A stretch of DNA of 64,000 bases from Porphyrobacter sp. HT-58-2 (GTDB lineage Bacteria > Pseudomonadota > Alphaproteobacteria > Sphingomonadales > Sphingomonadaceae). Shown piece after piece: positions 1-64,000 of this stretch (its first letter is position 1; every line of letters starts with the position of its first letter). The position numbers and the translations under genes were made by a program. The notes beneath the pieces were generated by a model. It searched no databases. It was given only the letters and a program-made list of their open reading frames with translations, and was not told the DNA's origin. Location: assembly GCF_002952215.1 (NCBI RefSeq), contig NZ_CP022600.1:1612001-1676000 (forward strand), read 5' to 3'.

Positions 1-1
1 C

Positions 2-1651
2 GAGGCAGACTGGCTGTGGGAAATCGATCCTGCACGGCGTCTGCGCGCTGTCAGCCCGCGCTTTGCCTTTGCGCTGGGGCGCTCGCAGAGCGAGGCTGAA
101 GGCAAGCCCCTGCTGGAGATGATCTCGGGGCGCAATTGGGAAAGCGGACAATTCCCGCCGAGCCTGCATGATCTGGCCGAGCGGTTGAAGAACCGCGAAA
201 ACTTCTCGAACATTCTGGTCGAGGTCTCGATCCTAGGAGAAGAACGCTGGTGGGAGCTCTCCGGCACCCCTGTGCTTGACGAGCACGGGCGCTTCATCGG
301 CTTTCGCGGGGTTGGTTCGGATGTGACCGAACAGCGCAAGTCGTCTGAGAAGATTGCCTATCTTGCCCGCTACGATACGCTGACCCAGTTGCCCAACCGT
401 CTGCAACTGACCGAGGCTTTGGGAGAGGCGCTGCGCTATGCGGTGCAGTGGCGCACGCGCTGCGCGCTGCTGATGGTGGATCTCGACCGCTTCAAGGCCG
501 TCAACGATTCGCTCGGTCACATGACCGGGGACAAGCTGCTGGCCCAGGTTTCGGCACGACTGCAATCGCTGATGGACGAAAACCAGATGTGCGGCCGGCT
601 CGGCGGGGACGAATTCGCGATCGTCATCCGCGATGCAAGTCGGCCCGACGTGATCGCTCAGCTTGCCCGGCGTGTAATCGCGCGCCTTTCTGAACCTTAT
701 CAAGTCGATCACCACACGCTTTATGTCGGGGCCAGCGTTGGTTCGGCAGAGGGGCCGCGCGATGGGCAGAGCGTCGAGGAGATGATGCGCAATGCCGACC
801 TTGCGCTCTACCGGGCAAAGGATCTTGGCGGTGGAGAACATTGCCGTTTCGAACCGGTGCTGCACGCATCGGCAGAGGAACGCCGCCAGCTTGAAGTCGC
901 GCTGCGCAAGGCGCTCGGGCGAGACGAAATGGTGCTCCACTATCAGCCCGTGGTCGACGCCCACAGCGAAAACGTCGTCAGTTTCGAGGCGCTGGTGCGC
1001 TGGAACAGCGCTGATCATGGCTTTGTCAGCCCCGGCAAGTTCATCCCGCTGGCAGAGGACACGCGCCTGATTGTGCCGATTGGCCAATGGGTGATGCGCA
1101 AGGCCTGCGAAGAAGCACGGTACTGGCCCGAACACGTGAAGGTGAACGTCAACGTCTCGCCCGAACAGCTGCTTGAACCCGGCTTCCACGATCAGGTCGT
1201 GCAGGCCCTCGCGGCGAGCGGGCTGCGACCCGAACGGCTTGAGATCGAAGTCACGGAAAGCATCTTCCTGCGTGATGCCAGCGTGGCCCGCAATGCGCTG
1301 GAACAGGTGATGGCGCTGGGCTGTTCAGTGGCGCTTGACGATTTCGGGACGGGGTACTCCTCGCTCGGCTACCTGCGCAAGCTGCGGTTCTCGACGATCA
1401 AGGTCGATCGCAGCTTTGTGCAGGGTGCGGCGCAGGGGAGCGCGGAGAGCCTTGCGATCATCAATGCCGTGGTGGCGATGGCCAAGAGCCTGAAGATGAC
1501 GACCACAGCCGAAGGGGTCGAAACCAGCGAGGAGGCCGAACTGATCCGCGACCTTGGTTGCGACAAGATCCAGGGCTTCTATTTCGGCAGACCGATGACC
1601 GCCGACGACGCGCGTCAACTGTTCGCGAGGATTGCCGAACGCCGCGCCTGA
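2..1651 (+). CDS. PAS-GGDEF-EAL cyclic-di-GMP turnover protein (5' end outside window)
   Basis: The reading frame is open from the first bases of the window, so the N-terminus is missing; 549 residues are visible. The start has PAS-like sequence (EADWLWEID). A diguanylate cyclase domain follows with an intact GGDEF at visible residues 201-205, then a phosphodiesterase domain with EAL at 329-331, the DDFGTGYSS loop, KVDRSF and AEGVET. All usual EAL metal and catalytic motifs are present, so both activities are possible. No RxxD inhibitory site is seen before GGDEF. It should make or degrade cyclic-di-GMP in response to a PAS-sensed signal. It converges on purQ with 6 bases between the stops. 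Confidence 0.93.
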   Translation, partial: EADWLWEIDPARRLRAVSPRFAFALGRSQSEAEGKPLLEMISGRNWESGQFPPSLHDLAERLKNRENFSNILVEVSILGEERWWELSGTPVLDEHGRFIGFRGVGSDVTEQRKSSEKIAYLARYDTLTQLPNRLQLTEALGEALRYAVQWRTRCALLMVDLDRFKAVNDSLGHMTGDKLLAQVSARLQSLMDENQMCGRLGGDEFAIVIRDASRPDVIAQLARRVIARLSEPYQVDHHTLYVGASVGSAEGPRDGQSVEEMMRNADLALYRAKDLGGGEHCRFEPVLHASAEERRQLEVALRKALGRDEMVLHYQPVVDAHSENVVSFEALVRWNSADHGFVSPGKFIPLAEDTRLIVPIGQWVMRKACEEARYWPEHVKVNVNVSPEQLLEPGFHDQVVQALAASGLRPERLEIEVTESIFLRDASVARNALEQVMALGCSVALDDFGTGYSSLGYLRKLRFSTIKVDRSFVQGAAQGSAESLAIINAVVAMAKSLKMTTTAEGVETSEEAELIRDLGCDKIQGFYFGRPMTADDARQLFARIAERRA

Positions 1652-1657
1652 CGGCCG

Positions 1658-2347
1658 TCAGGCGCTCGCGAGGTTGGCGAGGATGCTTTCGAACAGTCGG
1701 CGCCCGTCTGCGCCGCCCAGTGCAGCAACTGCGGCGGGTTCGATCGCGCGTTCCGGGTGCGGCATCATGCCCAGCACCCTGCCGTTGTCACTCAGTACAC
1801 CAGCAATGTCGCGGGCCGAGCCGTTGACGGCCTCGGCATAGCGGAATGCAACCCGACCTTCGCCTTCGAGCCGGTCGAGCGTTTCGGTATCGGCGTAATA
1901 ATTGCCATCATGATGAGCGACCGGAATGCGGATCGTCTCACCGACAGTATAGCCGCTGGTGAACAGCGACGCGGTATTCTCTACCGTCATTGCGACCGTG
2001 CGGCAGATGAAGCGCTGTCCGGCATTGCGCAGCAGCGCACCGGGCAGCAGGCGCGCCTCGGTCAGCACCTGAAAGCCGTTGCATACGCCCAGCACCGGCA
2101 CGCCGCGCTCCGCTGCTGCAATCACCGCGCGCATGATCGGGCTGGTTGCCGCCATCGCGCCTGAACGCAGATAGTCGCCATAGGAAAAGCCGCCGGGCAG
2201 TGCGATCAGGTCAAGCCTTTCGGGCAGGTCGGCATCGCCATGCCACACGCGAAGTGCCGGTTGGCCTGACACGGCCTCCAACGCGCTTGCCATGTCCCGG
2301 TCGCAGTTGGAGCCCGGGAAGGTGATCACCGCCGCCCGGAACGTCAT
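1658..2347 (-). CDS. purQ: Phosphoribosylformylglycinamidine synthase subunit PurQ (glutaminase)
   Basis: This 229-residue class I glutamine amidotransferase supplies ammonia to PurL in step four of purine synthesis. It has the N-terminal FPGSNCD motif, the nucleophile cysteine in GVCNGFQVL (about residue 86) and the partner His-Glu in MMPHPERA near the C-terminus. The length is normal for the small PurQ of the PurS-PurQ-PurL three-subunit enzyme. Its ATG shares one base with the purS stop (TAATG), so translation is probably coupled. purL is not in the window. Confidence 0.97.
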
Positions 2348-2580
2348 TATGCAATGCTCTCGATCGAGAAGCTTTCGATCACCGTGTTGGCGAGCAGCTT
2401 TTCACACATCGCCTTGACCGTGTCGTGATCGGTGCCGTCTGCCAGATCGAGTTCGATCAAGCGTCCGATGCGGACATCTTCGACCCCGCCGAAGCCGAGA
2501 CCTTCCAGCGCATGATGCACAGCGCGCCCCTGCGGGTCGAGCACGCCGGGCTTCAGTCGGACGAGGACGCGCACTTGCAT
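2347..2580 (-). CDS. purS: Phosphoribosylformylglycinamidine synthase subunit PurS
   Basis: PurS is a small subunit that bridges PurQ and PurL in the FGAM synthetase complex. The 77-residue protein begins [12 protein letters not shown], the usual family start. I chose the ATG at 2580 because GGAG lies 9 bases upstream. The in-frame ATG at 2595 would add five residues and has no Shine-Dalgarno sequence. It overlaps purQ by one base. About 120 bases separate it from the M16 protease gene upstream, including a short hairpin (2670-2691) with no T run. Confidence 0.93.
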
Positions 2581-2702
2581 GGCCTGATGCTCCATTATGA
2601 CCGGGTGCCGGCGCGGTGCGCCGATTCACGCGCCGCTATAGCGTCCCGGCGGGCCGGTGCAATCGCGCTGATGCGGCTAATTCACCGCATCGCAGCATCC
2701 TT

Positions 2703-5588
2703 TCACGGCGCGGATGCGGTTCCGGGGCATTCTTGCTGTTCGCCTGCTGAGCGGTCGCGGGCTGGCACGACACGGATTTCGACGGCCATCGCCGGATCCA
2801 GATATTGCAGCGCTGCGGCTCGGATGTCCTCAGGCTGGACCGCGCCGACAAGTTCCGGGATACGCAGCCAGCGATCGATCTGGCCGGGCTCGGACTGCGC
2901 CTGACCGGCAAGCCGCATCCAACCGCCCAGATCCTTGAGCGCATTGTTGTAACCATCGAGCACCGGTTTGCGGGCGCGTTCGAGCAGATCGGCGCTGGGC
3001 CCGACTTCGCGCAGATCGGCAAGTAGCCCGAGCACTGCCGTCCGGGCCGCCTCGATCTCGTTCACGTCGATCGAAGCAAGGATCGCGAAGGTGCCATAGC
3101 CGGGGTAGATGCTGCTGGTCGCACTGCTGGCCGAGGGCGAATAGGCCTGACCCAGCTCCTCGCGCAGCCGGTCGGTCAGTTCGAGCCGGACGACCCTTGC
3201 AAGCAGCGAGAGACGAATATCCTCTGCCTGATCTTCGTCATCAGTGGTCGGCCAGATGAAACGCAGTTGCGCCTGATCGGCCTCGCCCTCGTGTTCGATA
3301 ACGGCAAGGCCGCGCTTTGGCGTGAAACTGCGCTGGCGTGCGTCCTCGCGCGGGCGGAATTCGGCCTCGCGCGCGGGCAGGGCGCCCAGCGTTGCCGCAA
3401 CGGCCGCAATGGCAGCATCCTCGTCCAGATCTCCCACCATCGCCACCTCGATCGCGCCGGTCGCCAGCCGGTCGCTGATCGCGGCTTTGAGGCCATCGTA
3501 ATCGAGCGCCATATAAGCCTCCTGCGATTGCAGCGAGAAGCGCGGGTCGCCATCTGAAAGCAGCGCGCCTGCGGCAGCGCCATAGGCCCGTGCCGGGGTC
3601 GATTTCAGAGTGCGAAAGAAATTGTCGATGCCCTTGCGGAACTGTTCAACCCCCTCGCTGCGATAGCCAGGGTCGGTCAGAAGGGCGGCAATCACCTGCA
3701 TCTGCAATTCCAGATCCCGCGGCGTTGTCGTCCCGCCCATGGCGAAGGCGTCGGTCTGGCTGCTGAGCCCGAAGGCGACGCTGCGCCCGGCAAGGACGGT
3801 CTGGAGCTGATCGAGATCGTGGCGGCCCAGCCCGCCCGCCGCGAGCGAATCCGCCAGATATACCCTGAGCGGGTCGTCGCGGGTCGCCAATAGCGAGCCG
3901 CCATCCACCCGCACCAGCACCTGAATGCGATCCTTGCGCACATCGGTGCGCTTGAGATTGAGCCGAACGCCGTTGGCAAAGCGGATACGGCGAATGCCGA
4001 ACCGGTCTTCCCTGCTGTCCTCGATGACAGCACCCGGCGCGCCAAAATCGTCATAGCCGAAGACAGCCGGGCCATCGCGTGTCGGCGCTTCGATGGGCAG
4101 GGCCAGTCCTTCGCCAAAGGCGCTGCGAAGCGCCGCCTCGCCGCCTTCGGGAGCGGTGCGTCCGGTGAAGCGGATCAACGGATCTTCGAGCGGAGCGGCA
4201 TCGTCCAGCAAGGCCTGCCACACCGCCTGCGGGGTGATTGCAGCCGCGCTGCGTTCGAATTCCGCGAGCTGCCATTCGGGGGTCGTCGGCACCTGATCAT
4301 CGCTGACCAGCGCCAGTGCGCCCCCCATGAATACCGAGTGTCCGCGGGTGTCGGCAGCCTTGGCCGCATTTTCGAGAGCAGTGCGGATATTGGCAATTTG
4401 TTCGTCGACCTCGGCCTGCGTAAAGCCGTAAGTCAGCGCCTGATTTACCTCGCGTACAGCGGCCAGCATGCCCTTTTTCCACTCTCCATCGACGCTGGAG
4501 ATCGTGAGGCTGGTGATCCGCGCGTCCTCGAACAGGTCGCCCGAACCGAAGCTGGCGGCGCGAAACGGTGCATCGGCCATCCGAGCGAGGCGTGCGAGAC
4601 GGCGGCCAATGATCGCATAGCCGATCGCGCGCAGACGGGCCGCCCGGCGATTGGCCAGCGTGTCGGGTTCGTCGCGCCATTGGGCGAGACGGCTTATGGT
4701 GACACTTTCTGACAAGGCCGGGTCGAGATAGATGTCGGTCAATCCCCTGGCGGAAACATCGATCGGGCCGGTGACTGGTTTCAATGGTGCCGGTGCGGCC
4801 TGCCAATCGGCAAAGCGGGTGCGGATAGCCGCTTCGACCAGCTCCACCGGATAGTCGCCGATCACCACCAGCACCGTGTTCGCAGGCACATAGGTGCGCT
4901 CGTAAAGTGCGCGGATCTGTGCTGCATCGGCGGTTTCAAGCACTTCGATCGTGCCGATCGGAAACCGCTCCGCATAACGCGCGCCGGGTGCAAGGAAGGC
5001 GATATTGTCTTCGAAGTTGCGCTGCTGAAAGCCAGCCCGGTCGCGCCGTTCAGCGAGGATCACGCCCCGCTCCCGGGCAACGGCTTCGTCGGAGATGGTG
5101 AGTTCGCTCGCCGTCTCGCGCATCAGCATCAGCGCCGTTCCCAGCAGCGCTTCGTCATTGCGTGGCAGGTTGAGCATGTAGGTGATCGCCTCGAAGCCGG
5201 TCGAGGCGTTGGTGTCCGCTCCGAAAGCCAGCCCCTCGCGTTCGAGCAGCTTGATCATCTCGCCTTCGGGAACCCCCTTCGATCCGTTGAAGGCCATATG
5301 TTCGAGATAGTGCGAAAGGCCGCGTTCGCTGTCGGTCTCCTCCAGCGATCCCGACGCAATCCGCATCCTTACCAGCGCCGTGCCTTCCGGCGTTGCATTG
5401 CGGCGGATGATGTAGCGCATCCCGTTGTCGAGGCAGCCAAAGATATAGCCGGTGTCGAGCGGTACATCGCTAGCCTCGAAGGCCCAGACCGGCGCTGTTG
5501 CTTCCTCCGGGGCGCGGGCGGCGGCTCCAGCTGTGTCCTGCGCCGCAAGGGCTGAAGGCAGCGACAGCGCAGACAGCGCCAGCAGCAC
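2703..5588 (-). CDS. M16 family zinc metallopeptidase (insulinase/pitrilysin-like), exported
   Basis: The predicted protein has 961 residues, the size of two-repeat pitrilysin-type enzymes. The zinc motif is the inverted HxxEH (HYLEH, residues 93-97 from the GTG), with the third ligand expected at a Glu near 173. A second, non-catalytic peptidase repeat fills the C-terminal half. The N-terminus is a signal peptide (hydrophobic LLALSALSLPSALA, then AQD). The only ordinary start (GTG at 5588) removes the basic n-region. In-frame codons upstream encode IFIRKHPSAAAV from an ATT at 5621 preceded by AAAGAG, so translation may begin there. It lies between purC and purS. It probably degrades peptides in the periplasm. 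Confidence 0.9.
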   Translation of the reverse strand: MLLALSALSLPSALAAQDTAGAAARAPEEATAPVWAFEASDVPLDTGYIFGCLDNGMRYIIRRNATPEGTALVRMRIASGSLEETDSERGLSHYLEHMAFNGSKGVPEGEMIKLLEREGLAFGADTNASTGFEAITYMLNLPRNDEALLGTALMLMRETASELTISDEAVARERGVILAERRDRAGFQQRNFEDNIAFLAPGARYAERFPIGTIEVLETADAAQIRALYERTYVPANTVLVVIGDYPVELVEAAIRTRFADWQAAPAPLKPVTGPIDVSARGLTDIYLDPALSESVTISRLAQWRDEPDTLANRRAARLRAIGYAIIGRRLARLARMADAPFRAASFGSGDLFEDARITSLTISSVDGEWKKGMLAAVREVNQALTYGFTQAEVDEQIANIRTALENAAKAADTRGHSVFMGGALALVSDDQVPTTPEWQLAEFERSAAAITPQAVWQALLDDAAPLEDPLIRFTGRTAPEGGEAALRSAFGEGLALPIEAPTRDGPAVFGYDDFGAPGAVIEDSREDRFGIRRIRFANGVRLNLKRTDVRKDRIQVLVRVDGGSLLATRDDPLRVYLADSLAAGGLGRHDLDQLQTVLAGRSVAFGLSSQTDAFAMGGTTTPRDLELQMQVIAALLTDPGYRSEGVEQFRKGIDNFFRTLKSTPARAYGAAAGALLSDGDPRFSLQSQEAYMALDYDGLKAAISDRLATGAIEVAMVGDLDEDAAIAAVAATLGALPAREAEFRPREDARQRSFTPKRGLAVIEHEGEADQAQLRFIWPTTDDEDQAEDIRLSLLARVVRLELTDRLREELGQAYSPSASSATSSIYPGYGTFAILASIDVNEIEAARTAVLGLLADLREVGPSADLLERARKPVLDGYNNALKDLGGWMRLAGQAQSEPGQIDRWLRIPELVGAVQPEDIRAAALQYLDPAMAVEIRVVPARDRSAGEQQECPGTASAP

Positions 5589-5699
5589 AGCTGCGGCCGA
5601 GGGGTGTTTCCGAATGAAAATGGAAAGCTCTTTCGAAATCTGGACGCTCAGCCGGAAACTAACGTCTCGCGCCTGCGTGTCACCCCTTTCTTGGGAGCC

Positions 5700-6503
5700 T
5701 TACTTCTTCAGCGGCGGCGGGCCGCGCAGGCGGCTGCGGGCGTGCGACAGGTCGAACACCTCGCCCGGGCCATTGTCCTCGCCATTGAGCAGGCCGAGAC
5801 GGCGCGCAACTTCGCGATAGGCCTCCTCTTCGCCGCCCAGATCGCGGCGGAAGCGGTCCTTGTCGAGCTTTTCGCCCGTCGCCATGTCCCACAGGCGGCA
5901 GCCATCGGGGCTGATCTCGTCCGCGAGGATCACGCGGCTGTAATCGCCATCATAGAGTCGCCCGAATTCGAGCTTGAAGTCGATCAGGCGGATGTCGATC
6001 GCGGCAAACATCCCGCACAGGAAATCATTGATGCGGATCGCCATCGAGGAAATGTCGTGCATCTCCTCATGGCTGCACCAGTTGAAGCAGGCGATGTGTT
6101 CTTCGGCCACCAGCGGATCGCCGAGCGCATCATCCTTGTAGTAATATTCGATCAGCGTGTGCGGCAGCGGCTCGCCTTCCTCGATCCCGAGGCGCTTGCT
6201 GATCGAGCCGGCGGCGACATTGCGCACCACCACTTCCAAGGGGATGATGTCGACCTGCCGCACCAATTGCTCGCGCATGTTGAGGCGGCGAATGAAGTGG
6301 GTGGGGATGCCGATATGCCCGAGGCGCGTGAAGACGTGCTCGCTGATACGGTTGTTGATCACGCCCTTGCCGTTGATCGTGCCCTTCTTCTCGGCGTTGA
6401 AGGCGGTCGCGTCATCCTTGAAATACTGGATCAGCGTGCCGGGCTCGGGCCCTTCGTAGAGGATCTTGGCCTTGCCTTCGTAAATCTTGGTACGGCGGGA
6501 CAT
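5700..6503 (-). CDS. purC: Phosphoribosylaminoimidazole-succinocarboxamide synthase
   Basis: SAICAR synthetase joins aspartate to CAIR using ATP in purine synthesis. The 267-residue protein opens with the typical [13 protein letters not shown] and keeps ATP-grasp-like motifs such as DDATAFN and KGVINN. The start at 6503 is preceded by AAAGGGA at good spacing. A longer in-frame reading runs into the tRNA-Phe gene and is not coding. It is first in the order purC, M16 protease, purS, purQ. The protease frame stays open from the purC stop, with about 110 bases between the genes. Confidence 0.96.
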
Positions 6504-6542
6504 TGGCAGTTTCCCTTTGGCCTGATGGCCCTTTTCAGCGAA

Positions 6543-6617
6543 TGGTGCCCGAGGGCGGATTTGAACCACCGACACGCGGATTTTCAATCCGCTGCTCTAC
6601 CCCTGAGCTACTCGGGC
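6543..6617 (-). tRNA. tRNA-Phe (GAA)
   Basis: On the minus strand the gene folds as a cloverleaf. The acceptor stem is GCCCGAG paired with CTCGGGC, with discriminator A and an encoded CCA at 6545-6543. The D arm is GCTC/GAGC. The anticodon stem GCGGA/TCCGC carries loop TTGAAAA, so the anticodon is GAA. The T arm contains GGTTCAAATCC. It lies between purC and yacG. Confidence 0.97.
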
Positions 6618-6717
6618 ATTCGCTGCGAGCGACGGGCTTGGAGGGCCCGGCGAGCAAATGAGAGCGGCCCTATGGCGAAGGCTTTGGGGCTTGGCAAGGG
6701 GGTTTTGCGTGCTGGCT

Positions 6718-6906
6718 TCAATCCTGCTCGCGCCATTGCTCGGATGCGAGCGTTTCCGGGTCGGCAGGTGGGCCCGGCACAGCATAGGAATCCGAGAACC
6801 AGCGCGCCAGATCGCGGTCACGGCAGCGCGCCGAACAGAACGGGCTATGCTCGGCCCTTCTGGGCTTGCGGCAGATCGGGCAGGGCTTTTGGACAGATGT
6901 ATTCAT
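6718..6906 (-). CDS. yacG: DNA gyrase inhibitor YacG (zinc finger protein)
   Basis: This 62-residue protein has the YacG zinc-binding pattern: CPIC near residue 9, then CSARCR around residues 24-28. That is four cysteines for one zinc ion. Characterised YacG proteins bind GyrB and inhibit gyrase. The ATG overlaps the stop of the upstream RNase E/G-like gene (ATGA), so the two are coupled. The C-terminal half is acidic and proline-rich, as in the family. Confidence 0.92.
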   Translation of the reverse strand: MNTSVQKPCPICRKPRRAEHSPFCSARCRDRDLARWFSDSYAVPGPPADPETLASEQWREQD

Positions 6907-7880
6907 GCTGAGAGAAGTTGGGCATTTGCTGCCTCGATGGCAAGCGTTGGATCGATAACGATCTCCAGCACCCGCCCTGTGCGCCGCTCCAGCTCTTCAA
7001 ACCACGCCGCCTTTAGTTTTGCCTTGAGTGCAGGATGCAGTGTCAGCTGGATCACGCGCCCGGCGCTGCCAGCTTCTGCTGCCAGCTCCGCCTGCCGCAG
7101 CGCCATGCGTGCCGCCATGCCGAGACGGTGATGCGCGAATCGGTGGAGCAGCGAAGGCCCTTCCAACCGAGCCACCAGCTGGACAAAGCCGAAGCCGTTC
7201 ATGGCCGTTCTTTCATGCGGCCAGCCTGCCAGCGCCGCCTCCAGCGCATCATCAACCGCGCGTCGATCAGCTTTGGCGGCGAGCGTTGGAAAGTCGATGC
7301 CGATATTCCCCCCGATCCCGAACCAAGCGAGCGCGCAGGCGATCGTCGGCACTGCTGCCAGCGCCACATCACGCGGCGCGCCGATCCCGTCGACGTCGAT
7401 CACTGTCATCGCCGGAGTGACACTGACCAGCACCTCGCCGCCCGGAAAATCGAGACTGGCGCTTGATGCGGCGTGCCATACTTCCTCCCACAGACCGGCC
7501 GGAAAGCGGCGGACGATGCTGCCGGACGACCATAAAGGCGCGGCAGGACCGGCATCGATGCCTGTGATTCGCACTTGCGCCCGCTTGAAGCGCCCACGCT
7601 CGGAGATACTGGCGCGGGTTACAACAAAATCGAGCAACTGGCCTTCCGTCACCTGCGCAGGCAATTGATCGACCAGCGTCTCAGTACCGTCTTCCAGCAG
7701 CGCCACGCCGCGCCGCGTGCCTTTGAGTTTTGCGGTCAGCTTGCCGGTGCACCGTGTTCCGACAGCAAGCTCACCGGGCCATGCCACATGTGCGGCCAGC
7801 ACCCGTTCGCCTTCGACCAGCAAGGCGCGGGTTTCGCCGATGCCCTGTTCGATCAGCCACTCAGCCGCTGCGCTAACCAA
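6903..7880 (-). CDS. Compact RNase E/G family ribonuclease
   Basis: The protein has 325 residues, much shorter than E. coli RNase G (about 490). An N-terminal S1-like region is followed by the DNase I-like core. The two magnesium-binding aspartates can be placed in TVIDVDG and GIDFPTL. I do not see the CPxCxGxG zinc link of RNase E/G. The start is TTG at 7880, overlapping the maf stop by 8 bases; no better start is visible nearby. It is part of infA-maf-RNase-yacG. It probably cuts single-stranded regions of mRNA or rRNA precursors, but the substrate is unknown. Confidence 0.85.
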   Translation of the reverse strand: MVSAAAEWLIEQGIGETRALLVEGERVLAAHVAWPGELAVGTRCTGKLTAKLKGTRRGVALLEDGTETLVDQLPAQVTEGQLLDFVVTRASISERGRFKRAQVRITGIDAGPAAPLWSSGSIVRRFPAGLWEEVWHAASSASLDFPGGEVLVSVTPAMTVIDVDGIGAPRDVALAAVPTIACALAWFGIGGNIGIDFPTLAAKADRRAVDDALEAALAGWPHERTAMNGFGFVQLVARLEGPSLLHRFAHHRLGMAARMALRQAELAAEAGSAGRVIQLTLHPALKAKLKAAWFEELERRTGRVLEIVIDPTLAIEAANAQLLSA

Positions 7881-8448
7881 TGCGGAACCCCGCTGCCTTC
7901 AGCAAGGTGCGCGCCTCGTAAAGCGGCAAGCCCATCACGCCCGAATGGCTGCCGTGGATCCATTCGATCAGGCCCTCGGCCGCACCCTGTATGGCATAGC
8001 CGCCCGCCTTGCCGCGCCACTCATCGCTGGCGAGATAGGCCGAGATTTCCGCACTAGAAAGCCGTTTGAAGCGCACCACCGTCTCGCTCAGCCGTTCGCG
8101 GCAGGTGCCGTCAGGCGCGCGCAGGACGACGCTGGAGAGCACCTGATGCCGCCTGCCGCTCATCAGTTCGAGGCAGGCGCGAGCCTCGGCCTCGCTTTCC
8201 GTTTTGGGCAGAATGCGCCGACCCACCGCCACGACGGTATCACCCGCCAGTACATGGCCGGGAGCGTCCACGGCCATCGCTTTCTCGCGCCCCATGCGCA
8301 GGGCATAGGCGCGGGGCAGCTCGCCCTTGAGCGGGGTCTCATCGATATCGGCGGGGGTAACGGAATCAGGAACGAGACCCATCCGCGCGAGCAGTTCCCG
8401 CCGCCGGGGTGAGGCCGATGCCAGTGTCAGATGAAGAGGCGCGCCCAT
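7873..8448 (-). CDS. maf: Maf-like nucleoside triphosphate pyrophosphatase
   Basis: This 191-residue Maf/YhdE-type protein hydrolyses non-canonical or pyrimidine NTPs (dTTP/UTP class) to monophosphates. Family motifs are ASASPRRRELL at the N-terminus, DETPLKGE, AGDTVV, and a C-terminal GGYAIQGAA segment with IHGSHSGVMGLP. The start lies 15 bases after the infA stop, and the end overlaps the RNase gene. It is likely co-transcribed from the infA promoter. Confidence 0.93.
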   Translation of the reverse strand: MGAPLHLTLASASPRRRELLARMGLVPDSVTPADIDETPLKGELPRAYALRMGREKAMAVDAPGHVLAGDTVVAVGRRILPKTESEAEARACLELMSGRRHQVLSSVVLRAPDGTCRERLSETVVRFKRLSSAEISAYLASDEWRGKAGGYAIQGAAEGLIEWIHGSHSGVMGLPLYEARTLLKAAGFRIG

Positions 8449-8463
8449 CAGCGGCGCTGCCCG

Positions 8464-8709
8464 TTATTGCGGGCCGGGGCCGCCGCGACCCGGCATGAAG
8501 CGGTAGGTGATGCGCGCTTTGGTGAGATCGTAAGGCGTGAGCTCACACAGCACTTCATCGCCGACCAGCACGCGGATGCGGTTCTTGCGCATCTTGCCCG
8601 CCGTGTGGCCGAGCACTTCATGGCCATTTTCAAGCTCCACCCGGAACATCGCATTGGGCAGCAGCTCAACCACGCGCCCGCGCATTTCGAGGAGTTCTTC
8701 CTTGGCCAT
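8464..8709 (-). CDS. infA: Translation initiation factor IF-1
   Basis: IF-1 is a single OB-fold protein of about 72 residues that occupies the ribosomal A site during initiation. This 81-residue copy starts [11 protein letters not shown] and carries [13 protein letters not shown] and [10 protein letters not shown]. It ends in a Gly/Pro-rich tail (GRGGPGPQ) slightly longer than usual. The start at 8709 has AAGGA spaced correctly upstream. The gene heads the infA-maf-RNase-yacG operon. The 238-base gap to the divergent receptor gene should hold both promoters. Confidence 0.97.
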
Positions 8710-8947
8710 GTAATTCCTTTTTATTTCCTTTGCGGCGCACAATACGCCCGTCGATGTGCGGCAGCGCTTTAGCGATGCGGGAACCAAAAGGGAAGGCTCG
8801 TGCGTTAGGGGTGCAATCTGCGGGTTTTTGCAGGTTCTGTTCAGGAGGCAACGGGCACTCCTCTGACAAGAATCGGCACAACAAACAGGCCCGATCAGGA
8901 GCGGTAAAAAGCCGCCCTGCCGTTCGAACCGCTTTCAAAGGGACACC

Positions 8948-11900
8948 ATGAACCTCTCTTCGCTTTACCGCGCCAGCCTGCGGGCTGGCACTTGTGCTTT
9001 CAGCCTTGTTGTTGCCGTGCCGCTGGCCGCAGGGACCGGCGCGGCGCCTGGCGCTGCTGCTCAGCCCCAGCCCGAGCCTGTCGCGCAGAGCGAGGAGGAC
9101 GAGCCCGAAAGCGCCAGCGGTACCGCGGCTTCGGCGAGCGATGAAATCGTGGTGCGTGCAGGGCGGTTGCGGGGACAATTGATCGTCGATCAGGCGCCGC
9201 TGTTGCAGCTTGATGAGACGGCCATCGCATCGGAAGGCGTGACATCCATCACTGATCTCATCGCCCAGATCAGCGCCCGCACGGGTTCCGCGCGCGGACG
9301 CGGGGGTGGCGATCGCCCTGTTATCCTTGTGAATGGCATCCGCATCGGCTCCTTCCGCGAATTCGCCAACTACCCGCCCGAAGCCCTCGCGCGGGTCGAG
9401 GTGTTCCCTGAAGAAGTCGCCCAGCGGTTCGGCTTTCCGCCCGATCGCCGTGTGATCAACCTGATCCTCAAGGACAATTATTCGAACCGCCAGCTCGATC
9501 TCGAATTCGAGGCGCCCTCGCGCGGGGGGTACACCCGCAACGAGCAGCAGCTCGGCGTCCTCAAGATCGCCGACGGCGGACGAATCAACGCCAATATCCA
9601 GGTGCAGGACACCACCCTGCTGACCGAGGCCGAGCGCAACATTCCTCAGGCCGCCGGTTCGGTCTCGCAGGTGGCTGGCGACCCTGACCAGGCGCGTTTC
9701 CGCAGTCTGCTTGCCGATACCTTCGATCTTGAGGGCAACCTGTCCTGGGCCAAGGCGTTGATCGACAGCGGCACGTCGCTGAGCGCGAACCTCAATTACG
9801 CCCGCAGCGAAAGCCGCAGCCTCGATGGTCTGAACACAGTTGTCTTGCGGGACGATCCGCTCGCCGAGGGTGTGCTGCGGACCTTTGGGGCCGATACGCC
9901 GCTGGCACGGCGGACCTCCAGCGATACCATTTCGACTGCTGGATCAGTGACCAAACCGGTCAATCGCTACCGAATGACCACGACCTTCGACGGATCGCTG
10001 GCCGAGACCGAGACAGAGATCGACCGGCGCCTGAGCCCGGCGCAGATTGCCGCGCTCGAAGACGCGGCGCTGGCTGGAACTCTAGCAGTGGATGGGCCGC
10101 TGCCGACCGCGGCGGGCAACGGCTTTGATGTCGCGCGCAGCCGGGTGATCACCGGTAGCTCGCTGACAACGCTTGACGGGCCGGTGGCCCTGCTGCCGGG
10201 CGGGGAAGTGCTCGCGACCTTTGATATCGGGGTCGACTGGCAGCGGATCGAAAGCGGCGACACCCGGTCGGCGCAGGATGTGACGCTGACGCGCCGTCAG
10301 CTGTCGACGGGGGCCAATCTTGTGGTTCCGATCACCAGCCGCCGCGAAGGTTTTGCCGACGCGCTCGGCACCTTCACGCTTAATCTCCAGGTCGGCGCGC
10401 AAGACTTCAGCGATTTCGGCGTACTGGGTGACTGGAACGCGGGCCTGACCTGGGCGCCGTTCGACAATCTCGATCTTTCCGCGACCTATATCTGGCGGGA
10501 AGTCGCGCCGGGTCTGGCGACGCTCGGGAACCCCCAGATCGTCAATCTGAACGTGCCTGTATTCGATTTCGTGCGGGGCGAGACGGTGCTGGCCGATGTC
10601 ACCACCGGCGGCAATCCCGATCTCCCGGCTGAAACCCAGCGCGACTGGAAATTCGCCGCGAACTGGCAGCTGCCGTTCTGGGACAACACCCGGCTGACAG
10701 TGGAATATATCCGCAATCGCTCGGACAATGTGGTCAGCGCCTTCCCGCAGATCACGCCCGAAATCGAGGCGGCTTTTCCAGGACGCGTAACGCGTGATGC
10801 GGACGGGCGTCTGGTCGCGATTGACCGGCGCGCGGTGAGCTTTGCCGAGACCCGTGCCGACAGGGTGCAGTTCACCTTCTCGACCAATGGCAGCATTGGC
10901 GCGCCTGCTGGCGGGCAAGGCGGCCCGTTTGGCGGCGGCGGTCGTCCCGGTGGGCGCGGCGGCGCACCGGCTGGCGCGGCTGCACCTTCGGGCGCTGCGC
11001 CTCAGGCCGGTAGCGGTGGCGGCGGATTTGGCGGCGCACCGAGCGCGGAACAGCGCGAGCGGTTCATGGCATTCCGCACGCGCCTTTGCGCCGATGATGG
11101 TCTCACCTTCCTCGAAAGGCTCGTGGCCGCCATCGAAAACGGCGAGGATATCTCGGCCGAGTTTCCCGGGATCGACGCTGCACGTCTGGCACCGATGATG
11201 TCGCAGTTGCGGGGCGGCGACGGCAAGGTTGACCCTGCGCGGCTGGCGCAGTTCCGCACGCGCATCTGCAGTTTCGATCCGGCGATGATGGGCGGCGGTC
11301 GCGGTGCTCCGGCAGGCGGTGACGGCGCTCCCGGAGGCGCTCCTGCTGCCGGCTCACCCCAGATGGCTGCCTTCCGCGCCCGTGCGTGCGGCCCGGACGG
11401 CACGACCGCAATTGCCGAACTTGTCGGCAAGATCGAGCGTGGCGAGGACGTTTCTGCCGAACTCCCCGGCGTCGATCCGGCGTTCATCAAAATGGCGCTC
11501 GACCGTTCGCGCGGGCCTGATGGCACGATTTCGCCCGAGGCGCTGGCACAGTTCCAGCAGCGTTTCTGCGCGATGGCGCCTGCTGGGGGTGGTGCTGCAC
11601 CTGGAGCAGCGGGCGGTGGCGGCGCACCTGCGGGCGGGCCGGCGTTCAACCCGCTGGCGGGTGGACGCAATTTCCAGGGCTGGCGTTACTTCTTCAACCT
11701 CACCCACACCATCGAGCTCGACAACCAGATCCTGATCGCCCCCGGCCTCCAGCCGCTCGACCAGCTGGACGGGCAGGCGACCGGTGCCTTCGGCTTGCCG
11801 CGCCACTCCAGCCGCCTTGAAGCGGGCCTGTTCGGTAAGGGCATGGGCTTCCGCCTGTCGGGTATCTACACGGGAGAAACCCGGCTCGATGGTTCGGGTC

Positions 11901-12154
11901 TGCCGGGCAGCACCGATCTGTTCTTCGACGACATCGTGACCTTCAACCTGCGCGTCTTCGCCAACATGGGCGAAGTGACGGGCAAGAACGAGGGGCTGTG
12001 GAAGGATCTGCGGCTGTCGCTGGTGGCGGACAACCTGTTCGACGCGCAGCGCCGGGTGCGTGACAGCAACGGCCTCACGCCGGTCAATTATCAGCCCTTC
12101 GTGATCGATCCGCTGGGGCTTTACCTCGGTATCGACATCAGAAAGCTGTTCTAA
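8948..12154 (+). CDS. TonB-dependent outer-membrane receptor with a duplicated Cys-bounded insert
   Basis: The protein has 1068 residues with a signal peptide (about residues 1-40), an acidic stretch, a plug domain (VILVNGIRIGSFREF; ARVEVFPEEVAQRFG) and a beta-barrel ending in LYLGIDIRKLF. Between late barrel strands there is a large Gly/Ala/Pro-rich insert (about 653-900). It contains two equal-length 67-residue modules at 708-774 and 808-874. Each begins AFRxRxC and ends LAQFxxRxC, and the cysteines at 714/774 and 814/874 are exactly 100 residues apart between copies. Substrate is unknown. The start has AAAGGG 6 bases before ATG. Its stop interlocks with the stop of the facing gene (CTAA). 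Confidence 0.9.
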   Translation: MNLSSLYRASLRAGTCAFSLVVAVPLAAGTGAAPGAAAQPQPEPVAQSEEDEPESASGTAASASDEIVVRAGRLRGQLIVDQAPLLQLDETAIASEGVTSITDLIAQISARTGSARGRGGGDRPVILVNGIRIGSFREFANYPPEALARVEVFPEEVAQRFGFPPDRRVINLILKDNYSNRQLDLEFEAPSRGGYTRNEQQLGVLKIADGGRINANIQVQDTTLLTEAERNIPQAAGSVSQVAGDPDQARFRSLLADTFDLEGNLSWAKALIDSGTSLSANLNYARSESRSLDGLNTVVLRDDPLAEGVLRTFGADTPLARRTSSDTISTAGSVTKPVNRYRMTTTFDGSLAETETEIDRRLSPAQIAALEDAALAGTLAVDGPLPTAAGNGFDVARSRVITGSSLTTLDGPVALLPGGEVLATFDIGVDWQRIESGDTRSAQDVTLTRRQLSTGANLVVPITSRREGFADALGTFTLNLQVGAQDFSDFGVLGDWNAGLTWAPFDNLDLSATYIWREVAPGLATLGNPQIVNLNVPVFDFVRGETVLADVTTGGNPDLPAETQRDWKFAANWQLPFWDNTRLTVEYIRNRSDNVVSAFPQITPEIEAAFPGRVTRDADGRLVAIDRRAVSFAETRADRVQFTFSTNGSIGAPAGGQGGPFGGGGRPGGRGGAPAGAAAPSGAAPQAGSGGGGFGGAPSAEQRERFMAFRTRLCADDGLTFLERLVAAIENGEDISAEFPGIDAARLAPMMSQLRGGDGKVDPARLAQFRTRICSFDPAMMGGGRGAPAGGDGAPGGAPAAGSPQMAAFRARACGPDGTTAIAELVGKIERGEDVSAELPGVDPAFIKMALDRSRGPDGTISPEALAQFQQRFCAMAPAGGGAAPGAAGGGGAPAGGPAFNPLAGGRNFQGWRYFFNLTHTIELDNQILIAPGLQPLDQLDGQATGAFGLPRHSSRLEAGLFGKGMGFRLSGIYTGETRLDGSGLPGSTDLFFDDIVTFNLRVFANMGEVTGKNEGLWKDLRLSLVADNLFDAQRRVRDSNGLTPVNYQPFVIDPLGLYLGIDIRKLF

Positions 12155-13344
12155 CGCCGGTTCTGGGTGAGCGCTTCTGCGCAGGCATGGCCGCTCGCCC
12201 AGGCCCACTGGAAGTTGTATCCGCCGAGCCAGCCGGTCACGTCGACCGCTTCGCCGATGGCATAGAGGCCCGGCACCCTGGCGGCCTCCAATGTGCGGCT
12301 GGAAAGCTCCGCAGTGGAGATGCCCCCGGCGGTGACTTCGGCCTTGGCATAGCCCTCGGTGCCATTGGGGGCAAAGCGCCAGTCGGCGAGCTTTGCCTGC
12401 GCGGCGCGCAGGTCCTTGTCAGAGAGGTTGCCGAGTTCTCGATCCAGCGAGAGCCTGTCTGCCAGCGCATCGGCGAGACGATCTGGCAGGCGTTCGCGCA
12501 GCAAGGTGCGAAGATGCGCGCGCGGACGGTCGCGCTTGGCTTCCAGCAGCCAGTCGCTCGCTGCATCGGGCAGGAAGGTGATGCCGACCGGCTCTCCATG
12601 CCGCCAGTAACTCGACACTTGCAGGATGGCCGGGCCGGACAGGCCCTTGTGGGTGAACAGCGCGGCCTCGGCGAATTCCGCCTTTCCGGCGCGGGCCAGC
12701 ACCGGGGCGGCGACGCCGGACAGCTCGCGGAACAGCGCCTCCTCGCCCCCCAGTGTCAGCGGCACGAGGGCAGGGCGGGGCTCTACCACTTTCAGTCCGA
12801 ATTGCCTTGCGAGGCGATAAGCAAAGTCGCTCGCACCCATCTTGGGGATGGAGGGGCCTCCGGTGGCGATCACCAGCGCAGGGGCCTGCCAATCGCGGCC
12901 ATCGGCGGCAGTGACGGTAAACATCCCGTCCGCGCTGCGCGCCACTTCGGCAATCTCCACACCGCAGGTCAGCGTCACCCGATCCGGCGGGCATTCTTCG
13001 AGCAGCATCGCCACGATCTGCTTGGCCGAACCGTCGCAGAACAGCTGGCCCAAGGTCTTCTCATGCCACGCGATCCCGTGCCGCTCGACCAAGGCGATGA
13101 AATCTGCGGGCGTGTGGCGGGCGAGCGCGCTCTTGGCGAAATGCGGATTGGCCGAGAGGTAATTCGCCGGTCCCGCGCCAAGATTGGTGAAGTTGCACCG
13201 CCCACCGCCCGAGATCAGGATTTTCTTTCCCGGCGCCTCTGCCTTCTCCAGCAGCGCCACGTTAAGCCCGCGCTGCCCCGCCTGTCCCGCACAGAACAGC
13301 CCGGCCGCGCCTGCGCCGAGGATGATGACGTCGCTCGTTTCCAC
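12151..13344 (-). CDS. HI0933/BaiN-like FAD-dependent oxidoreductase
   Basis: The 397-residue flavoprotein carries an N-terminal Rossmann motif (VIILGAGAAGLF), then GKKILISGGGRCNFTN, the hallmark of the HI0933 (YhiN/BaiN) family. A second FAD-contacting segment, TGWLGGYNFQWAWASG, lies at the C-terminus. The reaction in this organism is unknown. I chose the GTG at 13344, directly before the Rossmann fold. A TTG at 13380 with GGAAGGG upstream would add 12 residues. It is divergent from uvrC and convergent with the receptor. Confidence 0.9.
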   Translation of the reverse strand: METSDVIILGAGAAGLFCAGQAGQRGLNVALLEKAEAPGKKILISGGGRCNFTNLGAGPANYLSANPHFAKSALARHTPADFIALVERHGIAWHEKTLGQLFCDGSAKQIVAMLLEECPPDRVTLTCGVEIAEVARSADGMFTVTAADGRDWQAPALVIATGGPSIPKMGASDFAYRLARQFGLKVVEPRPALVPLTLGGEEALFRELSGVAAPVLARAGKAEFAEAALFTHKGLSGPAILQVSSYWRHGEPVGITFLPDAASDWLLEAKRDRPRAHLRTLLRERLPDRLADALADRLSLDRELGNLSDKDLRAAQAKLADWRFAPNGTEGYAKAEVTAGGISTAELSSRTLEAARVPGLYAIGEAVDVTGWLGGYNFQWAWASGHACAEALTQNRR

Positions 13345-13409
13345 GAACCTGCCGATAGGGGGCCGCGCGGGAATTGCCAATCGCGCCCTTCCATCCCTAT
13401 TGGACGGGC

Positions 13410-15425
13410 ATGGCCCGAACCCCGGCAGGCACCCCTCACGATCCGCGCGGCGCGGAACGCTTCAACGAGGAGCGCGCCGCCTATACCGTTGCGTCTGCCC
13501 AGCCCGATCTGGAGGGCGGGGTGCAGGCGATCCGCGACACGGTGAAGGTGCTGAAGCCGGTGCCGGGCGTCTACCGCATGCTCGATGCGCGCGGCGAGGT
13601 GCTCTATGTCGGCAAGGCGCGCTCGCTGAAGGCGCGGGTGGCGAACTACACCCAGATCGCGCAGCTATCGGGGCGGCTCCAGCGCATGGTCAGCCAGACC
13701 CGCGCGATGGAAATCGTCATCACCAATTCCGAGGCCGAGGCGCTGCTGCTGGAAGCGCAGCTGATCAAGCGGTTCCGCCCGCCTTTCAACGTGCTGCTGC
13801 GCGACGACAAGAGCTTCCCCTTCATCCTGCTGCGCGCCGATCACGCCTTCCCGCGTATCCAGAAGCACCGCGGGGCGCGGCGGGCGAAGGGCAATTACTA
13901 CGGGCCGTTCGCCAGCGCGGGGAGCGTCAACACGACGCTCAACGCGCTGCAGAAGCTGTTCCTGCTGCGCTCCTGCACTGACAGTTTCTTCAACAACCGC
14001 GACCGACCCTGCCTGCTCTATCAGATCAAGCGGTGTTCGGCGCCCTGCGTGGGGCGGATCGACGAGGCGGGCTATGATGCGCTGGTGCGGCAGGCGAAGG
14101 ATTTCCTGTCGGGCAAGTCGGGCGCGGTGCAGGCCGATCTCGAGCGGCAGATGGCCGACGCGGCGGAGAACCTCGATTTCGAGACCGCGGCGATGCTGCG
14201 CGACCGGCTGCGTGCGGCGACCTTCATTCAGGGCTCGCAGGCGATCAATGCGCAGGGTCTGGGCGATGCCGATGTCTTCGCGCTGGCGGCCAAGAACGGG
14301 CAGATGAGCGTCCAGTCCTTCTTCATCCGCGGCGGGCAGAACTGGGGCCACCGCGCGCTCTTCCCGCGCCACACGGCGGATGTCGACGAGGCGCAGGTGC
14401 TCGCCGACGTGATGCTGCAATTCTACGAGGAAGTGCCGCCGCCGCCGACCATTCTGGTCGACCGCGAGCTGCCCGAAAGCGCGCTGATCGAAGCGGCCTT
14501 GTCCGAGCTGGTGGGGCGCAAGGTGCGGCTCTCCGTCCCCGAGCGCGGCGACCGGCGCAAGCTGATGGCGCAGGCGCAGAGGAACGCGGTCGAGGCGCTT
14601 GAACGGCGGCTGGCCGAGACCGGCACCAAGGCCCGGCTCAACCGCGAGCTGGCCGAGTTTCTGGAACTCGACGCGCCCCCGCAGCGGATTGAGGTTTACG
14701 ACAACAGCCACATTCAAGGCGCCAAGGCGGTCGGAGCGATGGTGGTCGCCGGGCCGGAGGGCTTCGAGAAGGGGCAATACCGCAAGTTCAACATCCGCGA
14801 GGCGCAATCGAACGACGATTTCGCGATGATGCGCGAGGTCATGGCGCGGCGGTTCAGGGCTTGGGCGGATGAGGATTCCGTTCGTGTCGAGCGCAGTCGA
14901 GACACCGATGCGCCCGAAGGGTCTCTCGACTTCGCTCGAGACGAACGGAAAGGTGGCCATGAAACCATCCTCCCCGACCTGATCCTGATCGACGGCGGCA
15001 AGGGCCAGCTATCCAGCGTCATGGCGGTGCTGGAGGAGATCGGTATCGCTGACGATGTCGCGGTGATCGGCATCGCCAAGGGACCGCATCACGGGCGCGA
15101 GGGGCGGGAGGTGTTCCACTTCCCTGACGGGCGCGAGAAGGTGCTCCCCGTCAATTCGCCGCTGCTGTTCCACTTGCAGAACCTGCGCGACGAAGTGCAC
15201 CGCTATGTCATCGGCGCGCACCGGGCCAAGCGATCGAAGGCGATCACCGCGAGCCCGCTCGACGAGATCCCCGGCATCGGCCCTGCGAGGAAGCGCGCGC
15301 TGCTGTTGCACTTCGGCACCGCCAGCAAGGTCCGCGCTGCGGCGCTCGAAGACCTGCAACGCGCCCCTGGCGTCAGCGCGACAGTCGCGCGCAAGGTCTA
15401 TGATTTCTATCACACGGGCGGCTAG
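13410..15425 (+). CDS. uvrC: Excinuclease ABC subunit C, with in-frame palindromic-repeat insertion
   Basis: UvrC makes both incisions in nucleotide excision repair. Domains in order: GIY-YIG nuclease (GVYRMLD...EVLYVGKARSLKARV, about residues 50-130), the Cys-containing FFNNRDRPCLLYQIKRCSAPC region, a UVR motif (DLERQMADAAENLDFETAA), the RNase H-like 5' nuclease (YDNSHIQG; LILIDGGKGQLS) and C-terminal helix-hairpin-helices (IPGIGPARKRALL). At 671 residues it exceeds E. coli UvrC by about 60. Part is an N-terminal extension, and about 24 residues (490-513) are encoded by the palindromic repeat at 14878-14948. The start at 13410 is preferred over an upstream ATG at 13374. Confidence 0.96.
   Translation: MARTPAGTPHDPRGAERFNEERAAYTVASAQPDLEGGVQAIRDTVKVLKPVPGVYRMLDARGEVLYVGKARSLKARVANYTQIAQLSGRLQRMVSQTRAMEIVITNSEAEALLLEAQLIKRFRPPFNVLLRDDKSFPFILLRADHAFPRIQKHRGARRAKGNYYGPFASAGSVNTTLNALQKLFLLRSCTDSFFNNRDRPCLLYQIKRCSAPCVGRIDEAGYDALVRQAKDFLSGKSGAVQADLERQMADAAENLDFETAAMLRDRLRAATFIQGSQAINAQGLGDADVFALAAKNGQMSVQSFFIRGGQNWGHRALFPRHTADVDEAQVLADVMLQFYEEVPPPPTILVDRELPESALIEAALSELVGRKVRLSVPERGDRRKLMAQAQRNAVEALERRLAETGTKARLNRELAEFLELDAPPQRIEVYDNSHIQGAKAVGAMVVAGPEGFEKGQYRKFNIREAQSNDDFAMMREVMARRFRAWADEDSVRVERSRDTDAPEGSLDFARDERKGGHETILPDLILIDGGKGQLSSVMAVLEEIGIADDVAVIGIAKGPHHGREGREVFHFPDGREKVLPVNSPLLFHLQNLRDEVHRYVIGAHRAKRSKAITASPLDEIPGIGPARKRALLLHFGTASKVRAAALEDLQRAPGVSATVARKVYDFYHTGG
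14878..14948 (+). repeat. Palindromic repeat copy 1, inside uvrC
   Basis: The 71-base inverted repeat has 28-base arms (14878-14905 and 14921-14948) that match at 25 of 28 positions, with a 15-base loop. The left arm is identical over all 28 bases to the left arm of the intergenic copy at 43083-43147. Inside uvrC it is translated without a stop as a charged peptide (VRVERSRDT ... LDFARDER), just before the conserved PDLILIDGGKG motif, where related UvrC proteins have a short variable loop. It behaves like the in-frame palindromic elements known from Rickettsia. Confidence 0.9.
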
Positions 15426-15434
15426 GGTGGGTGC

Positions 15435-16118
15435 ATGATCCTGCCCGATGCCTCCATTACCATCGAACGCCTTGGCCGCGAGGGCGAGCCTCTGGTGATC
15501 ATCGACAATTTCACCGGCCAGCCCGAACGGCTGCGCCAGATGGGCATGGCGGCGCAATATCATCCTGCCGGGGTCGATTATCCCGGCATTCGTGCGCTGG
15601 CCGATCCGGCCTATCTCGATCTGCGGCGCGAGCTGATGATGCAGGTCATGTCCCGGGTGTTCGGGCTGACCCGCGGGGTGCATTGCGAGATCGCCGCCTT
15701 CTCGCTGGTGACGCTCGCTCCTGAGCAGCTTTCGCCGCGCCAGCGCATTCCGCACCACGATCATTCGGACGCCGGGCGGGTGGCGATCATGCACTATCTC
15801 GATGGGCCGGAGAGCGGCGGCACCGCGTTCTACCGCCACCGCCGCACCGGGTTCGAGGCGATTACTCCGGCGCGCGAGGCAGCCTTTGCCGCCGCACTGG
15901 CGGAGGACGAACGTGAATATGGGCCGCCGCCGCCGGGTTATCCGATGGGGAACAGCGCCGCCTATGAACAGATTGGTGCGGTTGAAGCGCGGCCCGACCG
16001 GCTGGCGCTGTATCGCGGGCGTCAGCTCCATTCGGGGATCATCCCCGATCCCGCCGCACTGTCTGAGGATCCCGCCGCCGGACGGCTGACGGTCAACATG
16101 TTCCTTTACGGCAGCTGA
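15435..16118 (+). CDS. DUF6445 family protein, 2-oxoglutarate/Fe(II) oxygenase-like
   Basis: This 227-residue protein resembles the DUF6445 family, common in sphingomonads and related to prolyl hydroxylase-like oxygenases. The likely iron ligands are HHDHSD (about residues 112-117) and the later His in GRQLHSG, followed by an Arg in AGRLTVNMFLYG that could bind 2-oxoglutarate. The substrate is unknown. It starts 9 bases after the uvrC stop and may be co-transcribed. A second, shorter DUF6445 protein lies at 33418-34035. Confidence 0.78.
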   Translation: MILPDASITIERLGREGEPLVIIDNFTGQPERLRQMGMAAQYHPAGVDYPGIRALADPAYLDLRRELMMQVMSRVFGLTRGVHCEIAAFSLVTLAPEQLSPRQRIPHHDHSDAGRVAIMHYLDGPESGGTAFYRHRRTGFEAITPAREAAFAAALAEDEREYGPPPPGYPMGNSAAYEQIGAVEARPDRLALYRGRQLHSGIIPDPAALSEDPAAGRLTVNMFLYGS

Positions 16119-16144
16119 GGGGCAGGCCCGGCGAGGCCTACCCC
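16119..16144. terminator. Hairpin between convergent genes, probable bidirectional terminator
   Basis: GGGGCAGGCC (16119-16128) pairs with GGCCTACCCC (16135-16144), with one internal C-A mismatch and a 6-base loop. It starts directly after the DUF6445 stop and lies 13 bases from the facing OmpA-like stop. There is no T run on either side, so termination efficiency is uncertain. Confidence 0.55.
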
Positions 16145-16157
16145 TGAACCTTCGCGA

Positions 16158-17066
16158 TTACTGCCCGTCGAGCGCCTTGCTCACCAGCACGTTGACCGAG
16201 ACGCGGCGGTTCTGCGCGCGGCCGGCGGCGGTGGTGTTGTCGGCGGCCGGATCGGCGGTCGCCATGCCGGTGGGGGTGAGCATGCGATAGGGCTTCCACT
16301 TGCACACCTGCTGCAAATGGTTGACCACGGCTGCTGCGCGCTTTTCCGACAGCGCCTGATTGACTTCGGGCGAGCCGGTGGAGTCGGTGTAGCCCAGCAC
16401 CAGCATCAGCGAATTCTCATTCGCGTTGGCAGCCTGCGCGGCGGAGCACAATTCGGCCTTGGCGCCGGGCGTCAGCACGGCCTTGCCGGTGTCGAAATAG
16501 ACGTTGGTGGTGCTCTTGAGGTTGTACTTGTCGATATCGCCGAGACGCCCGCGCAGGGCTTCGGTGGCGGCGGCGTTCTGCTTGATTGCCGCGCCCTGTT
16601 CGCCGAACTGCTGCTGGGTGCCTCCGCGGATCATCGCTGCGATCTGGCGGTCATCGCTGGTGAAGCGCACCTCGCTGGCGACAAGCCCGCCGCCATATTG
16701 CATGGTCTTAACGATCACCGGCAGGCCATTGATGAGCGCACTCTGATCGAAAGTCTTGTTGCCGATGCCGAGAAACCCGCCGCGGGTGCGGATTTCCGTG
16801 TCCGGGTGCAGCGTGATGGCAGTGGTGGTGCCATCATCGGCCGTTACCTGAATACGCTGACCCTGCCGGGCCGAAATGATGCCGGTGACCTTCGGCCCTT
16901 CGTTCATCTCGACCATCGGCGGCAGATTGCCGTAGACGGTGGTGAGCACCTCGCCTCCTTCATCGGGACGGGCAGTGATCTGGGCCGAAAGGCCGGAGGC
17001 GGCAAGGCAGCTGCCGGCCAGAGCGAGCAACGCAAGCTTGCGCGACATGGATCTTATGGTCTTCAC
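16158..17066 (-). CDS. OmpA-family cell envelope protein
   Basis: The 302-residue exported protein has a signal peptide (KLALLALAGSCLAASGLSAQ), an N-terminal beta domain resembling DUF5666 (KVTGIISARQGQRIQVTADDG) and a C-terminal OmpA peptidoglycan-binding domain (VYFDTGKAVLTPGAKAEL; GYTDSTGSPEVNQALSEKRA; NRRVSVNVL). It lacks an OmpA beta-barrel, so it is probably periplasmic and bound to the cell wall. The start is GTG at 17066 with AAGGA 8 bases upstream. An ATG at 17048 is an alternative without that site. Confidence 0.88.
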   Translation of the reverse strand: MKTIRSMSRKLALLALAGSCLAASGLSAQITARPDEGGEVLTTVYGNLPPMVEMNEGPKVTGIISARQGQRIQVTADDGTTTAITLHPDTEIRTRGGFLGIGNKTFDQSALINGLPVIVKTMQYGGGLVASEVRFTSDDRQIAAMIRGGTQQQFGEQGAAIKQNAAATEALRGRLGDIDKYNLKSTTNVYFDTGKAVLTPGAKAELCSAAQAANANENSLMLVLGYTDSTGSPEVNQALSEKRAAAVVNHLQQVCKWKPYRMLTPTGMATADPAADNTTAAGRAQNRRVSVNVLVSKALDGQ

Positions 17067-17247
17067 GGGGGTATTCCTTTTGTTTGCGGGCCAGCGATCC
17101 CGGAGTGGTCGGCCCTTGTTTGGTGTCGTGCGTGACGGTTGGGTGTTCATCAACACCTTGCTCGCAAATGAACAAGCCTTCTGGATTGACCCCGGGAGGG
17201 GGCAACCGGGGGCGAGGATACGACGAGTTGAGCCTGCCCGTTGCCTG

Positions 17248-18744
17248 TCAGGCCAACGCAAAACGCCGTGCATGGAAGGCCGCATCCTTGCGCAGCTGAT
17301 CATGCTCAACCCACACAGAGTGCGTTCCCGAACAGATCTTGTGCGGCAGGGCAAGGCGGCAGATCGGGCCTTTGGTAACGTCCGATGCATCGAGGATCGC
17401 GCATTGCGAGGTACCGGTGTTTTCGTCGATCAGGAAAGTGATGAGATAGCCCGAATCCTCAGCCGAACCGCCCTTGCGCGGGATCATCGGGCTTTCGCTG
17501 GCATAGACCCCTTCGGGCAGGCGGTAGACCTGTTCCTCACCGGTCTGCGTGTCGTGGCGAACATAACCGTTGAACAGGAACCAGCCGGGCCGGGTGGTGG
17601 TGGACCAGACATAACGGCTCTTGCGCATCGCGAAGGCCGGATTGATCATCCCGAATTCGACGATCCGCTCGCTCAGGCGTTCCTCGCGGGTTTCGCCGGT
17701 TTTCAGGTTGAAGCGCCAGCGGTGCAGGCGGCTCTGGAAAGAGTGTTCGTCGACATAGGCCATCATGTGGCTGTAGCGGCCCATTTCTTCCAGCGGATCG
17801 GGCATGGGCTTGGCCTGATGATAGCCTTCGAGGATCACCTCGTCGCCTTCTTCCCATGCATTGGTCCAGTGCAGGACATAGGTGGGCGCGGCTTCGAACC
17901 AGCGGATATCCTCCGGCTGGCCGCGACGAGGAATCAGGGCAAAGCGGGTGGGGACGCCTTCGTGCAACCGCGCGGCGTGGATGTTCCGGTCAAGCAGCTC
18001 CTCGTCCCAGAACAGCGGCATGTCGTTGAGGATCGACCAGTTCTTGGTGATCGCCATATCATGCGGCAGGCGCGGCCCCGGCAGCGGGACGGGAACATAA
18101 TGCACCAGCACGCCGGTGCGATCGACCACGCCGTAATGCATGAAGGGCGGATGCTTTGAATAGTTGAAGAACATCAGCTCACCGGTCGCCTCGTCGACCT
18201 TGGGGTGGGCCGAGATGCCGTCCAATGGCACCCACGGTGCCTTGCCGCGACTGGCGAGCGTGACCGGATCCAGCATCCACGCCTCGCCGCACTGGTAGAG
18301 CGTGGCATAGGCCGTGCCAGCATGGACGATGATGTCGGTGGAGCCGGTATCCTTCAGCCCGCCATGCGCGCCAAAGCCGGGGCGCTTCGAGGTTCCCCAC
18401 GGATCCATCAGCCCGCCCCATAGCGATTGCCCCGCGATCTGCTCCGCCTCGAAGCAATGGGTGCGCACGAAGCGGTTGCGATAGCTTGCCTTGCCGCCGC
18501 TGATATTGACCTGATGGATCATCGAATCGCCATCAAACGGATGGTGGCGGCCGAGCGGCTGATGCACCTGGTTTTCGGTGTTGCGCAGATAGATGCCATC
18601 GATGTCCGCGGGGATCGCGCCTTCGATCACCGGCAGCTGCGCGACGTCGACTTCCTCATGCAGCGGAGTCCAGGGCCCGGTCAGATAGGGGTGGTTCGAC
18701 GGTTCCAGCGTGGTCTTGACCGGTGGATGGCGCGTGATCTGCAT
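17248..18744 (-). CDS. Carotenoid cleavage oxygenase family protein
   Basis: The 498-residue protein belongs to the RPE65/carotenoid and lignostilbene dioxygenase family, seven-bladed propellers with an iron held by four histidines. The histidines are visible in AHPKVD, PHDMA, VLHWTNA and CSGTHSVW, in the expected order. Such enzymes cleave conjugated double bonds of apocarotenoids or stilbenes; the substrate cannot be told. The start at 18744 follows GAGG at proper spacing; an upstream in-frame start at 18759 has no such site. It is divergent from the stress-protein gene across 150 bases that include an FNR box. Confidence 0.92.
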   Translation of the reverse strand: MQITRHPPVKTTLEPSNHPYLTGPWTPLHEEVDVAQLPVIEGAIPADIDGIYLRNTENQVHQPLGRHHPFDGDSMIHQVNISGGKASYRNRFVRTHCFEAEQIAGQSLWGGLMDPWGTSKRPGFGAHGGLKDTGSTDIIVHAGTAYATLYQCGEAWMLDPVTLASRGKAPWVPLDGISAHPKVDEATGELMFFNYSKHPPFMHYGVVDRTGVLVHYVPVPLPGPRLPHDMAITKNWSILNDMPLFWDEELLDRNIHAARLHEGVPTRFALIPRRGQPEDIRWFEAAPTYVLHWTNAWEEGDEVILEGYHQAKPMPDPLEEMGRYSHMMAYVDEHSFQSRLHRWRFNLKTGETREERLSERIVEFGMINPAFAMRKSRYVWSTTTRPGWFLFNGYVRHDTQTGEEQVYRLPEGVYASESPMIPRKGGSAEDSGYLITFLIDENTGTSQCAILDASDVTKGPICRLALPHKICSGTHSVWVEHDQLRKDAAFHARRFALA

Positions 18745-18828
18745 GATGTCCTCTCCCAAGTGCCAAGACTAGCAATGGGCGGGAGGCTTGCAAGCTGGTA
18801 TGAAGCGCAAGGGCGCCTCGCTGGAAAT

Positions 18829-18869
18829 TTGATCCCGATCAAGGCAGCTCCGCCCAACGGGTCGATAAT
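18829..18869 (+). promoter_or_regulatory. FNR box with class II promoter before the universal stress protein gene
   Basis: TTGATCCCGATCAA at 18829-18842 is a perfect FNR/ANR consensus (TTGAT-N4-ATCAA). GATAAT at 18864-18869 is a good -10 element, placing the start near 18876, about 41 bases from the box centre. That is the spacing of FNR-activated class II promoters. An FNR-type regulator is encoded at 59958-60647. Confidence 0.8.
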
Positions 18870-18894
18870 GGGTTCCATCAATGGGAGACACGCC

Positions 18895-19710
18895 ATGAAA
18901 TCGATTCTGCTGCACATCGACCACGACAGCGCGATGAAAGCCCGTTTGCAGGTCGCGCTCGATATTGCGCGGGCCACCAATGGCCACATCACCTGCTTGC
19001 AGGCGGTCAGTTATGAAGTCTTCGCGCCGGGGGATTTCTATGGTTCGGCGATTGCTGCGGCGATGCCGGTGATCAAGGAGAACGCCGAGAAACTGCGCAG
19101 CCAGATCGAAAGCGAACTCGATCACGAAGGCGTGCCATGGGACTGGCGGTTCGTATACGGGATTGCCCCGCATCGCTTGCTTGAAGCATCGCCGCTTGCC
19201 GATCTGGTGATCGTCGGCCCGGCCGAAGCGGGCGAAAGTGGGCGGGGGCCATCGGCGCTGGTGGGTGATCTGGTGCTCAAGGCGCCAGTGCCGGTGCTGG
19301 TGGTACCGGGCGAGACGGCGAGCCTTGATGTCAGCGCGCCGATGATGGTCGCGTGGAACGGTTCTGCCGAAGCGGCCCATGCACTGCGCGCGGCGGTGCC
19401 GCTGCTGGCCTGTTCGTGCAAGGTGACGCTGGTGAGCATTGCCGAGGAAAGCGACAAGCCGCGCTATGATTTCCCCGCCACCGACGGAGCGCGCTATCTC
19501 AGCCGTCACGGGATCGATTGCGAGATGGTCGAGATTCCGCGTGGTGAAGCAAAGATCGCGGATACGCTGTTTTCGGCGGCGCAGTTGCGCGAATGTTCGC
19601 TGATGGTGATGGGCGCCTATGGCCATTCGCGCCTTGCGGAGATGCTGCTCGGCGGGGTCACGCGCCGGATGCTGAGCGATCCGCAGATGCCGATTCTGCT
19701 CGCGCATTAA
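18895..19710 (+). CDS. Tandem-domain universal stress protein
   Basis: The 271-residue protein carries two UspA-like domains. The first (residues 1-140) begins KSILLHIDHD. The second (about 150-271) holds the nucleotide-binding GxxGxxxxxxxGSVS-like segment as MGAYGHSRLAEMLLGGVTRRML. Two-domain Usps of this kind are often induced by low oxygen or stasis. The start at 18895 follows GGGAG. The perfect FNR box and -10 upstream support oxygen-responsive control. A terminator-like palindrome follows 15 bases after the stop. Confidence 0.92.
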   Translation: MKSILLHIDHDSAMKARLQVALDIARATNGHITCLQAVSYEVFAPGDFYGSAIAAAMPVIKENAEKLRSQIESELDHEGVPWDWRFVYGIAPHRLLEASPLADLVIVGPAEAGESGRGPSALVGDLVLKAPVPVLVVPGETASLDVSAPMMVAWNGSAEAAHALRAAVPLLACSCKVTLVSIAEESDKPRYDFPATDGARYLSRHGIDCEMVEIPRGEAKIADTLFSAAQLRECSLMVMGAYGHSRLAEMLLGGVTRRMLSDPQMPILLAH

Positions 19711-19725
19711 GCCTTGGTTTGGACG

Positions 19726-19748
19726 ACCTTACGTAACGTAAGGTTTTA
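19726..19748 (+). terminator. Perfect palindrome followed by T run
   Basis: ACCTTACGT (19726-19734), one A, then ACGTAAGGT (19736-19744) form a perfect palindrome followed by TTTT. As RNA it makes an 8-base-pair stem with a TAA loop, a short intrinsic terminator for the stress-protein gene. It could instead be an operator for the secreted-protein gene that follows. Confidence 0.6.
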
Positions 19749-19818
19749 ATGTGGCTTGCAAAAATGGGCCAATCTCGCCATCCCTCCTTCCGATTGGAAA
19801 ACCATTTGGGGGGAATGA

Positions 19819-20676
19819 ATGATGCTTCGATTTGGCTTGGCAGGCGTTATGGCGGCGGCGGTTCTGAGCCTTGCGGCGGCGACACCCGCGTAGGCGCAGG
19901 GTTCCATGAATACCATCAAGAAGCCGTCATCCAATTCAGGCTGCCCGACGGGCTGGCGCGATCGTCCGAAGGACGTCAGCATGACCAAGGCGGGCTATGA
20001 CACCTGCTATCCCGACAAAGGTGCCAAGAAGGCTTATGTCAGAAAGACCCAGAGCGAGGCCTGCGCGCCCGGTTACATCGGGAGCGGAGCCTATTACTGC
20101 GTTGAGGGCAGCGTTACCTACACGGCCTCCACCGCAGGCGCGCTGATCAAGGCCAATCCGCTGGATCGTTGCCCGGTTGGCTATTTCACTGTCCCCAGCG
20201 ATGGCAATGCCTGCACCTCCACTGCGGCCAATCCGCCCAAGGTGCGGCGCAAGGGCGATGGTGAATGCGGTCCGGACGAGATTGACGACTGGGGCCTGTA
20301 TTGCGTCTCGGATTATGGCCAGTTGACCCGCAAGGACGCGGCCAAGGGCTATCCCGATTACAACGCGATCTATCAGAACTCCTACCGCCTGACTGGCAAG
20401 CAGCAAGGCGCACGCCAGGCCGATCTGCCCGAGGGCAAGGAATATACGCCCGCCTATTTCACAATCTTCGGCCGGGTTGATCGCGATGGCAATCCCATCC
20501 CCGGCAGCGGCGCTCAGGCCGCAACGAGCGTGGTGGGCGCGGCGGCCAACCCTGCCTCGGCAGCCGAGGCAGCGGTCAAGCAATGCGTTCCCAAGCCCAA
20601 GAAGAAGAAGGGCCTCGGCGGGCTGCTCAAGGAAGCGGCATCCGAATTGGGCGTGCCGACCGGCGAAGGCTGCTAG
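19819..20676 (+). pseudogene. Cys-rich secreted protein with an amber codon at the signal-peptide junction
   Basis: From ATG at 19819 (a second at 19822) the frame encodes a clear signal peptide (MMLRFGLAGVMAAAVLSLAA then TPA). A TAG at 19891-19893 follows, and the same frame resumes as AQGSMNTIKKPSS and runs open to 20676. The distal part has about a dozen cysteines (CPTGW, CAPGYIGSGAYYC, CPVGYF, CVPKPKKKK) and a glycine/lysine tail. The family is not recognised. Without readthrough only an unexported product from the ATG at 19906 could be made. This is a nonsense mutation, a suppressed stop or a sequence error. Confidence 0.8.
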
Positions 20677-20707
20677 GCTTGGTGCAAGAAGGGGGTGATG
20701 AGGGCCG

Positions 20708-21627
20708 CTATTTGCGCCGCCGCATCATCCCTTCCTGCGCGACGCTGGCGACCAGCTCGCCCGCCTGATTGAAGATCCGCCCGCGATTGAAGCCGCGCCC
20801 GCCGCCGCTCCACGGCGCATCGGTGGCGTAGAGCAGCCATTCATCCGCGCGTGCATCCCTGTGAAACCACAGCGCGTGGTCGAGGCTCGCGCCGACCAGT
20901 TCGTTGCGCATCCAGCTCAGGCCGTGCGGCAGCGCGCTGGTGCCGAGCAGGGTGTAGTCGCTGGCATAGGTGATGATCGCGCGGTGAAGTTCGGGCGTAT
21001 CGGCCTCGCCAGTGATCGGCGCCACCACCCGGAACCAGGTATGCGCGCGCGCGGCGGCTGCGGATCGCGGCTCATCCAGTGCAACCGGTCAATGGTGCGC
21101 ATCTCGATCGGGCGCGGACGGAGCATCAGGCGGCGCTGCTGTTCGCTGAGGCGTTCGCCCCATTGTTCGGCCAGCTCGCGGCGCACCTCCATGTCGGGAC
21201 GCAGATCCTCCGGCCCGGCCACAAGCGGCATGGGCGAATCGATATGTTCAAGGCCTTCTTCCGGCAGCTGGAAACTGGCTGTGAGGTTGAGGATCGGCAC
21301 CGGCGTCCCGTCCTCGCCTTCCTGCGAGGCGACCACCCGGCGGTTGGCGAAGCTGCGTCCGTCGAAGTCGCGTTCGATCCGATATTCGATGGGAGAACCC
21401 TCGCGCCCCCCGCGCAGGAAATAGGCGTGGAGCGAATGGGCGCACTTGCCATCGGTCACGCTCGCCTGCGCCGCCTGCAAGGCCTGCGCCAGCACCTGCC
21501 CGCCGAACACGCGCCCGATCCCGTCGGCTTGCGGCGGCCCGGCATAGACATCGGCGGCGCGCTTTTCGACTGTCAGCAGGCGTACAAGGCCTGCGACCAA
21601 CTGTTCGGGACTAGGTGTGTCGCTCAT
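20708..21627 (-). pseudogene. tesB: Acyl-CoA thioesterase II (TesB) with a frameshift
   Basis: The first part (from ATG 21627) reads as a TesB double hotdog protein (ADGIGRVFGGQVLAQAL; HSLHAYFLRGG; DGRSFANRRVVASQ). The frame is lost at a GCGCGCGCGCG run (21043-21053). After it, the other frame supplies the C-terminal half: AHTWFRVVAPITGEADTPE, ITYASDYTLLG, SLDHALWFHRD. Removing two bases from the run restores a 305-residue protein of normal TesB length. TesB cleaves medium and long acyl-CoA. A real slippage mutation and an assembly error look the same here. Confidence 0.85.
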
Positions 21628-21649
21628 GGCACGCGGCCATGCGGCGCTG

Positions 21650-22528
21650 TCAGTTTCCGGTCAACCCCAGCTTGCGCATGATGCGGAAGGCATAGGCCTT
21701 GGCATAGTTCTGCTGCGGGAAGCGACAGGGCGCGACGGGCCGGAAGCCTTTCTCGCGCAGGATCGCGTTCATGATCCGCGCATCGCTTTCGCGATAGCTC
21801 CATTCCGAACGCCAGGTGATCGAGAGCGAGACCGACGGGGCGGGGCCGTTCTTCACGAAATGCGGCGCCATCACGGGGACGAACAGTGCCTCTCCGGGGG
21901 AGAGGGGAAATTCGGTGCCGTGGACGAGAAAGCTGTCGTCCCACTTCAATTCGCGCGGGCCGCCCGAATGGTAGGTCTCATGCGCCTCGTCCGGCACAAA
22001 GCGCGTGTCGCCTGCCGGGAACTGGGTCATGACCTTGGAGCCTCTGATCTGGAGCAGGATATTGTGTTCCGGATCAAAGTGATAGGGCGTGACCGAATTG
22101 GGCGAGGAGACGAAGATGAACCCCTGCGGCGTCAGCATCGCGCCGGTCGCGGCTTCGATTTCCGGGCGGATTTCCTCCAGCAGGCCCAGCAGCAGGTCTT
22201 CGTAGGCTGGCACCTGTTCGATGTTCTTGAGCACCGCCCAGCTTTCCGCCTCGGCGACTTTGCGGATCGTCTCGGCGATGGTCATGCCGTTGGAGCCGGG
22301 CTTGCCGTCCACCCCGATCGGCAGATCGCCACGGTTGTATTCGACGCTGGTGATGGGAAGCTTTTCGGCGAGGGCAGCCAGAGCCTCGATCTCAAGCAGC
22401 GGGTGGCTGGTGAGGCTGTGTGTCAGGATGTGGGGCTGTTCGGGGTAATGCGCGGCAAAGCGGCTTCGGGCAGCAGCGTCAAAGACGGTTGCAGGCAGGG
22501 CGTCGGTGAAGCGGGCAGGGGCGTTCAT
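21650..22528 (-). CDS. Cupin-like (JmjC-type) domain protein
   Basis: This 292-residue protein resembles the cupin-8/JmjC-like family of 2-oxoglutarate/Fe(II) hydroxylases. The probable iron ligands are YHFDPEHN (HxD, about residue 180) and the later His in MAPHFVKNG, with a Lys or Arg for 2-oxoglutarate in between. Family members hydroxylate proteins or peptides; no target is known here. Its ATG overlaps the stop of the upstream acetyltransferase gene (ATGA), implying coupled translation and a shared pathway. It lies 22 bases upstream of the damaged tesB. Confidence 0.75.
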   Translation of the reverse strand: MNAPARFTDALPATVFDAAARSRFAAHYPEQPHILTHSLTSHPLLEIEALAALAEKLPITSVEYNRGDLPIGVDGKPGSNGMTIAETIRKVAEAESWAVLKNIEQVPAYEDLLLGLLEEIRPEIEAATGAMLTPQGFIFVSSPNSVTPYHFDPEHNILLQIRGSKVMTQFPAGDTRFVPDEAHETYHSGGPRELKWDDSFLVHGTEFPLSPGEALFVPVMAPHFVKNGPAPSVSLSITWRSEWSYRESDARIMNAILREKGFRPVAPCRFPQQNYAKAYAFRIMRKLGLTGN

Positions 22529-23700
22529 GCGGTTGTCTCTTGGGATTTGCGGGGGCGAGTCTCATAGGCCATCAGCAGGCGGAAGGCGGCGCGCCTGGGC
22601 CATCCGCCGATGGCAATGTTGCGGCTGACCATGCGGCGCCCGTCGCGCCACAGGCGTTCGATCATCGGGTGGCCCTCGACCGCGCAGCTATCGGCCCATT
22701 GCACATCGGGCCGTTCCAGCAGCGCGAGGTTTTCGAGCTGCAGCAGCATCCCCGGAGAGAAGCGGGCGTAATCCTCGTCGAAGGCGGTCTTGAAGCTGTA
22801 GGCGCCCGGCGGCGTGATGAAATTGACCAGCATGGCGATGGCGCGGCCATCAAGCCGCAGGGCCAATCGTTCGAGCCGACCGGCCTCCGGCGCGCCCGCC
22901 AGCGTTTGTTCGAACAAGGCGCGTGTTTCCGGTGCGCTGGCAAGCGCGGAGCGGGCTTTGCCCTTCCACCCTGCCGCTTCGAGCGCGAGGAATTCAGCCG
23001 TCCAATCAGCAAGGCCAACGGTTCCCTCGAGCCTCTCGAAGGTGAGCGTGCCTGCCTCTGTCAGCCGGTTGTGCTGGCGGCGCAGTTCCTTGCGCTTCTT
23101 CGCGCTCATTGCCGCTTCGAGATAGGTGACCGCAGTGCTGCTGCCCGTCAGGAAGGCGCGGTTTTCCTCGGCGACGGTGTAATGGGCGCGGCGGCGCGCC
23201 GCGAGCACCTGTTCGAGCGCTGCATTGACCGGGCCATCAGCCGGAATCAGCGGCAGGTGCCAGAACAGCGCGCGGCGCGGGCGGCGATCGAAATGGGCGA
23301 GCAGGTCGCGCCAGAACGCCTGTTCATGTCCGGCAGAGACCAGCGGCACGCCGCAAAAGGCATTGGCATGGAGCCAGCCTTTCGCATGGGTGATGATGTG
23401 GCTGTAATAGTCGGCGCTGCGCACCACCGGCAGCAACCCGGCCAGCCGCCCTTCGTGGAACCACGCCTTGACCAGCACCCGTTCGGCCGCGCCCCATTGG
23501 TCGAGCGAGGGGATCAGGAACCACGGTTCGAAGAAGGGATTGGGTTCGGCGGCGTTGCGCACAAGCCGACCCCATGCAGCCAGAAAGGCTGGCTGACGCA
23601 GGTCGTCAACGGTCAGGAACCGCAGCTCGCCATGAGGCAGAGCCGTGGGGGGATAGCCCTTGGTACCAGTGCGAAAACTGTCCGCACGCGCCATGTCCAT
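22525..23700 (-). CDS. GNAT acetyltransferase-like protein, CelD/BcsL type
   Basis: The 391-residue protein has the two-lobed GNAT layout of the CelD/BcsL group (Acetyltransf_6). The N-terminal lobe contains WFHEGRLAGLLPVV. The second lobe includes AAMSAKKRKELRRQHNRL, LALEAAGWKGK and LALRLDGRAIAMLVNF. Related proteins acylate polysaccharide precursors or peptides. The start is ATG at 23700; another ATG at 23694 is equally possible, and neither has a strong Shine-Dalgarno sequence. It overlaps the cupin-like gene by 4 bases. Confidence 0.8.
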   Translation of the reverse strand: MDMARADSFRTGTKGYPPTALPHGELRFLTVDDLRQPAFLAAWGRLVRNAAEPNPFFEPWFLIPSLDQWGAAERVLVKAWFHEGRLAGLLPVVRSADYYSHIITHAKGWLHANAFCGVPLVSAGHEQAFWRDLLAHFDRRPRRALFWHLPLIPADGPVNAALEQVLAARRRAHYTVAEENRAFLTGSSTAVTYLEAAMSAKKRKELRRQHNRLTEAGTLTFERLEGTVGLADWTAEFLALEAAGWKGKARSALASAPETRALFEQTLAGAPEAGRLERLALRLDGRAIAMLVNFITPPGAYSFKTAFDEDYARFSPGMLLQLENLALLERPDVQWADSCAVEGHPMIERLWRDGRRMVSRNIAIGGWPRRAAFRLLMAYETRPRKSQETTA

Positions 23701-23820
23701 CGCGGTCTATCCCGTTCAGGCGCAGCCCTCCGCACCTTCCGGTATCTGCAATACTGCATGGTTTTTAAGAAATCCTCAGCGCCAGAGGCTCGTGTCCGGT
23801 TTGGGGACAGCGGTTCGGGC

Positions 23821-23857
23821 AAAGATAAACCCCGCCGGAATTGCTCCCGGCGGGGTT
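23821..23857 (-). terminator. Rho-independent terminator after hppA
   Basis: An 11-base perfect stem (23828-23838 with 23847-23857, AACCCCGCCGG type) and an 8-base loop are followed on the minus strand by TTTATCTTT. It lies 27 bases beyond the hppA stop. Confidence 0.9.
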
Positions 23858-23884
23858 GAGGATTGTCACCACAGAGTTGAAACG

Positions 23885-26050
<2,166 letters not shown>

Positions 26051-26236
26051 GAGCAATCCCCTCTCGTTATTTTATGATCTTCCGTGAAGAAGACATGCGC
26101 CTCGTTTGATCCCGCGGGCGCAGGGCGACAAGTCATAGGGGTTCACAAGGGGCTGGCAAGCCTTTCGCAGAGTGCCAACCCGGGTTTTGCGCCGCTTTCA
26201 ACGTTTTTGTCAGGGGCAGTCCGGACGCAATAGGTG

Positions 26237-27094
26237 TCAGCCGTGGCGATAGCCGAGGCTTGCCGGATCGCTCAGGGCGTCCTCGCCCAGCAGCAGCGGC
26301 GCGCCGCCGCACGCGGTTACAGTGCCGATGCGGTGCGCTGCCACAGACACCGGCGCAGATGGCGGGGCGGTGAACAGCAGCTCGTAATCATCGCCCCAGC
26401 GGATGCAGCTGTCGCGGCGGGCCGGATCGGCAACCGGGATGGCTTCCCGGTCAAGCGCGATGGTGACCTTGCTGGCATTCGCCATACGCCAGCCATCGAG
26501 CAGCAAACCGTCGGAAACATCCATCATTGCAGTCACATAAGGGGCAAGTATTCGCCCCTCGGAAAGGCGCGGCATGGGGCGATTGAAGGCTGCAAGGTGA
26601 TCGGGATCACCCTCGAAGCCGAGCATCGACCGTCCGACCGGGCCGGTGAGGTAAACGTGATCGCCCGGCCTCGCGCCGCTCCGTGCCGGAACCGGCACAT
26701 GGGTCGCCCGTCCGATCGCCGTCAGGCCGAGGGCGCGCGGGCCTGCCCCGGCAATGGTGTCCCCGCCCAGCAGCGGCACATCGAATGCCTCCAGCGCCTC
26801 ATGCAAGCCTTTGATAAACCGATCATCATCACGGCCGAGCATATGGCCGATCAGCACGCCGACCGGCTCTGCTCCCTTGGCGGCCAGATCGGAAAGGTTG
26901 GTCGCCACCAGCTTCCACGCCACATCGGCCATGTCGGCATCCCCGCGGAAATGCGTGCCTTCAGCCATCATGTCGTGGGTGATGACGAGCGTCTCGCCGC
27001 CGACCGACAGAACCGCGCAATCATCCGCCAGATCGCGCGCGCCGGGGTGGAGCGGCAGGCCGCCCAGCGCCTTGATGAAGTCAGCCTCGTTCAT
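26237..27094 (-). CDS. thiL: Thiamine-monophosphate kinase
   Basis: ThiL phosphorylates thiamine monophosphate to the active cofactor. The 285-residue protein has the family motifs DDCAVLSVGGETLVITHD near the N-terminus, KLVATNLSDLAAKGAEP, LLGGDTIAG and MMDVSDGLLLDG, which form the ATP and magnesium sites. It starts at the ATG at 27094; an upstream TTG (27103) is less likely. It sits 154 bases downstream of nusB, and the gap holds a parS site rather than a thiamine riboswitch. Confidence 0.95.
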   Translation of the reverse strand: MNEADFIKALGGLPLHPGARDLADDCAVLSVGGETLVITHDMMAEGTHFRGDADMADVAWKLVATNLSDLAAKGAEPVGVLIGHMLGRDDDRFIKGLHEALEAFDVPLLGGDTIAGAGPRALGLTAIGRATHVPVPARSGARPGDHVYLTGPVGRSMLGFEGDPDHLAAFNRPMPRLSEGRILAPYVTAMMDVSDGLLLDGWRMANASKVTIALDREAIPVADPARRDSCIRWGDDYELLFTAPPSAPVSVAAHRIGTVTACGGAPLLLGEDALSDPASLGYRHG

Positions 27095-27140
27095 GACCGC
27101 CAATGCCTAGCCAATCGCCCCCGGCTTGTCGAAACCTCGA

Positions 27141-27156
27141 TGTTCCACGTGAAACA
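27141..27156. promoter_or_regulatory. parS centromere site (ParB-binding)
   Basis: TGTTCCACGTGAAACA differs at one position from the widely conserved bacterial parS consensus TGTTTCACGTGAAACA. It lies in the gap between nusB and thiL, as expected for a chromosome-segregation site. parS sites cluster near the replication origin, which suggests this region is origin-proximal. parA and parB are not in the window. Confidence 0.87.
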
Positions 27157-27248
27157 GGGATGGCAAGGCCCTCTCTGGAGGGGGACGAAGCGGGGCGAGA
27201 GGGAGTCTGGAGAGGGGCAAGCGCGATCAAGCCCCGGTTAAGACCGTG

Positions 27249-27716
27249 TCAGCCGCGCGCTTCTTTCGCCACCGCATCCAGAATGCCGTTGACGAACTTG
27301 GCCTGCCCATCGTCAAAGAACGCCTTGGCGACCTCGACATATTCGTTGATCGCCACCGGCGCAGGCACGTCGGCACGGGCCAGCAGTTCGTAGGTTCCGG
27401 CGCGCAGCACTTGCAGCATCGCCTTGTCGAGCCGCGCAAGGCTCCAGCCGCTCGCCAGCTTGCTCGCCACCACTGCATCGATCTCGTCGCGGCGCGCGTC
27501 TACCCCGCGCACGACATCATCGAAGAACGGCACTTCGGCCTCGGCATATTCGGCCTCGTCGAAGGCGTCCTCGTCGATGGTGCGGCCCAGCCGGTGCTGG
27601 TGGAATTCGTCGAGCAGCCGGGCAAGCGCGGTGCCTTCCATGTGCTGCTGGTAAAGCGCCTGAACGGCGGCGAGACGCGCAGCCGAGCGGGCCTTGGATC
27701 GGGCAGGGGTGTTCAT
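27249..27716 (-). CDS. nusB: Transcription antitermination protein NusB
   Basis: NusB binds boxA RNA together with ribosomal protein S10 in antitermination of rRNA operons. The 155-residue protein has the usual helical pattern: AARLAAVQALYQQHM at the N-terminus, ASGWSLARLDKAMLQVLRAGTYEL, and the C-terminal NEYVEVAKAFFDDGQAKFVNGILD. Its ATG overlaps the hisD stop (ATGA). The order hisG-hisD-nusB suggests one transcript. Confidence 0.97.
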   Translation of the reverse strand: MNTPARSKARSAARLAAVQALYQQHMEGTALARLLDEFHQHRLGRTIDEDAFDEAEYAEAEVPFFDDVVRGVDARRDEIDAVVASKLASGWSLARLDKAMLQVLRAGTYELLARADVPAPVAINEYVEVAKAFFDDGQAKFVNGILDAVAKEARG

Positions 27717-29008
27717 CGGATTCTCAATTCCACGGATTTGGCGTGCGCGGGCAATCCCTCGGCATGGGCGAGTGTGGCAGCAGCAGGGCCGATGGCAGCG
27801 AAGGAGGTTTCATCGAGCCCGAGGAAGCTGGTGCGCTTCATGAAGTCGAGCACCGACAGCCCGCTCGAAAAGCGCGCGCGGCGCCCGGTGGGCAGGACGT
27901 GGTTGGGCCCGGCGACATAGTCGCCCACGGCTTCCGGCGTCATCCGGCCAAGGAAGATGCTCCCGGCATGGCGGATCGCACCGAGATAGGGCGCGGGGTC
28001 ATCGACCGCGATTTCGACGTGTTCCGCCGCGAGCCGGTTGGCCAGCGCCGGGGCCTCGGCCAGCAGATCATTGACCACGATCATCACCCCGTGCGCGTCC
28101 CAGCTGGCGCGCGCGGTCTTGGCGGTCGACAGCTGCGGAATCTGCAAGTCGATGCAATCCTCCACCTGCCGCGCAAAGCCCGCATCATCGGTGATGAGGA
28201 TCGATTGCGAGGTCGGGTCGTGTTCGGCCTGCGACAGCAGATCGGCGGCGATCCAGTCGGGATCGTTCCTGCCATCGGCGATGACGAGGATTTCAGACGG
28301 CCCGGCCACCATGTCGATCCCCACCACGCCGTAAAGCTGGCGCTTGGCCTCGGCCACCCAGGCATTGCCGGGGCCGGTGATGACGTCGACCGGGCGGATG
28401 CGCTCGGTGCCATAGGCCAGCGCGCCCACTGCCTGCGCCCCGCCGATGCGCCAGATCTCGTCCACGCCTGCAATATGCGCAGCGGCGAGCACCAGCGGAT
28501 TGGTCTGGCCCTTGGGTGTCGGGGTGACGACCACCAGCCGCTCAACCCCCGCCACTCGCGCCGGAATGGCGTTCATCAGCAGCGAGGAAGGATAGGCCGC
28601 GCGCCCGCCCGGAACATAAAGCCCCGCCGCATCGACCGCCCGCCAGATCGCACCCAGTCTGACGCCCGCGGCATCGGTATAGTCACGGTCGGCGGGAAGC
28701 TGGGCCTGGTGATAGGCGCGGATGCGCGCGGCGGCGAGTTCCAGCGCCTCACGCAGATCGGGGTCGAGGGTGCGATAGGCGTCCTCGCAGGCCTCGCGCG
28801 TGATGATCCAGTCGGCATCATCGGCAAGGGCGTAGCCATCGAAGCGGTGGGTGTATTCGGCCAGCGCCGCATCGCCGCGCAGCTTCACCGTCTGGAGAAT
28901 GTCGGTGACCTGTCCGGCGACATCGCTGTCGGCTTCGCGCCGGGCATCGACGATGCGGGCGAACCTGGCTTCGAAATCGGGCTGGAGGGTGGAGAGGATA
29001 TTGATCAT
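27713..29008 (-). CDS. hisD: Histidinol dehydrogenase
   Basis: HisD oxidises histidinol to histidine with two NAD+ in the last step of histidine synthesis. The 431-residue protein has GLYVPGG, the signature [12 protein letters not shown], the zinc-ligand segment SQAEHDP, and AAEHVEI with GPNHVLPTG toward the C-terminus. The start at 29008 overlaps the hisG stop by 4 bases. A longer upstream reading lies over hisG and is not coding. The rest of the his genes are not here. Confidence 0.97.
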
Positions 29009-29697
29009 GCAGCGGCTGCTTTCCGGGCGCGTTCCTCGGCCTCGCGGCGGAAGGCATCCACCAGCGCAGGCACGCGCGGATCGGTCTTCAGCGCGGTGCG
29101 GTTGACGATCAGGCGCGCCGAGATTTCGAGGATGACCGAGGTTTCGACCAAGCCGTTTTCGCGCAGCGTCGTGCCGGTCGAGACAAGATCGACGATCTGG
29201 CGCGCAAGGCCGAGCGACGGTGCCAGCTCCATCGCGCCGTTGAGCTTCACGCATTCGGCCTGCACGCCCGCCGCTTCGAAATGGCGGCGGGTGAGGCTGG
29301 GGTATTTGGTGGCGACCCGCAGGTGGCTGGCGCTGCCGCCCTCGTTGTCGTCGGAGGCAAGGCGGGCGACCGACAGGCGGCAATGCCCGATGCCGAGATC
29401 GACCGGTGCATAGAGATCGGCGTAGTCGAATTCCTCGATCACGTCCGAGCCGACAATGCCGACCTGCGCTGCGCCATGGGCAACGAAGGTTGCGACATCA
29501 AAGGCGCGCACACGGATCAGGCGCATGTCGGCGCGGTTGGTGCCGAAGGCCAGAGCGCGGCTCTTGGGATTATAGAAGTCTGCATCAGGCTCCACCCCGG
29601 CGCGCGCCATCACCGGCAGCGCTTCATCAAGAATGCGGCCCTTGGGAATGGCAAAGGTGAGCTGGCCGGGGTTGCCGGGGTGAGGATTGACGGTCAT
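29005..29697 (-). CDS. hisG: ATP phosphoribosyltransferase, short form
   Basis: HisG catalyses the first, feedback-controlled step of histidine synthesis. At 230 residues it is the short form, which lacks the regulatory C-terminal domain and normally needs the HisZ subunit; hisZ is not in the window. Motifs are [23 protein letters not shown], and the PRPP loop in [12 protein letters not shown]. It heads the hisG-hisD-nusB overlap series. Confidence 0.96.
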
Positions 29698-29742
29698 CTT
29701 GGTGGCGGCACTTAGTTAGCGCAGGGCAAAAGGGCAATGGTG

Positions 29743-30840
29743 ATGCAGGGTTCGCCGCAGCGGCCTGATTATGAGGCGGTCGATATGAATATCTTCGGCC
29801 CCGATGCGCCCGCGCGCGCCTTTGCCAATCAGGTCGCCTATTGTGCGCGCAACGGCGCGCCGCTCACAGGCCGGGTGCTGACGGCGCTCGGCGCGCTGCT
29901 GGCGGCGGGCGAGCAGGGCGCGCTGTTTGATCGAGTGCGCAATTGGCCGGGCGCACCGCTTGCCGACGCCATGCCGCTGCGGGTGACGGGCGGCTTGCAC
30001 GCGCTCTATCTTGCAGGCGATGCGCCGGAACTGGGCGCCATCTATCGCGGGGAGCCTGCCGATGATGCCGCGCTGATCGCAGGGGTGATCGCGCGCCACG
30101 AAGCCGCCCTGCTGCCCTGGCTCGATGGCCCGCCGCAGACCAACGAGGCGGGGCGGTCGTCCAATTTCATCGCGGCAATGCTGTGGCTGGCGGCGCAGGG
30201 GTGTCCGCCTCGCTTCCAGTGTCTCGAAATCGGGTCGAGCGCGGGGATCAACCTGATGCTGGATCGCTATGCCTATGACCTTGGCGGAGTGAAGGTCGGT
30301 CCACAGGATGCGGCGATGCACCTTGCGCCCGCGTGGATGGGGCCACCGCCGCCTTCGCAGGATATCGCGATTGTCAGCACGAGGGGCTGTGATGTTGCCC
30401 CGGTCGACCTCACCGATCCGGCGCAGGCGCTGCGGCTGAAGGCCTACATCTGGCCCGAGCATACCATCCGCTTCGGGCGGATGGACGCCGCAATCCGCGC
30501 AGCTTTGGAAAAGAAGCCCGAGATCGTCCCCATGAACGCCGCCGATTTCGTCGAGGCCGAGCTCGCCAGCCCGCAGGAGGCGGCCACCACGCGGGTGCTG
30601 ATGCACTCGATCGTGTGGCAATATGTGCCGGAGGATCAGCAGGCCCGCATCACCGCCGCGATGGAAGCCGCCCGCGCGAAGGCGACCAGTGAGCGTCCGC
30701 TCGCGTGGGTTCAGGTCGAGGCCGACCGCACTGTCCACCGCCACAAGCTCACGGTTCGGTATTGGCCGGGCGGGGGAGGCCGGGAGGTGCAGCTCGCCTG
30801 GTCGCACCCGCATGGGGTGGATGTGGAGTGGCTGGTCTAA
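29743..30840 (+). CDS. DUF2332 family protein
   Basis: The 365-residue cytosolic protein matches the DUF2332 family, whose function is not established. It contains LEIGSSAGINLMLDRYAYDL, which resembles an S-adenosylmethionine-binding loop, and the family's RTLxxHSIVWQY-like segment (RVLMHSIVWQYVP). Three possible starts lie within 6 bases (ATG 29737, GTG 29740, ATG 29743). I prefer 29743, which is 8 bases after AGGG. Its TAA interlocks with the TAG of the facing hydrolase gene. Confidence 0.82.
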   Translation: MQGSPQRPDYEAVDMNIFGPDAPARAFANQVAYCARNGAPLTGRVLTALGALLAAGEQGALFDRVRNWPGAPLADAMPLRVTGGLHALYLAGDAPELGAIYRGEPADDAALIAGVIARHEAALLPWLDGPPQTNEAGRSSNFIAAMLWLAAQGCPPRFQCLEIGSSAGINLMLDRYAYDLGGVKVGPQDAAMHLAPAWMGPPPPSQDIAIVSTRGCDVAPVDLTDPAQALRLKAYIWPEHTIRFGRMDAAIRAALEKKPEIVPMNAADFVEAELASPQEAATTRVLMHSIVWQYVPEDQQARITAAMEAARAKATSERPLAWVQVEADRTVHRHKLTVRYWPGGGGREVQLAWSHPHGVDVEWLV

Positions 30841-31733
30841 CCCGCCAGAAACGCCTCCATCGCCGCGTTCACCGCATCCGGCGCTTCCCATGGCACGAAA
30901 TGTCCGCAATCCGGCACGCGCACGATGGTGAGCGGGTCGATGATGTCGTCCAGCCCTTCAAGGTTTTCCGGCGGCAGCGCGAGGTCGTCCAAAGCCCAGA
31001 TCACCAGTGTCGGGATGGTCAGTTTGGGCAGGGCAGGGGGCGTCCAGCCTTCGGGGATGGCGAAAGGCGCGTCCATCGGCGGCACGTCGATCGGGCTGGC
31101 GCGGTAGTAATTGAGCATCCCGAAGGCGGCATCGCGGTTCTGCCAGTCGCGCAGCAGGGCGTCGCGTTCTTCCGGCTCCATCGCCGAGGGACGGTCCCAC
31201 TTGACCTCCTTCAGCAGCAGCCCGGTCAGACCGTGTTCCTTCACCAGCGCATCATTGGCGGGGTCGCGGAAGCCACGGATATACTGGCTCGCCTCGCGCT
31301 GGCCGGGGTGGGTGTAGAGCAGGCGCTGGAAGGTGACGGGGTGCGGCGCATTGGCGATGATGGCGCGGGTGACGCGGGCGTGCTGCCCGCCCAGCGCCAC
31401 GCCCCAGGCAATTGCGCCGCCCCAGTCATGCCCGACGATGGTGAAATGCGCGATCCCCAGCGCATCGGCCAGCAGGAACACATCGCCGATCAGCTTGTCG
31501 GGAGTGTAGGCAGAGACCTCCTGCGGCTTGGACGAGCCGCGGTAGCCGCGCTGGTCGGGGGCGATGCAGCGGAAGCGATCCTTGAAATGCGCGATCTGGT
31601 GGCGCCAGGTGCGGTGGCTTTCGGGGAAACCGTGGAGGAAAATCAGCACCGGTGCGTGCGTAGGCCCTTCATCGACGATGTTGAGGTGAATACCATTGGG
31701 CAGCGCCACGCGCTTGAGTTCGAACGTGCTCAT
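30837..31733 (-). CDS. Alpha/beta hydrolase, epoxide hydrolase-like
   Basis: The 298-residue protein has HGFPESHRTWRHQI (oxyanion-hole HGxP), the nucleophile in VGHDWGGAIAW (Asp, as in epoxide hydrolases and dehalogenases), an acid in ALDDLAL and the catalytic His in DCGHFVPWEAP. A cap domain lies between. An Asp nucleophile argues against a lipase or esterase. The substrate is unknown. The start overlaps the stop of the upstream SDR gene by 4 bases, and the stop interlocks with the DUF2332 stop. Confidence 0.88.
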   Translation of the reverse strand: MSTFELKRVALPNGIHLNIVDEGPTHAPVLIFLHGFPESHRTWRHQIAHFKDRFRCIAPDQRGYRGSSKPQEVSAYTPDKLIGDVFLLADALGIAHFTIVGHDWGGAIAWGVALGGQHARVTRAIIANAPHPVTFQRLLYTHPGQREASQYIRGFRDPANDALVKEHGLTGLLLKEVKWDRPSAMEPEERDALLRDWQNRDAAFGMLNYYRASPIDVPPMDAPFAIPEGWTPPALPKLTIPTLVIWALDDLALPPENLEGLDDIIDPLTIVRVPDCGHFVPWEAPDAVNAAMEAFLAG

Positions 31734-32542
31734 TCGGCGGCCTCCAGCTTTTCCATGTAGCCTTTCGCGACCATCCCCGCGATCTGATCGAACAGGGCGT
31801 CAGGTGTGCGCCGCAGTTCGCCCATCGCCAGCTCGCCGCCCTCGGCGACGATGATCTCGCGTGTTCCGGCGGCGATGGCGTCGAGCATTGCGCGGGCGGC
31901 CACATCGGCGGGGATGCCGTTGTCGATGGCGGGATCTGATGTGCCGCGCCGCTCCCCGCCCGCGGTCAGCGCATTGCGCGAGACATTGGTGGCGACCGAG
32001 CCGGGGTAGATGGTGTGGACGCTGACGCCGGTCTGCGACAGCTCGGCCCGCAGGGCGTCGGCATAGCCCGCCAGCCCGAACTTCGCCGCGCAATAGGCGG
32101 TGCGCATCGGCACCCCGACCTTGCCCGCAATCGAGGAAATGAACCCGAGCGCGCCCGAGCCACGTGTCGCCATGTGGCCGATGAGGCCTTGGCTGAAGGC
32201 GATCTGCGCGGTGAGGTCAACTTCGATGATATCGCGGTAGACTTTCATCGAGGTCTTCAGCGCGCGGCTCCTCTGCGAGATGCCCGCATTGGCGAAGGCG
32301 ATATCGACGCCGCCCTTCCAGCCAATCGCCTTGGCGGTGGCTTCGGCGAGCGCGGCTTCGTCACGCACATCGAAGGGCAGGATCAGGCTCTCGCCGCAAT
32401 CTGCCGCCACCTCGGCCAGCCGTGCTTCATCCCGGCCCGACAGCACCACGTGCGCGCCGCGCGCCGCCAGTTCGCGCGCGAGGGCTGCGCCGATGCCCGA
32501 TGATGCCCCGGTGATCCACGCCACCTTGCCCGAATAGTCCAT
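31730..32542 (-). CDS. Short-chain dehydrogenase/reductase
   Basis: A classical SDR of 270 residues: cofactor motif TGASSGIG (residues 10-17), LSGRDEARL favouring NADP(H), the NAG motif in FANAGIS, and catalytic Ser-Tyr-Lys in ISSIAGKVGVP and AYCAAK. The substrate is unknown. It is coupled by ATGA to the downstream epoxide hydrolase-like gene, so they may act on the same lipid or xenobiotic. Confidence 0.9.
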   Translation of the reverse strand: MDYSGKVAWITGASSGIGAALARELAARGAHVVLSGRDEARLAEVAADCGESLILPFDVRDEAALAEATAKAIGWKGGVDIAFANAGISQRSRALKTSMKVYRDIIEVDLTAQIAFSQGLIGHMATRGSGALGFISSIAGKVGVPMRTAYCAAKFGLAGYADALRAELSQTGVSVHTIYPGSVATNVSRNALTAGGERRGTSDPAIDNGIPADVAARAMLDAIAAGTREIIVAEGGELAMGELRRTPDALFDQIAGMVAKGYMEKLEAAE

Positions 32543-32594
32543 TGCTCTCTCCCTTTGGGACGAAAGGACTAGCGAGCGGGCGGGCGGGGCGCAA

Positions 32595-33050
32595 TCAGGT
32601 TGCGATTTGCGACCGGATCATGTCGGCAAGGTTCACCGGGAATACCGCCTCGTCCCAGCTTTCCAGCTCGGCGAGGGTGAACCAGCGGTGCTGCGTCATC
32701 AGCGCCTGTTCCAGTGCGGTGTGGCCTGCGGTATCGACGCGGGCCTCGGTAACGCGTACGAGGAAGAAGCGTTCGTCCGCCTGCACCGGCTCGCCTTCGA
32801 CCGTTATGAACTCGGGCGTCATGCGCGCGATCTGCTCGCCCGGATCGGCATTGATGCCGGTTTCCTCGAACAACTCGCGGCGCGCGGCATCTTCAAAGCT
32901 CTCGTCCGGCTCGCATTCGCCGCCCGCCGTCACCCAGAAGGGATCGCGCCCCGGCACGTCATAGCGGAACATCAGCGCGCGCCCCTGCGGATCGAGCACG
33001 ATCAGCCGGGCCGCGCGGCGCAGGCGCAGGGCCGGATTGAGCACGCTCAC
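32595..33050 (-). CDS. NUDIX hydrolase
   Basis: The 151-residue protein has a complete Nudix box around residues 43-66: Gly at the start of GGECEPDESF, then the REL-xx-EE-x-G core as RRELFEETGI. It hydrolyses a nucleoside diphosphate linked to another moiety, with specificity unknown. The N-terminus ([22 protein letters not shown]) is typical of the family. It overlaps the upstream bolA-like gene by 4 bases. Confidence 0.9.
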   Translation of the reverse strand: MSVLNPALRLRRAARLIVLDPQGRALMFRYDVPGRDPFWVTAGGECEPDESFEDAARRELFEETGINADPGEQIARMTPEFITVEGEPVQADERFFLVRVTEARVDTAGHTALEQALMTQHRWFTLAELESWDEAVFPVNLADMIRSQIAT

Positions 33051-33319
33051 GCCTCCGGCACGCTCGCCTTGATCGCCACGGCATGCACCCGCTGGCCGAC
33101 GATATCGCCCAGCGCCGCAATCACCGCGCGCTGGCGGGCGAGGCGGTTCATGTTCGCAAAGGCAGCCGCTTCGATTGCGATGGTGAAGTGCGATTCGCCC
33201 GATCCGTCATCGCCCATGTGGCCCGCATGCTTGGCGCTGTCGTTGATGATCGTCAGGGCCGTGGGGGCAAAGGCTGCGGTCAACAGGGCGTGCATTTCTT
33301 CAGCGACGGTTCCGGTCAT
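33047..33319 (-). CDS. BolA family protein
   Basis: This 90-residue BolA-fold protein has the conserved HAGHMGDDGSGESHFTI region and the C-terminal VHAVAIKA strand. BolA proteins partner with monothiol glutaredoxins in iron-sulfur trafficking or iron sensing. The start at 33319 is set by AGGAGAG 8 bases upstream. The ATGA overlap with the Nudix gene downstream suggests co-expression. Confidence 0.9.
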   Translation of the reverse strand: MTGTVAEEMHALLTAAFAPTALTIINDSAKHAGHMGDDGSGESHFTIAIEAAAFANMNRLARQRAVIAALGDIVGQRVHAVAIKASVPEA

Positions 33320-33417
33320 GCGCTTGGCTCTCCTTTGGCTGGCCTTTGGCTGGGCGCGATGTGGGGCCTGCACTGCGGTTTGCAAAGCCCCCGCCATGCG
33401 GCTATCCGGGCGCTGCC

Positions 33418-34035
33418 ATGCCCACATCATTTATTGTCGTCGATGATTTTCTCGAAAACCCGGAGAGCATCCGGCAGACGGCGCTGGGGCTCGACTACCC
33501 CGAACAGCAGGGCAATTATCCCGGTCGCAACAGCGTGCAGCGGCTGACCCTGCCGGGTCTGGCGGACTATGTTTCGCATCTGACCGGAGAGCCGCTCAAG
33601 CCGGTGGAGCCGCTGGCATCGCATGGCAAGTGCCGGCTGACGCTCGCCAGCGACCCGAAGAATGCGCGCGTCCATGTGGACGATTCGCAGTGGTCGGGGA
33701 TCCTCTATCTTTCGCGCCCGCAGGACTGCCGGGGCGGCACGCGCTTTTTCCGGCACAAGGCGACCAATACTGATCGTGCGCCGATCAACGACGCCGAAGC
33801 GCAGGCGATGGGCTATGCCACGGTGTCGGAGGCCTGCAACACCATCCTTGGGCGCGACAGCCTGCGGCCTGCTGCATGGGAAAAGACCTTCGAAATCCCG
33901 ATGCGCTTCAACCGGCTGGTGCTGCTGCGCCCGTGGTTCTGGCACACGGCCTGTTCGGGCTTTGGCAATTCGGTCGAGAATGGCCGCTTGATCCAGGTGA
34001 TGTTCTTCACACTCGATCCGGCCCGGATGCGCTGA
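33418..34035 (+). CDS. DUF6445 family protein, 2-oxoglutarate/Fe(II) oxygenase-like
   Basis: This 205-residue protein opens SFIVVDDFLENPESIRQ, as in DUF6445. It has a candidate iron motif VHVDDSQW (HxD, about residue 82), the GGTRFFRHK turn, the second His in RPWFWHTACSGFG and an Arg in NGRLIQVMFF. It is probably an iron-dependent hydroxylase of unknown target. The start at 33418 lacks a strong Shine-Dalgarno sequence. It is divergent from bolA. It is only distantly similar to the protein at 15435-16118. Confidence 0.78.
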   Translation: MPTSFIVVDDFLENPESIRQTALGLDYPEQQGNYPGRNSVQRLTLPGLADYVSHLTGEPLKPVEPLASHGKCRLTLASDPKNARVHVDDSQWSGILYLSRPQDCRGGTRFFRHKATNTDRAPINDAEAQAMGYATVSEACNTILGRDSLRPAAWEKTFEIPMRFNRLVLLRPWFWHTACSGFGNSVENGRLIQVMFFTLDPARMR

Positions 34036-34099
34036 TTGCAAGACCGGGCGTGATTTTCGCCCTTGGATTTCGCGCTGCCACTTGCCACCTTGCCCGGCC

Positions 34100-34693
34100 A
34101 TGCCCTCGCCCCGTTTCCATGGTCGTTATGAAGACAGCGCGCGTCGGTGCGAGGCGCCCGGATGCCGTGAAGCGGGCGAGTTCCGCGCGCCCGGCCGCCG
34201 CCCGCATGGCTTCGACGGGCCGGGCGAATGGCGCTGGTTCTGCCTTCAGCACGTCCGCGAGTTCAATGCGGGCTATGACTGGTTCGAAGGCATGAGCGCC
34301 GAAGAGATCCTGCGCGCCCAGTCTCCGATTTCCGGGTGGCAAACCGAAAGTCGGGTGTTCCGCCCCACGGCGGGCATCGGCGACACGCCGCGCTGGGCCG
34401 ACTATGCCGATCCTCTGGATGCCATTTCCGCCCGCGCGCGCGGGATCAAATCGCGTGCCGAGCGCGAGGCGCGCGCCGCGATGGGCGGGCGCTTCAGCCG
34501 TGAGGAAGCGCAGGCGCTGGAGGTCATGGGGCTGGGTTCGGACACGGATCGCACACGGCTCAGGCGACGCTATTCGGAACTCGTTCGCCGCTATCACCCT
34601 GACCGCAACGGTGGTGACCGGCGGCACGAGGCGCGGCTGACTGCGGTGGTCGATGCCTATCAGCTACTGAAGAAAAGTGCAGCGCTCGCCTAG
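34100..34693 (+). CDS. DnaJ-domain protein with N-terminal Cys/His segment
   Basis: The 197-residue protein has a C-terminal J domain (EALEVMGLG ... RRYSELVRRYHPDRNGG) with the HPD tripeptide needed to stimulate DnaK. The N-terminal half has CEAPGC and WFCLQHVREFNAGYDWF, a possible metal-binding knuckle typical of this alphaproteobacterial J-protein group. The client is unknown. The start is ATG 34100, not the TTG at 34082. Its stop shares CTAG with the facing GST stop. Confidence 0.88.
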   Translation: MPSPRFHGRYEDSARRCEAPGCREAGEFRAPGRRPHGFDGPGEWRWFCLQHVREFNAGYDWFEGMSAEEILRAQSPISGWQTESRVFRPTAGIGDTPRWADYADPLDAISARARGIKSRAEREARAAMGGRFSREEAQALEVMGLGSDTDRTRLRRRYSELVRRYHPDRNGGDRRHEARLTAVVDAYQLLKKSAALA

Positions 34694-35316
34694 CCCTGCG
34701 ACGCCTTGATGATCGCGGCATCTATGGCGTTCGCTTCCGCATAGGCGGGGCGCTGGGTGATGCGATCGACATAGGCGCGGAAAGCCGGGCGTTCGGGGAT
34801 CGAGCCGAAGCGCAGGCCCCAGACGAACTGGCTGCCGACATAGGTATCGGCCATGGTGAAGCGGCTGCCGGCAATGAAGTCGTTCTTTGACAGCCAGCTA
34901 TCGAGCGTGTCGAGCGCCAGTTCGAGGCTGCCGAACCCCGCCATCCCCTGTTTGCCCTCGGGCACTTCCCAGCCCATCGCCTTGCCGACCACGGCCTGTT
35001 CGAGCGGCCCGGCGGCGAAGAACAGCCAGCGGAAATAGGCGGCCCGTTCGTGCGCGTCGGGCAGCAGGCCTGCCTGCGGGTGGGTTTCGGCGAGGTAGTG
35101 GTTGATCGCCGCGCATTCGGTGATGACGTGATCCATGCCGTCAAGGTGATGGACCAGGGTCGGCACCTTGTTCATCGGGTTGAGGCTTTTGAGGATCGCC
35201 GGGCGGGTCGCCCAGTCGAACACCACATGTTCGTAATCCGCACCTGCCTCGTGAAGCGCCCAGCGCGCAATCTGTCCGCGGCTCATGGCGACGGTGTAGA
35301 AGGTGAACTCGGTCAT
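34690..35316 (-). CDS. Glutathione S-transferase family protein
   Basis: The 208-residue cytosolic GST has an N-terminal thioredoxin-like domain (FTFYTVAMSRGQIARWALHE; the Ser of MSRG may activate glutathione; NKVPTLV cis-proline; ECAAINHYLAE) and a helical C-terminal domain (SRFTMADTYVGSQFVWGL). It conjugates or reduces an unknown substrate. It is convergent with the J-domain gene and downstream of the MpaB-like gene, with a 24-base gap. Confidence 0.9.
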   Translation of the reverse strand: MTEFTFYTVAMSRGQIARWALHEAGADYEHVVFDWATRPAILKSLNPMNKVPTLVHHLDGMDHVITECAAINHYLAETHPQAGLLPDAHERAAYFRWLFFAAGPLEQAVVGKAMGWEVPEGKQGMAGFGSLELALDTLDSWLSKNDFIAGSRFTMADTYVGSQFVWGLRFGSIPERPAFRAYVDRITQRPAYAEANAIDAAIIKASQG

Positions 35317-35340
35317 GGATCGTTGTCTCCCCCGCAGTCT

Positions 35341-36198
35341 TTATTTTCGCGCCGGTGCTTGCCGGAAAGCCCAGCGCAGGGTGCGGCCCATGCCCCACGT
35401 CGCCGCGCGCGCGGGCAGGGCGGTGAGGCGCGGGCGTTGCAGATGCAGCATGGTGCGCGCCCAATCGGGCAGCATGGCCACGGCATCGGCGGTGATCATC
35501 GTCTGCACGCTGCGCGGCGTGCCTTGCGGCCGCTGGCTCAGCACCAGTTGCGCGACCTCACGCGCTTCGGGAGAGGTCGCAAGATCGTGGCGCAACAGCC
35601 TGAAAATGCGGTCAGCCTCGGCACGGGTCTCCGGCACCGGATCAGCACCCAGCGCCCGCGCGATGACGGCGAACTGGCGGTAATATTCGTCCTGATCGCG
35701 CCCCGGCATGTCGGGTCGGACATGGCGCAGATAGCCCGCAAGGAAGCTCTGCGCTTCGGTGACGTGTACCCAGGCGAGCGTGCGCGGGTTGGTCGCCTGA
35801 TAGGGCGTGCCGTCAGGCAGGGTGCCGCCGACCCGCGCGTGGATGCGGTTCACCCGGTCGATCGCCTTCATCGCTTCGTCGCGGTGGGCAAAGGTGGTGA
35901 CCGCGATAAAGCGCGCCGTGCGCCGAAGCCGCCCGTGCATATCCTCGCGGAAATTGGAATGGTCGAGCACGCCTTGCAGCGCGTGCGGGTGGAGCATCTG
36001 CAGCAGCAGCGCGCGCACCCCACCGGTCATCATGCCGACGATATCGGCATGCACCAGCCGGATCGGCGTATCGCGTTCAAACAGCGCCTCGTCAGAGGGC
36101 GGGGTGGGCTGCTGACCCTGTGCCTGATCGTGGAACACGCCGCGCACCTGCGAAACCAGCCTGAGGCGCAGCGATTCGACGGGATCGGCCATGCGCAT
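35341..36198 (-). CDS. MpaB/DUF2236 family oxygenase-like protein
   Basis: The 285-residue protein belongs to the DUF2236/MpaB group, related to latex-clearing and mycophenolate-pathway oxygenases. It has LLQMLHPHALQGVLDHSNF and AWVHVTEAQSFLAGY, whose histidines could hold heme b. The substrate is unknown. Starts at 36198 and 36192 are both possible and lack a clear Shine-Dalgarno sequence. It is divergent from cobS. Confidence 0.82.
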   Translation of the reverse strand: MRMADPVESLRLRLVSQVRGVFHDQAQGQQPTPPSDEALFERDTPIRLVHADIVGMMTGGVRALLLQMLHPHALQGVLDHSNFREDMHGRLRRTARFIAVTTFAHRDEAMKAIDRVNRIHARVGGTLPDGTPYQATNPRTLAWVHVTEAQSFLAGYLRHVRPDMPGRDQDEYYRQFAVIARALGADPVPETRAEADRIFRLLRHDLATSPEAREVAQLVLSQRPQGTPRSVQTMITADAVAMLPDWARTMLHLQRPRLTALPARAATWGMGRTLRWAFRQAPARK

Positions 36199-36308
36199 GA
36201 CTATAGGAGCGAACCGGGTGCGAGGGAAACGCGCTCGTCAAATTGCCAGCCATTTGCGCCAAACCATGGCTTGCAGGCGCGCGCCATGCGTTCTAACCGA
36301 ACCCGGCG

Positions 36309-37298
36309 ATGACAAACCCTTCCAAGAACAACGTCACCGGCGAAAACGCCATGCCCTCCCAGCCCGATACCACCGTGGATGTCCGCGAGGTGTTCGGCAT
36401 CGATGTCGACTGGCAGGTGCCCGCCTTCTCGGTGCGCGACGAGCACGTGCCGGAAACGGACGAGGCCTATGTCTTTGATCCGGACACGACCTTGGCGATT
36501 CTGGCGGGCTTTGCGCACAACCGCCGGGTGATGGTGCAGGGCTATCACGGCACCGGCAAATCGACCCATATCGAACAGGTCGCCGCGCGGCTGAACTGGC
36601 CTTCGATCCGCGTCAACCTTGATGCGCACATCAGCCGCATTGATCTGGTCGGGCGCGATGCGATCGTGCTCAAGGACGGGCTTCAGGTGACCGAATTCAA
36701 GGAAGGTATCCTGCCCTGGGCGCTCCAGCACCCGGTGGCGCTGACCTTCGACGAATATGACGCGGGCCGCCCGGACGTGATGTTCGTGATCCAGCGCGTG
36801 CTGGAGTTCGATGGCCGGTTGACGCTGCTCGATCAGAACCGGGTGATCACGCCCAACCCGTTCTTCCGCCTGTTCGCGACCACCAACACGGTCGGCCTTG
36901 GCGATACCAGTGGGCTGTATCACGGCACGCAGGCGATCAATCAGGCGCAGATGGACCGCTGGAACATCGTCGTCGCGCTCAATTACCTGGCGCCCAATGT
37001 CGAACAGCAGATCGTCAAGTCGAAGACGCCGCAGGCCGACGACAAGCTGATCGCAGACATGGTCAAGGTCGCCGAACTGACCCGTCAGGGCTTCATGAAC
37101 GGCGACATCTCGACCGTGATGAGCCCGCGCACGGTGATCACCTGGGCGCAGAATGCGGCGATCTTCGGATCGACCGGCTTCGCCTTCCGCCTCAGCTTCC
37201 TCAACAAGTGCGACGAGGCGGAGCGCACCCTAGTGGCCGAATACTACCAGCGGGTGTTCGGCGAAGACCTGCCGGAAGGCGCGGCGAAGAAGCGGTAG
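36309..37298 (+). CDS. cobS: CobS-type AAA+ ATPase (cobaltochelatase subunit)
   Basis: CobS is the AAA+ motor of the aerobic cobaltochelatase CobNST. The 329-residue protein has [21 protein letters not shown] at its start, Walker [10 protein letters not shown] (residues 79-86), Walker [27 protein letters not shown] and SPRTVITWA. The usual partner cobT does not follow; an A+T-richer coiled-coil gene begins 3 bases after the stop. No other cobalamin gene is in the window. An internal ATG at 36351 is an alternative start. Confidence 0.93.
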
Positions 37299-37301
37299 GC
37301 G

Positions 37302-37775
37302 ATGGGATTACCCAGTCTTCTTGAGGACATCGTCCAGAAGCGGATAGATGCCTTTCTTCAAGCAGAGCTTTCATCTGCCCAGATTTACACACGCGAAGAC
37401 TTTAAGCGAGTGTTGTCACATATGGGCGTAAGTGCCCGAAACCTACTCAGCGTATCTGATGATGAACTTGTTGAAATTTCAGAATTTTTTGCGCGGGATG
37501 CAGAGGAATGCCGGTTGACGGCAGCGAGGCTCGCTAAGGAAAATCAAGATTTGCGCGCTGCTAATGATCGGGCGGAAGCTGACATTTCAAGTCTCCGGAG
37601 CAAAGTCTTCGAAGCGCATAAAAAAGCTAAGACCCTCGAAAAAGACCTTGCGAAACGGTCTTCCGATTTGTTGAAGCGCAATCAAGAGATCAAAGTTCTT
37701 AAGGCTGAAGTTGGCCAGTTAAAGTCGATGGTTGAGGGCTTGCGGGCTCTCAGTAAGCTCGTAGATCGCAAGTAA
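37302..37775 (+). CDS. Coiled-coil protein of unknown function, atypical base composition
   Basis: No family is recognised in this 157-residue protein. A short N-terminal helical region (LLEDIVQKRIDAFLQAEL; YTREDFKRVLSHMGVSA) precedes a long coiled coil (about residues 65-150) rich in Lys, Glu, Leu and Arg. G+C is near half by eye, well below its neighbours, with codons such as TTT, AAA and GAA that are rare around it. It therefore looks recently acquired. It begins 3 bases after cobS, where cobT would be expected. Confidence 0.8.
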   Translation: MGLPSLLEDIVQKRIDAFLQAELSSAQIYTREDFKRVLSHMGVSARNLLSVSDDELVEISEFFARDAEECRLTAARLAKENQDLRAANDRAEADISSLRSKVFEAHKKAKTLEKDLAKRSSDLLKRNQEIKVLKAEVGQLKSMVEGLRALSKLVDRK

Positions 37776-37835
37776 GCGGCAATTTTTTGACCGCTTGCCC
37801 TCAAGTGTCCTAGGCTGATAACACAGCCCTTAACC

Positions 37836-40037
37836 ATGGCGTTCTTCGACCGATTCCGGAAAGGCTCCCGCGCGCGAGATGATGAACGCGCGACGACGCC
37901 TGCCGGGTTCTATCCGCTCTACGAATCCGCTCGCCCGGTCGATCCCGACGATGAGGATGACGAGGACAATCTCCCGCGCCCGCGCGCCTCGGCGACGCCG
38001 GATTTCGATGCGTGGGATGCCAAGCTGTCGGGGATCGACGCGGCGCTCGAAGTCGAGGAGCAGCGCCGCCTGCGCTGGTGGCAGCGCGATTACTGGCGCG
38101 CGCGCTCGCGCCTATGGTGGGCGGGGCGCAGCATCATGGCAGGCTTTGCGCTGTTCGCCCTGCTGATCGGCTGGCTCACCATAACCGCGCCGCTTTCGAA
38201 AAGCCTTGAACCCATTGCTCCGCCGCAGGTGACGCTGCTCGCAAGTGACGGCACGCCCATCGCGCGGCAGGGGGCGGTTGTCGAAGCCCCGGTCAAGGTC
38301 GCCGACTTGCCGCCCCACGTAGTGCAGGCCTTCATCGCGATCGAGGATCGGCGGTTCTATTCGCACTGGGGCATCGACCCGCGCGGCATCGCCCGGGCGG
38401 CGTGGACCGGCTATGGCGGCGGCTCGACCATCACCCAGCAGCTCGCCAAATTCACCTTCCTTACCCCCGAACAGAGCCTCAGCCGCAAGGCGCGCGAGGC
38501 GCTGATCGCCTTCTGGCTGGAGGCGTGGCTGACCAAGGACGAGATCCTCGAACGCTATTTGTCCAATGCCTATTTCGGCGACAACCAGTATGGCCTGCGG
38601 GCGGCCAGTCTGCATTACTTCTACCGCCAGCCTGAAAAGCTGAAGCCCGAACAGGCGGCGATGCTTGCCGGATTGTTGCAGGCGCCTTCGCGCTATGCAC
38701 CGACGAAGCACTATGACAAGGCGCAGAAACGCATGGAGCTGGTCATCCGCTCGATGGTCGAGGAAGGCTATCTGACCGAGGCTGAGGCCCGTGCGCTGCC
38801 CGATCCGCGCATCGACGTGCGCACCCGCGACGATAACCTGCCGACCGGCACCTATTTTGCCGACTGGGCGCTGCCGCTGGCGCGCGAGGGGATGGAGGCG
38901 AGCTATTCGAAACAGACGCTCACCACCACGCTCGATTCCCGCCTTCAGTCGCTGGCCAACCGCGTGGTATCGCGTGCGCCACTGGGCAGAGCGCAGGTTG
39001 CGCTGGTGGCGATGCGCCGCAATGGCGAGGTGGTGGCGATGGTGGGCGGGAGAAACTACGCCGATTCCTCCTTCAACCGCGCCACGCAGGCGCGCCGCCA
39101 GCCGGGCTCGACCTTCAAGACCTTCGTCTATCTCACCGCGCTGGAAGAAGGCTGGGAACCGGATGATACCATCCCCAACACCCCGATCACGCAAGGCAGT
39201 TATCGCCCCAAAAACGCGCGGGAACGCTACTCCGATCAGATCACGCTGGAGGATGCCTTCGCCCAATCCAGCAATGTCGCGGCCGTCCGGCTGTTTCAGG
39301 CGGTGGGCAGCGACAAGGTGATCCGCAATGCCCGCAAGCTGGGCATCAGCGCTGACATGCCTGAAGGCGATCCCAGCCTCGCGCTCGGCACCTCGGCGAT
39401 GACGTTGATGGAGCTGACTGCCGCCTATGCCGGGATTGCCGCCAATGATTACCCGGTCGAACCCCATGCCTTCGCGCGGGGCGAGCCGGGGTGGTGGGAA
39501 TGGCTGACAACGCGCAAGGATTCAATGTCCTCGCGCGTTCACAAGGACCTTGAAGCGATGCTGCGCGCCGCGATCAACCGCGGCACGGGCCGTAATGCCG
39601 TGCTGCCGATCGCCAATTTCGGCAAGACCGGCACCACGCAGGATTACCGCGATGCGCTGTTCGTGGGCTATGCGGGCGATCTGGTTGTGGGGGTATGGGT
39701 CGGCAATGATGACAACACCCCGATGCAGGGCGTGACCGGCGGCAGCACGCCTGCGCGCATCTGGCGGGATTTCATGCGCGGTGCGCTGAAGATCGAGGCT
39801 GCCCCAGCGCCACGGTCCACTGCCTCGCCCGACCCGGAAGGACCGGTCCAGCCGTTGGACGTGGAGGGCGGGCAGATCCCGCTCGGGCAGGATGGTACGA
39901 TTCTCCAGATCGACGGCAATGGCGTGACGCTGCGGCAGGAAGGCGTGCCGGTCGAGGTGCGGTTGGATCAGGGCGGGGTGGCCGTGCAGCCCACACCTGC
40001 ACCTGCGCCCGCGCCCGGCGCGACGCCGCCGCCTTAG
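37836..40037 (+). CDS. Class A penicillin-binding protein (transglycosylase/transpeptidase)
   Basis: This bifunctional peptidoglycan synthase has 733 residues. An acidic cytoplasmic tail (37-46 almost all Asp/Glu) precedes one membrane helix (about 98-118). The glycosyltransferase domain has the catalytic EDRRFYSHWG (Glu170), GGSTITQQLAK and RKAREALIAFWLE. The transpeptidase has S425-TFK428, S478-SN480 and K597-TG599, all intact. The C-terminus is a Pro/Ala-rich tail (PTPAPAPAPG). It is PBP1A/1C-like. Confidence 0.95.
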   Translation: MAFFDRFRKGSRARDDERATTPAGFYPLYESARPVDPDDEDDEDNLPRPRASATPDFDAWDAKLSGIDAALEVEEQRRLRWWQRDYWRARSRLWWAGRSIMAGFALFALLIGWLTITAPLSKSLEPIAPPQVTLLASDGTPIARQGAVVEAPVKVADLPPHVVQAFIAIEDRRFYSHWGIDPRGIARAAWTGYGGGSTITQQLAKFTFLTPEQSLSRKAREALIAFWLEAWLTKDEILERYLSNAYFGDNQYGLRAASLHYFYRQPEKLKPEQAAMLAGLLQAPSRYAPTKHYDKAQKRMELVIRSMVEEGYLTEAEARALPDPRIDVRTRDDNLPTGTYFADWALPLAREGMEASYSKQTLTTTLDSRLQSLANRVVSRAPLGRAQVALVAMRRNGEVVAMVGGRNYADSSFNRATQARRQPGSTFKTFVYLTALEEGWEPDDTIPNTPITQGSYRPKNARERYSDQITLEDAFAQSSNVAAVRLFQAVGSDKVIRNARKLGISADMPEGDPSLALGTSAMTLMELTAAYAGIAANDYPVEPHAFARGEPGWWEWLTTRKDSMSSRVHKDLEAMLRAAINRGTGRNAVLPIANFGKTGTTQDYRDALFVGYAGDLVVGVWVGNDDNTPMQGVTGGSTPARIWRDFMRGALKIEAAPAPRSTASPDPEGPVQPLDVEGGQIPLGQDGTILQIDGNGVTLRQEGVPVEVRLDQGGVAVQPTPAPAPAPGATPPP

Positions 40038-40059
40038 TATGTTGCAGACCTCCCGGCCC

Positions 40060-40452
40060 TCAAACCATCAATATATTCATCACCGCCGTTGCAATCGGAC
40101 GGTTGCGATCATCCTGCCAGGCCTCGACCGTCACATTGGCGTTGCGGCGTCCCAGCCGGGTGATGCGCCCGACAGCAAAACTCGCGCGCGATTTGCCCGC
40201 CGCAAGATATTGCACCGTGATGTTGATCGGCTTCAGCAACGGATCGCGCCCAGCTGCCGTCAGCGCAGCGTGGAGCGCGGCGTAGCCGGCGGTCTCCAGC
40301 AGGCCGGCAGTGGCCCCGCCATGGAAATGCGCCGGGCGGCCTTCGACATTCGGCCCGAAATCGACCGAAACCACCGGCATTCCGGCCTCCTCGTCGCAGA
40401 TCGTGATCCCGAGCGAGCGGGCATAGGCAGGCAGTTCGAGCATCTCAGTCAT
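40060..40452 (-). CDS. PaaI-type hotdog thioesterase (second of a pair)
   Basis: This 130-residue single hotdog domain has the PaaI signature FHGGATAGLLETAGYAAL and a second strand pattern INITVQYLAAGKSRASF. Such enzymes hydrolyse aromatic or acyl-CoA thioesters. The start ATG at 40452 lies inside the end of the upstream thioesterase gene (8-base overlap). Catalytic residues differ between the two copies, so they may have different substrates or form a heteromer. Confidence 0.85.
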   Translation of the reverse strand: MTEMLELPAYARSLGITICDEEAGMPVVSVDFGPNVEGRPAHFHGGATAGLLETAGYAALHAALTAAGRDPLLKPINITVQYLAAGKSRASFAVGRITRLGRRNANVTVEAWQDDRNRPIATAVMNILMV

Positions 40453-40927
40453 CACCCAAGGCTGTGGCCAGAGCGGGGTTTTCCTTTCGCGGATCGGCGG
40501 CGATGGTCATGAACACGCCCGCGACATGGGCAACCGGATCCTCCGGGTTGCCATCATGGGCTATCCCCCGGACGAAGGCTGCGGAGCGGGTTGTGCGATA
40601 GCATTCCACCCGTCCGCGTACGCTGGCCCCTTCGCGCGCCGGGCGCTGGTAATCGACCCTGAGATCGAGCGTGGCAACCGGATTGAAAGTGCGGCTGGCC
40701 TGCCAGATTGCCATGCCGCTGGCCATGTCCATCAGGCTGATGATCGGCCCGGAGGCGAGCACGCCGCTCTTGCTGTCGCCGACCAGATCCTCGCGCCAGG
40801 GCAATTCCAGTTCGACCCAGTTTTCGCCCTGTTCGGTGAACCTCAGGCCAAGCCAGCCAGTGTGGCCGTGGCGGAAGAACCAACGTGATGCTTCGCGGGC
40901 ATCAAACCGGGCGGGGGGTGTGTTCAT
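40445..40927 (-). CDS. PaaI-type hotdog thioesterase (first of a pair)
   Basis: The 160-residue hotdog protein has GPIISLMDMASGMAIW, where Asp stands at the usual catalytic position, and ATLDLRVDYQRPAREGASV. The N-terminus (RWFFRHGHTGWLGLRF) is longer than in the partner. The start at 40927 excludes a spurious upstream extension. It heads a two-gene operon, divergent from the peptide operon across 127 bases. Confidence 0.85.
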   Translation of the reverse strand: MNTPPARFDAREASRWFFRHGHTGWLGLRFTEQGENWVELELPWREDLVGDSKSGVLASGPIISLMDMASGMAIWQASRTFNPVATLDLRVDYQRPAREGASVRGRVECYRTTRSAAFVRGIAHDGNPEDPVAHVAGVFMTIAADPRKENPALATALGDD

Positions 40928-40959
40928 GGGCCGGTGCATAGGGGCGGGCGCAGGCGGGT

Positions 40960-40965
40960 TACAAT
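40960..40965 (+). promoter_or_regulatory. Possible -10 element for the peptide operon
   Basis: TACAAT lies 90 bases before the small peptide gene in the gap from the divergent thioesterases. No convincing -35 element is seen 17 bases upstream, so this may be an activated promoter. The leader between holds short GC-rich hairpins (around 41003-41035). Confidence 0.3.
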
Positions 40966-41054
40966 CATTTAATTTCGGGAGAGCGCAAGCCTGGGCCAGC
41001 ATCGACGGCGGCCGTCCGGCGTTGGGCCGACGCTGCCAATCCAAGGAGAGCATC

Positions 41055-41213
41055 ATGGATCTACCCCGTATCAGCCTTGACCAGATTCCCGGGCTTGATG
41101 ACGCACAGGCGCTGTTCGGCTCGGTGCTGCAGGCCGGTGGCCCGATCGACGACCGCATCGTGGACATCATGGTTTTCCTCTACGAAGTGCTGCCCCCGGC
41201 TCCGACGCTCTGA
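41055..41213 (+). CDS. 52-residue acidic peptide, first gene of an unrecognised operon
   Basis: A strong AAGGAGAG with 4-base spacing and an ATG at 41055 support this short gene. The product is Asp-rich (seven Asp, no Cys, His or Lys), starts MDLPRISLDQIPGLDD, has a central AGGP turn and a helical IDDRIVDIMVFLYEV, and ends LPPAPTL. It has no signal peptide and no known family. A tiny, well-translated peptide next to a cupin enzyme gene suggests a modification substrate or a small subunit. The next gene begins 20 bases later. Confidence 0.75.
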   Translation: MDLPRISLDQIPGLDDAQALFGSVLQAGGPIDDRIVDIMVFLYEVLPPAPTL

Positions 41214-41233
41214 GCGCACGGGAAGGCACGAGA

Positions 41234-42169
41234 ATGCAGGTCGATACGGCCATTGCATCGCTGCGGAGCCAGCGCGTTCCGCAGCCTCGCGTGGATGCCG
41301 CGCTGGCGCTCTGGCAGGAGCAGGAGCCTGCTGCCGGAGTGCTGGCTGATCTGGCGGCCTATGGCGCGGGCGCGGCCCTTGACGATCTGGCGGCGCTGTC
41401 CGCCGTAATAGTCGCGCCTCCCATGGCCGAAGCCCTCGTGCAGGGACTGATCGCGCCGTTGATGGAAGCCTTGGAGGCCGAGCCGCTGGCGCAGTTGCCA
41501 TTCGGCACCTCTGCCATGCCCGGCCTCGCCCGCATCCGGATGGCGCAGAGCGGCCGCGCGGCGCTGACATTGGCGGCCTTTGCGCCTCGCCCCGCAGCGC
41601 CCGCCCGGTCGGTGCTGTTCGAGGATGGCGAAGTGCACGAGATCGTGCTGGCGGGAGCGGCGCGCGCGGCGCTTTACCGGCTCACGGGGGAGGGCCTTGC
41701 CGAGACCCGGATTGATTGTCGCCCGGCAACCCGGATGATCCGCAAGGACGGACGCACCGCCCGCCATATCCTCGCCGTGACAAAGCCGCTGCTGGTGCTG
41801 CAACTGACCCGCGAGGCTGCCGACCCCGGCCCGGCACGCGAACACGCCTTGCCCGGCGGGGCATTGCTCAAGACCATCAGCGGATCGAAGCGCGCCAGCC
41901 AGCAAATGATGGCGCTTGCCGTGCTGGGCGCGCTGGAACACCGTCCGGCGCTGGCAGCGATGGAAGACCTTGCCTGCAACCTGTCCGCCGAACGTGACCT
42001 GAGGTGGGAGGCGCTGCGGCAGGTGCTGGGGCTCGATACGGCCGCGGGCATGGCACTGCTGGCCCGGCTGGCCGCGCATGATGGCGATGCGCTGGCCGGG
42101 CCTGCGGCGAAGCTGCGCCGCGATCTCCTCGCCGCGCAGCCTGCGCTTGTCATGCTGGAGCCTGCCTGA
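41234..42169 (+). CDS. Uncharacterised helical (HEAT-like) protein of the peptide operon
   Basis: The 311-residue Ala/Leu-rich cytosolic protein has no family I recognise. The middle is predicted beta-rich (RSVLFEDGEVHEIVLAG; RKDGRTARHILAVTKP). The C-terminal third (about 215-311) looks like short HEAT-like helical repeats (QQMMALAVLGALEHRPALAA; DLRWEALRQVLGLD). No catalytic motif is evident, so binding or scaffolding is the simplest guess. AAGG precedes the start. Its stop overlaps the next start by one base (TGATG). Confidence 0.8.
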   Translation: MQVDTAIASLRSQRVPQPRVDAALALWQEQEPAAGVLADLAAYGAGAALDDLAALSAVIVAPPMAEALVQGLIAPLMEALEAEPLAQLPFGTSAMPGLARIRMAQSGRAALTLAAFAPRPAAPARSVLFEDGEVHEIVLAGAARAALYRLTGEGLAETRIDCRPATRMIRKDGRTARHILAVTKPLLVLQLTREAADPGPAREHALPGGALLKTISGSKRASQQMMALAVLGALEHRPALAAMEDLACNLSAERDLRWEALRQVLGLDTAAGMALLARLAAHDGDALAGPAAKLRRDLLAAQPALVMLEPA

Positions 42170-43080
42170 TGCCGTTGGTGATCGACAATCCCTCCTCCGA
42201 CAGTTGTTCGCTGAAGGAATGCATCGCCGCGCTGGGCGACATCGGTTTCGACGCCGATGATCCCGCCAGCACCCGTGCAGCGGCCGACTGGCTGCGGCGG
42301 TTGGCCAATAACCGCACCTTCCTTGGTGACGTGCTGATCGACCGGCTGGCGGGGCGCGGCGGAGATGAAATCGCCAGCGGCTATGGCCCGCAGGCGATTG
42401 TGCTCAGTCGTCCGCGCGACAATTGCCCCGGTGCAGCGTTCCTGCGCGCAGCGATCTGGCCATCCCCGCGCGATCACGTGTTCCAGACCAGCGGCGCGGG
42501 CAGCTTTGTCTATGGCGCGCCGCATGATCACAATTTCGATTTTCTCACAGTCGGTTACTGCGGGCCGGGCTATGCCAGCGACTATTACGAGTATGATTAC
42601 GAGGCTGTCGCGGGCTATCCGGGCGAGGATGCGGGGCTGCGCTTTATCGAGCGTTCGGTGCTCTCGCCCGGCAAGCTGATGCTCTATCGCCGCCATGCCG
42701 ATGTTCACAGCCAGTTGCCGCCTGAACGGCTTTCGGTGTCGGTCAACGTGATGCGGCTCGATCCGGCGCAGGGGTGGCACGATCAGTATGGGTTCGATCT
42801 GAAGGCCGGCACGGTGACGCGCTGGCTCAACCCGCTCGCGGCCGAGGCCTTTCTGCGGGTCGCGGTGGCGAGCGGGGCGCCGGGCGCGTGGGACTATGCC
42901 GCGTGGGTCGGGACGCGCCATCCCAGCGAGCGGATGCGCCTTGCCAGTTTCGAGGCCCGGGCAGAGATGCTGGACAAGCCTGCCGAAGTCGACGCGCTGT
43001 GGCGCGCGGGGGAGCTGTCGGGCAGCCGGATGGTGGCAGGCGCGGCGCGGATGCGGCGGGGATTGCTCGAACAACCGTAA
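42169..43080 (+). CDS. Cupin-fold protein, probable metalloenzyme of the peptide operon
   Basis: The 303-residue protein has a helical N-terminus (about 1-90) and a central cupin-like domain. Motif 1 is YGAPHDHNFDFLTVGYCGPG (HxH, about residues 120-122). Motif 2 is LSPGKLMLYRRHADVHSQLP, with PxG-like and His positions. Tyr/Asp-rich YASDYYEYDYEAV lies between them. This pattern can hold a metal and fits an oxygenase or isomerase. Homologues may be mislabelled transposase, but I see no transposase motif. It is coupled to the helical protein gene. The stop is followed within 2 bases by the palindromic repeat. Confidence 0.8.
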   Translation: MPLVIDNPSSDSCSLKECIAALGDIGFDADDPASTRAAADWLRRLANNRTFLGDVLIDRLAGRGGDEIASGYGPQAIVLSRPRDNCPGAAFLRAAIWPSPRDHVFQTSGAGSFVYGAPHDHNFDFLTVGYCGPGYASDYYEYDYEAVAGYPGEDAGLRFIERSVLSPGKLMLYRRHADVHSQLPPERLSVSVNVMRLDPAQGWHDQYGFDLKAGTVTRWLNPLAAEAFLRVAVASGAPGAWDYAAWVGTRHPSERMRLASFEARAEMLDKPAEVDALWRAGELSGSRMVAGAARMRRGLLEQP

Positions 43081-43082
43081 CG

Positions 43083-43147
43083 CCGTTCGTGTCGAGCGCA
43101 GTCGAGACACATTGGACAAGCCTCTCGACTGCGCTCGAGGCGAACGG
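43083..43147 (+). repeat. Palindromic repeat copy 2, intergenic
   Basis: The arms 43083-43110 and 43121-43147 form a long imperfect hairpin with a 10-base loop. The left arm equals that of the copy inside uvrC over 28 bases, and the right arms differ at a few positions. It fills almost the whole gap between the cupin gene and the convergent ruvX and may act as a bidirectional terminator. Confidence 0.9.
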
Positions 43148-43156
43148 AGGTGGTGC

Positions 43157-43642
43157 CTAAAGCACGCCGCCTGCCAGCCGGTCGATCGCGCCTTGCAGGA
43201 TCACCGCTGCGGCATGGGCGTCGATCGCGGCGGCGCGTTTGGCGCGGCTCATGTCCATGCCGATCATCGCAGCCTCGGCGGCCTGCGTCGACCAGCGTTC
43301 GTCCCACAGCAGGACGGGCAGGGCAAAGGCTTCTGCCATATTGCGGGCATAGGCGCGGGAGGCTTGTGCGCGTGACCCCTCGCTGCCGTCCATGTTGCGC
43401 GGCAGGCCGAGCACGATCCCCTTGACGCTCCGGCTCTTGATCAGCGCCGCCAGCGTCTCGCGGTCGCGGCCCCATTTGCCGCGCTGGATCGTGGCGTTGT
43501 TGGTGGCAAAGCGCCATCCGGCATCGCACAGCGCTGTGCCGAGCGTCTTGGTGCCGAGATCAAGACCCAGCAACACGCCGCCTTCCCCCAGCGCCGCTCC
43601 GAAGCCGCGCGCGTCCTCGAAGATCAAGCGGCCGGTGTCCAC
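43157..43642 (-). CDS. ruvX: Holliday junction resolvase-like RuvX/YqgF
   Basis: This 161-residue RNase H-fold nuclease is needed in many bacteria for 16S rRNA 5' processing. Conserved motifs are LLGLDLGTKTLGTAL with the first acidic residue, KGIVLGLPRNMDGSEG, LLWDERWSTQAAE and the C-terminal IDAHAAAVILQG. The start is GTG at 43642, overlapping the end of the upstream DUF3089 gene by 19 bases. A TTG at 43627 is an alternative. Confidence 0.92.
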   Translation of the reverse strand: MDTGRLIFEDARGFGAALGEGGVLLGLDLGTKTLGTALCDAGWRFATNNATIQRGKWGRDRETLAALIKSRSVKGIVLGLPRNMDGSEGSRAQASRAYARNMAEAFALPVLLWDERWSTQAAEAAMIGMDMSRAKRAAAIDAHAAAVILQGAIDRLAGGVL

Positions 43643-44773
43643 GCTTCCACCCGGCGGATCACGTCGGCCTTGGTGTTCGCCCAGAACAGCGGCAGGTCAT
43701 AGACGTGGTAATTGTTGCCCGGCAGCACGTAGGATCCCATTTCCGGCGGCGGGCCGATCAGCAGAATGCCGTTCTTGTCGCAGCGGGCAGGGACGAGATT
43801 GGGTTGGAGCGCGCCCTTGTCCATGCTGTCTTCCGGCACCAGTGTGCCGAGATTGGCACTGGCCGGCGCGCTGCCGCCGATCAGGCCGGTCAGCGGGTTG
43901 GAACACAGCATCGGGCTGTTTCCCGGCGCTGTGCCGTCAAGCGCCGGGGTCTCGCCATAGGCGCGCAGCACCTGCGCCGGTTCGGCCGGTTCGGCAAAGC
44001 TCGACCAACTGATAACGCAGCCGGTCTGGTCGGTCGCGGCGCAGGCGGGAATGCCCATCACCGGCAGATCGTGCAGGGTCGAAACTGGCCAGCCGATCAC
44101 ATAGGCGGCCACCAGACGTCCGGCGAGGGGCGAACCCTTCACTTCCTCGGCGATCAGCCGCTTCAGATGCAGCGCGCCTTGCGAATGGCCCGCCAGCACG
44201 ATTGGCGTATCGGGCGCGACGCTGGAGAGGAAATAGCGGAACGCCTCGCGTACGTCGGCATAGGCGGCATCGATCGCGCGGCGGCCCTCCGGCGCGTCGG
44301 TCAGGAAGGCGCCCATCGTCGCCTGCCGGTAACGCGGCGCCCAGATTTCGCTCGCCGCGTTGAAGGGGCTCGCCATGCGCGCGCAGGTAGACCCGGGCGA
44401 TCCGTTCAGCCTCTGGATCGCCGCCATTGTCGAGCGGTGCGTTCCAGCTGGCGCGGTTGAGGTAGCTGGTGGGGTGGACGAAGAACACCGCGAAGGGCTT
44501 TACCGGCGGCTCGGCCGGGGTGGGCAGCAGACCCCGGTCCGAAGCATAGGCCGGCTGCCAGCGCGCCGGGTCGCTCACGCCGATGCCGGGGCGCGAGAAC
44601 CACAGGCCGGGGTCTTCATAGGCGTTGGTCTCAAGCGGTTTGACCGGAGTGAATTCGGTCGATGGTACCAGCGCGATCTGCGCCAGTTCTTCCTGAAACA
44701 ACTCGTAAAGGATGCGCCCGCCGATCACGAGCACGATGCAGAAGGCAACGAAATAGAGGAACTTGCGCGCCAT
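43624..44773 (-). pseudogene. DUF3089 alpha/beta hydrolase with a frameshift
   Basis: From ATG 44773 one frame gives a membrane anchor (FLYFVAFCIVLVIGGRILYEL) and the DUF3089 start (KPFAVFFVHPTSYLNRASWN). At a GCGCGCGC run (44377-44384) the frame is lost. Another frame then supplies FNAASEIWAPRYRQA, the nucleophile elbow in VLAGHSQGALHLKRL and a normal C-terminus (NNYHVYDLPLFWANTKADV). Adding one CG pair restores a 383-residue protein. It would be a membrane-anchored serine hydrolase. A true mutation, slippage-based switching and sequencing error are all possible. Confidence 0.85.
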
Positions 44774-44781
44774 GCTTCAGA

Positions 44782-45669
44782 TCACTTGGCGGCTTGGCCT
44801 TCGGCCAACGCAGGCCGCAGGGTGGTCCACGCCCGATCGCCGCGCAGGCTGGAGAACCAGGTCGCCGGGTTCCAGGTGGTTGATCCATCAAGGCTGAAGG
44901 TGATGAACTCCGCGCGCCCGCCGATATTCGCCATCGGTACCCCGTCACCCAGCCCGTTTTCTGCCGCGCCGGCGCGGCTGTCGGCGCTCTGATCGCGGTT
45001 GTCGCCCATTACGAAGACACTGTCGTCAGGCACGGTATAGGGGCCGTAATTGTCGAGCGACTGATCGGTGTAGTCGATCGTGAGATAGGTCGCGCCATTG
45101 GGCAGGGTTTCGCGCCACGTCGGCGGGGCGAAGTATTCCTGCCCATCCGGCCCGGTCTCGCGATAGGCTTCGAAGGCGGTGAGGCACGGGCCGTCCTTGC
45201 ACAGCAGCGTGGGCTCGAACGGCAAGCGCACCGATGGGACGACTTCGCGCTTGATCGGTTGACCGTTGAGGATGATCTGCCCGGCCCGCACTTCGATCGT
45301 ATCGCCCGGCAAGGCGACCACGCGCTTGATGTAATCCTCATCGCGGATCGGGTGGACGGGAATCACGATGTCGCCATATTCGGGCGTCGCGGCCCACACC
45401 CGCCAATCGCCACGCGGCAGCAGGTGGAAGCTCGCCGAGGCCCATGACCAGCCATAGGGATATTTGCTCACCACCAGCCGGTCGCCCACCCACAAGGTCG
45501 GCATCATCGAGGTTGAGGGGATGTAGAACGGCTTGGCAACGAGACTGTGGAAGGCCAGCACAGCCAGCAGCATCAGCGCCAGACCACGGATCTCGGCGAG
45601 CCAATCGACCTTCTGTGGTTGTCCGGGGGCGCTGGTTTCGGTCACTTGCGGGGTCTCGGTGGTTGCCAT
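44782..45669 (-). CDS. lepB: Signal peptidase I
   Basis: LepB removes signal peptides at the periplasmic face of the membrane. The 295-residue protein has one membrane helix (LALMLLAVLAFHSLV), the catalytic Ser in IPSTSMMPTL, the catalytic Lys in YIKRVVALPGD and the box E segment MGDNRDQSADSR. The GDRLVVSKYPYG substrate-binding box is present. It follows acpS by 15 bases in the order pyrE-pdxJ-small protein-acpS-lepB. Confidence 0.96.
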   Translation of the reverse strand: MATTETPQVTETSAPGQPQKVDWLAEIRGLALMLLAVLAFHSLVAKPFYIPSTSMMPTLWVGDRLVVSKYPYGWSWASASFHLLPRGDWRVWAATPEYGDIVIPVHPIRDEDYIKRVVALPGDTIEVRAGQIILNGQPIKREVVPSVRLPFEPTLLCKDGPCLTAFEAYRETGPDGQEYFAPPTWRETLPNGATYLTIDYTDQSLDNYGPYTVPDDSVFVMGDNRDQSADSRAGAAENGLGDGVPMANIGGRAEFITFSLDGSTTWNPATWFSSLRGDRAWTTLRPALAEGQAAK

Positions 45670-45684
45670 GTCGGGGAGAGCCGT

Positions 45685-46089
45685 TCAGAGGATGGGGATG
45701 GCTTCGATGATCACGAAGGCCTGCGCCCATGGGTGATCGTCGGTGAGTGTCAGATGAATGCGCGCCTCATGGCCTTTCGGTGTCATTTCTTCAAGCCGCA
45801 AAGCCGCGCCGCCGGTCAGCGCCAGCGTTGGCGCGCCTGAAGCGGCGTTGACCACGCCGATATCCTTCATGAACACCCCGCGCTTGAACCCGGTGCCGAC
45901 CGCCTTGGAGAAGGCCTCCTTGGCGGCGAAGCGTTTGGCGTAGGTGCCGGCGATGGTGAAGGGGCGGCGGCGGGCCTTGGCGATCTCGATCTCGGTGAAG
46001 ACGCGGCTCTCGAAACGCTCGCCATAGCGTGCGAGCGAATTGGCGATCCGTTCGATATTGCAGAGGTCGGAGCCCATGCCGATGATCAC
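45685..46089 (-). CDS. acpS: Holo-[acyl-carrier-protein] synthase
   Basis: AcpS transfers 4'-phosphopantetheine from CoA to acyl carrier protein. The 134-residue protein has the magnesium-binding [12 protein letters not shown] (Asp8) and the second motif [16 protein letters not shown] (Glu), both intact. The start is GTG at 46089, with AAAGG 7 bases before it. It lies between pdxJ and lepB, a common alphaproteobacterial arrangement. Confidence 0.96.
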
Positions 46090-46243
46090 AACAAGCCTTT
46101 CGTTTGCGTGCTGGAACGGTCGCGCAGCGACCGCAAGGCCGACTGGCCGCCCGCAGCGGAAGCGAAGCTGAACCGCCGCAGGCGGGACACCCGGCCTTCA
46201 GGCCGCGTGAGCGAGGATATCGCTCGCCGGAGGGCGAGCGTAA
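46090..46243 (-). repeat. Gap with a string of GC-rich hairpins
   Basis: This 154-base gap between the small membrane protein gene and acpS holds several consecutive short palindromes. Among them are CGCTCGCCctccGGCGAGCG type (46222-46241), GGCCTtcaGGCC, CCGCCgcaGGCGG, and GGTCGCgcaGCGACC near 46117-46131. No T run follows. It looks like an interspersed palindromic element or an RNA processing region within the operon. A minus-strand frame stays open across it but has no coding character. Confidence 0.5.
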
Positions 46244-46528
46244 TCAAGAAAACGCCCTGATCATCACCGCCACCAGCAGGCCGATGGCGACCACGTGGAG
46301 CATCACCTGCGCCTTGAACAGCGGGTGGGCGAAATCGCCCTTGGCCACCCTGCTTGCGCCGACGAAGCCGACAATCATCAGTGCCACCCAGCCGACGGCG
46401 AAGACCTGCATCACCCCGGTGTTGAGTGCAAAGCCAAGAAAACCGACGGCCAGCAGGAACAGCCCCGCCGCGGCGAAGGCCCAGCGTTTCTGCTCCGGGG
46501 TGAGGGGAGGGAGGTCGGGCTCGGCCAT
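46244..46528 (-). CDS. Small membrane protein, three helices
   Basis: The 94-residue protein has a short soluble N-terminus (MAEPDLPPLTPEQKRW) and three hydrophobic segments (about 17-35, 39-58 and 73-92). The family is not recognised. It starts 2 bases after the pdxJ stop, so it is co-translated with pdxJ, and it is followed by the hairpin-rich gap and acpS. Position suggests a housekeeping membrane role, but nothing more specific is visible. Confidence 0.8.
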   Translation of the reverse strand: MAEPDLPPLTPEQKRWAFAAAGLFLLAVGFLGFALNTGVMQVFAVGWVALMIVGFVGASRVAKGDFAHPLFKAQVMLHVVAIGLLVAVMIRAFS

Positions 46529-46530
46529 GC

Positions 46531-47283
46531 CTATCGCGCCGCATCCATCAATTCGCGCATCCGGCGGATCGCGCCTTCAAGCCCGACGAACACCGCCTCG
46601 CCGATCAGGTAGTGGCCGATGTTGAGTTCCGCGATCTGGGGTATGGCGGCGATCGGCTGGACGTTCTCGAAGGTGAGGCCGTGGCCTGCATGCGGCTCGA
46701 TCCCGTTCTTGGCGGCCAGCGCAGCCATGTCGGTGATGCGGCGCAATTCGCGCGTCACCCGCTCGCCATCGCCATCGAGGAAGGCGTGGGCATATTCGCC
46801 GGTGTGAAATTCCACCACCGGCGCGCCGAGGCGCAGGGCAGCGTCCAATTGCCGCTCGTCGGCCTCAATGAACAACGAGACCCGGATGCCTGCCGCGCGC
46901 AGTTCCTCGCAGATGGGGACGAGGGTGTTGTGCATCCCCGCTGCATCCAGCCCGCCTTCGGTGGTGCGCTCCTCGCGCTTTTCGGGGACGATGCAAGCGG
47001 CGTGGGGCTTGTGACGCAAGGCGATGGACAGCATCTCGGGCGTGGCGGCCATTTCGAGGTTGAGCGGCAGATCGGTCGCCGCCTGAATCCGCGCCAGATC
47101 CTCGTCGCGGATATGGCGGCGGTCTTCGCGCAGGTGCGCCGTGATGCCGTCGCCGCCCACAGCCGCGACGATTTCTGCCGCGCGCACCGGGTCGGGATGA
47201 TCCCCGCCGCGCGCATTGCGGATCGTGGCGACGTGATCGATGTTCACGCCAAGACGAAGGTGATGGGAGTTGGTCAGGGTCAT
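46531..47283 (-). CDS. pdxJ: Pyridoxine 5'-phosphate synthase
   Basis: PdxJ condenses 1-deoxyxylulose 5-phosphate with 3-amino-2-oxopropyl phosphate to make vitamin B6. The 250-residue TIM-barrel protein has the N-terminal RLGVNIDHVATIRNARGG, HLREDRRHI, NLEMAATPEM, VSLFIEADE and the C-terminal NIGHYLIGEAVF. Its ATG overlaps the pyrE stop (ATGA). Confidence 0.97.
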   Translation of the reverse strand: MTLTNSHHLRLGVNIDHVATIRNARGGDHPDPVRAAEIVAAVGGDGITAHLREDRRHIRDEDLARIQAATDLPLNLEMAATPEMLSIALRHKPHAACIVPEKREERTTEGGLDAAGMHNTLVPICEELRAAGIRVSLFIEADERQLDAALRLGAPVVEFHTGEYAHAFLDGDGERVTRELRRITDMAALAAKNGIEPHAGHGLTFENVQPIAAIPQIAELNIGHYLIGEAVFVGLEGAIRRMRELMDAAR

Positions 47284-47861
47284 TCCTTCCGGCTGCCGGG
47301 CTTTGTCACTTCTACGGCAGCCAGTGCGGCCGGGATGTTGTTTTCGTCATAGGTCGGAAAATCAATGGCGAGCAGCGGGTAGAACGGCACGCCGAGATCG
47401 ACCGAACCGCAAGACCGGTCGATGATCGCGCATTCGGCGATCACCTCGGCGCCCTCGCGTGCGACCGCGGCGATGGCTTCGCGGCTGGACAGCCCGGTGG
47501 TCACGACATCCTCGACCATCAGCACCTTCGCACCGGGGGTGAGGGCAAATCCGCGGCGCAAGTGGAAGGTGCCTTCGGGCCGTTCGAGGAACAGTGCGTC
47601 CTTGCCCAGCGCCCGGCCGACTTCATGGCCGATGATGATCCCGCCCATCGCCGGGGAGACAACGACATCGACCTTTGCAAGCACGTCGGAAGGGATCCCG
47701 GCGACCACCGCTTCGGCAAGACGGGCGGCCCTTGCGGGGTTCATCAGCACGCGGGCGCATTGCAGATAATGTCCGCTGTGTCGGCCCGAGGAGAGCTTGA
47801 AATGGCCTTCAAGCAGCGCGCCCGAGCTGCGGAACTCCGCCAGAACTTCCTCTTGCGTCAC
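47280..47861 (-). CDS. pyrE: Orotate phosphoribosyltransferase
   Basis: PyrE makes orotidine 5'-phosphate from orotate and PRPP. The 193-residue type I PRTase has SGRHSGHYLQCARV, VVSPAMGGIIIGHEV and the PRPP loop VLMVEDVVTTGLS. The start is GTG at 47861 with AAGGAG 7 bases upstream. It is the first gene of pyrE-pdxJ-small protein-acpS-lepB and divergent from coxB; the 249-base gap should hold both promoters but shows no clear element. Confidence 0.96.
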   Translation of the reverse strand: MTQEEVLAEFRSSGALLEGHFKLSSGRHSGHYLQCARVLMNPARAARLAEAVVAGIPSDVLAKVDVVVSPAMGGIIIGHEVGRALGKDALFLERPEGTFHLRRGFALTPGAKVLMVEDVVTTGLSSREAIAAVAREGAEVIAECAIIDRSCGSVDLGVPFYPLLAIDFPTYDENNIPAALAAVEVTKPGSRKE

Positions 47862-48110
47862 GAACCAACTCCTTAGAAACTATAAGGGAAACTGCCGGAT
47901 TGCGCAGGCTACATGGCGCCTTGCATAATTTTCTCCCTAGAAGCGCTTGAGGCCCTCGGCAAGCGGGGCTAAGGGCGGTGACTGAAGCTGGCCCCAGGGC
48001 TGGCTAAACGCTGTCTGCTGCATGATCTCAGGGGGGATCGTTCGTGGCGGGCGGTATGGGATCAGATTCGAACCACTTGGACACATATGTTGGGTCAGAG
48101 GCACACCCGT

Positions 48111-49115
48111 ATGAAAAAGGCTATTCTGGCGGCGCTTGCTGCCGCGCTCGCGGCGTTCGCGCCGGCGGGCCTTGCGGCGCAGGATGCTGCCGCCGTTCCC
48201 GCTCCCGTCGCTGTTGAAGCGCCTGCGGCTGACGCTGCTGCTGCGGCCCCGGCCGAAGCGACCAGCGCCTACACCCCGATGGCCCCGACCAAGGGCAAGG
48301 GCATGCCGACCGACCCGCGCACCGGCGAACCGGGCGCGATGGCCAAGAGCCTGACCTTCCAGGACCAGTATTCGGACAATGGCGATTATGCCTTGTGGAT
48401 GCATGATGTGATCCTGCTTCCGGTGATCACCGTCATCAGCCTGTTCGTGCTCGGCCTGCTGCTTTATGTGGTGGTACGTTTCAACCGCCGCGCCAACCCG
48501 GTTGCATCGAAGACGACCCACAACACCATGATCGAAGTGGTGTGGACGATCGTGCCGGTGATCATCCTGGTGGTGATCGCGGTGCCGTCCATCACTCTGC
48601 TGGCGCGCCAGTACGAAACCCCGCCTGCCGATGCGGTCACCATCAAGGCGACCGGCTATCAGTGGTACTGGGGCTACACCTATCCCGACCATGGCGAGAT
48701 CGAGATCATTTCGAACATGCTCGATGAAGCCGAGGCCGTGCGTCGCGGTGAGCCGGGCCAGCTGGCGGTCGATAACCGGATGGTTGTGCCGGCCGGCGTT
48801 CCGCTGCGCATCCAGACCACCGCGACCGACGTGATCCACGCCTTTGCCGTGCCGTCGTTGTGGTTCAAGATGGACGCGGTGCCGGGCCGTCTCAACGAAA
48901 AGCTCCTGACCATCCGCGAGCCGGGCGTCTATTACGGCCAGTGCTCGGAACTTTGCGGTGCGCGTCACGCCTATATGCCGATCGCGATCGAGGCGCTCCC
49001 GCCCGAGGAATTCGCGGCATGGGTTGCAGCGCAGGGCGGCACGATGCCGGGCGCTGAAGAGGCACCGGCCGCCGAAGCCGCGCCCGAGCAGGTCGCTGCG
49101 CTGACCGCCCGTTGA
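48111..49115 (+). CDS. coxB: Cytochrome c oxidase subunit II
   Basis: The 334-residue subunit has a signal peptide (KKAILAALAAALAAFAP), an Ala/Pro-rich spacer, two membrane helices (about 100-125 and 140-165) and a CuA domain. CuA ligands are the His of DVIHAF, CSELCG and the His of ARHAYM. Aromatic YQWYWGYTYP provides the electron entry site from cytochrome c. An Ala/Glu tail ends the protein. I prefer ATG 48111, at the signal peptide, over 48087. It is the first gene of the aa3 oxidase operon. Confidence 0.96.
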   Translation: MKKAILAALAAALAAFAPAGLAAQDAAAVPAPVAVEAPAADAAAAAPAEATSAYTPMAPTKGKGMPTDPRTGEPGAMAKSLTFQDQYSDNGDYALWMHDVILLPVITVISLFVLGLLLYVVVRFNRRANPVASKTTHNTMIEVVWTIVPVIILVVIAVPSITLLARQYETPPADAVTIKATGYQWYWGYTYPDHGEIEIISNMLDEAEAVRRGEPGQLAVDNRMVVPAGVPLRIQTTATDVIHAFAVPSLWFKMDAVPGRLNEKLLTIREPGVYYGQCSELCGARHAYMPIAIEALPPEEFAAWVAAQGGTMPGAEEAPAAEAAPEQVAALTAR

Positions 49116-49151
49116 GACAGACAAACGAATACAAGCTGAGAGTATCAGACC

Positions 49152-50864
49152 ATGGCAACCACCGCTGAAGGCTTCGACGTCCACCACGATCATTCCCACG
49201 ACGGGCATGATCACGCGGATCCCAAGCCGGGCTTTTTCGCCCGCTGGTTCATGTCGACCAACCACAAGGACATCGGCACGATGTACCTGATCTTCGCGAT
49301 CATCGCGGGGATCATCGGTGGTGCCATTTCGGGCATCATGCGTGTCGAGCTGGCCGAGCCGGGTATCCAGTACCTGCAGTGGTGGGCCCAGTTCATGGGC
49401 GGCGGCAATGATCTGAACACCGCGCTGCACATGTGGAACGTGTTCATCACCGCCCACGGCCTCATCATGGTGTTCTTCATGGTCATGCCGGCCATGATCG
49501 GCGGCTTCGGCAACTGGTTCGTGCCGCTGATGATCGGCGCGCCGGACATGGCTTTCCCGCGCATGAACAATGTCAGCTTCTGGCTGACCGTGGCGGGCTT
49601 CTTCAGCCTGCTGTTCTCGCTGTTCGTTCCCGGCGGTTCCGGCCCCGGTGCGGGTACCGGCTGGACGGTCTATGCGCCGCTTTCCACCAGCGGTTCGGTC
49701 GGCCCGGCGGTCGACTTCGCGATCTTCTCGCTGCACCTGTCGGGCGCCGGTTCGATCCTGGGTGCGACCAACTTCATCACCACCATCTTCAACATGCGTG
49801 CGCCGGGGATGACCCTGCACAAAATGCCGCTGTTCGTGTGGTCGGTGCTGGTTACCGCATTCCTTCTTCTGCTGGCGCTTCCCGTCCTGGCAGCTGCCAT
49901 TACCATGCTGCTGACCGACCGCAATTTCGGCACGACCTTCTTCGATCCGGCGGGCGGCGGTGATCCGGTGCTCTACCAGCACCTGTTCTGGTTCTTCGGC
50001 CACCCCGAAGTCTACATCATGATCCTGCCGGGCTTTGGCATGATCAGCCAGATCGTGGCGACCTTCAGCCGCAAGCCGGTGTTCGGTTACCTCGGCATGG
50101 CCTATGCGATGGTCGCGATCGGCGTGGTCGGCTTCATCGTCTGGGCGCACCACATGTACACCGTGGGCCTCGACGTGAACACGAAGATGTACTTTACGGC
50201 GGCGACCATGGTGATCGCGGTGCCGACCGGCGTGAAGATCTTCAGCTGGATCGCGACGATGTGGGGCGGCAGCCTCCAGTTCAAGTCGCCGATGGTCTGG
50301 TCGCTGGGCTTCATCTTCCTGTTCACCGTCGGCGGCGTGACCGGCGTGGTGCTCGCCAATGGCGGGATCGACGACAACCTGCACGACACCTACTACGTGG
50401 TCGCTCACTTCCACTACGTGCTGTCGATGGGCGCGGTGTTCTCGATGTTCGCGGGCTTCTACTACTGGTTCCCGAAGATGAGCGGACGGATGCACAGCGA
50501 GCTGCTGTCGCACGTCCACTTCTGGACCTTCTTCATCGGCGTGAACGTGATCTTCTTCCCGCAGCACTTCCTGGGGATGCAGGGGATGCCGCGCCGTTAC
50601 CCCGACTATCCGGAAGCCTACACCTACTGGCACGAGATCAGCACCTTCGGGTACTACATCATGGCCGGTTCGATGGTGTTCTTCTTCGTCAACATCCTCT
50701 ACGCGCTGGTTGCCGGCAAGAAGGCCGAAGCCAACCCGTGGGGCGAAGGTGCGACGACGCTCGAATGGACCCTGCCGAGCCCGCCGCCCTACCACCAGTT
50801 CGAAACGCTGCCGGTCATCACCGACAGCATGGACTACCACGATCACCGTCCGGCGACGGCCTGA
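49152..50864 (+). CDS. coxA: Cytochrome c oxidase subunit I
   Basis: The 570-residue subunit carries heme a, heme a3 and CuB in twelve helices. Ligands are visible: the heme a His in [12 protein letters not shown], CuB His in [15 protein letters not shown] (cross-linked Tyr) and AHHMYTVG, and the heme pair in [14 protein letters not shown]. The glutamate of GHPEVY indicates the A1 class with a D-pathway. An extra His-rich N-terminus ([11 protein letters not shown]) precedes helix 1. It follows coxB by 36 bases. Confidence 0.97.
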
Positions 50865-50897
50865 TCGGCTCCCTGACCGGAGCATGAGCAAAAGGGG

Positions 50898-50923
50898 GGA
50901 GCGCGGCTGACAGTCCGCGCTCC
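50898..50923 (+). terminator. Hairpin between coxA and ctaB
   Basis: GGAGCGCGG (50898-50906) pairs perfectly with CCGCGCTCC (50915-50923) over an 8-base loop, 33 bases after coxA. Only TTG follows, not a T run. It probably stabilises the coxBA mRNA or causes partial termination before the assembly genes. Confidence 0.55.
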
Positions 50924-50946
50924 TTGCCCATCAAGCAGACGAGGCC

Positions 50947-51876
50947 ATGGCAAGCACCGCACCACAGACCACAGCGCAGACCCTGCCGACGGAATGGCGT
51001 GATTTCTTCGCGCTGACCAAGCCGCGGGTGATGACGCTCGTGATCTTCACCGCGATCTGCGGTGTGCTGGCAGCGCCCGGTTCGATCCACCCGGTGATCG
51101 CCTTCACCGCGATCCTTGCCATTGCGATGGGCGCGGGCGGTTCGGCGGTTCTCAACATGTGGTGGGAAGCCGACATCGACGCCGGCATGAAGCGCACCAT
51201 GAACCGCCCGCTCCCGGGCGGCCGGATGCGACGCGAGGATGCGCGCGATTTCGGCATTTTCCTGTCGGCAGTATCGATCGTGCTGATGGGCCTGGCGGTC
51301 GGCTGGCTGGCTGCTTCCCTGCTGCTGGGCGCGATTATCTATTACGCGGTGATCTACACCATGTGGCTGAAGCCGCGCACCCCGCAGAACATCGTGATCG
51401 GCGGTGGTGCGGGCGCCTTTCCGCCGCTGATCGGCTGGGTCGCGGTGACGGGCGAGATCACCGCCATGCCGATCCTGCTGTTCGCGATCATCTTCTTCTG
51501 GACGCCGCCGCATTTCTGGGCGCTCGCTCTGTTCGTGCAGACCGATTACGCCAAGGTCGGCATTCCGATGCTGCCGGTGGTCGCGGGCGAAAAGGCCACG
51601 CGCCGGCAGATCATGCTCTACACCCTGCTGCTTGCGCCGATCACGGTTGCGCCCTGGTATATCGGCGGGACGAGCTGGATCTATGGCTCGGTCGCGGTGG
51701 TGCTGTCGGCGCTGTTCGTGCTGCTGGCCATGCCGGTCTTCACCCGGATGCGGGCCGAGACTGACGCGATGCTTCCCGAAAAGAAGCTGTTCAAGTTCTC
51801 GATCGTCTATCTCTTTGTCCTGTTCGCCGCACTCGTCGCGGACCGGGTCGCCTTCTATCAGGGGTGGATTGCATGA
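50947..51876 (+). CDS. ctaB: Protoheme IX farnesyltransferase
   Basis: CtaB makes heme O, the precursor of heme A, by adding farnesyl to heme B. The 309-residue UbiA-family protein has about nine helices, the first Asp-rich motif [19 protein letters not shown], and the second region [19 protein letters not shown]. It lies inside the oxidase operon. Its stop overlaps the start of the following small gene (ATGA). ctaA, for the next step, is not in the window. Confidence 0.96.
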
Positions 51877-52004
51877 CCCCTGAGGAAGAGCGTGAATTCA
51901 TTCGCCGCCGCAAGGCGCGCAACTGGGTCGTCGCAGGCACGCTGATCTTCTTCGTCGTGCTGTTCTACGCGATTACGATCGTGCGCATCGGAGATGCCGG
52001 CTGA
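51873..52004 (+). CDS. 43-residue single-helix membrane protein (CoxF-like)
   Basis: This short gene is clamped between ctaB (ATGA overlap) and ctaG (TGATG overlap), strong evidence that it is translated. The product has a charged N-terminus ([17 protein letters not shown]) and one membrane helix ([20 protein letters not shown]). Small proteins at this position in alphaproteobacterial oxidase operons are sometimes called CoxF. A role in oxidase assembly or stability is likely but inferred from position. Confidence 0.85.
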
Positions 52005-52603
52005 TGGCGAGCGCTGCGCCCCTCACGGACGATACCGCCCGCCGCAATGCGCGCGTGGGGATGATGGCCTTTGCGGGCGCGTTGTTCATGCTCGGGCTCG
52101 GCTATGCGGCTGTGCCGCTGTACGAGATGTTCTGCCGCGTCACCGGGTTCGGCGGCACGACCATGACCGCGACCGAGAGCGATGCCGCCCGCGCTGCGGC
52201 CAATGCCACGGGCCAGACCATTTCGATCCGTTTCGACGCTTCGGCCGCAAGCGATATGCCGTGGACTTTCCGGCCTGCCCAGGCGACTGACACGATCACC
52301 ATCGGTGAGCGCGATATCGCCACCTACATCGCGCGCAACGAAAGCTCTGTGCCGGTGACCGGGATGGCGACCTTCAACGTCACGCCGGAACAGGCCGGCA
52401 AGTATTTCAACAAGGTCCAGTGCTTCTGCTTTACCGAGCAGACGCTGATGCCGGGGCAGGAAGTCACCATGCCGGTGCTGTACTTCGTCGACCCGGCGAT
52501 GCTTGACGATCCGAACATGACGGGTGTCGAACAGATCACCCTCAGCTATACTTTCCACCGCACGAAGACGCCGCAGCTTGCGGCTTCTGAGCGCACCAAT
52601 TGA
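52004..52603 (+). CDS. ctaG: Cytochrome c oxidase assembly protein CtaG/Cox11
   Basis: Cox11 delivers copper to the CuB site of subunit I. The 199-residue protein has one N-terminal membrane anchor (MMAFAGALFMLGLGYAAVPL), the YEMFCRVTGFGG motif and a beta domain with copper-binding CFCF in KVQCFCFTEQTL. The start overlaps the stop of the small membrane protein by one base. Confidence 0.96.
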   Translation: MASAAPLTDDTARRNARVGMMAFAGALFMLGLGYAAVPLYEMFCRVTGFGGTTMTATESDAARAAANATGQTISIRFDASAASDMPWTFRPAQATDTITIGERDIATYIARNESSVPVTGMATFNVTPEQAGKYFNKVQCFCFTEQTLMPGQEVTMPVLYFVDPAMLDDPNMTGVEQITLSYTFHRTKTPQLAASERTN

Positions 52604-52633
52604 TCCGCTAAACCCAGGGACGGGAACATCCAC

Positions 52634-53503
52634 ATGGCTGGCAAGGCAAACCACGATTACCATATCCTCGAACCCGATATCTGGCCGCTGGTCGGCTCGA
52701 TCTCGGCGCTCACCTTCACCAGTGGCATGGTGCTGAGCTGGCACCCGGCGCTGTTCGGCAATGCCGCCAGCTTCGTGATGTGGGCGGGCCTGGCGGGCCT
52801 GATCGCGACCTTCTTCATGTGGTTCAAGAACATCGTCGTCGAGGCCGAGCGCGGCGATCATACTCCGGTGGTGCAGCTGCACATGCGCTACGGCATGATC
52901 CTGTTCATCGCGTCCGAAGTGATGTTCTTCGTCGGCTGGTTCTGGAGCTTCTTCGACTTCGCGCTGTTCCCGACGGCGCTGACCTATGATGCGGCGGCGG
53001 GCACCACCACCAGCCTGTTCGGCGAAGCGGGTGCGATCGCCAACTTCATCCCGCAGGGCATGGAGGTGCTGAACCCCTTCCAGCTGCCGCTGCTCAACAC
53101 CATCATCCTGCTGTGTTCGGGCACCACAGTGACCTGGGCGCACCATTCGCTGATCCATGGTGATCGCACCGGCCTGAAGCAGGGCCTGTGGGCGACCATT
53201 GCGCTGGGCGTGCTGTTCAGCGGCATTCAGGCCTATGAATATGCGGTTGCGCCCTTCGGCTTTGGCGGCAACACCTACAGCTCGGCCTTCTACATGGCGA
53301 CCGGCTTCCACGGGTTCCACGTGCTGATCGGGACGATCTTCCTCGCCGTGTGCCTCTATCGCAGCTACCTTGGCCACTTCACCCCGCGCCAGCACTTCGG
53401 CTTCGAAGCGGCGGCGTGGTACTGGCACTTCGTAGATGTGGTGTGGCTGTTCCTGTTCGTTGCCATCTATGTGTGGGGCGGCTGGGGCGCTGAATACCAC
53501 TGA
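52634..53503 (+). CDS. coxC: Cytochrome c oxidase subunit III
   Basis: The 289-residue subunit has seven helices and contacts the D-pathway of subunit I. Recognisable stretches are HDYHILEPDIWPLVGS, HMRYGMILFIASEVMFFVGW with the conserved Glu, TGFHGFHVLIGT and the C-terminal WYWHFVDVVWLFLFVAIYVWG. Its stop overlaps the start of the DUF983 gene (TGATG). Confidence 0.96.
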   Translation: MAGKANHDYHILEPDIWPLVGSISALTFTSGMVLSWHPALFGNAASFVMWAGLAGLIATFFMWFKNIVVEAERGDHTPVVQLHMRYGMILFIASEVMFFVGWFWSFFDFALFPTALTYDAAAGTTTSLFGEAGAIANFIPQGMEVLNPFQLPLLNTIILLCSGTTVTWAHHSLIHGDRTGLKQGLWATIALGVLFSGIQAYEYAVAPFGFGGNTYSSAFYMATGFHGFHVLIGTIFLAVCLYRSYLGHFTPRQHFGFEAAAWYWHFVDVVWLFLFVAIYVWGGWGAEYH

Positions 53504-53877
53504 TGCTGCCGGACGAAAGTCCGAAGGAACAGAAGGGGCAGCCGGGATTGTTCTCGGCTGCCCTTTCCGGTTTGTGTCCCCGCTGCGGCGCCAAGACATT
53601 GTTCGCCGCGCCTGCCGGGCTGGCAGAGGAATGCAGCGCCTGCGGGCTGGACTTTCTGGCGCTGGAGCGTGGCGGTAGGTTCGTGGGCGTGGTGACGATG
53701 CTGCTCGCGCTGGTGCTGATAATGGCGGCGCTCGGCGTGGACGAATGGCTAAGGCCGCCACTGTGGGCGAGCTTCCTGTTCTGGGCGCCAGTCACGGTGG
53801 GCAGCGTGATCGGCGTGCTTCGGCTCTACAAGACCATGTGGGTCTATCACCAATACGAAGAGAGCCAGCAGCCATGA
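53503..53877 (+). CDS. DUF983 zinc-ribbon membrane protein
   Basis: The 124-residue protein has an N-terminal zinc ribbon (GLCPRCGAKTLF and EECSACGLDF, two CxxC pairs) and two hydrophobic helices (VVTMLLALVLIMAALG; FWAPVTVGSVIGVLRL). DUF983 proteins recur in cytochrome oxidase operons. The overlaps with coxC and surf1 support an oxidase-assembly role, which remains unproven. Confidence 0.9.
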   Translation: MLPDESPKEQKGQPGLFSAALSGLCPRCGAKTLFAAPAGLAEECSACGLDFLALERGGRFVGVVTMLLALVLIMAALGVDEWLRPPLWASFLFWAPVTVGSVIGVLRLYKTMWVYHQYEESQQP

Positions 53878-54524
53878 CCGCCCGCCACATTCCGGTAATC
53901 TCGGCCATCATCGTGATCGCGGCGGTGCTGACGATGATCGGCCTCGGCATCTGGCAACTCCAGCGCAAGCAGGAGAAAGAGGCGCTGATTGCGCTGTATT
54001 CTCGTTCGATTGGCAACAGCGCTGTTATCGATAAGTGGGGTAGCGATCCGTTCACTGCGGACCCGTCGTTCGCATATCGCCGGGTCGCAGGCGATTGTGT
54101 GCCGATTGGTGAACCACAGCTTGTCTCCGGTCGAAGCGCGTCGGGCCAACCCGGTCTCGTCGCGGCAGTGCCTTGCCGCATTTTTTCGGGCTTCGATCTT
54201 GCCGGAAGCTATGTTCTGGTTCTCGGCTGGACTGACAGCGTTGAAAAGATGAAGTGGGATGGCGGCAAGTTCACCGGGACGCTCGTGCCGACCATCAAGA
54301 TGAATGTCATCCAGCCAGACGAAAGCGACAAAGGGTATGATCGCTTCGTCCACGCTGAATATCATATCGTTGCCGACCCGCCGGTCGCCGGATTGCAACC
54401 GATGGCCAAGCCCGATCCGGGCGATCTGCCCAACAACCATCTCGCCTATGCCGGGCAGTGGTTCTTCTTCGCGCTGACGGCGCTGGTCATCTACGTGCTG
54501 GCATTAAAGCGCCGTCGCCGCTAG
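53874..54524 (+). CDS. surf1: SURF1 family oxidase assembly protein
   Basis: SURF1 binds heme A and helps insert it into subunit I. The 216-residue protein has the two-helix hairpin topology. The N-terminal helix ends in GIWQLQRKQEKEALI, a periplasmic beta domain follows, and the C-terminal helix is NNHLAYAGQWFFFALTALV. The central part is slightly less G+C-rich than its neighbours. It overlaps the DUF983 gene by 4 bases and ends 13 bases before thrC. Confidence 0.93.
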   Translation: MTARHIPVISAIIVIAAVLTMIGLGIWQLQRKQEKEALIALYSRSIGNSAVIDKWGSDPFTADPSFAYRRVAGDCVPIGEPQLVSGRSASGQPGLVAAVPCRIFSGFDLAGSYVLVLGWTDSVEKMKWDGGKFTGTLVPTIKMNVIQPDESDKGYDRFVHAEYHIVADPPVAGLQPMAKPDPGDLPNNHLAYAGQWFFFALTALVIYVLALKRRRR

Positions 54525-54537
54525 GCGCTGTTCGCAT

Positions 54538-55947
54538 ATGCAATACGTCTCGACACGCGGCAGCGCACCGGCGCTCGATTTCGAAGGGGTGACGCTCGCG
54601 GGCCTCGCCAGCGACGGCGGCCTTTATGTTCCCGCCGAATGGCCGCGCTTCACCGAGGCCGAAATCCGGGCGATGCGGGGCCTTGCCTATCCCGATCTCG
54701 CCGCGCGCGTCATGGCGCCGTTCGTGGCGGGCAGCCTGACCGAGGACGAACTGCTTGCGCTTACGCACAAGGTCTATGGCGATTTCGGCCACGCCGCTGT
54801 CACGCCGCTGGTGCAGCTCGACGCGCAGCACTGGCTACTTGAGCTTTTTCACGGCCCGACGCTGGCGTTCAAGGACGTCGCGCTGCAACTGCTGGGCCGC
54901 CTGTTCGAGACCTTCCTCGAACGCCGGGGCGAGCGCCTCACCATCGTCGGCGCGACCAGCGGGGACACGGGATCGGCGGCGATCCAGGGGGTCGCCGGGC
55001 TGGAACGGGTGGAAATCTTCATGCTCCACCCCAAGGGCCGGGTGAGCGATGTGCAGCGCCGTCAGATGACCACGGTGCGTGCGCCGAACATCCATAATCT
55101 CGCGATCGAGGGCAGCTTCGATGACGCGCAGGCGCATGTGAAGCGGATGTTCACCGATGGCGACGTCACCACCACCTTGAACCTCGGCGCGGTCAATTCG
55201 ATCAACTGGGCGCGGCTGATGGCGCAGGTGGTCTATTACTTCGCCTCCGCGCTGCAACTCGGCGCGCCGGACCGGACGGTGGCCTATTCGGTGCCGACCG
55301 GCAATTTCGGCGACGTCTTTGCAGGCTATGTCGCGGCGAAGATGGGGTTGCCGATCGAAAAGCTGATCGTCGCCACCAACATCAACGACATCCTCCACCG
55401 GGCGCTTTCGAACGGGGATTATTCGGCGGGCGGCGTGACCCCCACCATCACCCCCTCGATGGACATTCAGGTGTCGTCGAACTTCGAGCGCCTGCTGTTC
55501 GACGCTGGCGGGCGCGACGGCACAGCGATGGCGCAACAGATGCGCGCCTTCGAGGCGTCGAAGGCGATGCACCTCACCAACGCGCAGGCTGAAGGCGCGA
55601 GCGCGCTGTTCGCCTCGGCGCGGGCCGATCAGGTCGAAACCGCGCGCGCCTTGCAGTGGGCGTGGCGCAATGCCGGGCAGGTGATCGATCCGCACACCGG
55701 CGTCGGCCTGCATTGTGCGCTCGCGGTGGCAGCGACGGGAACGGTGGCGGCGGGCGTTCCGCTTGTCACGCTGGCGACCGCACATCCGGCCAAGTTCCCC
55801 GACGCTGTCGAGCGGGCTATCGGCGTGCGCCCGGCGCTACCGGCCCGCGTGGGCGACCTGTTCGGGCGTGAGGAGAGCTTTGTCGAGATCGCTGGCGATT
55901 ACGCCGCCACCCGTGACTACGTGCTCGGCCACGCCGGACAAGCCTGA
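54538..55947 (+). CDS. thrC: Threonine synthase
   Basis: ThrC converts phosphohomoserine to threonine. The 469-residue PLP enzyme starts MQYVSTRGSAP, has the PLP lysine in HGPTLAFKDVALQ, the phosphate loop GATSGDTGSAA and the long-class segment INWARLMAQVVYYF. It follows surf1 by 13 bases and is coupled to the methyltransferase gene by TGATG, so amino-acid and oxidase genes share this run. Confidence 0.96.
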   Translation: MQYVSTRGSAPALDFEGVTLAGLASDGGLYVPAEWPRFTEAEIRAMRGLAYPDLAARVMAPFVAGSLTEDELLALTHKVYGDFGHAAVTPLVQLDAQHWLLELFHGPTLAFKDVALQLLGRLFETFLERRGERLTIVGATSGDTGSAAIQGVAGLERVEIFMLHPKGRVSDVQRRQMTTVRAPNIHNLAIEGSFDDAQAHVKRMFTDGDVTTTLNLGAVNSINWARLMAQVVYYFASALQLGAPDRTVAYSVPTGNFGDVFAGYVAAKMGLPIEKLIVATNINDILHRALSNGDYSAGGVTPTITPSMDIQVSSNFERLLFDAGGRDGTAMAQQMRAFEASKAMHLTNAQAEGASALFASARADQVETARALQWAWRNAGQVIDPHTGVGLHCALAVAATGTVAAGVPLVTLATAHPAKFPDAVERAIGVRPALPARVGDLFGREESFVEIAGDYAATRDYVLGHAGQA

Positions 55948-56849
55948 TGGCAACCCTCGTCCAGCAACCGCTGGTGATGATGTGCGAGGGGTGGGATTCC
56001 TATCGCCTCATCGACAGCGGCGCGGGGCGCAAGTGGGAGAGCTTCGGCTCCCATTCCTTCATCCGCCCCGAACCGCAGGCCATGTGGCAGCCGCGCCTTC
56101 CTGATTGGCCCGCGGCGGGCGAGTTCATCCCCGGATCGGACGAGGACGGCGGCGGACGCTGGAACTTTACTGAACGCCTGCCGGACGAAGGCTGGGAGCT
56201 GGGCTGGAACGAGGTGCGCTTCACCGCGCGGCCCACGCCCTTTCGGCACCTGCAATTCTTCCCCGACATGGCCCCGGTGTGGGACTGGATGCGTGGGCAG
56301 TTGGATGGGCTGACCGAGGCGGAAACCCTCAACCTGTTCGGCTATACCGGCCTCGGCACGTTGGCGCTGTCACGGCACGGCAAGGTGACGCATGTCGATG
56401 CTTCCAAGAAATCCGTGGCGCAGGCGCGCGAGAATGCCGCGCTGTCGGGCATGGCGGACAGGCCGATCCGCTGGCTGACCGACGACGCGGCGAAGTTCAG
56501 CGCGCGCGAAGTGCGGCGCGGGCGGCGCTATGACGGGATCATCCTCGATCCGCCCAAGTTCGGGCGCGGGCCGGATGGCGAGGTATGGCGGCTGGAGGAA
56601 CATCTGCCTGGTCTGATCGCCGACTGCGCCAAGCTGCTTGATGCCGACAGCCGATTCCTGTTCCTCACTGTTTATGCCGTGCGCATGAGCAGTCTTGCGA
56701 TTGCCGGGCTGCTGCAAGAGGCGCTCGGACACCTGCCCGGCCAGATCGAGCATGGCGACCTTGCCGTGCGCGAGGAGGGCCAAAGTGACAAGACGCGCGG
56801 GCGCCTGCTCCCCACAGCGATTTTCGCGCGCTGGTCGAATCCGCGCTAA
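55947..56849 (+). CDS. Class I SAM-dependent methyltransferase, RlmI/RlmK-like
   Basis: The 300-residue protein resembles rRNA cytosine-C5 or guanine methyltransferases of the RlmI/RlmK group without an N-terminal PUA domain. The SAM motif is LNLFGYTGLGTLAL, the acidic loop is VTHVDASKKSVAQARENA, and the catalytic motif is IILDPPKFGRG. RNA is the probable substrate, but the base is unknown. It lies between thrC and folB. Confidence 0.85.
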   Translation: MATLVQQPLVMMCEGWDSYRLIDSGAGRKWESFGSHSFIRPEPQAMWQPRLPDWPAAGEFIPGSDEDGGGRWNFTERLPDEGWELGWNEVRFTARPTPFRHLQFFPDMAPVWDWMRGQLDGLTEAETLNLFGYTGLGTLALSRHGKVTHVDASKKSVAQARENAALSGMADRPIRWLTDDAAKFSAREVRRGRRYDGIILDPPKFGRGPDGEVWRLEEHLPGLIADCAKLLDADSRFLFLTVYAVRMSSLAIAGLLQEALGHLPGQIEHGDLAVREEGQSDKTRGRLLPTAIFARWSNPR

Positions 56850-56860
56850 GGGCCGCCCGC

Positions 56861-57256
56861 ATGACCTCCCGCACCGATTCGCTCACCCTTGAAGTCAACG
56901 ATCTCGTCGTCGATGTCCTGACCGGCATCTATTCCGAGGAGACCGGCAAGCCCCAGCCGCTGCGCATCTCGATCGCGGCGCGCTATGCCGTGGCTGACCG
57001 CTATGATCCCGATACGCCGCTCGATGCGTCCAAGAACTATATGGACCTCAAATTCGCAGCGTCCGGCGGATTGCCGCAAGGCTTGCATTTCAAGCTGATC
57101 GAGGCGGTGGCCGATCACATCTGCGAAACCCTGTTCGTGCAGGACGCGAAGGTTGAGGCGGTGACGGTCAAGATCGTCAAGCTCGCCATCGCCGAAGCGG
57201 GCGAAGAGATCGGCATTACGCTCCACCGCGTCCGTCGCCCCGAACACGGGGGCTGA
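56861..57256 (+). CDS. folB: Dihydroneopterin aldolase
   Basis: FolB cleaves dihydroneopterin in folate synthesis. The 131-residue protein has the active-site GIYSEETGKPQPLRISI (Glu) and a conserved helix with FKLIEAVADHICETLF, followed by KVEAVTVKIVKL. It lies 12 bases after the methyltransferase gene and 4 bases before a small unknown gene. Confidence 0.93.
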   Translation: MTSRTDSLTLEVNDLVVDVLTGIYSEETGKPQPLRISIAARYAVADRYDPDTPLDASKNYMDLKFAASGGLPQGLHFKLIEAVADHICETLFVQDAKVEAVTVKIVKLAIAEAGEEIGITLHRVRRPEHGG

Positions 57257-57260
57257 GCGG

Positions 57261-57578
57261 GTGCAGCGCCAGCTTGAGGTCGACCTGCTGCCGGAAGGGG
57301 CGATGGATGCCGCCACGGCCTTTATGGCCTTCCATCTTGAGGCGGCCCGCGCGGCTCTGGCCGATTCCGAAACCACCGCGCTCGCGATCATCCTGCCGCC
57401 AGCCGGTCACGAGCATGGCGATTGGCGCCTGGCGCTGGCCCGCGATCTGGCGCGAGAGGCAGCGCCCAAGCGGGTCAATGTGGTCGCAGGCCTGCCGGGT
57501 GACGCGCTCACGGCGTGCTTACGCTTTTTGTCAGATGCACCGGGGGTGACAGGGCATTATCTGTCGTGCGATGAATGA
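57261..57578 (+). CDS. Short protein resembling the C-terminal half of an SDR
   Basis: No family is certain for this 105-residue protein. The stretch LARDLAREAAPKRVNVVAGLPGD followed by FLSDAPGVTGHYLSCDE parallels the last helix-strand-helix of short-chain dehydrogenases. The nucleotide-binding TGxxxGxG and catalytic Tyr-x-x-x-Lys are absent, so it cannot be a normal reductase. The start is GTG 4 bases after folB, and the end overlaps moaA by 8 bases. It may be a relic or structural partner in pterin metabolism. Confidence 0.75.
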   Translation: MQRQLEVDLLPEGAMDAATAFMAFHLEAARAALADSETTALAIILPPAGHEHGDWRLALARDLAREAAPKRVNVVAGLPGDALTACLRFLSDAPGVTGHYLSCDE

Positions 57579-58638
57579 CAATGTGCCGACCTCCGCGACC
57601 CGCAAGCCCGATCTGATCCTGCTGCGCGATCCCGCCACCGCGCCGGCGCCGCTGGTCGACGGCTTCCAGCGCCGCATCACCTATCTCCGCCTGTCGGTGA
57701 CCGACCGCTGCGACCTCAGGTGTTCCTATTGCATGCCCGAACGCATGACCTTCCTTCCCAAGAAGGAAGTGCTGAGCCTTGAGGAACTCTATGATCTTGC
57801 CACCGGCTTCATCGCCCGCGGCGTCACCAAGATCCGCATCACCGGGGGCGAGCCGCTGGTGCGGCGCGACATCATCGACCTGTTCAGCGCGCTGGGCCGC
57901 AGGCTGGGGCATGATCTTGCCGAACTGACGCTCACCACCAATGGCACCCAGCTGGCCACCCACGCCGAGGCGCTGGCCAAGGCGGGGGTCAAGCGGGTCA
58001 ATGTCTCGCTCGATACGCTCGACCGGGAGCGGTTTGCGCAGCTTACCCGGCGCGACAGTCTGCCGCAGGTGCTCGATGGGATCGCGGCGGCAAAGGCGGC
58101 GGGGCTGAAGGTCAAGCTGAACGCCGTGGCGCTGAAGGGCGTGAACGCGGACGAACTGCCTGATCTCATCGCATGGGCGCATGGGGAAGGCCATGATGTC
58201 ACCCTGATCGAGGTCATGCCGCTCGGTGATGTCGAGGAGGAGCGGCTCGATCAGTATCTGCCGCTCGATGATGTGCGCGCCCGATTGGAACAACGCTGGA
58301 CGCTCAAGGACATCGCTTTTTCTACCGGCGGCCCGGCGCGTTATGTCGAAGTGGCGGAAACCGGCGGCAGGCTGGGTTTCATTACCCCTCACACCGGCAA
58401 TTTCTGTTCGGGCTGCAACCGCCTGCGCGTGACCGCGACCGGCCAGCTCTACCCCTGCCTTGGTGGAGGCGAGCGGGTCGATCTGCGTGCGGCGCTGCGT
58501 TCCGACGATCCCGAGACCCGGTTGGCAGAGGCGCTCAATGAAGCGCTCAGGATCAAGCCGGAGAAACACCATTTCCGCATGGACGCGCGCGGGGCGGCCC
58601 CGGCGCTGGCGCGGCATATGTCGATGACCGGGGGCTAG
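57571..58638 (+). CDS. moaA: GTP 3',8-cyclase MoaA
   Basis: This radical-SAM enzyme starts molybdenum cofactor synthesis from GTP. The 355-residue protein has the N-terminal cluster motif CDLRCSYCMPE (CxxxCxxC), the GGEPL SAM motif, and the C-terminal cluster CSGCNRLRVTATGQLYPC. It lacks the final Gly-Gly of some homologues only in spacing (it ends MTGG). It overlaps the preceding gene, so no molybdenum-cofactor riboswitch can precede it directly. Confidence 0.97.
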   Translation: MNDNVPTSATRKPDLILLRDPATAPAPLVDGFQRRITYLRLSVTDRCDLRCSYCMPERMTFLPKKEVLSLEELYDLATGFIARGVTKIRITGGEPLVRRDIIDLFSALGRRLGHDLAELTLTTNGTQLATHAEALAKAGVKRVNVSLDTLDRERFAQLTRRDSLPQVLDGIAAAKAAGLKVKLNAVALKGVNADELPDLIAWAHGEGHDVTLIEVMPLGDVEEERLDQYLPLDDVRARLEQRWTLKDIAFSTGGPARYVEVAETGGRLGFITPHTGNFCSGCNRLRVTATGQLYPCLGGGERVDLRAALRSDDPETRLAEALNEALRIKPEKHHFRMDARGAAPALARHMSMTGG

Positions 58639-58642
58639 GCGC

Positions 58643-58882
58643 GTGGTGACAGTCGTTCCTCTCGGCAAGCTTGCCGACCTAGCGGGGGCGCCTTCCCTCA
58701 GTCTGGCAGGCCCGCTGGACTGGGCGGGTCTGAAGGCTGCGCTCCCTGCGGCACTGGCCGAGGCGCTGGACGATCCGCGCAATCGCATTGCGGTCAACGG
58801 CGCATTGCTGGCCGACAAGGCGGCTTTGCGAGCCGATGAGGGTGACGAGATCGCTTTGCTCCCACCCGTATCGGGGGGCTGA
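58643..58882 (+). CDS. moaD: Molybdopterin synthase small subunit
   Basis: MoaD is the ubiquitin-fold sulfur carrier of molybdopterin synthase. The 79-residue protein ends VSGG, with the Gly-Gly that is thiocarboxylated. The NGALLADKAALRADEGDEIALLPP segment is typical. The start is GTG at 58643 or 58646, 4-7 bases after moaA. The stop overlaps the moaE start. Confidence 0.93.
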   Translation: MVTVVPLGKLADLAGAPSLSLAGPLDWAGLKAALPAALAEALDDPRNRIAVNGALLADKAALRADEGDEIALLPPVSGG

Positions 58883-59337
58883 TGCGCGATATCCGCCTGC
58901 TCCACGAGCTGTTCCTTCCCGGCGCGCTGATCGGCCCGTTTACGCAGGCCAATCCGGGTCTGGGCGGGGTCTGCACCTTCGTGGGCGAGGTGCGTTACGA
59001 TGATGGGGTCGAGGCGCTGGAACTGACCCATTACGAGCCGCTAACCCTGCCGGGGATGCACCAGCTGGCTGACCGGGCCTTCGAACGCTTCGATCTGATG
59101 GGCCTGCTGATGGTTCACCGCGTCGGGTTGATGCGCCCGGGCGAGCCGATCGTCTGCGTCTCCGCCGCTGCGCGCCACCGCCGCGACGCGATTGACGCGG
59201 TCGATTTCTGCATGGACCACCTGAAAAGCGCCGCGTGGTTCTGGAAACGCGAGAAGCGCGCCAGCGAAAGCGGCGATTCCACGTGGCACTGGATCGAGCC
59301 GCGCGAACAGGATCACAGCGATCTTGCAAGATGGTAA
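58882..59337 (+). CDS. moaE: Molybdopterin synthase catalytic subunit
   Basis: MoaE carries out sulfur transfer from MoaD to precursor Z. The 151-residue protein has CTFVGEVRYDDGVEALELTHYE, the HRVG strand, and the catalytic Lys in FWKREKRASESG with WHWIEPRE at the end. It is coupled to moaD by TGATG. With moaA and moaD, part of the cofactor pathway is here; moaC, moaB and mog are not. Confidence 0.95.
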   Translation: MRDIRLLHELFLPGALIGPFTQANPGLGGVCTFVGEVRYDDGVEALELTHYEPLTLPGMHQLADRAFERFDLMGLLMVHRVGLMRPGEPIVCVSAAARHRRDAIDAVDFCMDHLKSAAWFWKREKRASESGDSTWHWIEPREQDHSDLARW

Positions 59338-59344
59338 AACTGAT

Positions 59345-59386
59345 TTGATCAGCGTCAAAGCGGGCCCGCCCGCCGCCCGGTAATTC
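59345..59386 (+). promoter_or_regulatory. FNR box and -10 before the small membrane protein gene
   Basis: TTGATCAGCGTCAA at 59345-59358 matches TTGAT-N4-(A/G)TCAA with one change. TAATTC at 59381-59386 is a plausible -10 element. The inferred start lies about 41 bases from the box centre, as at the stress-protein promoter. The box begins just after the moaE stop. Confidence 0.7.
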
Positions 59387-59413
59387 TCCGTCCAACATTA
59401 CGGAGGATCACCC

Positions 59414-59851
59414 ATGAGCCATATCGTCCACGATCTTATCGCCCGCGGGGATGCCCGTGTTGTCGATCAGCCCGCCGATGCGCCCGTGCGCCATCAGGTC
59501 GAAGGCGACCGCAATTTCGGCCTGCCGAACGCGCTCTATGGCGCGACCATTGCCTGCTATCTCGGCTTTCTGGTGATTGTCGGCAGCGCCTTTGCCAACC
59601 CGGTGCTGGCCATTCCGATGGCGATCATCGTGTTCTTGATCGTCGCCGCCTTTGGCGTCCCGGCGATCTGGACGCGGCTGAAAGGCAATGCTTCCGAGCC
59701 GGCCACTCTCGGCGAGTTCGAGACCAACGGGATCATGACCAACACCGGTCGTCTGACCGCAGGCGAGGCCAGCGCGCAGGTTCTGGTCTTGCCGGTATTG
59801 CTGGTGATCTGGGGCATTGCCATCGCCGTGATCGCTGCCGTGGTGGCGTGA
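59414..59851 (+). CDS. Small membrane protein under a putative FNR promoter
   Basis: The 145-residue protein has a soluble N-terminus (MSHIVHDLIARGDARVVDQP) and three hydrophobic segments (about 42-62, 64-85 and 122-144). The middle soluble loop has ATLGEFETNGIMTNTGRLTAGEA. I do not recognise the family. GGAGG lies 8 bases before ATG. An FNR box upstream, a strong terminator downstream and the FNR gene facing it suggest a stand-alone low-oxygen gene. Confidence 0.85.
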   Translation: MSHIVHDLIARGDARVVDQPADAPVRHQVEGDRNFGLPNALYGATIACYLGFLVIVGSAFANPVLAIPMAIIVFLIVAAFGVPAIWTRLKGNASEPATLGEFETNGIMTNTGRLTAGEASAQVLVLPVLLVIWGIAIAVIAAVVA

Positions 59852-59873
59852 GCGGTTCCCACTTCCTCCCCTC

Positions 59874-59917
59874 GGGGCGGCAGCATTTCTCCCCGCTGCT
59901 GCCCCATCCTTTTTTTC
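59874..59917 (+). terminator. Rho-independent terminator
   Basis: GGGGCGGCAGC (59874-59884) pairs with GCTGCTGCCCC (59895-59905), 11 pairs including one G-U, followed after four bases by eight T. It ends the single-gene transcript of the small membrane protein. Confidence 0.93.
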
Positions 59918-59957
59918 AGAGTGTCGGCGCCACATCCGGTGGCACCAGGAAACCCCC

Positions 59958-60647
59958 TTACCGGCCCGAAATATCCTGAAGCAGCCCCGCATCGAGCAGT
60001 GCGATGCCGCGCTTCCCTTCGCGCCGGATCGCCCCCATGTCTTCGAGTTCGCCGAGTTTCCGGCTGACAGTCTCGATGGTGAGGCCGAGCATGTTGGCGA
60101 TCTCGCCGCGGGTCAGCGGCAGTTCGAAGAACGGAGCAAGATGGCACGAGCTTTCGCTGGCGGCGGCGGCAAAATCGTGGAGCAGGGCGGCGAGCCGTGC
60201 CTCGGCGCTGGCATGGCCGGTGAGTTCCAGCAGATTACGGGTCGCCAGCAGATCCGCCTGGCTGCGGCGCAGCAGCGCGCGGGCCAGCGCCGGGTAATCC
60301 TCGATCGCGCGTTCGATGTCGGCCTTTGCGAAAGTGCAAAGCCTGCTTTCGGTCAGCGCGACGACATCGTGATGGGCAAAGGGCGCGAACAATTCGCCGA
60401 TGAAGCCTGCAGGGTGGACGAGGGCGAGGATCTGCTCATTGCCGTCCACGTCGATCGCCGAAACCTTCAGGGCGCCGGTCAGCAGCGTTGCACAGGCCGC
60501 CTCCTCGTCACCGGCGGCAAACAGCATCTCTCCGCGTTTCAGAACGCGCGTGCGCCCGGCCGCGGCCATCGCGTCGCGTTCTTCCGTGGTCAGCACTGCA
60601 CAGGCAGCGGTTTCCTTCACCGGGCAGGTGCTGCACGCGAGGTTCAT
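59958..60647 (-). CDS. fnr: FNR-type Crp/Fnr family transcriptional regulator
   Basis: The 229-residue regulator has Cys5, Cys8 and Cys16 at the N-terminus (C-x2-C-x7-C) and Cys104 in ESRLCTF, the set expected to hold an oxygen-labile 4Fe-4S cluster. The spacing differs from E. coli FNR (x5) and resembles FnrN/FnrL types. A cNMP-like beta-roll is followed by a winged helix with ETVSR, whose Glu, Ser and Arg read TTGAT. The ATG at 60647 overlaps the lipoprotein stop; a GTG at 60665 is an alternative. Confidence 0.92.
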   Translation of the reverse strand: MNLACSTCPVKETAACAVLTTEERDAMAAAGRTRVLKRGEMLFAAGDEEAACATLLTGALKVSAIDVDGNEQILALVHPAGFIGELFAPFAHHDVVALTESRLCTFAKADIERAIEDYPALARALLRRSQADLLATRNLLELTGHASAEARLAALLHDFAAAASESSCHLAPFFELPLTRGEIANMLGLTIETVSRKLGELEDMGAIRREGKRGIALLDAGLLQDISGR

Positions 60648-61150
60648 GATCCCATTGTCTCCCACAACCGCGCGATGCCCGCATCCTGACGGGCAAGCAG
60701 AGCGGCAATTTCAGCCTGTGCGGCGGCCAGCGCCGGGTCGGCGGCCAGCGCGGCGGCCGCCTCGGCCGCCAAGCTATCGATTTCGGCCAGCGTGGCCGAG
60801 GTTGCCCCGTGCTGCGCGTCCAGATCGGCCAGCGCCACCATGGCAGCGGCGCGGGCATTGCTTTCGAAGGGCTGGCCCGCAGCGGCGCGGGCCAGCGCCT
60901 GCGCGCGCGGTTCGGCCTGGAGGAAAGCAGCGTGGGACGCAGCGGCCTTGTCCCGCAAGGCGGCCAGCATGGCGGGACTGGTGTCGGGGCGATTCGCGGC
61001 CTCAGGCGCGGGCAAGGTGGCCTGGGTGACGGGCGCAGTCTCAAACGGGCGCTGCGCGAGCGAGGGATAGGCCCCTTTGCTCCCGGCGCAGCCCGTCAGC
61101 CCTGCCGCCAGCAGTCCGGCCACCATGATGTTTTTCAATTCGACACGCAT
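60644..61150 (-). CDS. Lipoprotein, Ala-rich and helical
   Basis: The 168-residue protein starts MRVELKNIMVAGLLAAGLTG with a lipobox LTGC, so Cys21 is the lipidated residue. The mature part is very Ala-rich and predicted helical, without a known domain. The start at 61150 fits the signal peptide better than the upstream frame to 61192. It overlaps fnr by 4 bases (ATGA), so both share a transcript. The function is unknown. Confidence 0.8.
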   Translation of the reverse strand: MRVELKNIMVAGLLAAGLTGCAGSKGAYPSLAQRPFETAPVTQATLPAPEAANRPDTSPAMLAALRDKAAASHAAFLQAEPRAQALARAAAGQPFESNARAAAMVALADLDAQHGATSATLAEIDSLAAEAAAALAADPALAAAQAEIAALLARQDAGIARLWETMGS

Positions 61151-61250
61151 AAAAATCCCATGTCCTGTTATCATGACACTCAGCCATGGCAAAGAGACCT
61201 AACAGAATCAGGGCTCATGCTTTTTGGTGATGTTTGGGCCTGCTCGGGCG

Positions 61251-61279
61251 TTGACTTGGCCGCGCCTTTCCACTAACGG
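61251..61279 (+). promoter_or_regulatory. Putative promoter of rplU-rpmA
   Basis: TTGACT (61251-61256) and TAACGG (61274-61279) are separated by 17 bases. The -35 element is strong and the -10 weak. The leader to rplU would be about 100 bases long. Confidence 0.4.
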
Positions 61280-61385
61280 CACGCATCTTTCCGGGCCTGC
61301 ATCCTCGCATGCCCGGCACTGACGTTCGGTTGGCGTGGCGTGAACCATCCCTGCCGAACCTGCACAGACAAGAGAGTTTAAAGCC

Positions 61386-61766
61386 ATGTTCGCTGTAGTG
61401 CGCACGGGCGGCAAGCAATATCGGGTTGCCGCCGGAGACAAGATTGCCGTTGAAAAGCTCGCAGGCGAAGCCGGCGACACGATCACGCTGGGCGATGTCC
61501 TGCTGGCCGGTGAAGGTGAAACCCTCGCCGATGCCAAGGCGGTGACCGTCTCGGCCGAGATCATCGCCCAGGCCAAGAGCGAAAAGGTGGTGGTCTTCAA
61601 GAAGCGCCGCCGTCACAACTATCGCCGCAAGAACGGCCACCGCCAGCAGATGACTCTGCTGCGCATCACCGCCGTCGGCGCGGCTGCCGCCGAAAAGCCG
61701 GCCAAGAAGGCCGCTGCCAAGAAGACCAAGACCGAAGCCGCCGAAGCGGCTGCCTCGGCCGAATAA
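61386..61766 (+). CDS. rplU: 50S ribosomal protein L21
   Basis: L21 binds 23S rRNA with L20. The 126-residue protein has the typical [20 protein letters not shown] start and [22 protein letters not shown] core. An Ala/Lys/Glu-rich tail of about 25 residues follows, common in alphaproteobacteria. The rpmA gene follows 14 bases later. Confidence 0.97.
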
Positions 61767-61780
61767 GGAGCGACTGAACC

Positions 61781-62050
61781 ATGGCACACAAGAAAGCAGG
61801 CGGTTCGTCGCGCAACGGTCGTGATTCGGCCGGTCGTCGCCTTGGCGTGAAGAAGTTCGGCGGTCAGGAAGTGATCGGCGGCAACATCATTATCCGTCAG
61901 CGCGGCACCCGCGTCTATCCGGGCGTGAACGTGGGCATGGGCAAGGACCACACCCTCTATGCGCTCGCGGAAGGCGTTGTGCGATTCCATGCAGGCAAGC
62001 TCGGCCGCAAATACGTCAGCGTAGACGCGATGGCCGAAGCCGCCGAATAA
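61781..62050 (+). CDS. rpmA: 50S ribosomal protein L27
   Basis: L27 reaches the peptidyl transferase centre. The 89-residue protein has [20 protein letters not shown] and [21 protein letters not shown]. It starts directly with AHKKAGG, so no Firmicutes-type N-terminal cleavage is needed. GGAG precedes the start. A terminator lies about 100 bases downstream. Confidence 0.97.
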
Positions 62051-62150
62051 GCGGACGATTCGCTAAAGGGATCGTCCGCAAGGATGGTCCCGGCGGGTGC
62101 CTTGCCCTCAAGCAGCAAAGCGATAGGGCAACAAAGGCAACCTGCACATG

Positions 62151-62195
62151 AGGGAGATGGGACCGTCCTCAGTCGAGGGGGTCCGTCTCCCTTTT
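62151..62195 (+). terminator. Rho-independent terminator after rpmA
   Basis: AGGGAGA...GGACC (62151-62164) pairs with GGTCC...TCTCCCT (62180-62192), with one internal mismatch, followed by TTTT. The rest of the 250-base gap to the GNAT gene shows only a weak hairpin around 62214-62240. Confidence 0.85.
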
Positions 62196-62300
62196 CGCAT
62201 TCTCCCTCGAAGAAACCTGCGAAATCCTAAGGTTTCGCGGCCTTAAAATTGTCACGCGCTGCGCCTAAGGGCGACGCGGGGCGAGGAAGGGAGAAGTCTC

Positions 62301-62855
62301 GTGTTCCATCGCACGGCTAGACTGCTGCTCCGGCCGATCTGGCCCGAGGACAGCCAGGCGCTGTTTGCCGGCATCGCTGACGAAGGCGTGGTGCGCAATC
62401 TCGCCAGCGCGCCCTGGCCCTATCGCGAGCAGGACGCGCGCGATTTCGTCGCGCTGCCCGCCGATCCGCTCGCGCCCCGTTTCCTGATCACTCGCGCCGC
62501 CGATGCGCAGGTGGTGGGCTGCACCGGCCTTGGCCCGGCTGATGATGCGGGCAGGGGTGCGGACGCGCCGCTGGAACTCGGTTACTGGATCGCGCGCCCG
62601 CATTGGGGACAGGGTTATGCCACCGAAGCCGGGGCCGCAGTGCTTGCGATGGCCACCATGCTCGGCCACCGCGAACTCATTGCGTCGCATTTTCTCGACA
62701 ACCCGGCTTCAGGCAAGGTATTGAGAAAACTGGGGTTCGAGCCGACCGGACGGGTCGAAGATCGCTGGTCGTGCGGCCGTGGCGGCCATGCGCCAGCGGT
62801 GCTCTACCGCCGCCTGCTGGCTGCCCCCGAAGAACCCTGCGCCCGCGCTGCCTGA
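62301..62855 (+). CDS. GNAT acetyltransferase, RimJ/RimL-like
   Basis: The 184-residue protein has the RimJ/RimL pattern: TARLLLRPIWPEDSQALF, ELGYWIARPHWGQGYATEAGAAVL (acetyl-CoA loop) and ASHFLDNPASGKVLRKLGFEPTGR. It acetylates an amino group, possibly of a ribosomal protein N-terminus or small molecule; the target is unknown. The start is GTG at 62301 after AAGGGAG. Confidence 0.9.
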   Translation: MFHRTARLLLRPIWPEDSQALFAGIADEGVVRNLASAPWPYREQDARDFVALPADPLAPRFLITRAADAQVVGCTGLGPADDAGRGADAPLELGYWIARPHWGQGYATEAGAAVLAMATMLGHRELIASHFLDNPASGKVLRKLGFEPTGRVEDRWSCGRGGHAPAVLYRRLLAAPEEPCARAA

Positions 62856-62910
62856 GCCGTGTTCCGGCGCGCTTGTTCGCAGGCGCAAATCGGATTAGGG
62901 CAACGGGACT

Positions 62911-63513
62911 ATGGTCAGCCGCAAGAGATTGACGCCGGAGGAATCGCGCAGCACCGCGCTCGCTGCTGCGCGCGCCTTGTTGATCGAAACAGGCCCGCAA
63001 TCGGTGACGCTCAAGGCCGTATCGGCGCGTATCGGGCGCACCCATGCCAATCTTCTGCACCACTTCGGCTCGGCCTCGGGCTTGCAGAAGGCGCTGGCCG
63101 AACATCTCGCCCGCTCGGTGTGTGACACCATCATCGAAGCCGTGCGCGCCAGCCGTGCGGGGCTGGGTTCGGCGCGTGAAGTGGCCGATCTTGCCTTCGA
63201 TGCCTTTGACCGCGAAGGGGCGGGGGCGCTGACCAGTTGGATGCTGCTGACCGGCAACGAGGACGCACTCGATCCGATCATTTCGACCATTCATGATCTG
63301 GTCGACGAGCTCGCCCCGGAAGAGGCCGATCACGGCACCGGCGCGCAGACCATCCACCACGATACGCTGACACTGGTGCTGATGGCGCTGGGCGATGCGC
63401 TGATCGGCGGGGCGCTGGCCAAGTCGCTTGGCCTGACGCGCGATGCTGCACGTGAGCGTGCGACCGCGATGCTCGAAGCGAGCCTCGCCCGGCATCAGCA
63501 GCAGATCGCCTAG
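62911..63513 (+). CDS. TetR family transcriptional regulator
   Basis: The 200-residue regulator has an N-terminal helix-turn-helix (VTLKAVSARIGRTHANLLHHFGSASGLQKALAEHL) and a helical ligand-binding domain. The effector and targets are unknown; the nearest candidates are the adjacent GNAT and YgfZ genes. The stop TAG interlocks with the facing ygfZ stop in a CTAG. Confidence 0.9.
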   Translation: MVSRKRLTPEESRSTALAAARALLIETGPQSVTLKAVSARIGRTHANLLHHFGSASGLQKALAEHLARSVCDTIIEAVRASRAGLGSAREVADLAFDAFDREGAGALTSWMLLTGNEDALDPIISTIHDLVDELAPEEADHGTGAQTIHHDTLTLVLMALGDALIGGALAKSLGLTRDAARERATAMLEASLARHQQQIA

Positions 63514-64000
63514 TTTTCCGGCGCGGTCACGCCTTCGCGCTGCCATTGGGGCAGGCTGGCAGGATCGAGGTTTTCCACCCTGAGGTGATCGACCGCCAGG
63601 CCAAGCTCTGGATAGGACACCACCCGCCGCGCTTCGTCCGAAGCGGCCAGCGGCACCACCACCAGCCGGCGGTTGACCTTCTGGCGCCAGTTCATTCGCG
63701 CGGTGTTTTCCTGCCCGACATAGCAGCCCTTGGTGAAGCTGACGCCGTTCAGTTCGACCGCATTGGTCTCCAGCCACAGGATATCGCCCAGTTCCGCGCG
63801 CCCTTCCGGCACGCCCAGCGACAGGCGATGGGCGAGCCATGCGGCATCGGCGCTGTCTGCACCCTCTGACGGGGCGAGCCAGCGATAGCCGAGCGCGGGC
63901 AAGCGCGGATCGGGCTCGGCGCCGGGGCGCGGCTGGAGGCTCCAGTGGACGGCGAGGGCGTCGTCGCGCCGGATCTCGATCTTGCGACGCAGGCGATACA
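63510..64000 (-). CDS. ygfZ: Folate-binding YgfZ/GcvT-like protein (N-terminus outside window)
   Basis: Only the C-terminal 163 residues are visible. They include the YgfZ signature GVSFTKGCYVGQENTARM and the C-terminal barrel (RRLVVVPL; AVDHLRVENLDP). YgfZ uses tetrahydrofolate and supports iron-sulfur enzymes such as MiaB. The frame stays open to the window edge. It is convergent with the TetR gene. Confidence 0.9.
   Translation of the reverse strand, partial: YRLRRKIEIRRDDALAVHWSLQPRPGAEPDPRLPALGYRWLAPSEGADSADAAWLAHRLSLGVPEGRAELGDILWLETNAVELNGVSFTKGCYVGQENTARMNWRQKVNRRLVVVPLAASDEARRVVSYPELGLAVDHLRVENLDPASLPQWQREGVTAPEN

Follow-up and report, generated by a model that had tools for sequence, protein, structure and literature searches.

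The window, a stretch of 64,000 nucleotides of Porphyrobacter sp. HT-58-2 taken from a 3.28 Mb genome in a single contig, contains three tightly coupled plus-strand genes within ~2 kb, as read directly from its letters. The first (41055-41213, +; ATG at 41055, 52 codons, TGA at 41211-41213) encodes a 52-aa peptide, a putative precursor, and is preceded by a ribosome-binding site, AAGGAGAG (41043-41050, +), 4 bases before the ATG. A gap of 20 bases (41214-41233) separates it from the gene for a 311-aa protein, here called the partner (41234-42169, +; ATG at 41234, 311 codons, TGA at 42167-42169), which is joined through TGATG, with an overlap of one base, to the gene for a 303-aa cupin (42169-43080, +; 303 codons, TAA at 43078-43080), the ATG of which starts on base 42169. 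This arrangement is exactly that given by an earlier sequence-only reading, from AAGGAGAG and its spacing to the TGATG junction and the cupin, and the PHDHNF motif noted there is present at cupin residues 118-123. Two 4HBT thioesterase genes (40060-40954, -) flank the operon on one side and ruvX (43157-43642, -) on the other. A promoter scan of the operon region found no sigma-70-like promoter and the same scan gave one terminator-like site, on the opposite strand and within chance expectation, while Rfam returned zero matches. A REP-type-like inverted repeat, GTCGAGCGCAGTCGAGA ... TCTCGACTGCGCTCGA, is located at 43091-43138, directly 3' of the cupin stop.

None of the three window proteins matches a Pfam or NCBIfam family at E values up to 1 or a PADLOC-DB anti-phage defence model at E <= 1, in agreement with the initial impression that no family could be named beyond the cupin fold, and PDB sequence searches, whether with individual proteins or with a profile, were uninformative. 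Among 25 diverse members of the cupin family, no dioxygenase family was matched (Pfam, E <= 1; NCBIfam, E <= 0.1) and NCBIfam gave no match of any kind at E 0.1; HEAT_2 of Pfam matches 4 of the 25, the best at E 9e-4, and no other Pfam match is better than E 0.03, DUF693 for example reaching at best 0.16 in six members. A protein search detected at least 1358 homologues of the cupin at E <= 0.001. Members are easily overlooked because, among the 120 homologues listed, those bearing a name are called 'hypothetical protein' or 'transposase', the latter word occurring within the source name of 12, one of which is a 'Putative ISXo8 transposase'. No description of a peptide/partner/cupin system was recognised in the titles and abstract openings of the literature searched, most subscription journals lying outside its scope.

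The predicted structure of the cupin combines a confident thiol-dioxygenase-type fold (residues about 9-222) with HEAT-like C-terminal helices (224-301), and its best structural matches are thiol dioxygenases of the cysteine, mercaptopropionate and mercaptosuccinate types; cupin matches from a viral structure library were weaker and mixed. Invariance in alignments marks three putative metal ligands, two of them within the H119-D120-H121 codons (42523-42531, +) and the third at H180 (42706-42708, +). These histidines are unchanged in 46/46 sequences of an alignment of the window cupin with 45 of 60 loci, partial, frame-broken and redundant loci being omitted as in the equivalent partner alignment, and in all 25 members of a distant set picked for diversity, suggesting that H119, H121 and H180 bind iron. 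The modelled fold favours a thiol-dioxygenase type with three histidines over a 2-oxoglutarate hydroxylase, although the cupin may yet be a 2-oxoglutarate (JmjC) enzyme, as JmjC enzymes are present in its Foldseek list at lower TM-scores. In thiol dioxygenases the third histidine is followed by an outer-sphere Ser-His-Tyr triad. At this position the window cupin reads S191-V-N193-V-M195, a register taken from the motif only, with N193 invariant in 25/25 of the distant set.

The partner, modelled at a mean pLDDT of 95.3, consists of N-terminal helices (1-82), a beta section (about 91-215) and C-terminal helices (219-308), a domain order common to partner and cupin. The beta section is confidently modelled as a cupin barrel, likewise of thiol-dioxygenase type, without a conserved metal motif, the C-terminal helices are HEAT-like, and the best structural matches are, as for the cupin, other cupins. 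The label of helical protein is therefore wrong, and the plain helical, binding-like protein proposed from sequence is replaced in the model by a cupin-fold relative of the enzyme. The partner thus looks like a dead, metal-less relative of the cupin.

The peptide is conserved as a protein. In 67 distinct peptides, a set from which two peptides with doubtful starts (L010, L051) and exact duplicates were removed, P12, G22 and Y43 are invariant, residue 14 is L in 66/67, residue 33 is D in 65/67 and E in 2/67, and position 44 always holds D or E, leaving Tyr43 as the sole invariant residue of the C-terminal half. Residues 1-24 are leader-like, the N-terminal half having the consensus PKIDLxxLPxLxxxxGLFGS. 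The tail (residues 45-52) varies from absent to proline runs, Y[DE]..PP occurring in 43/67, and the window peptide contains no Cys. In five groups of relatives, the peptide showed a pN/pS of 0.22-0.37, the cupin one of 0.23-0.33 and the partner one of 0.51-0.55, ratios which are rough because a simple counting method was applied to high synonymous differences. Judged by these comparisons the peptide is under purifying selection which, together with the residues conserved across the 67 peptides, removes the concern raised at the outset that the frame might not be conserved as protein. The hydroxylation of Asp or Pro imagined by the sequence-only reading fared unevenly: Pro hydroxylation is weakened by the inconstancy of the LPPAPTL tail, which varies between peptides or is missing, while Asp hydroxylation of the peptide is no more than possible, residue 33 being D or E.

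The three genes are inherited together. The order peptide-partner-cupin was observed in 58/58 assessable loci by a profile search, the profile including some of those peptides; two of the 60 loci (L043, L052) were left out at contig ends. The window peptide alone (tblastn, E <= 0.01) finds the peptide in 48 of the 58. Among 100 relatives, the cupin was detected in 33, the partner in 32 and the peptide in 34, with one peptide match per genome in the 34 positive relatives, and the genomes containing the three coincide except for two remnants: G008, with the peptide and a C-terminal cupin piece (counted among the 33 cupin matches), and G005, with a peptide match only, carrying an internal stop. 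A cupin usually lacking the peptide, the other circumstance that would have weakened the initial proposal, was not observed, the peptide being present at 58/58 loci and in 33/33 cupin-positive relatives. All 33 cupin-positive genomes belong to the 61 genomes of the organism's own genus (own genome included). The ruvX-thioesterase junction was inspected in 19 of the 28 cupin-less members of the genus, 18 being empty, with 33-248 bp between the ruvX and thioesterase matches, and G005 retaining its remnant; the empty-site set comprised the 30 best ruvX matches (18 operon-less), to which G005 and G008 were added separately. Across the 60 loci, several on short contigs, ruvX adjoins the cupin in 47 and the nearer thioesterase is a neighbour in 38, close named loci being from Porphyrobacter, Erythrobacter and Qipengyuania. 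Joint presence and absence, the empty sites and the shared neighbours together suggest that within the Erythrobacteraceae the unit passes down vertically and disappears in one piece. One genome, G491 (L110, L111), carries two complete units, one beside thioesterases and the second presumably between yidC-like and engB-like genes.

Beyond the Erythrobacteraceae the peptide changes. When 4455 ORFs from 20 loci were tested with a profile of 25 Erythrobacteraceae peptides, six scored E <= 1: the L111 peptide of G491, from the organism's own family and matched over its full length, and all five peptides of L084-L088 (Parasphingopyxis, Sphingosinicella and Sphingomonas), matched at E 3e-6 to 2e-4 over the N-terminal 23-28 residues only. 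In the latter the N-terminal half is kept and the C-terminal half is VGGxxC followed by a hydrophobic stretch. RiPP precursors typically keep their leader while the core is exchanged, and a short putative precursor with a conserved leader and a diverging core is found here within the sphingomonads. A profile of seven VGG-type peptides detected a new peptide in L124 (E 1.3e-5), downstream of the cupin, the position taken by the peptide in G666. Ferrimonas peptides were missed by the Erythrobacteraceae peptide profile; at the Ferrimonas locus L090, five tandem putative precursors, four of them near-identical, are followed by partner, cupin, a Yip1 protein, HlyD and an ABC ATPase. On an Alteromonas stellipolaris plasmid the order is Yip1, HlyD, ABC, MacB, two small ORFs, partner, cupin, ABC and ABC-2 permease. 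Its two small ORFs, which stand where a precursor would be expected, match neither peptide profile. In this plasmid cluster (L141, 8905-10929) the ABC/ABC-2 permease pair lies directly after the cupin and possibly serves self-protection.

In G576 and G544 a small ORF with LTLEDAEFVSGGG adjoins partner and cupin, with NRPS domains near in G576. VGG, VSGGG or VSAG motifs and exporters occur in some relatives; neither adjoins the window operon. Small ORFs chosen by position and appearance at L107-L110, L123, L125, L127, L128, L129 and L134 received no profile support, the best E values among them being 0.32 (L110) and 0.35 (L125). The comparison of these loci leaves out G597 (L135), where the operon was not recovered. 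None of the window's neighbours was detected beside the unit in Sphingosinicella, Parasphingopyxis, Sphingomonas, Ferrimonas or the other gammaproteobacterial members. In a phylum-wide sample the cupin was found in 15/398 genomes, 13 of them from the own family, in an own-class sample in 3/289, and in two further families in 4/98 and 6/99, seed genomes included. With two of 369 genomes in a sample of the gammaproteobacterial class, one being the seed genome, the system is therefore sporadic there. Plasmid records gave one match with the window cupin and two with the L124 cupin, from Alteromonas and Vibrio; in viral contigs, 41 stretches fit the motif and none encodes a relative.

Several known systems resemble parts of the operon. 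Thiol dioxygenases (cysteine dioxygenase, 3-mercaptopropionate and mercaptosuccinate dioxygenases, plant cysteine oxidases and ADO) have the fold and HxH...H site in common with the window cupin, which differs from them in having no sequence family match, in its extra helical C-terminal domain and in its linkage to a metal-dead relative and to a peptide without Cys; their Ser-His-Tyr triad is not evident in it, as judged by motif register only. Exported ribosomal peptide clusters of darobactin-like layout combine HlyD/MacB-type ABC exporters with radical SAM enzymes. The Alteromonas relative similarly has HlyD, an ABC ATPase and a MacB/FtsX permease beside small ORFs, and Ferrimonas has HlyD and ABC, but the enzymes here are cupins, not radical SAM proteins, and the window operon has no exporter. 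In crocagin biosynthesis (CgnB, CgnC, CgnE), as described in PMC10070186, an iron oxygenase is helped by a metal-dead duplicate which recruits the precursor, so that precursor, iron-dependent oxygenase, duplicated protein with a lost metal site and small number of genes would all be common features. According to the same paper, CgnC requires alpha-ketoglutarate and CgnB/CgnE resemble M29 aminopeptidases, whereas the dead protein of the window operon shares its fold with the enzyme, and these folds are unrelated to those reported there for crocagin. Aminopeptidase-like twins of the CgnB/CgnE type were rejected as candidates, both window proteins matching cupins best. PbsQ and BpmG, cupin (JmjC) hydroxylases of biphenomycin-type RiPP clusters (PMC12257519), likewise are cupin-fold enzymes that act on a ribosomal precursor; they differ in hydroxylating ornithine after an MNIO and an arginase, and no metal-dead cupin partner figures in the available part of PMC12257519.

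Combined, these observations lead us to regard the operon as probably an undescribed minimal RiPP-like system consisting of a precursor peptide, an oxidising cupin and a metal-dead, peptide-presenting relative. The 52-aa peptide would be a ribosomally made precursor with its N-terminal half as recognition leader and its C-terminal half carrying the residue to be changed. The metal-dead partner, and possibly the HEAT-like domains, would hold the leader and present the peptide to the cupin, a putative non-heme-iron, O2-using enzyme which would oxidise it. The peptide would be the substrate that the cupin modifies, and the enzyme gene is linked to that of the putative precursor in 58/58 assessable loci. 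The modified site may lie near Tyr43-Asp/Glu44 of the window peptide, this invariant pair being the best candidate, and in VGG-type peptides perhaps at the Cys of VGGxxC; thiol oxidation suits the VGGxxC peptides and not the window peptide, because the latter has no Cys. The peptide-modification layout proposed from sequence is thus supported by comparative evidence in the form of linkage and conservation, although its middle protein is not the plain helical binder envisaged. A broader claim stands at slightly better than even: that in Pseudomonadota a catalytic and a metal-dead cupin-HEAT pair of thiol-dioxygenase-type fold jointly oxidise a short precursor in an undescribed ribosomal-peptide class that is not tied to Cys, existing in Erythrobacteraceae as a vertical three-gene unit with Tyr-Asp/Glu as the likely site and in some marine gammaproteobacteria as an exported cluster with tandem precursors. 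If correct, the cupin homologues are signposts to a class of ribosomal peptides yet to be explored, and a thiol-dioxygenase-type fold acts on a peptide, aided by a dead relative.

The main competing explanation, that the peptide is itself unmodified and serves as a subunit, structural or regulatory, in a complex of cupin and pseudocupin acting on another molecule, is unlikely but carries appreciable weight. In its favour are the conservation of most of the peptide's length in Erythrobacteraceae, with Y43 in 67/67, the lack of an exporter near the window operon and the presence of one peptide match per genome among the 34 positive relatives, and it was weighted up, and the RiPP-like reading and the broader claim slightly down, because the Alteromonas small ORFs were unmatched by both peptide profiles. 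A subunit is not readily reconciled with the five tandem copies, four near-identical, alongside export genes in Ferrimonas, with a C-half exchanged between sphingomonad lineages while the N-half is kept, or with a G666 peptide lying 3' of the cupin.

The remaining explanations are considerably less probable. A cupin that works as a thiol dioxygenase on small molecules, being of the cysteine, mercaptopropionate or mercaptosuccinate type and having the peptide only as an incidental neighbour, is improbable: the best structural matches are these enzymes and the three histidines are invariant, but the strict linkage of cupin to peptide and partner, the want of a dioxygenase family match in 25 members, S191, N193 and M195 where motif register would place the triad, the additional helical domain and the precursor arrays and exporters linked elsewhere argue against it. 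Still less probable is a translated leader or attenuator controlling the two larger genes, as the position of the short ORF 20 bases 5' of them might indicate; a pN/pS of 0.22-0.37 signifies purifying selection on its amino acids, and tandem copies in Ferrimonas and the downstream position in G666 do not fit such a role. The database names, 12 of 120 homologues listed including one 'Putative ISXo8 transposase', are all that favours a transposase, the probability of which is negligible, and this identity was rejected given the high-confidence cupin fold, the lack of a transposase family match in Pfam or NCBIfam for the window cupin or the 25 diverse members, and a constant locus with ruvX adjoining in 47/60.

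Further small ORFs and enzymes accompany some relatives. Near NRPS genes at L128 (1965-2779, -) and L129 (7624-8214, +), two to three paralogous small ORFs (MKLKLNKKKLKNLSKD...PQV-(A)GG...) resemble double-glycine peptides of a distinct family, and NCBIfam gave no match for two of the ORFs. At L134 (G842) a Cupin_8/JmjC-type protein (3073-4020) is encoded upstream of the partner-cupin pair, and a 50-aa ORF on the opposite strand (4150-4302) contains VSIAGA. In G598 (L123, 3940-7900) two pairs of partner-like protein and cupin lie close together, the first cupin being more divergent and the upstream proteins giving no match to the partner profile. The 'ISXo8 transposase' label also appears in the legend of an Alteromonas stellipolaris NRPS cluster and for Rhodopirellula genes, and in PMC11206028 it is applied to MAB_0292/stnO of a streptonigrin-type pathway, which might be another misnamed cupin.
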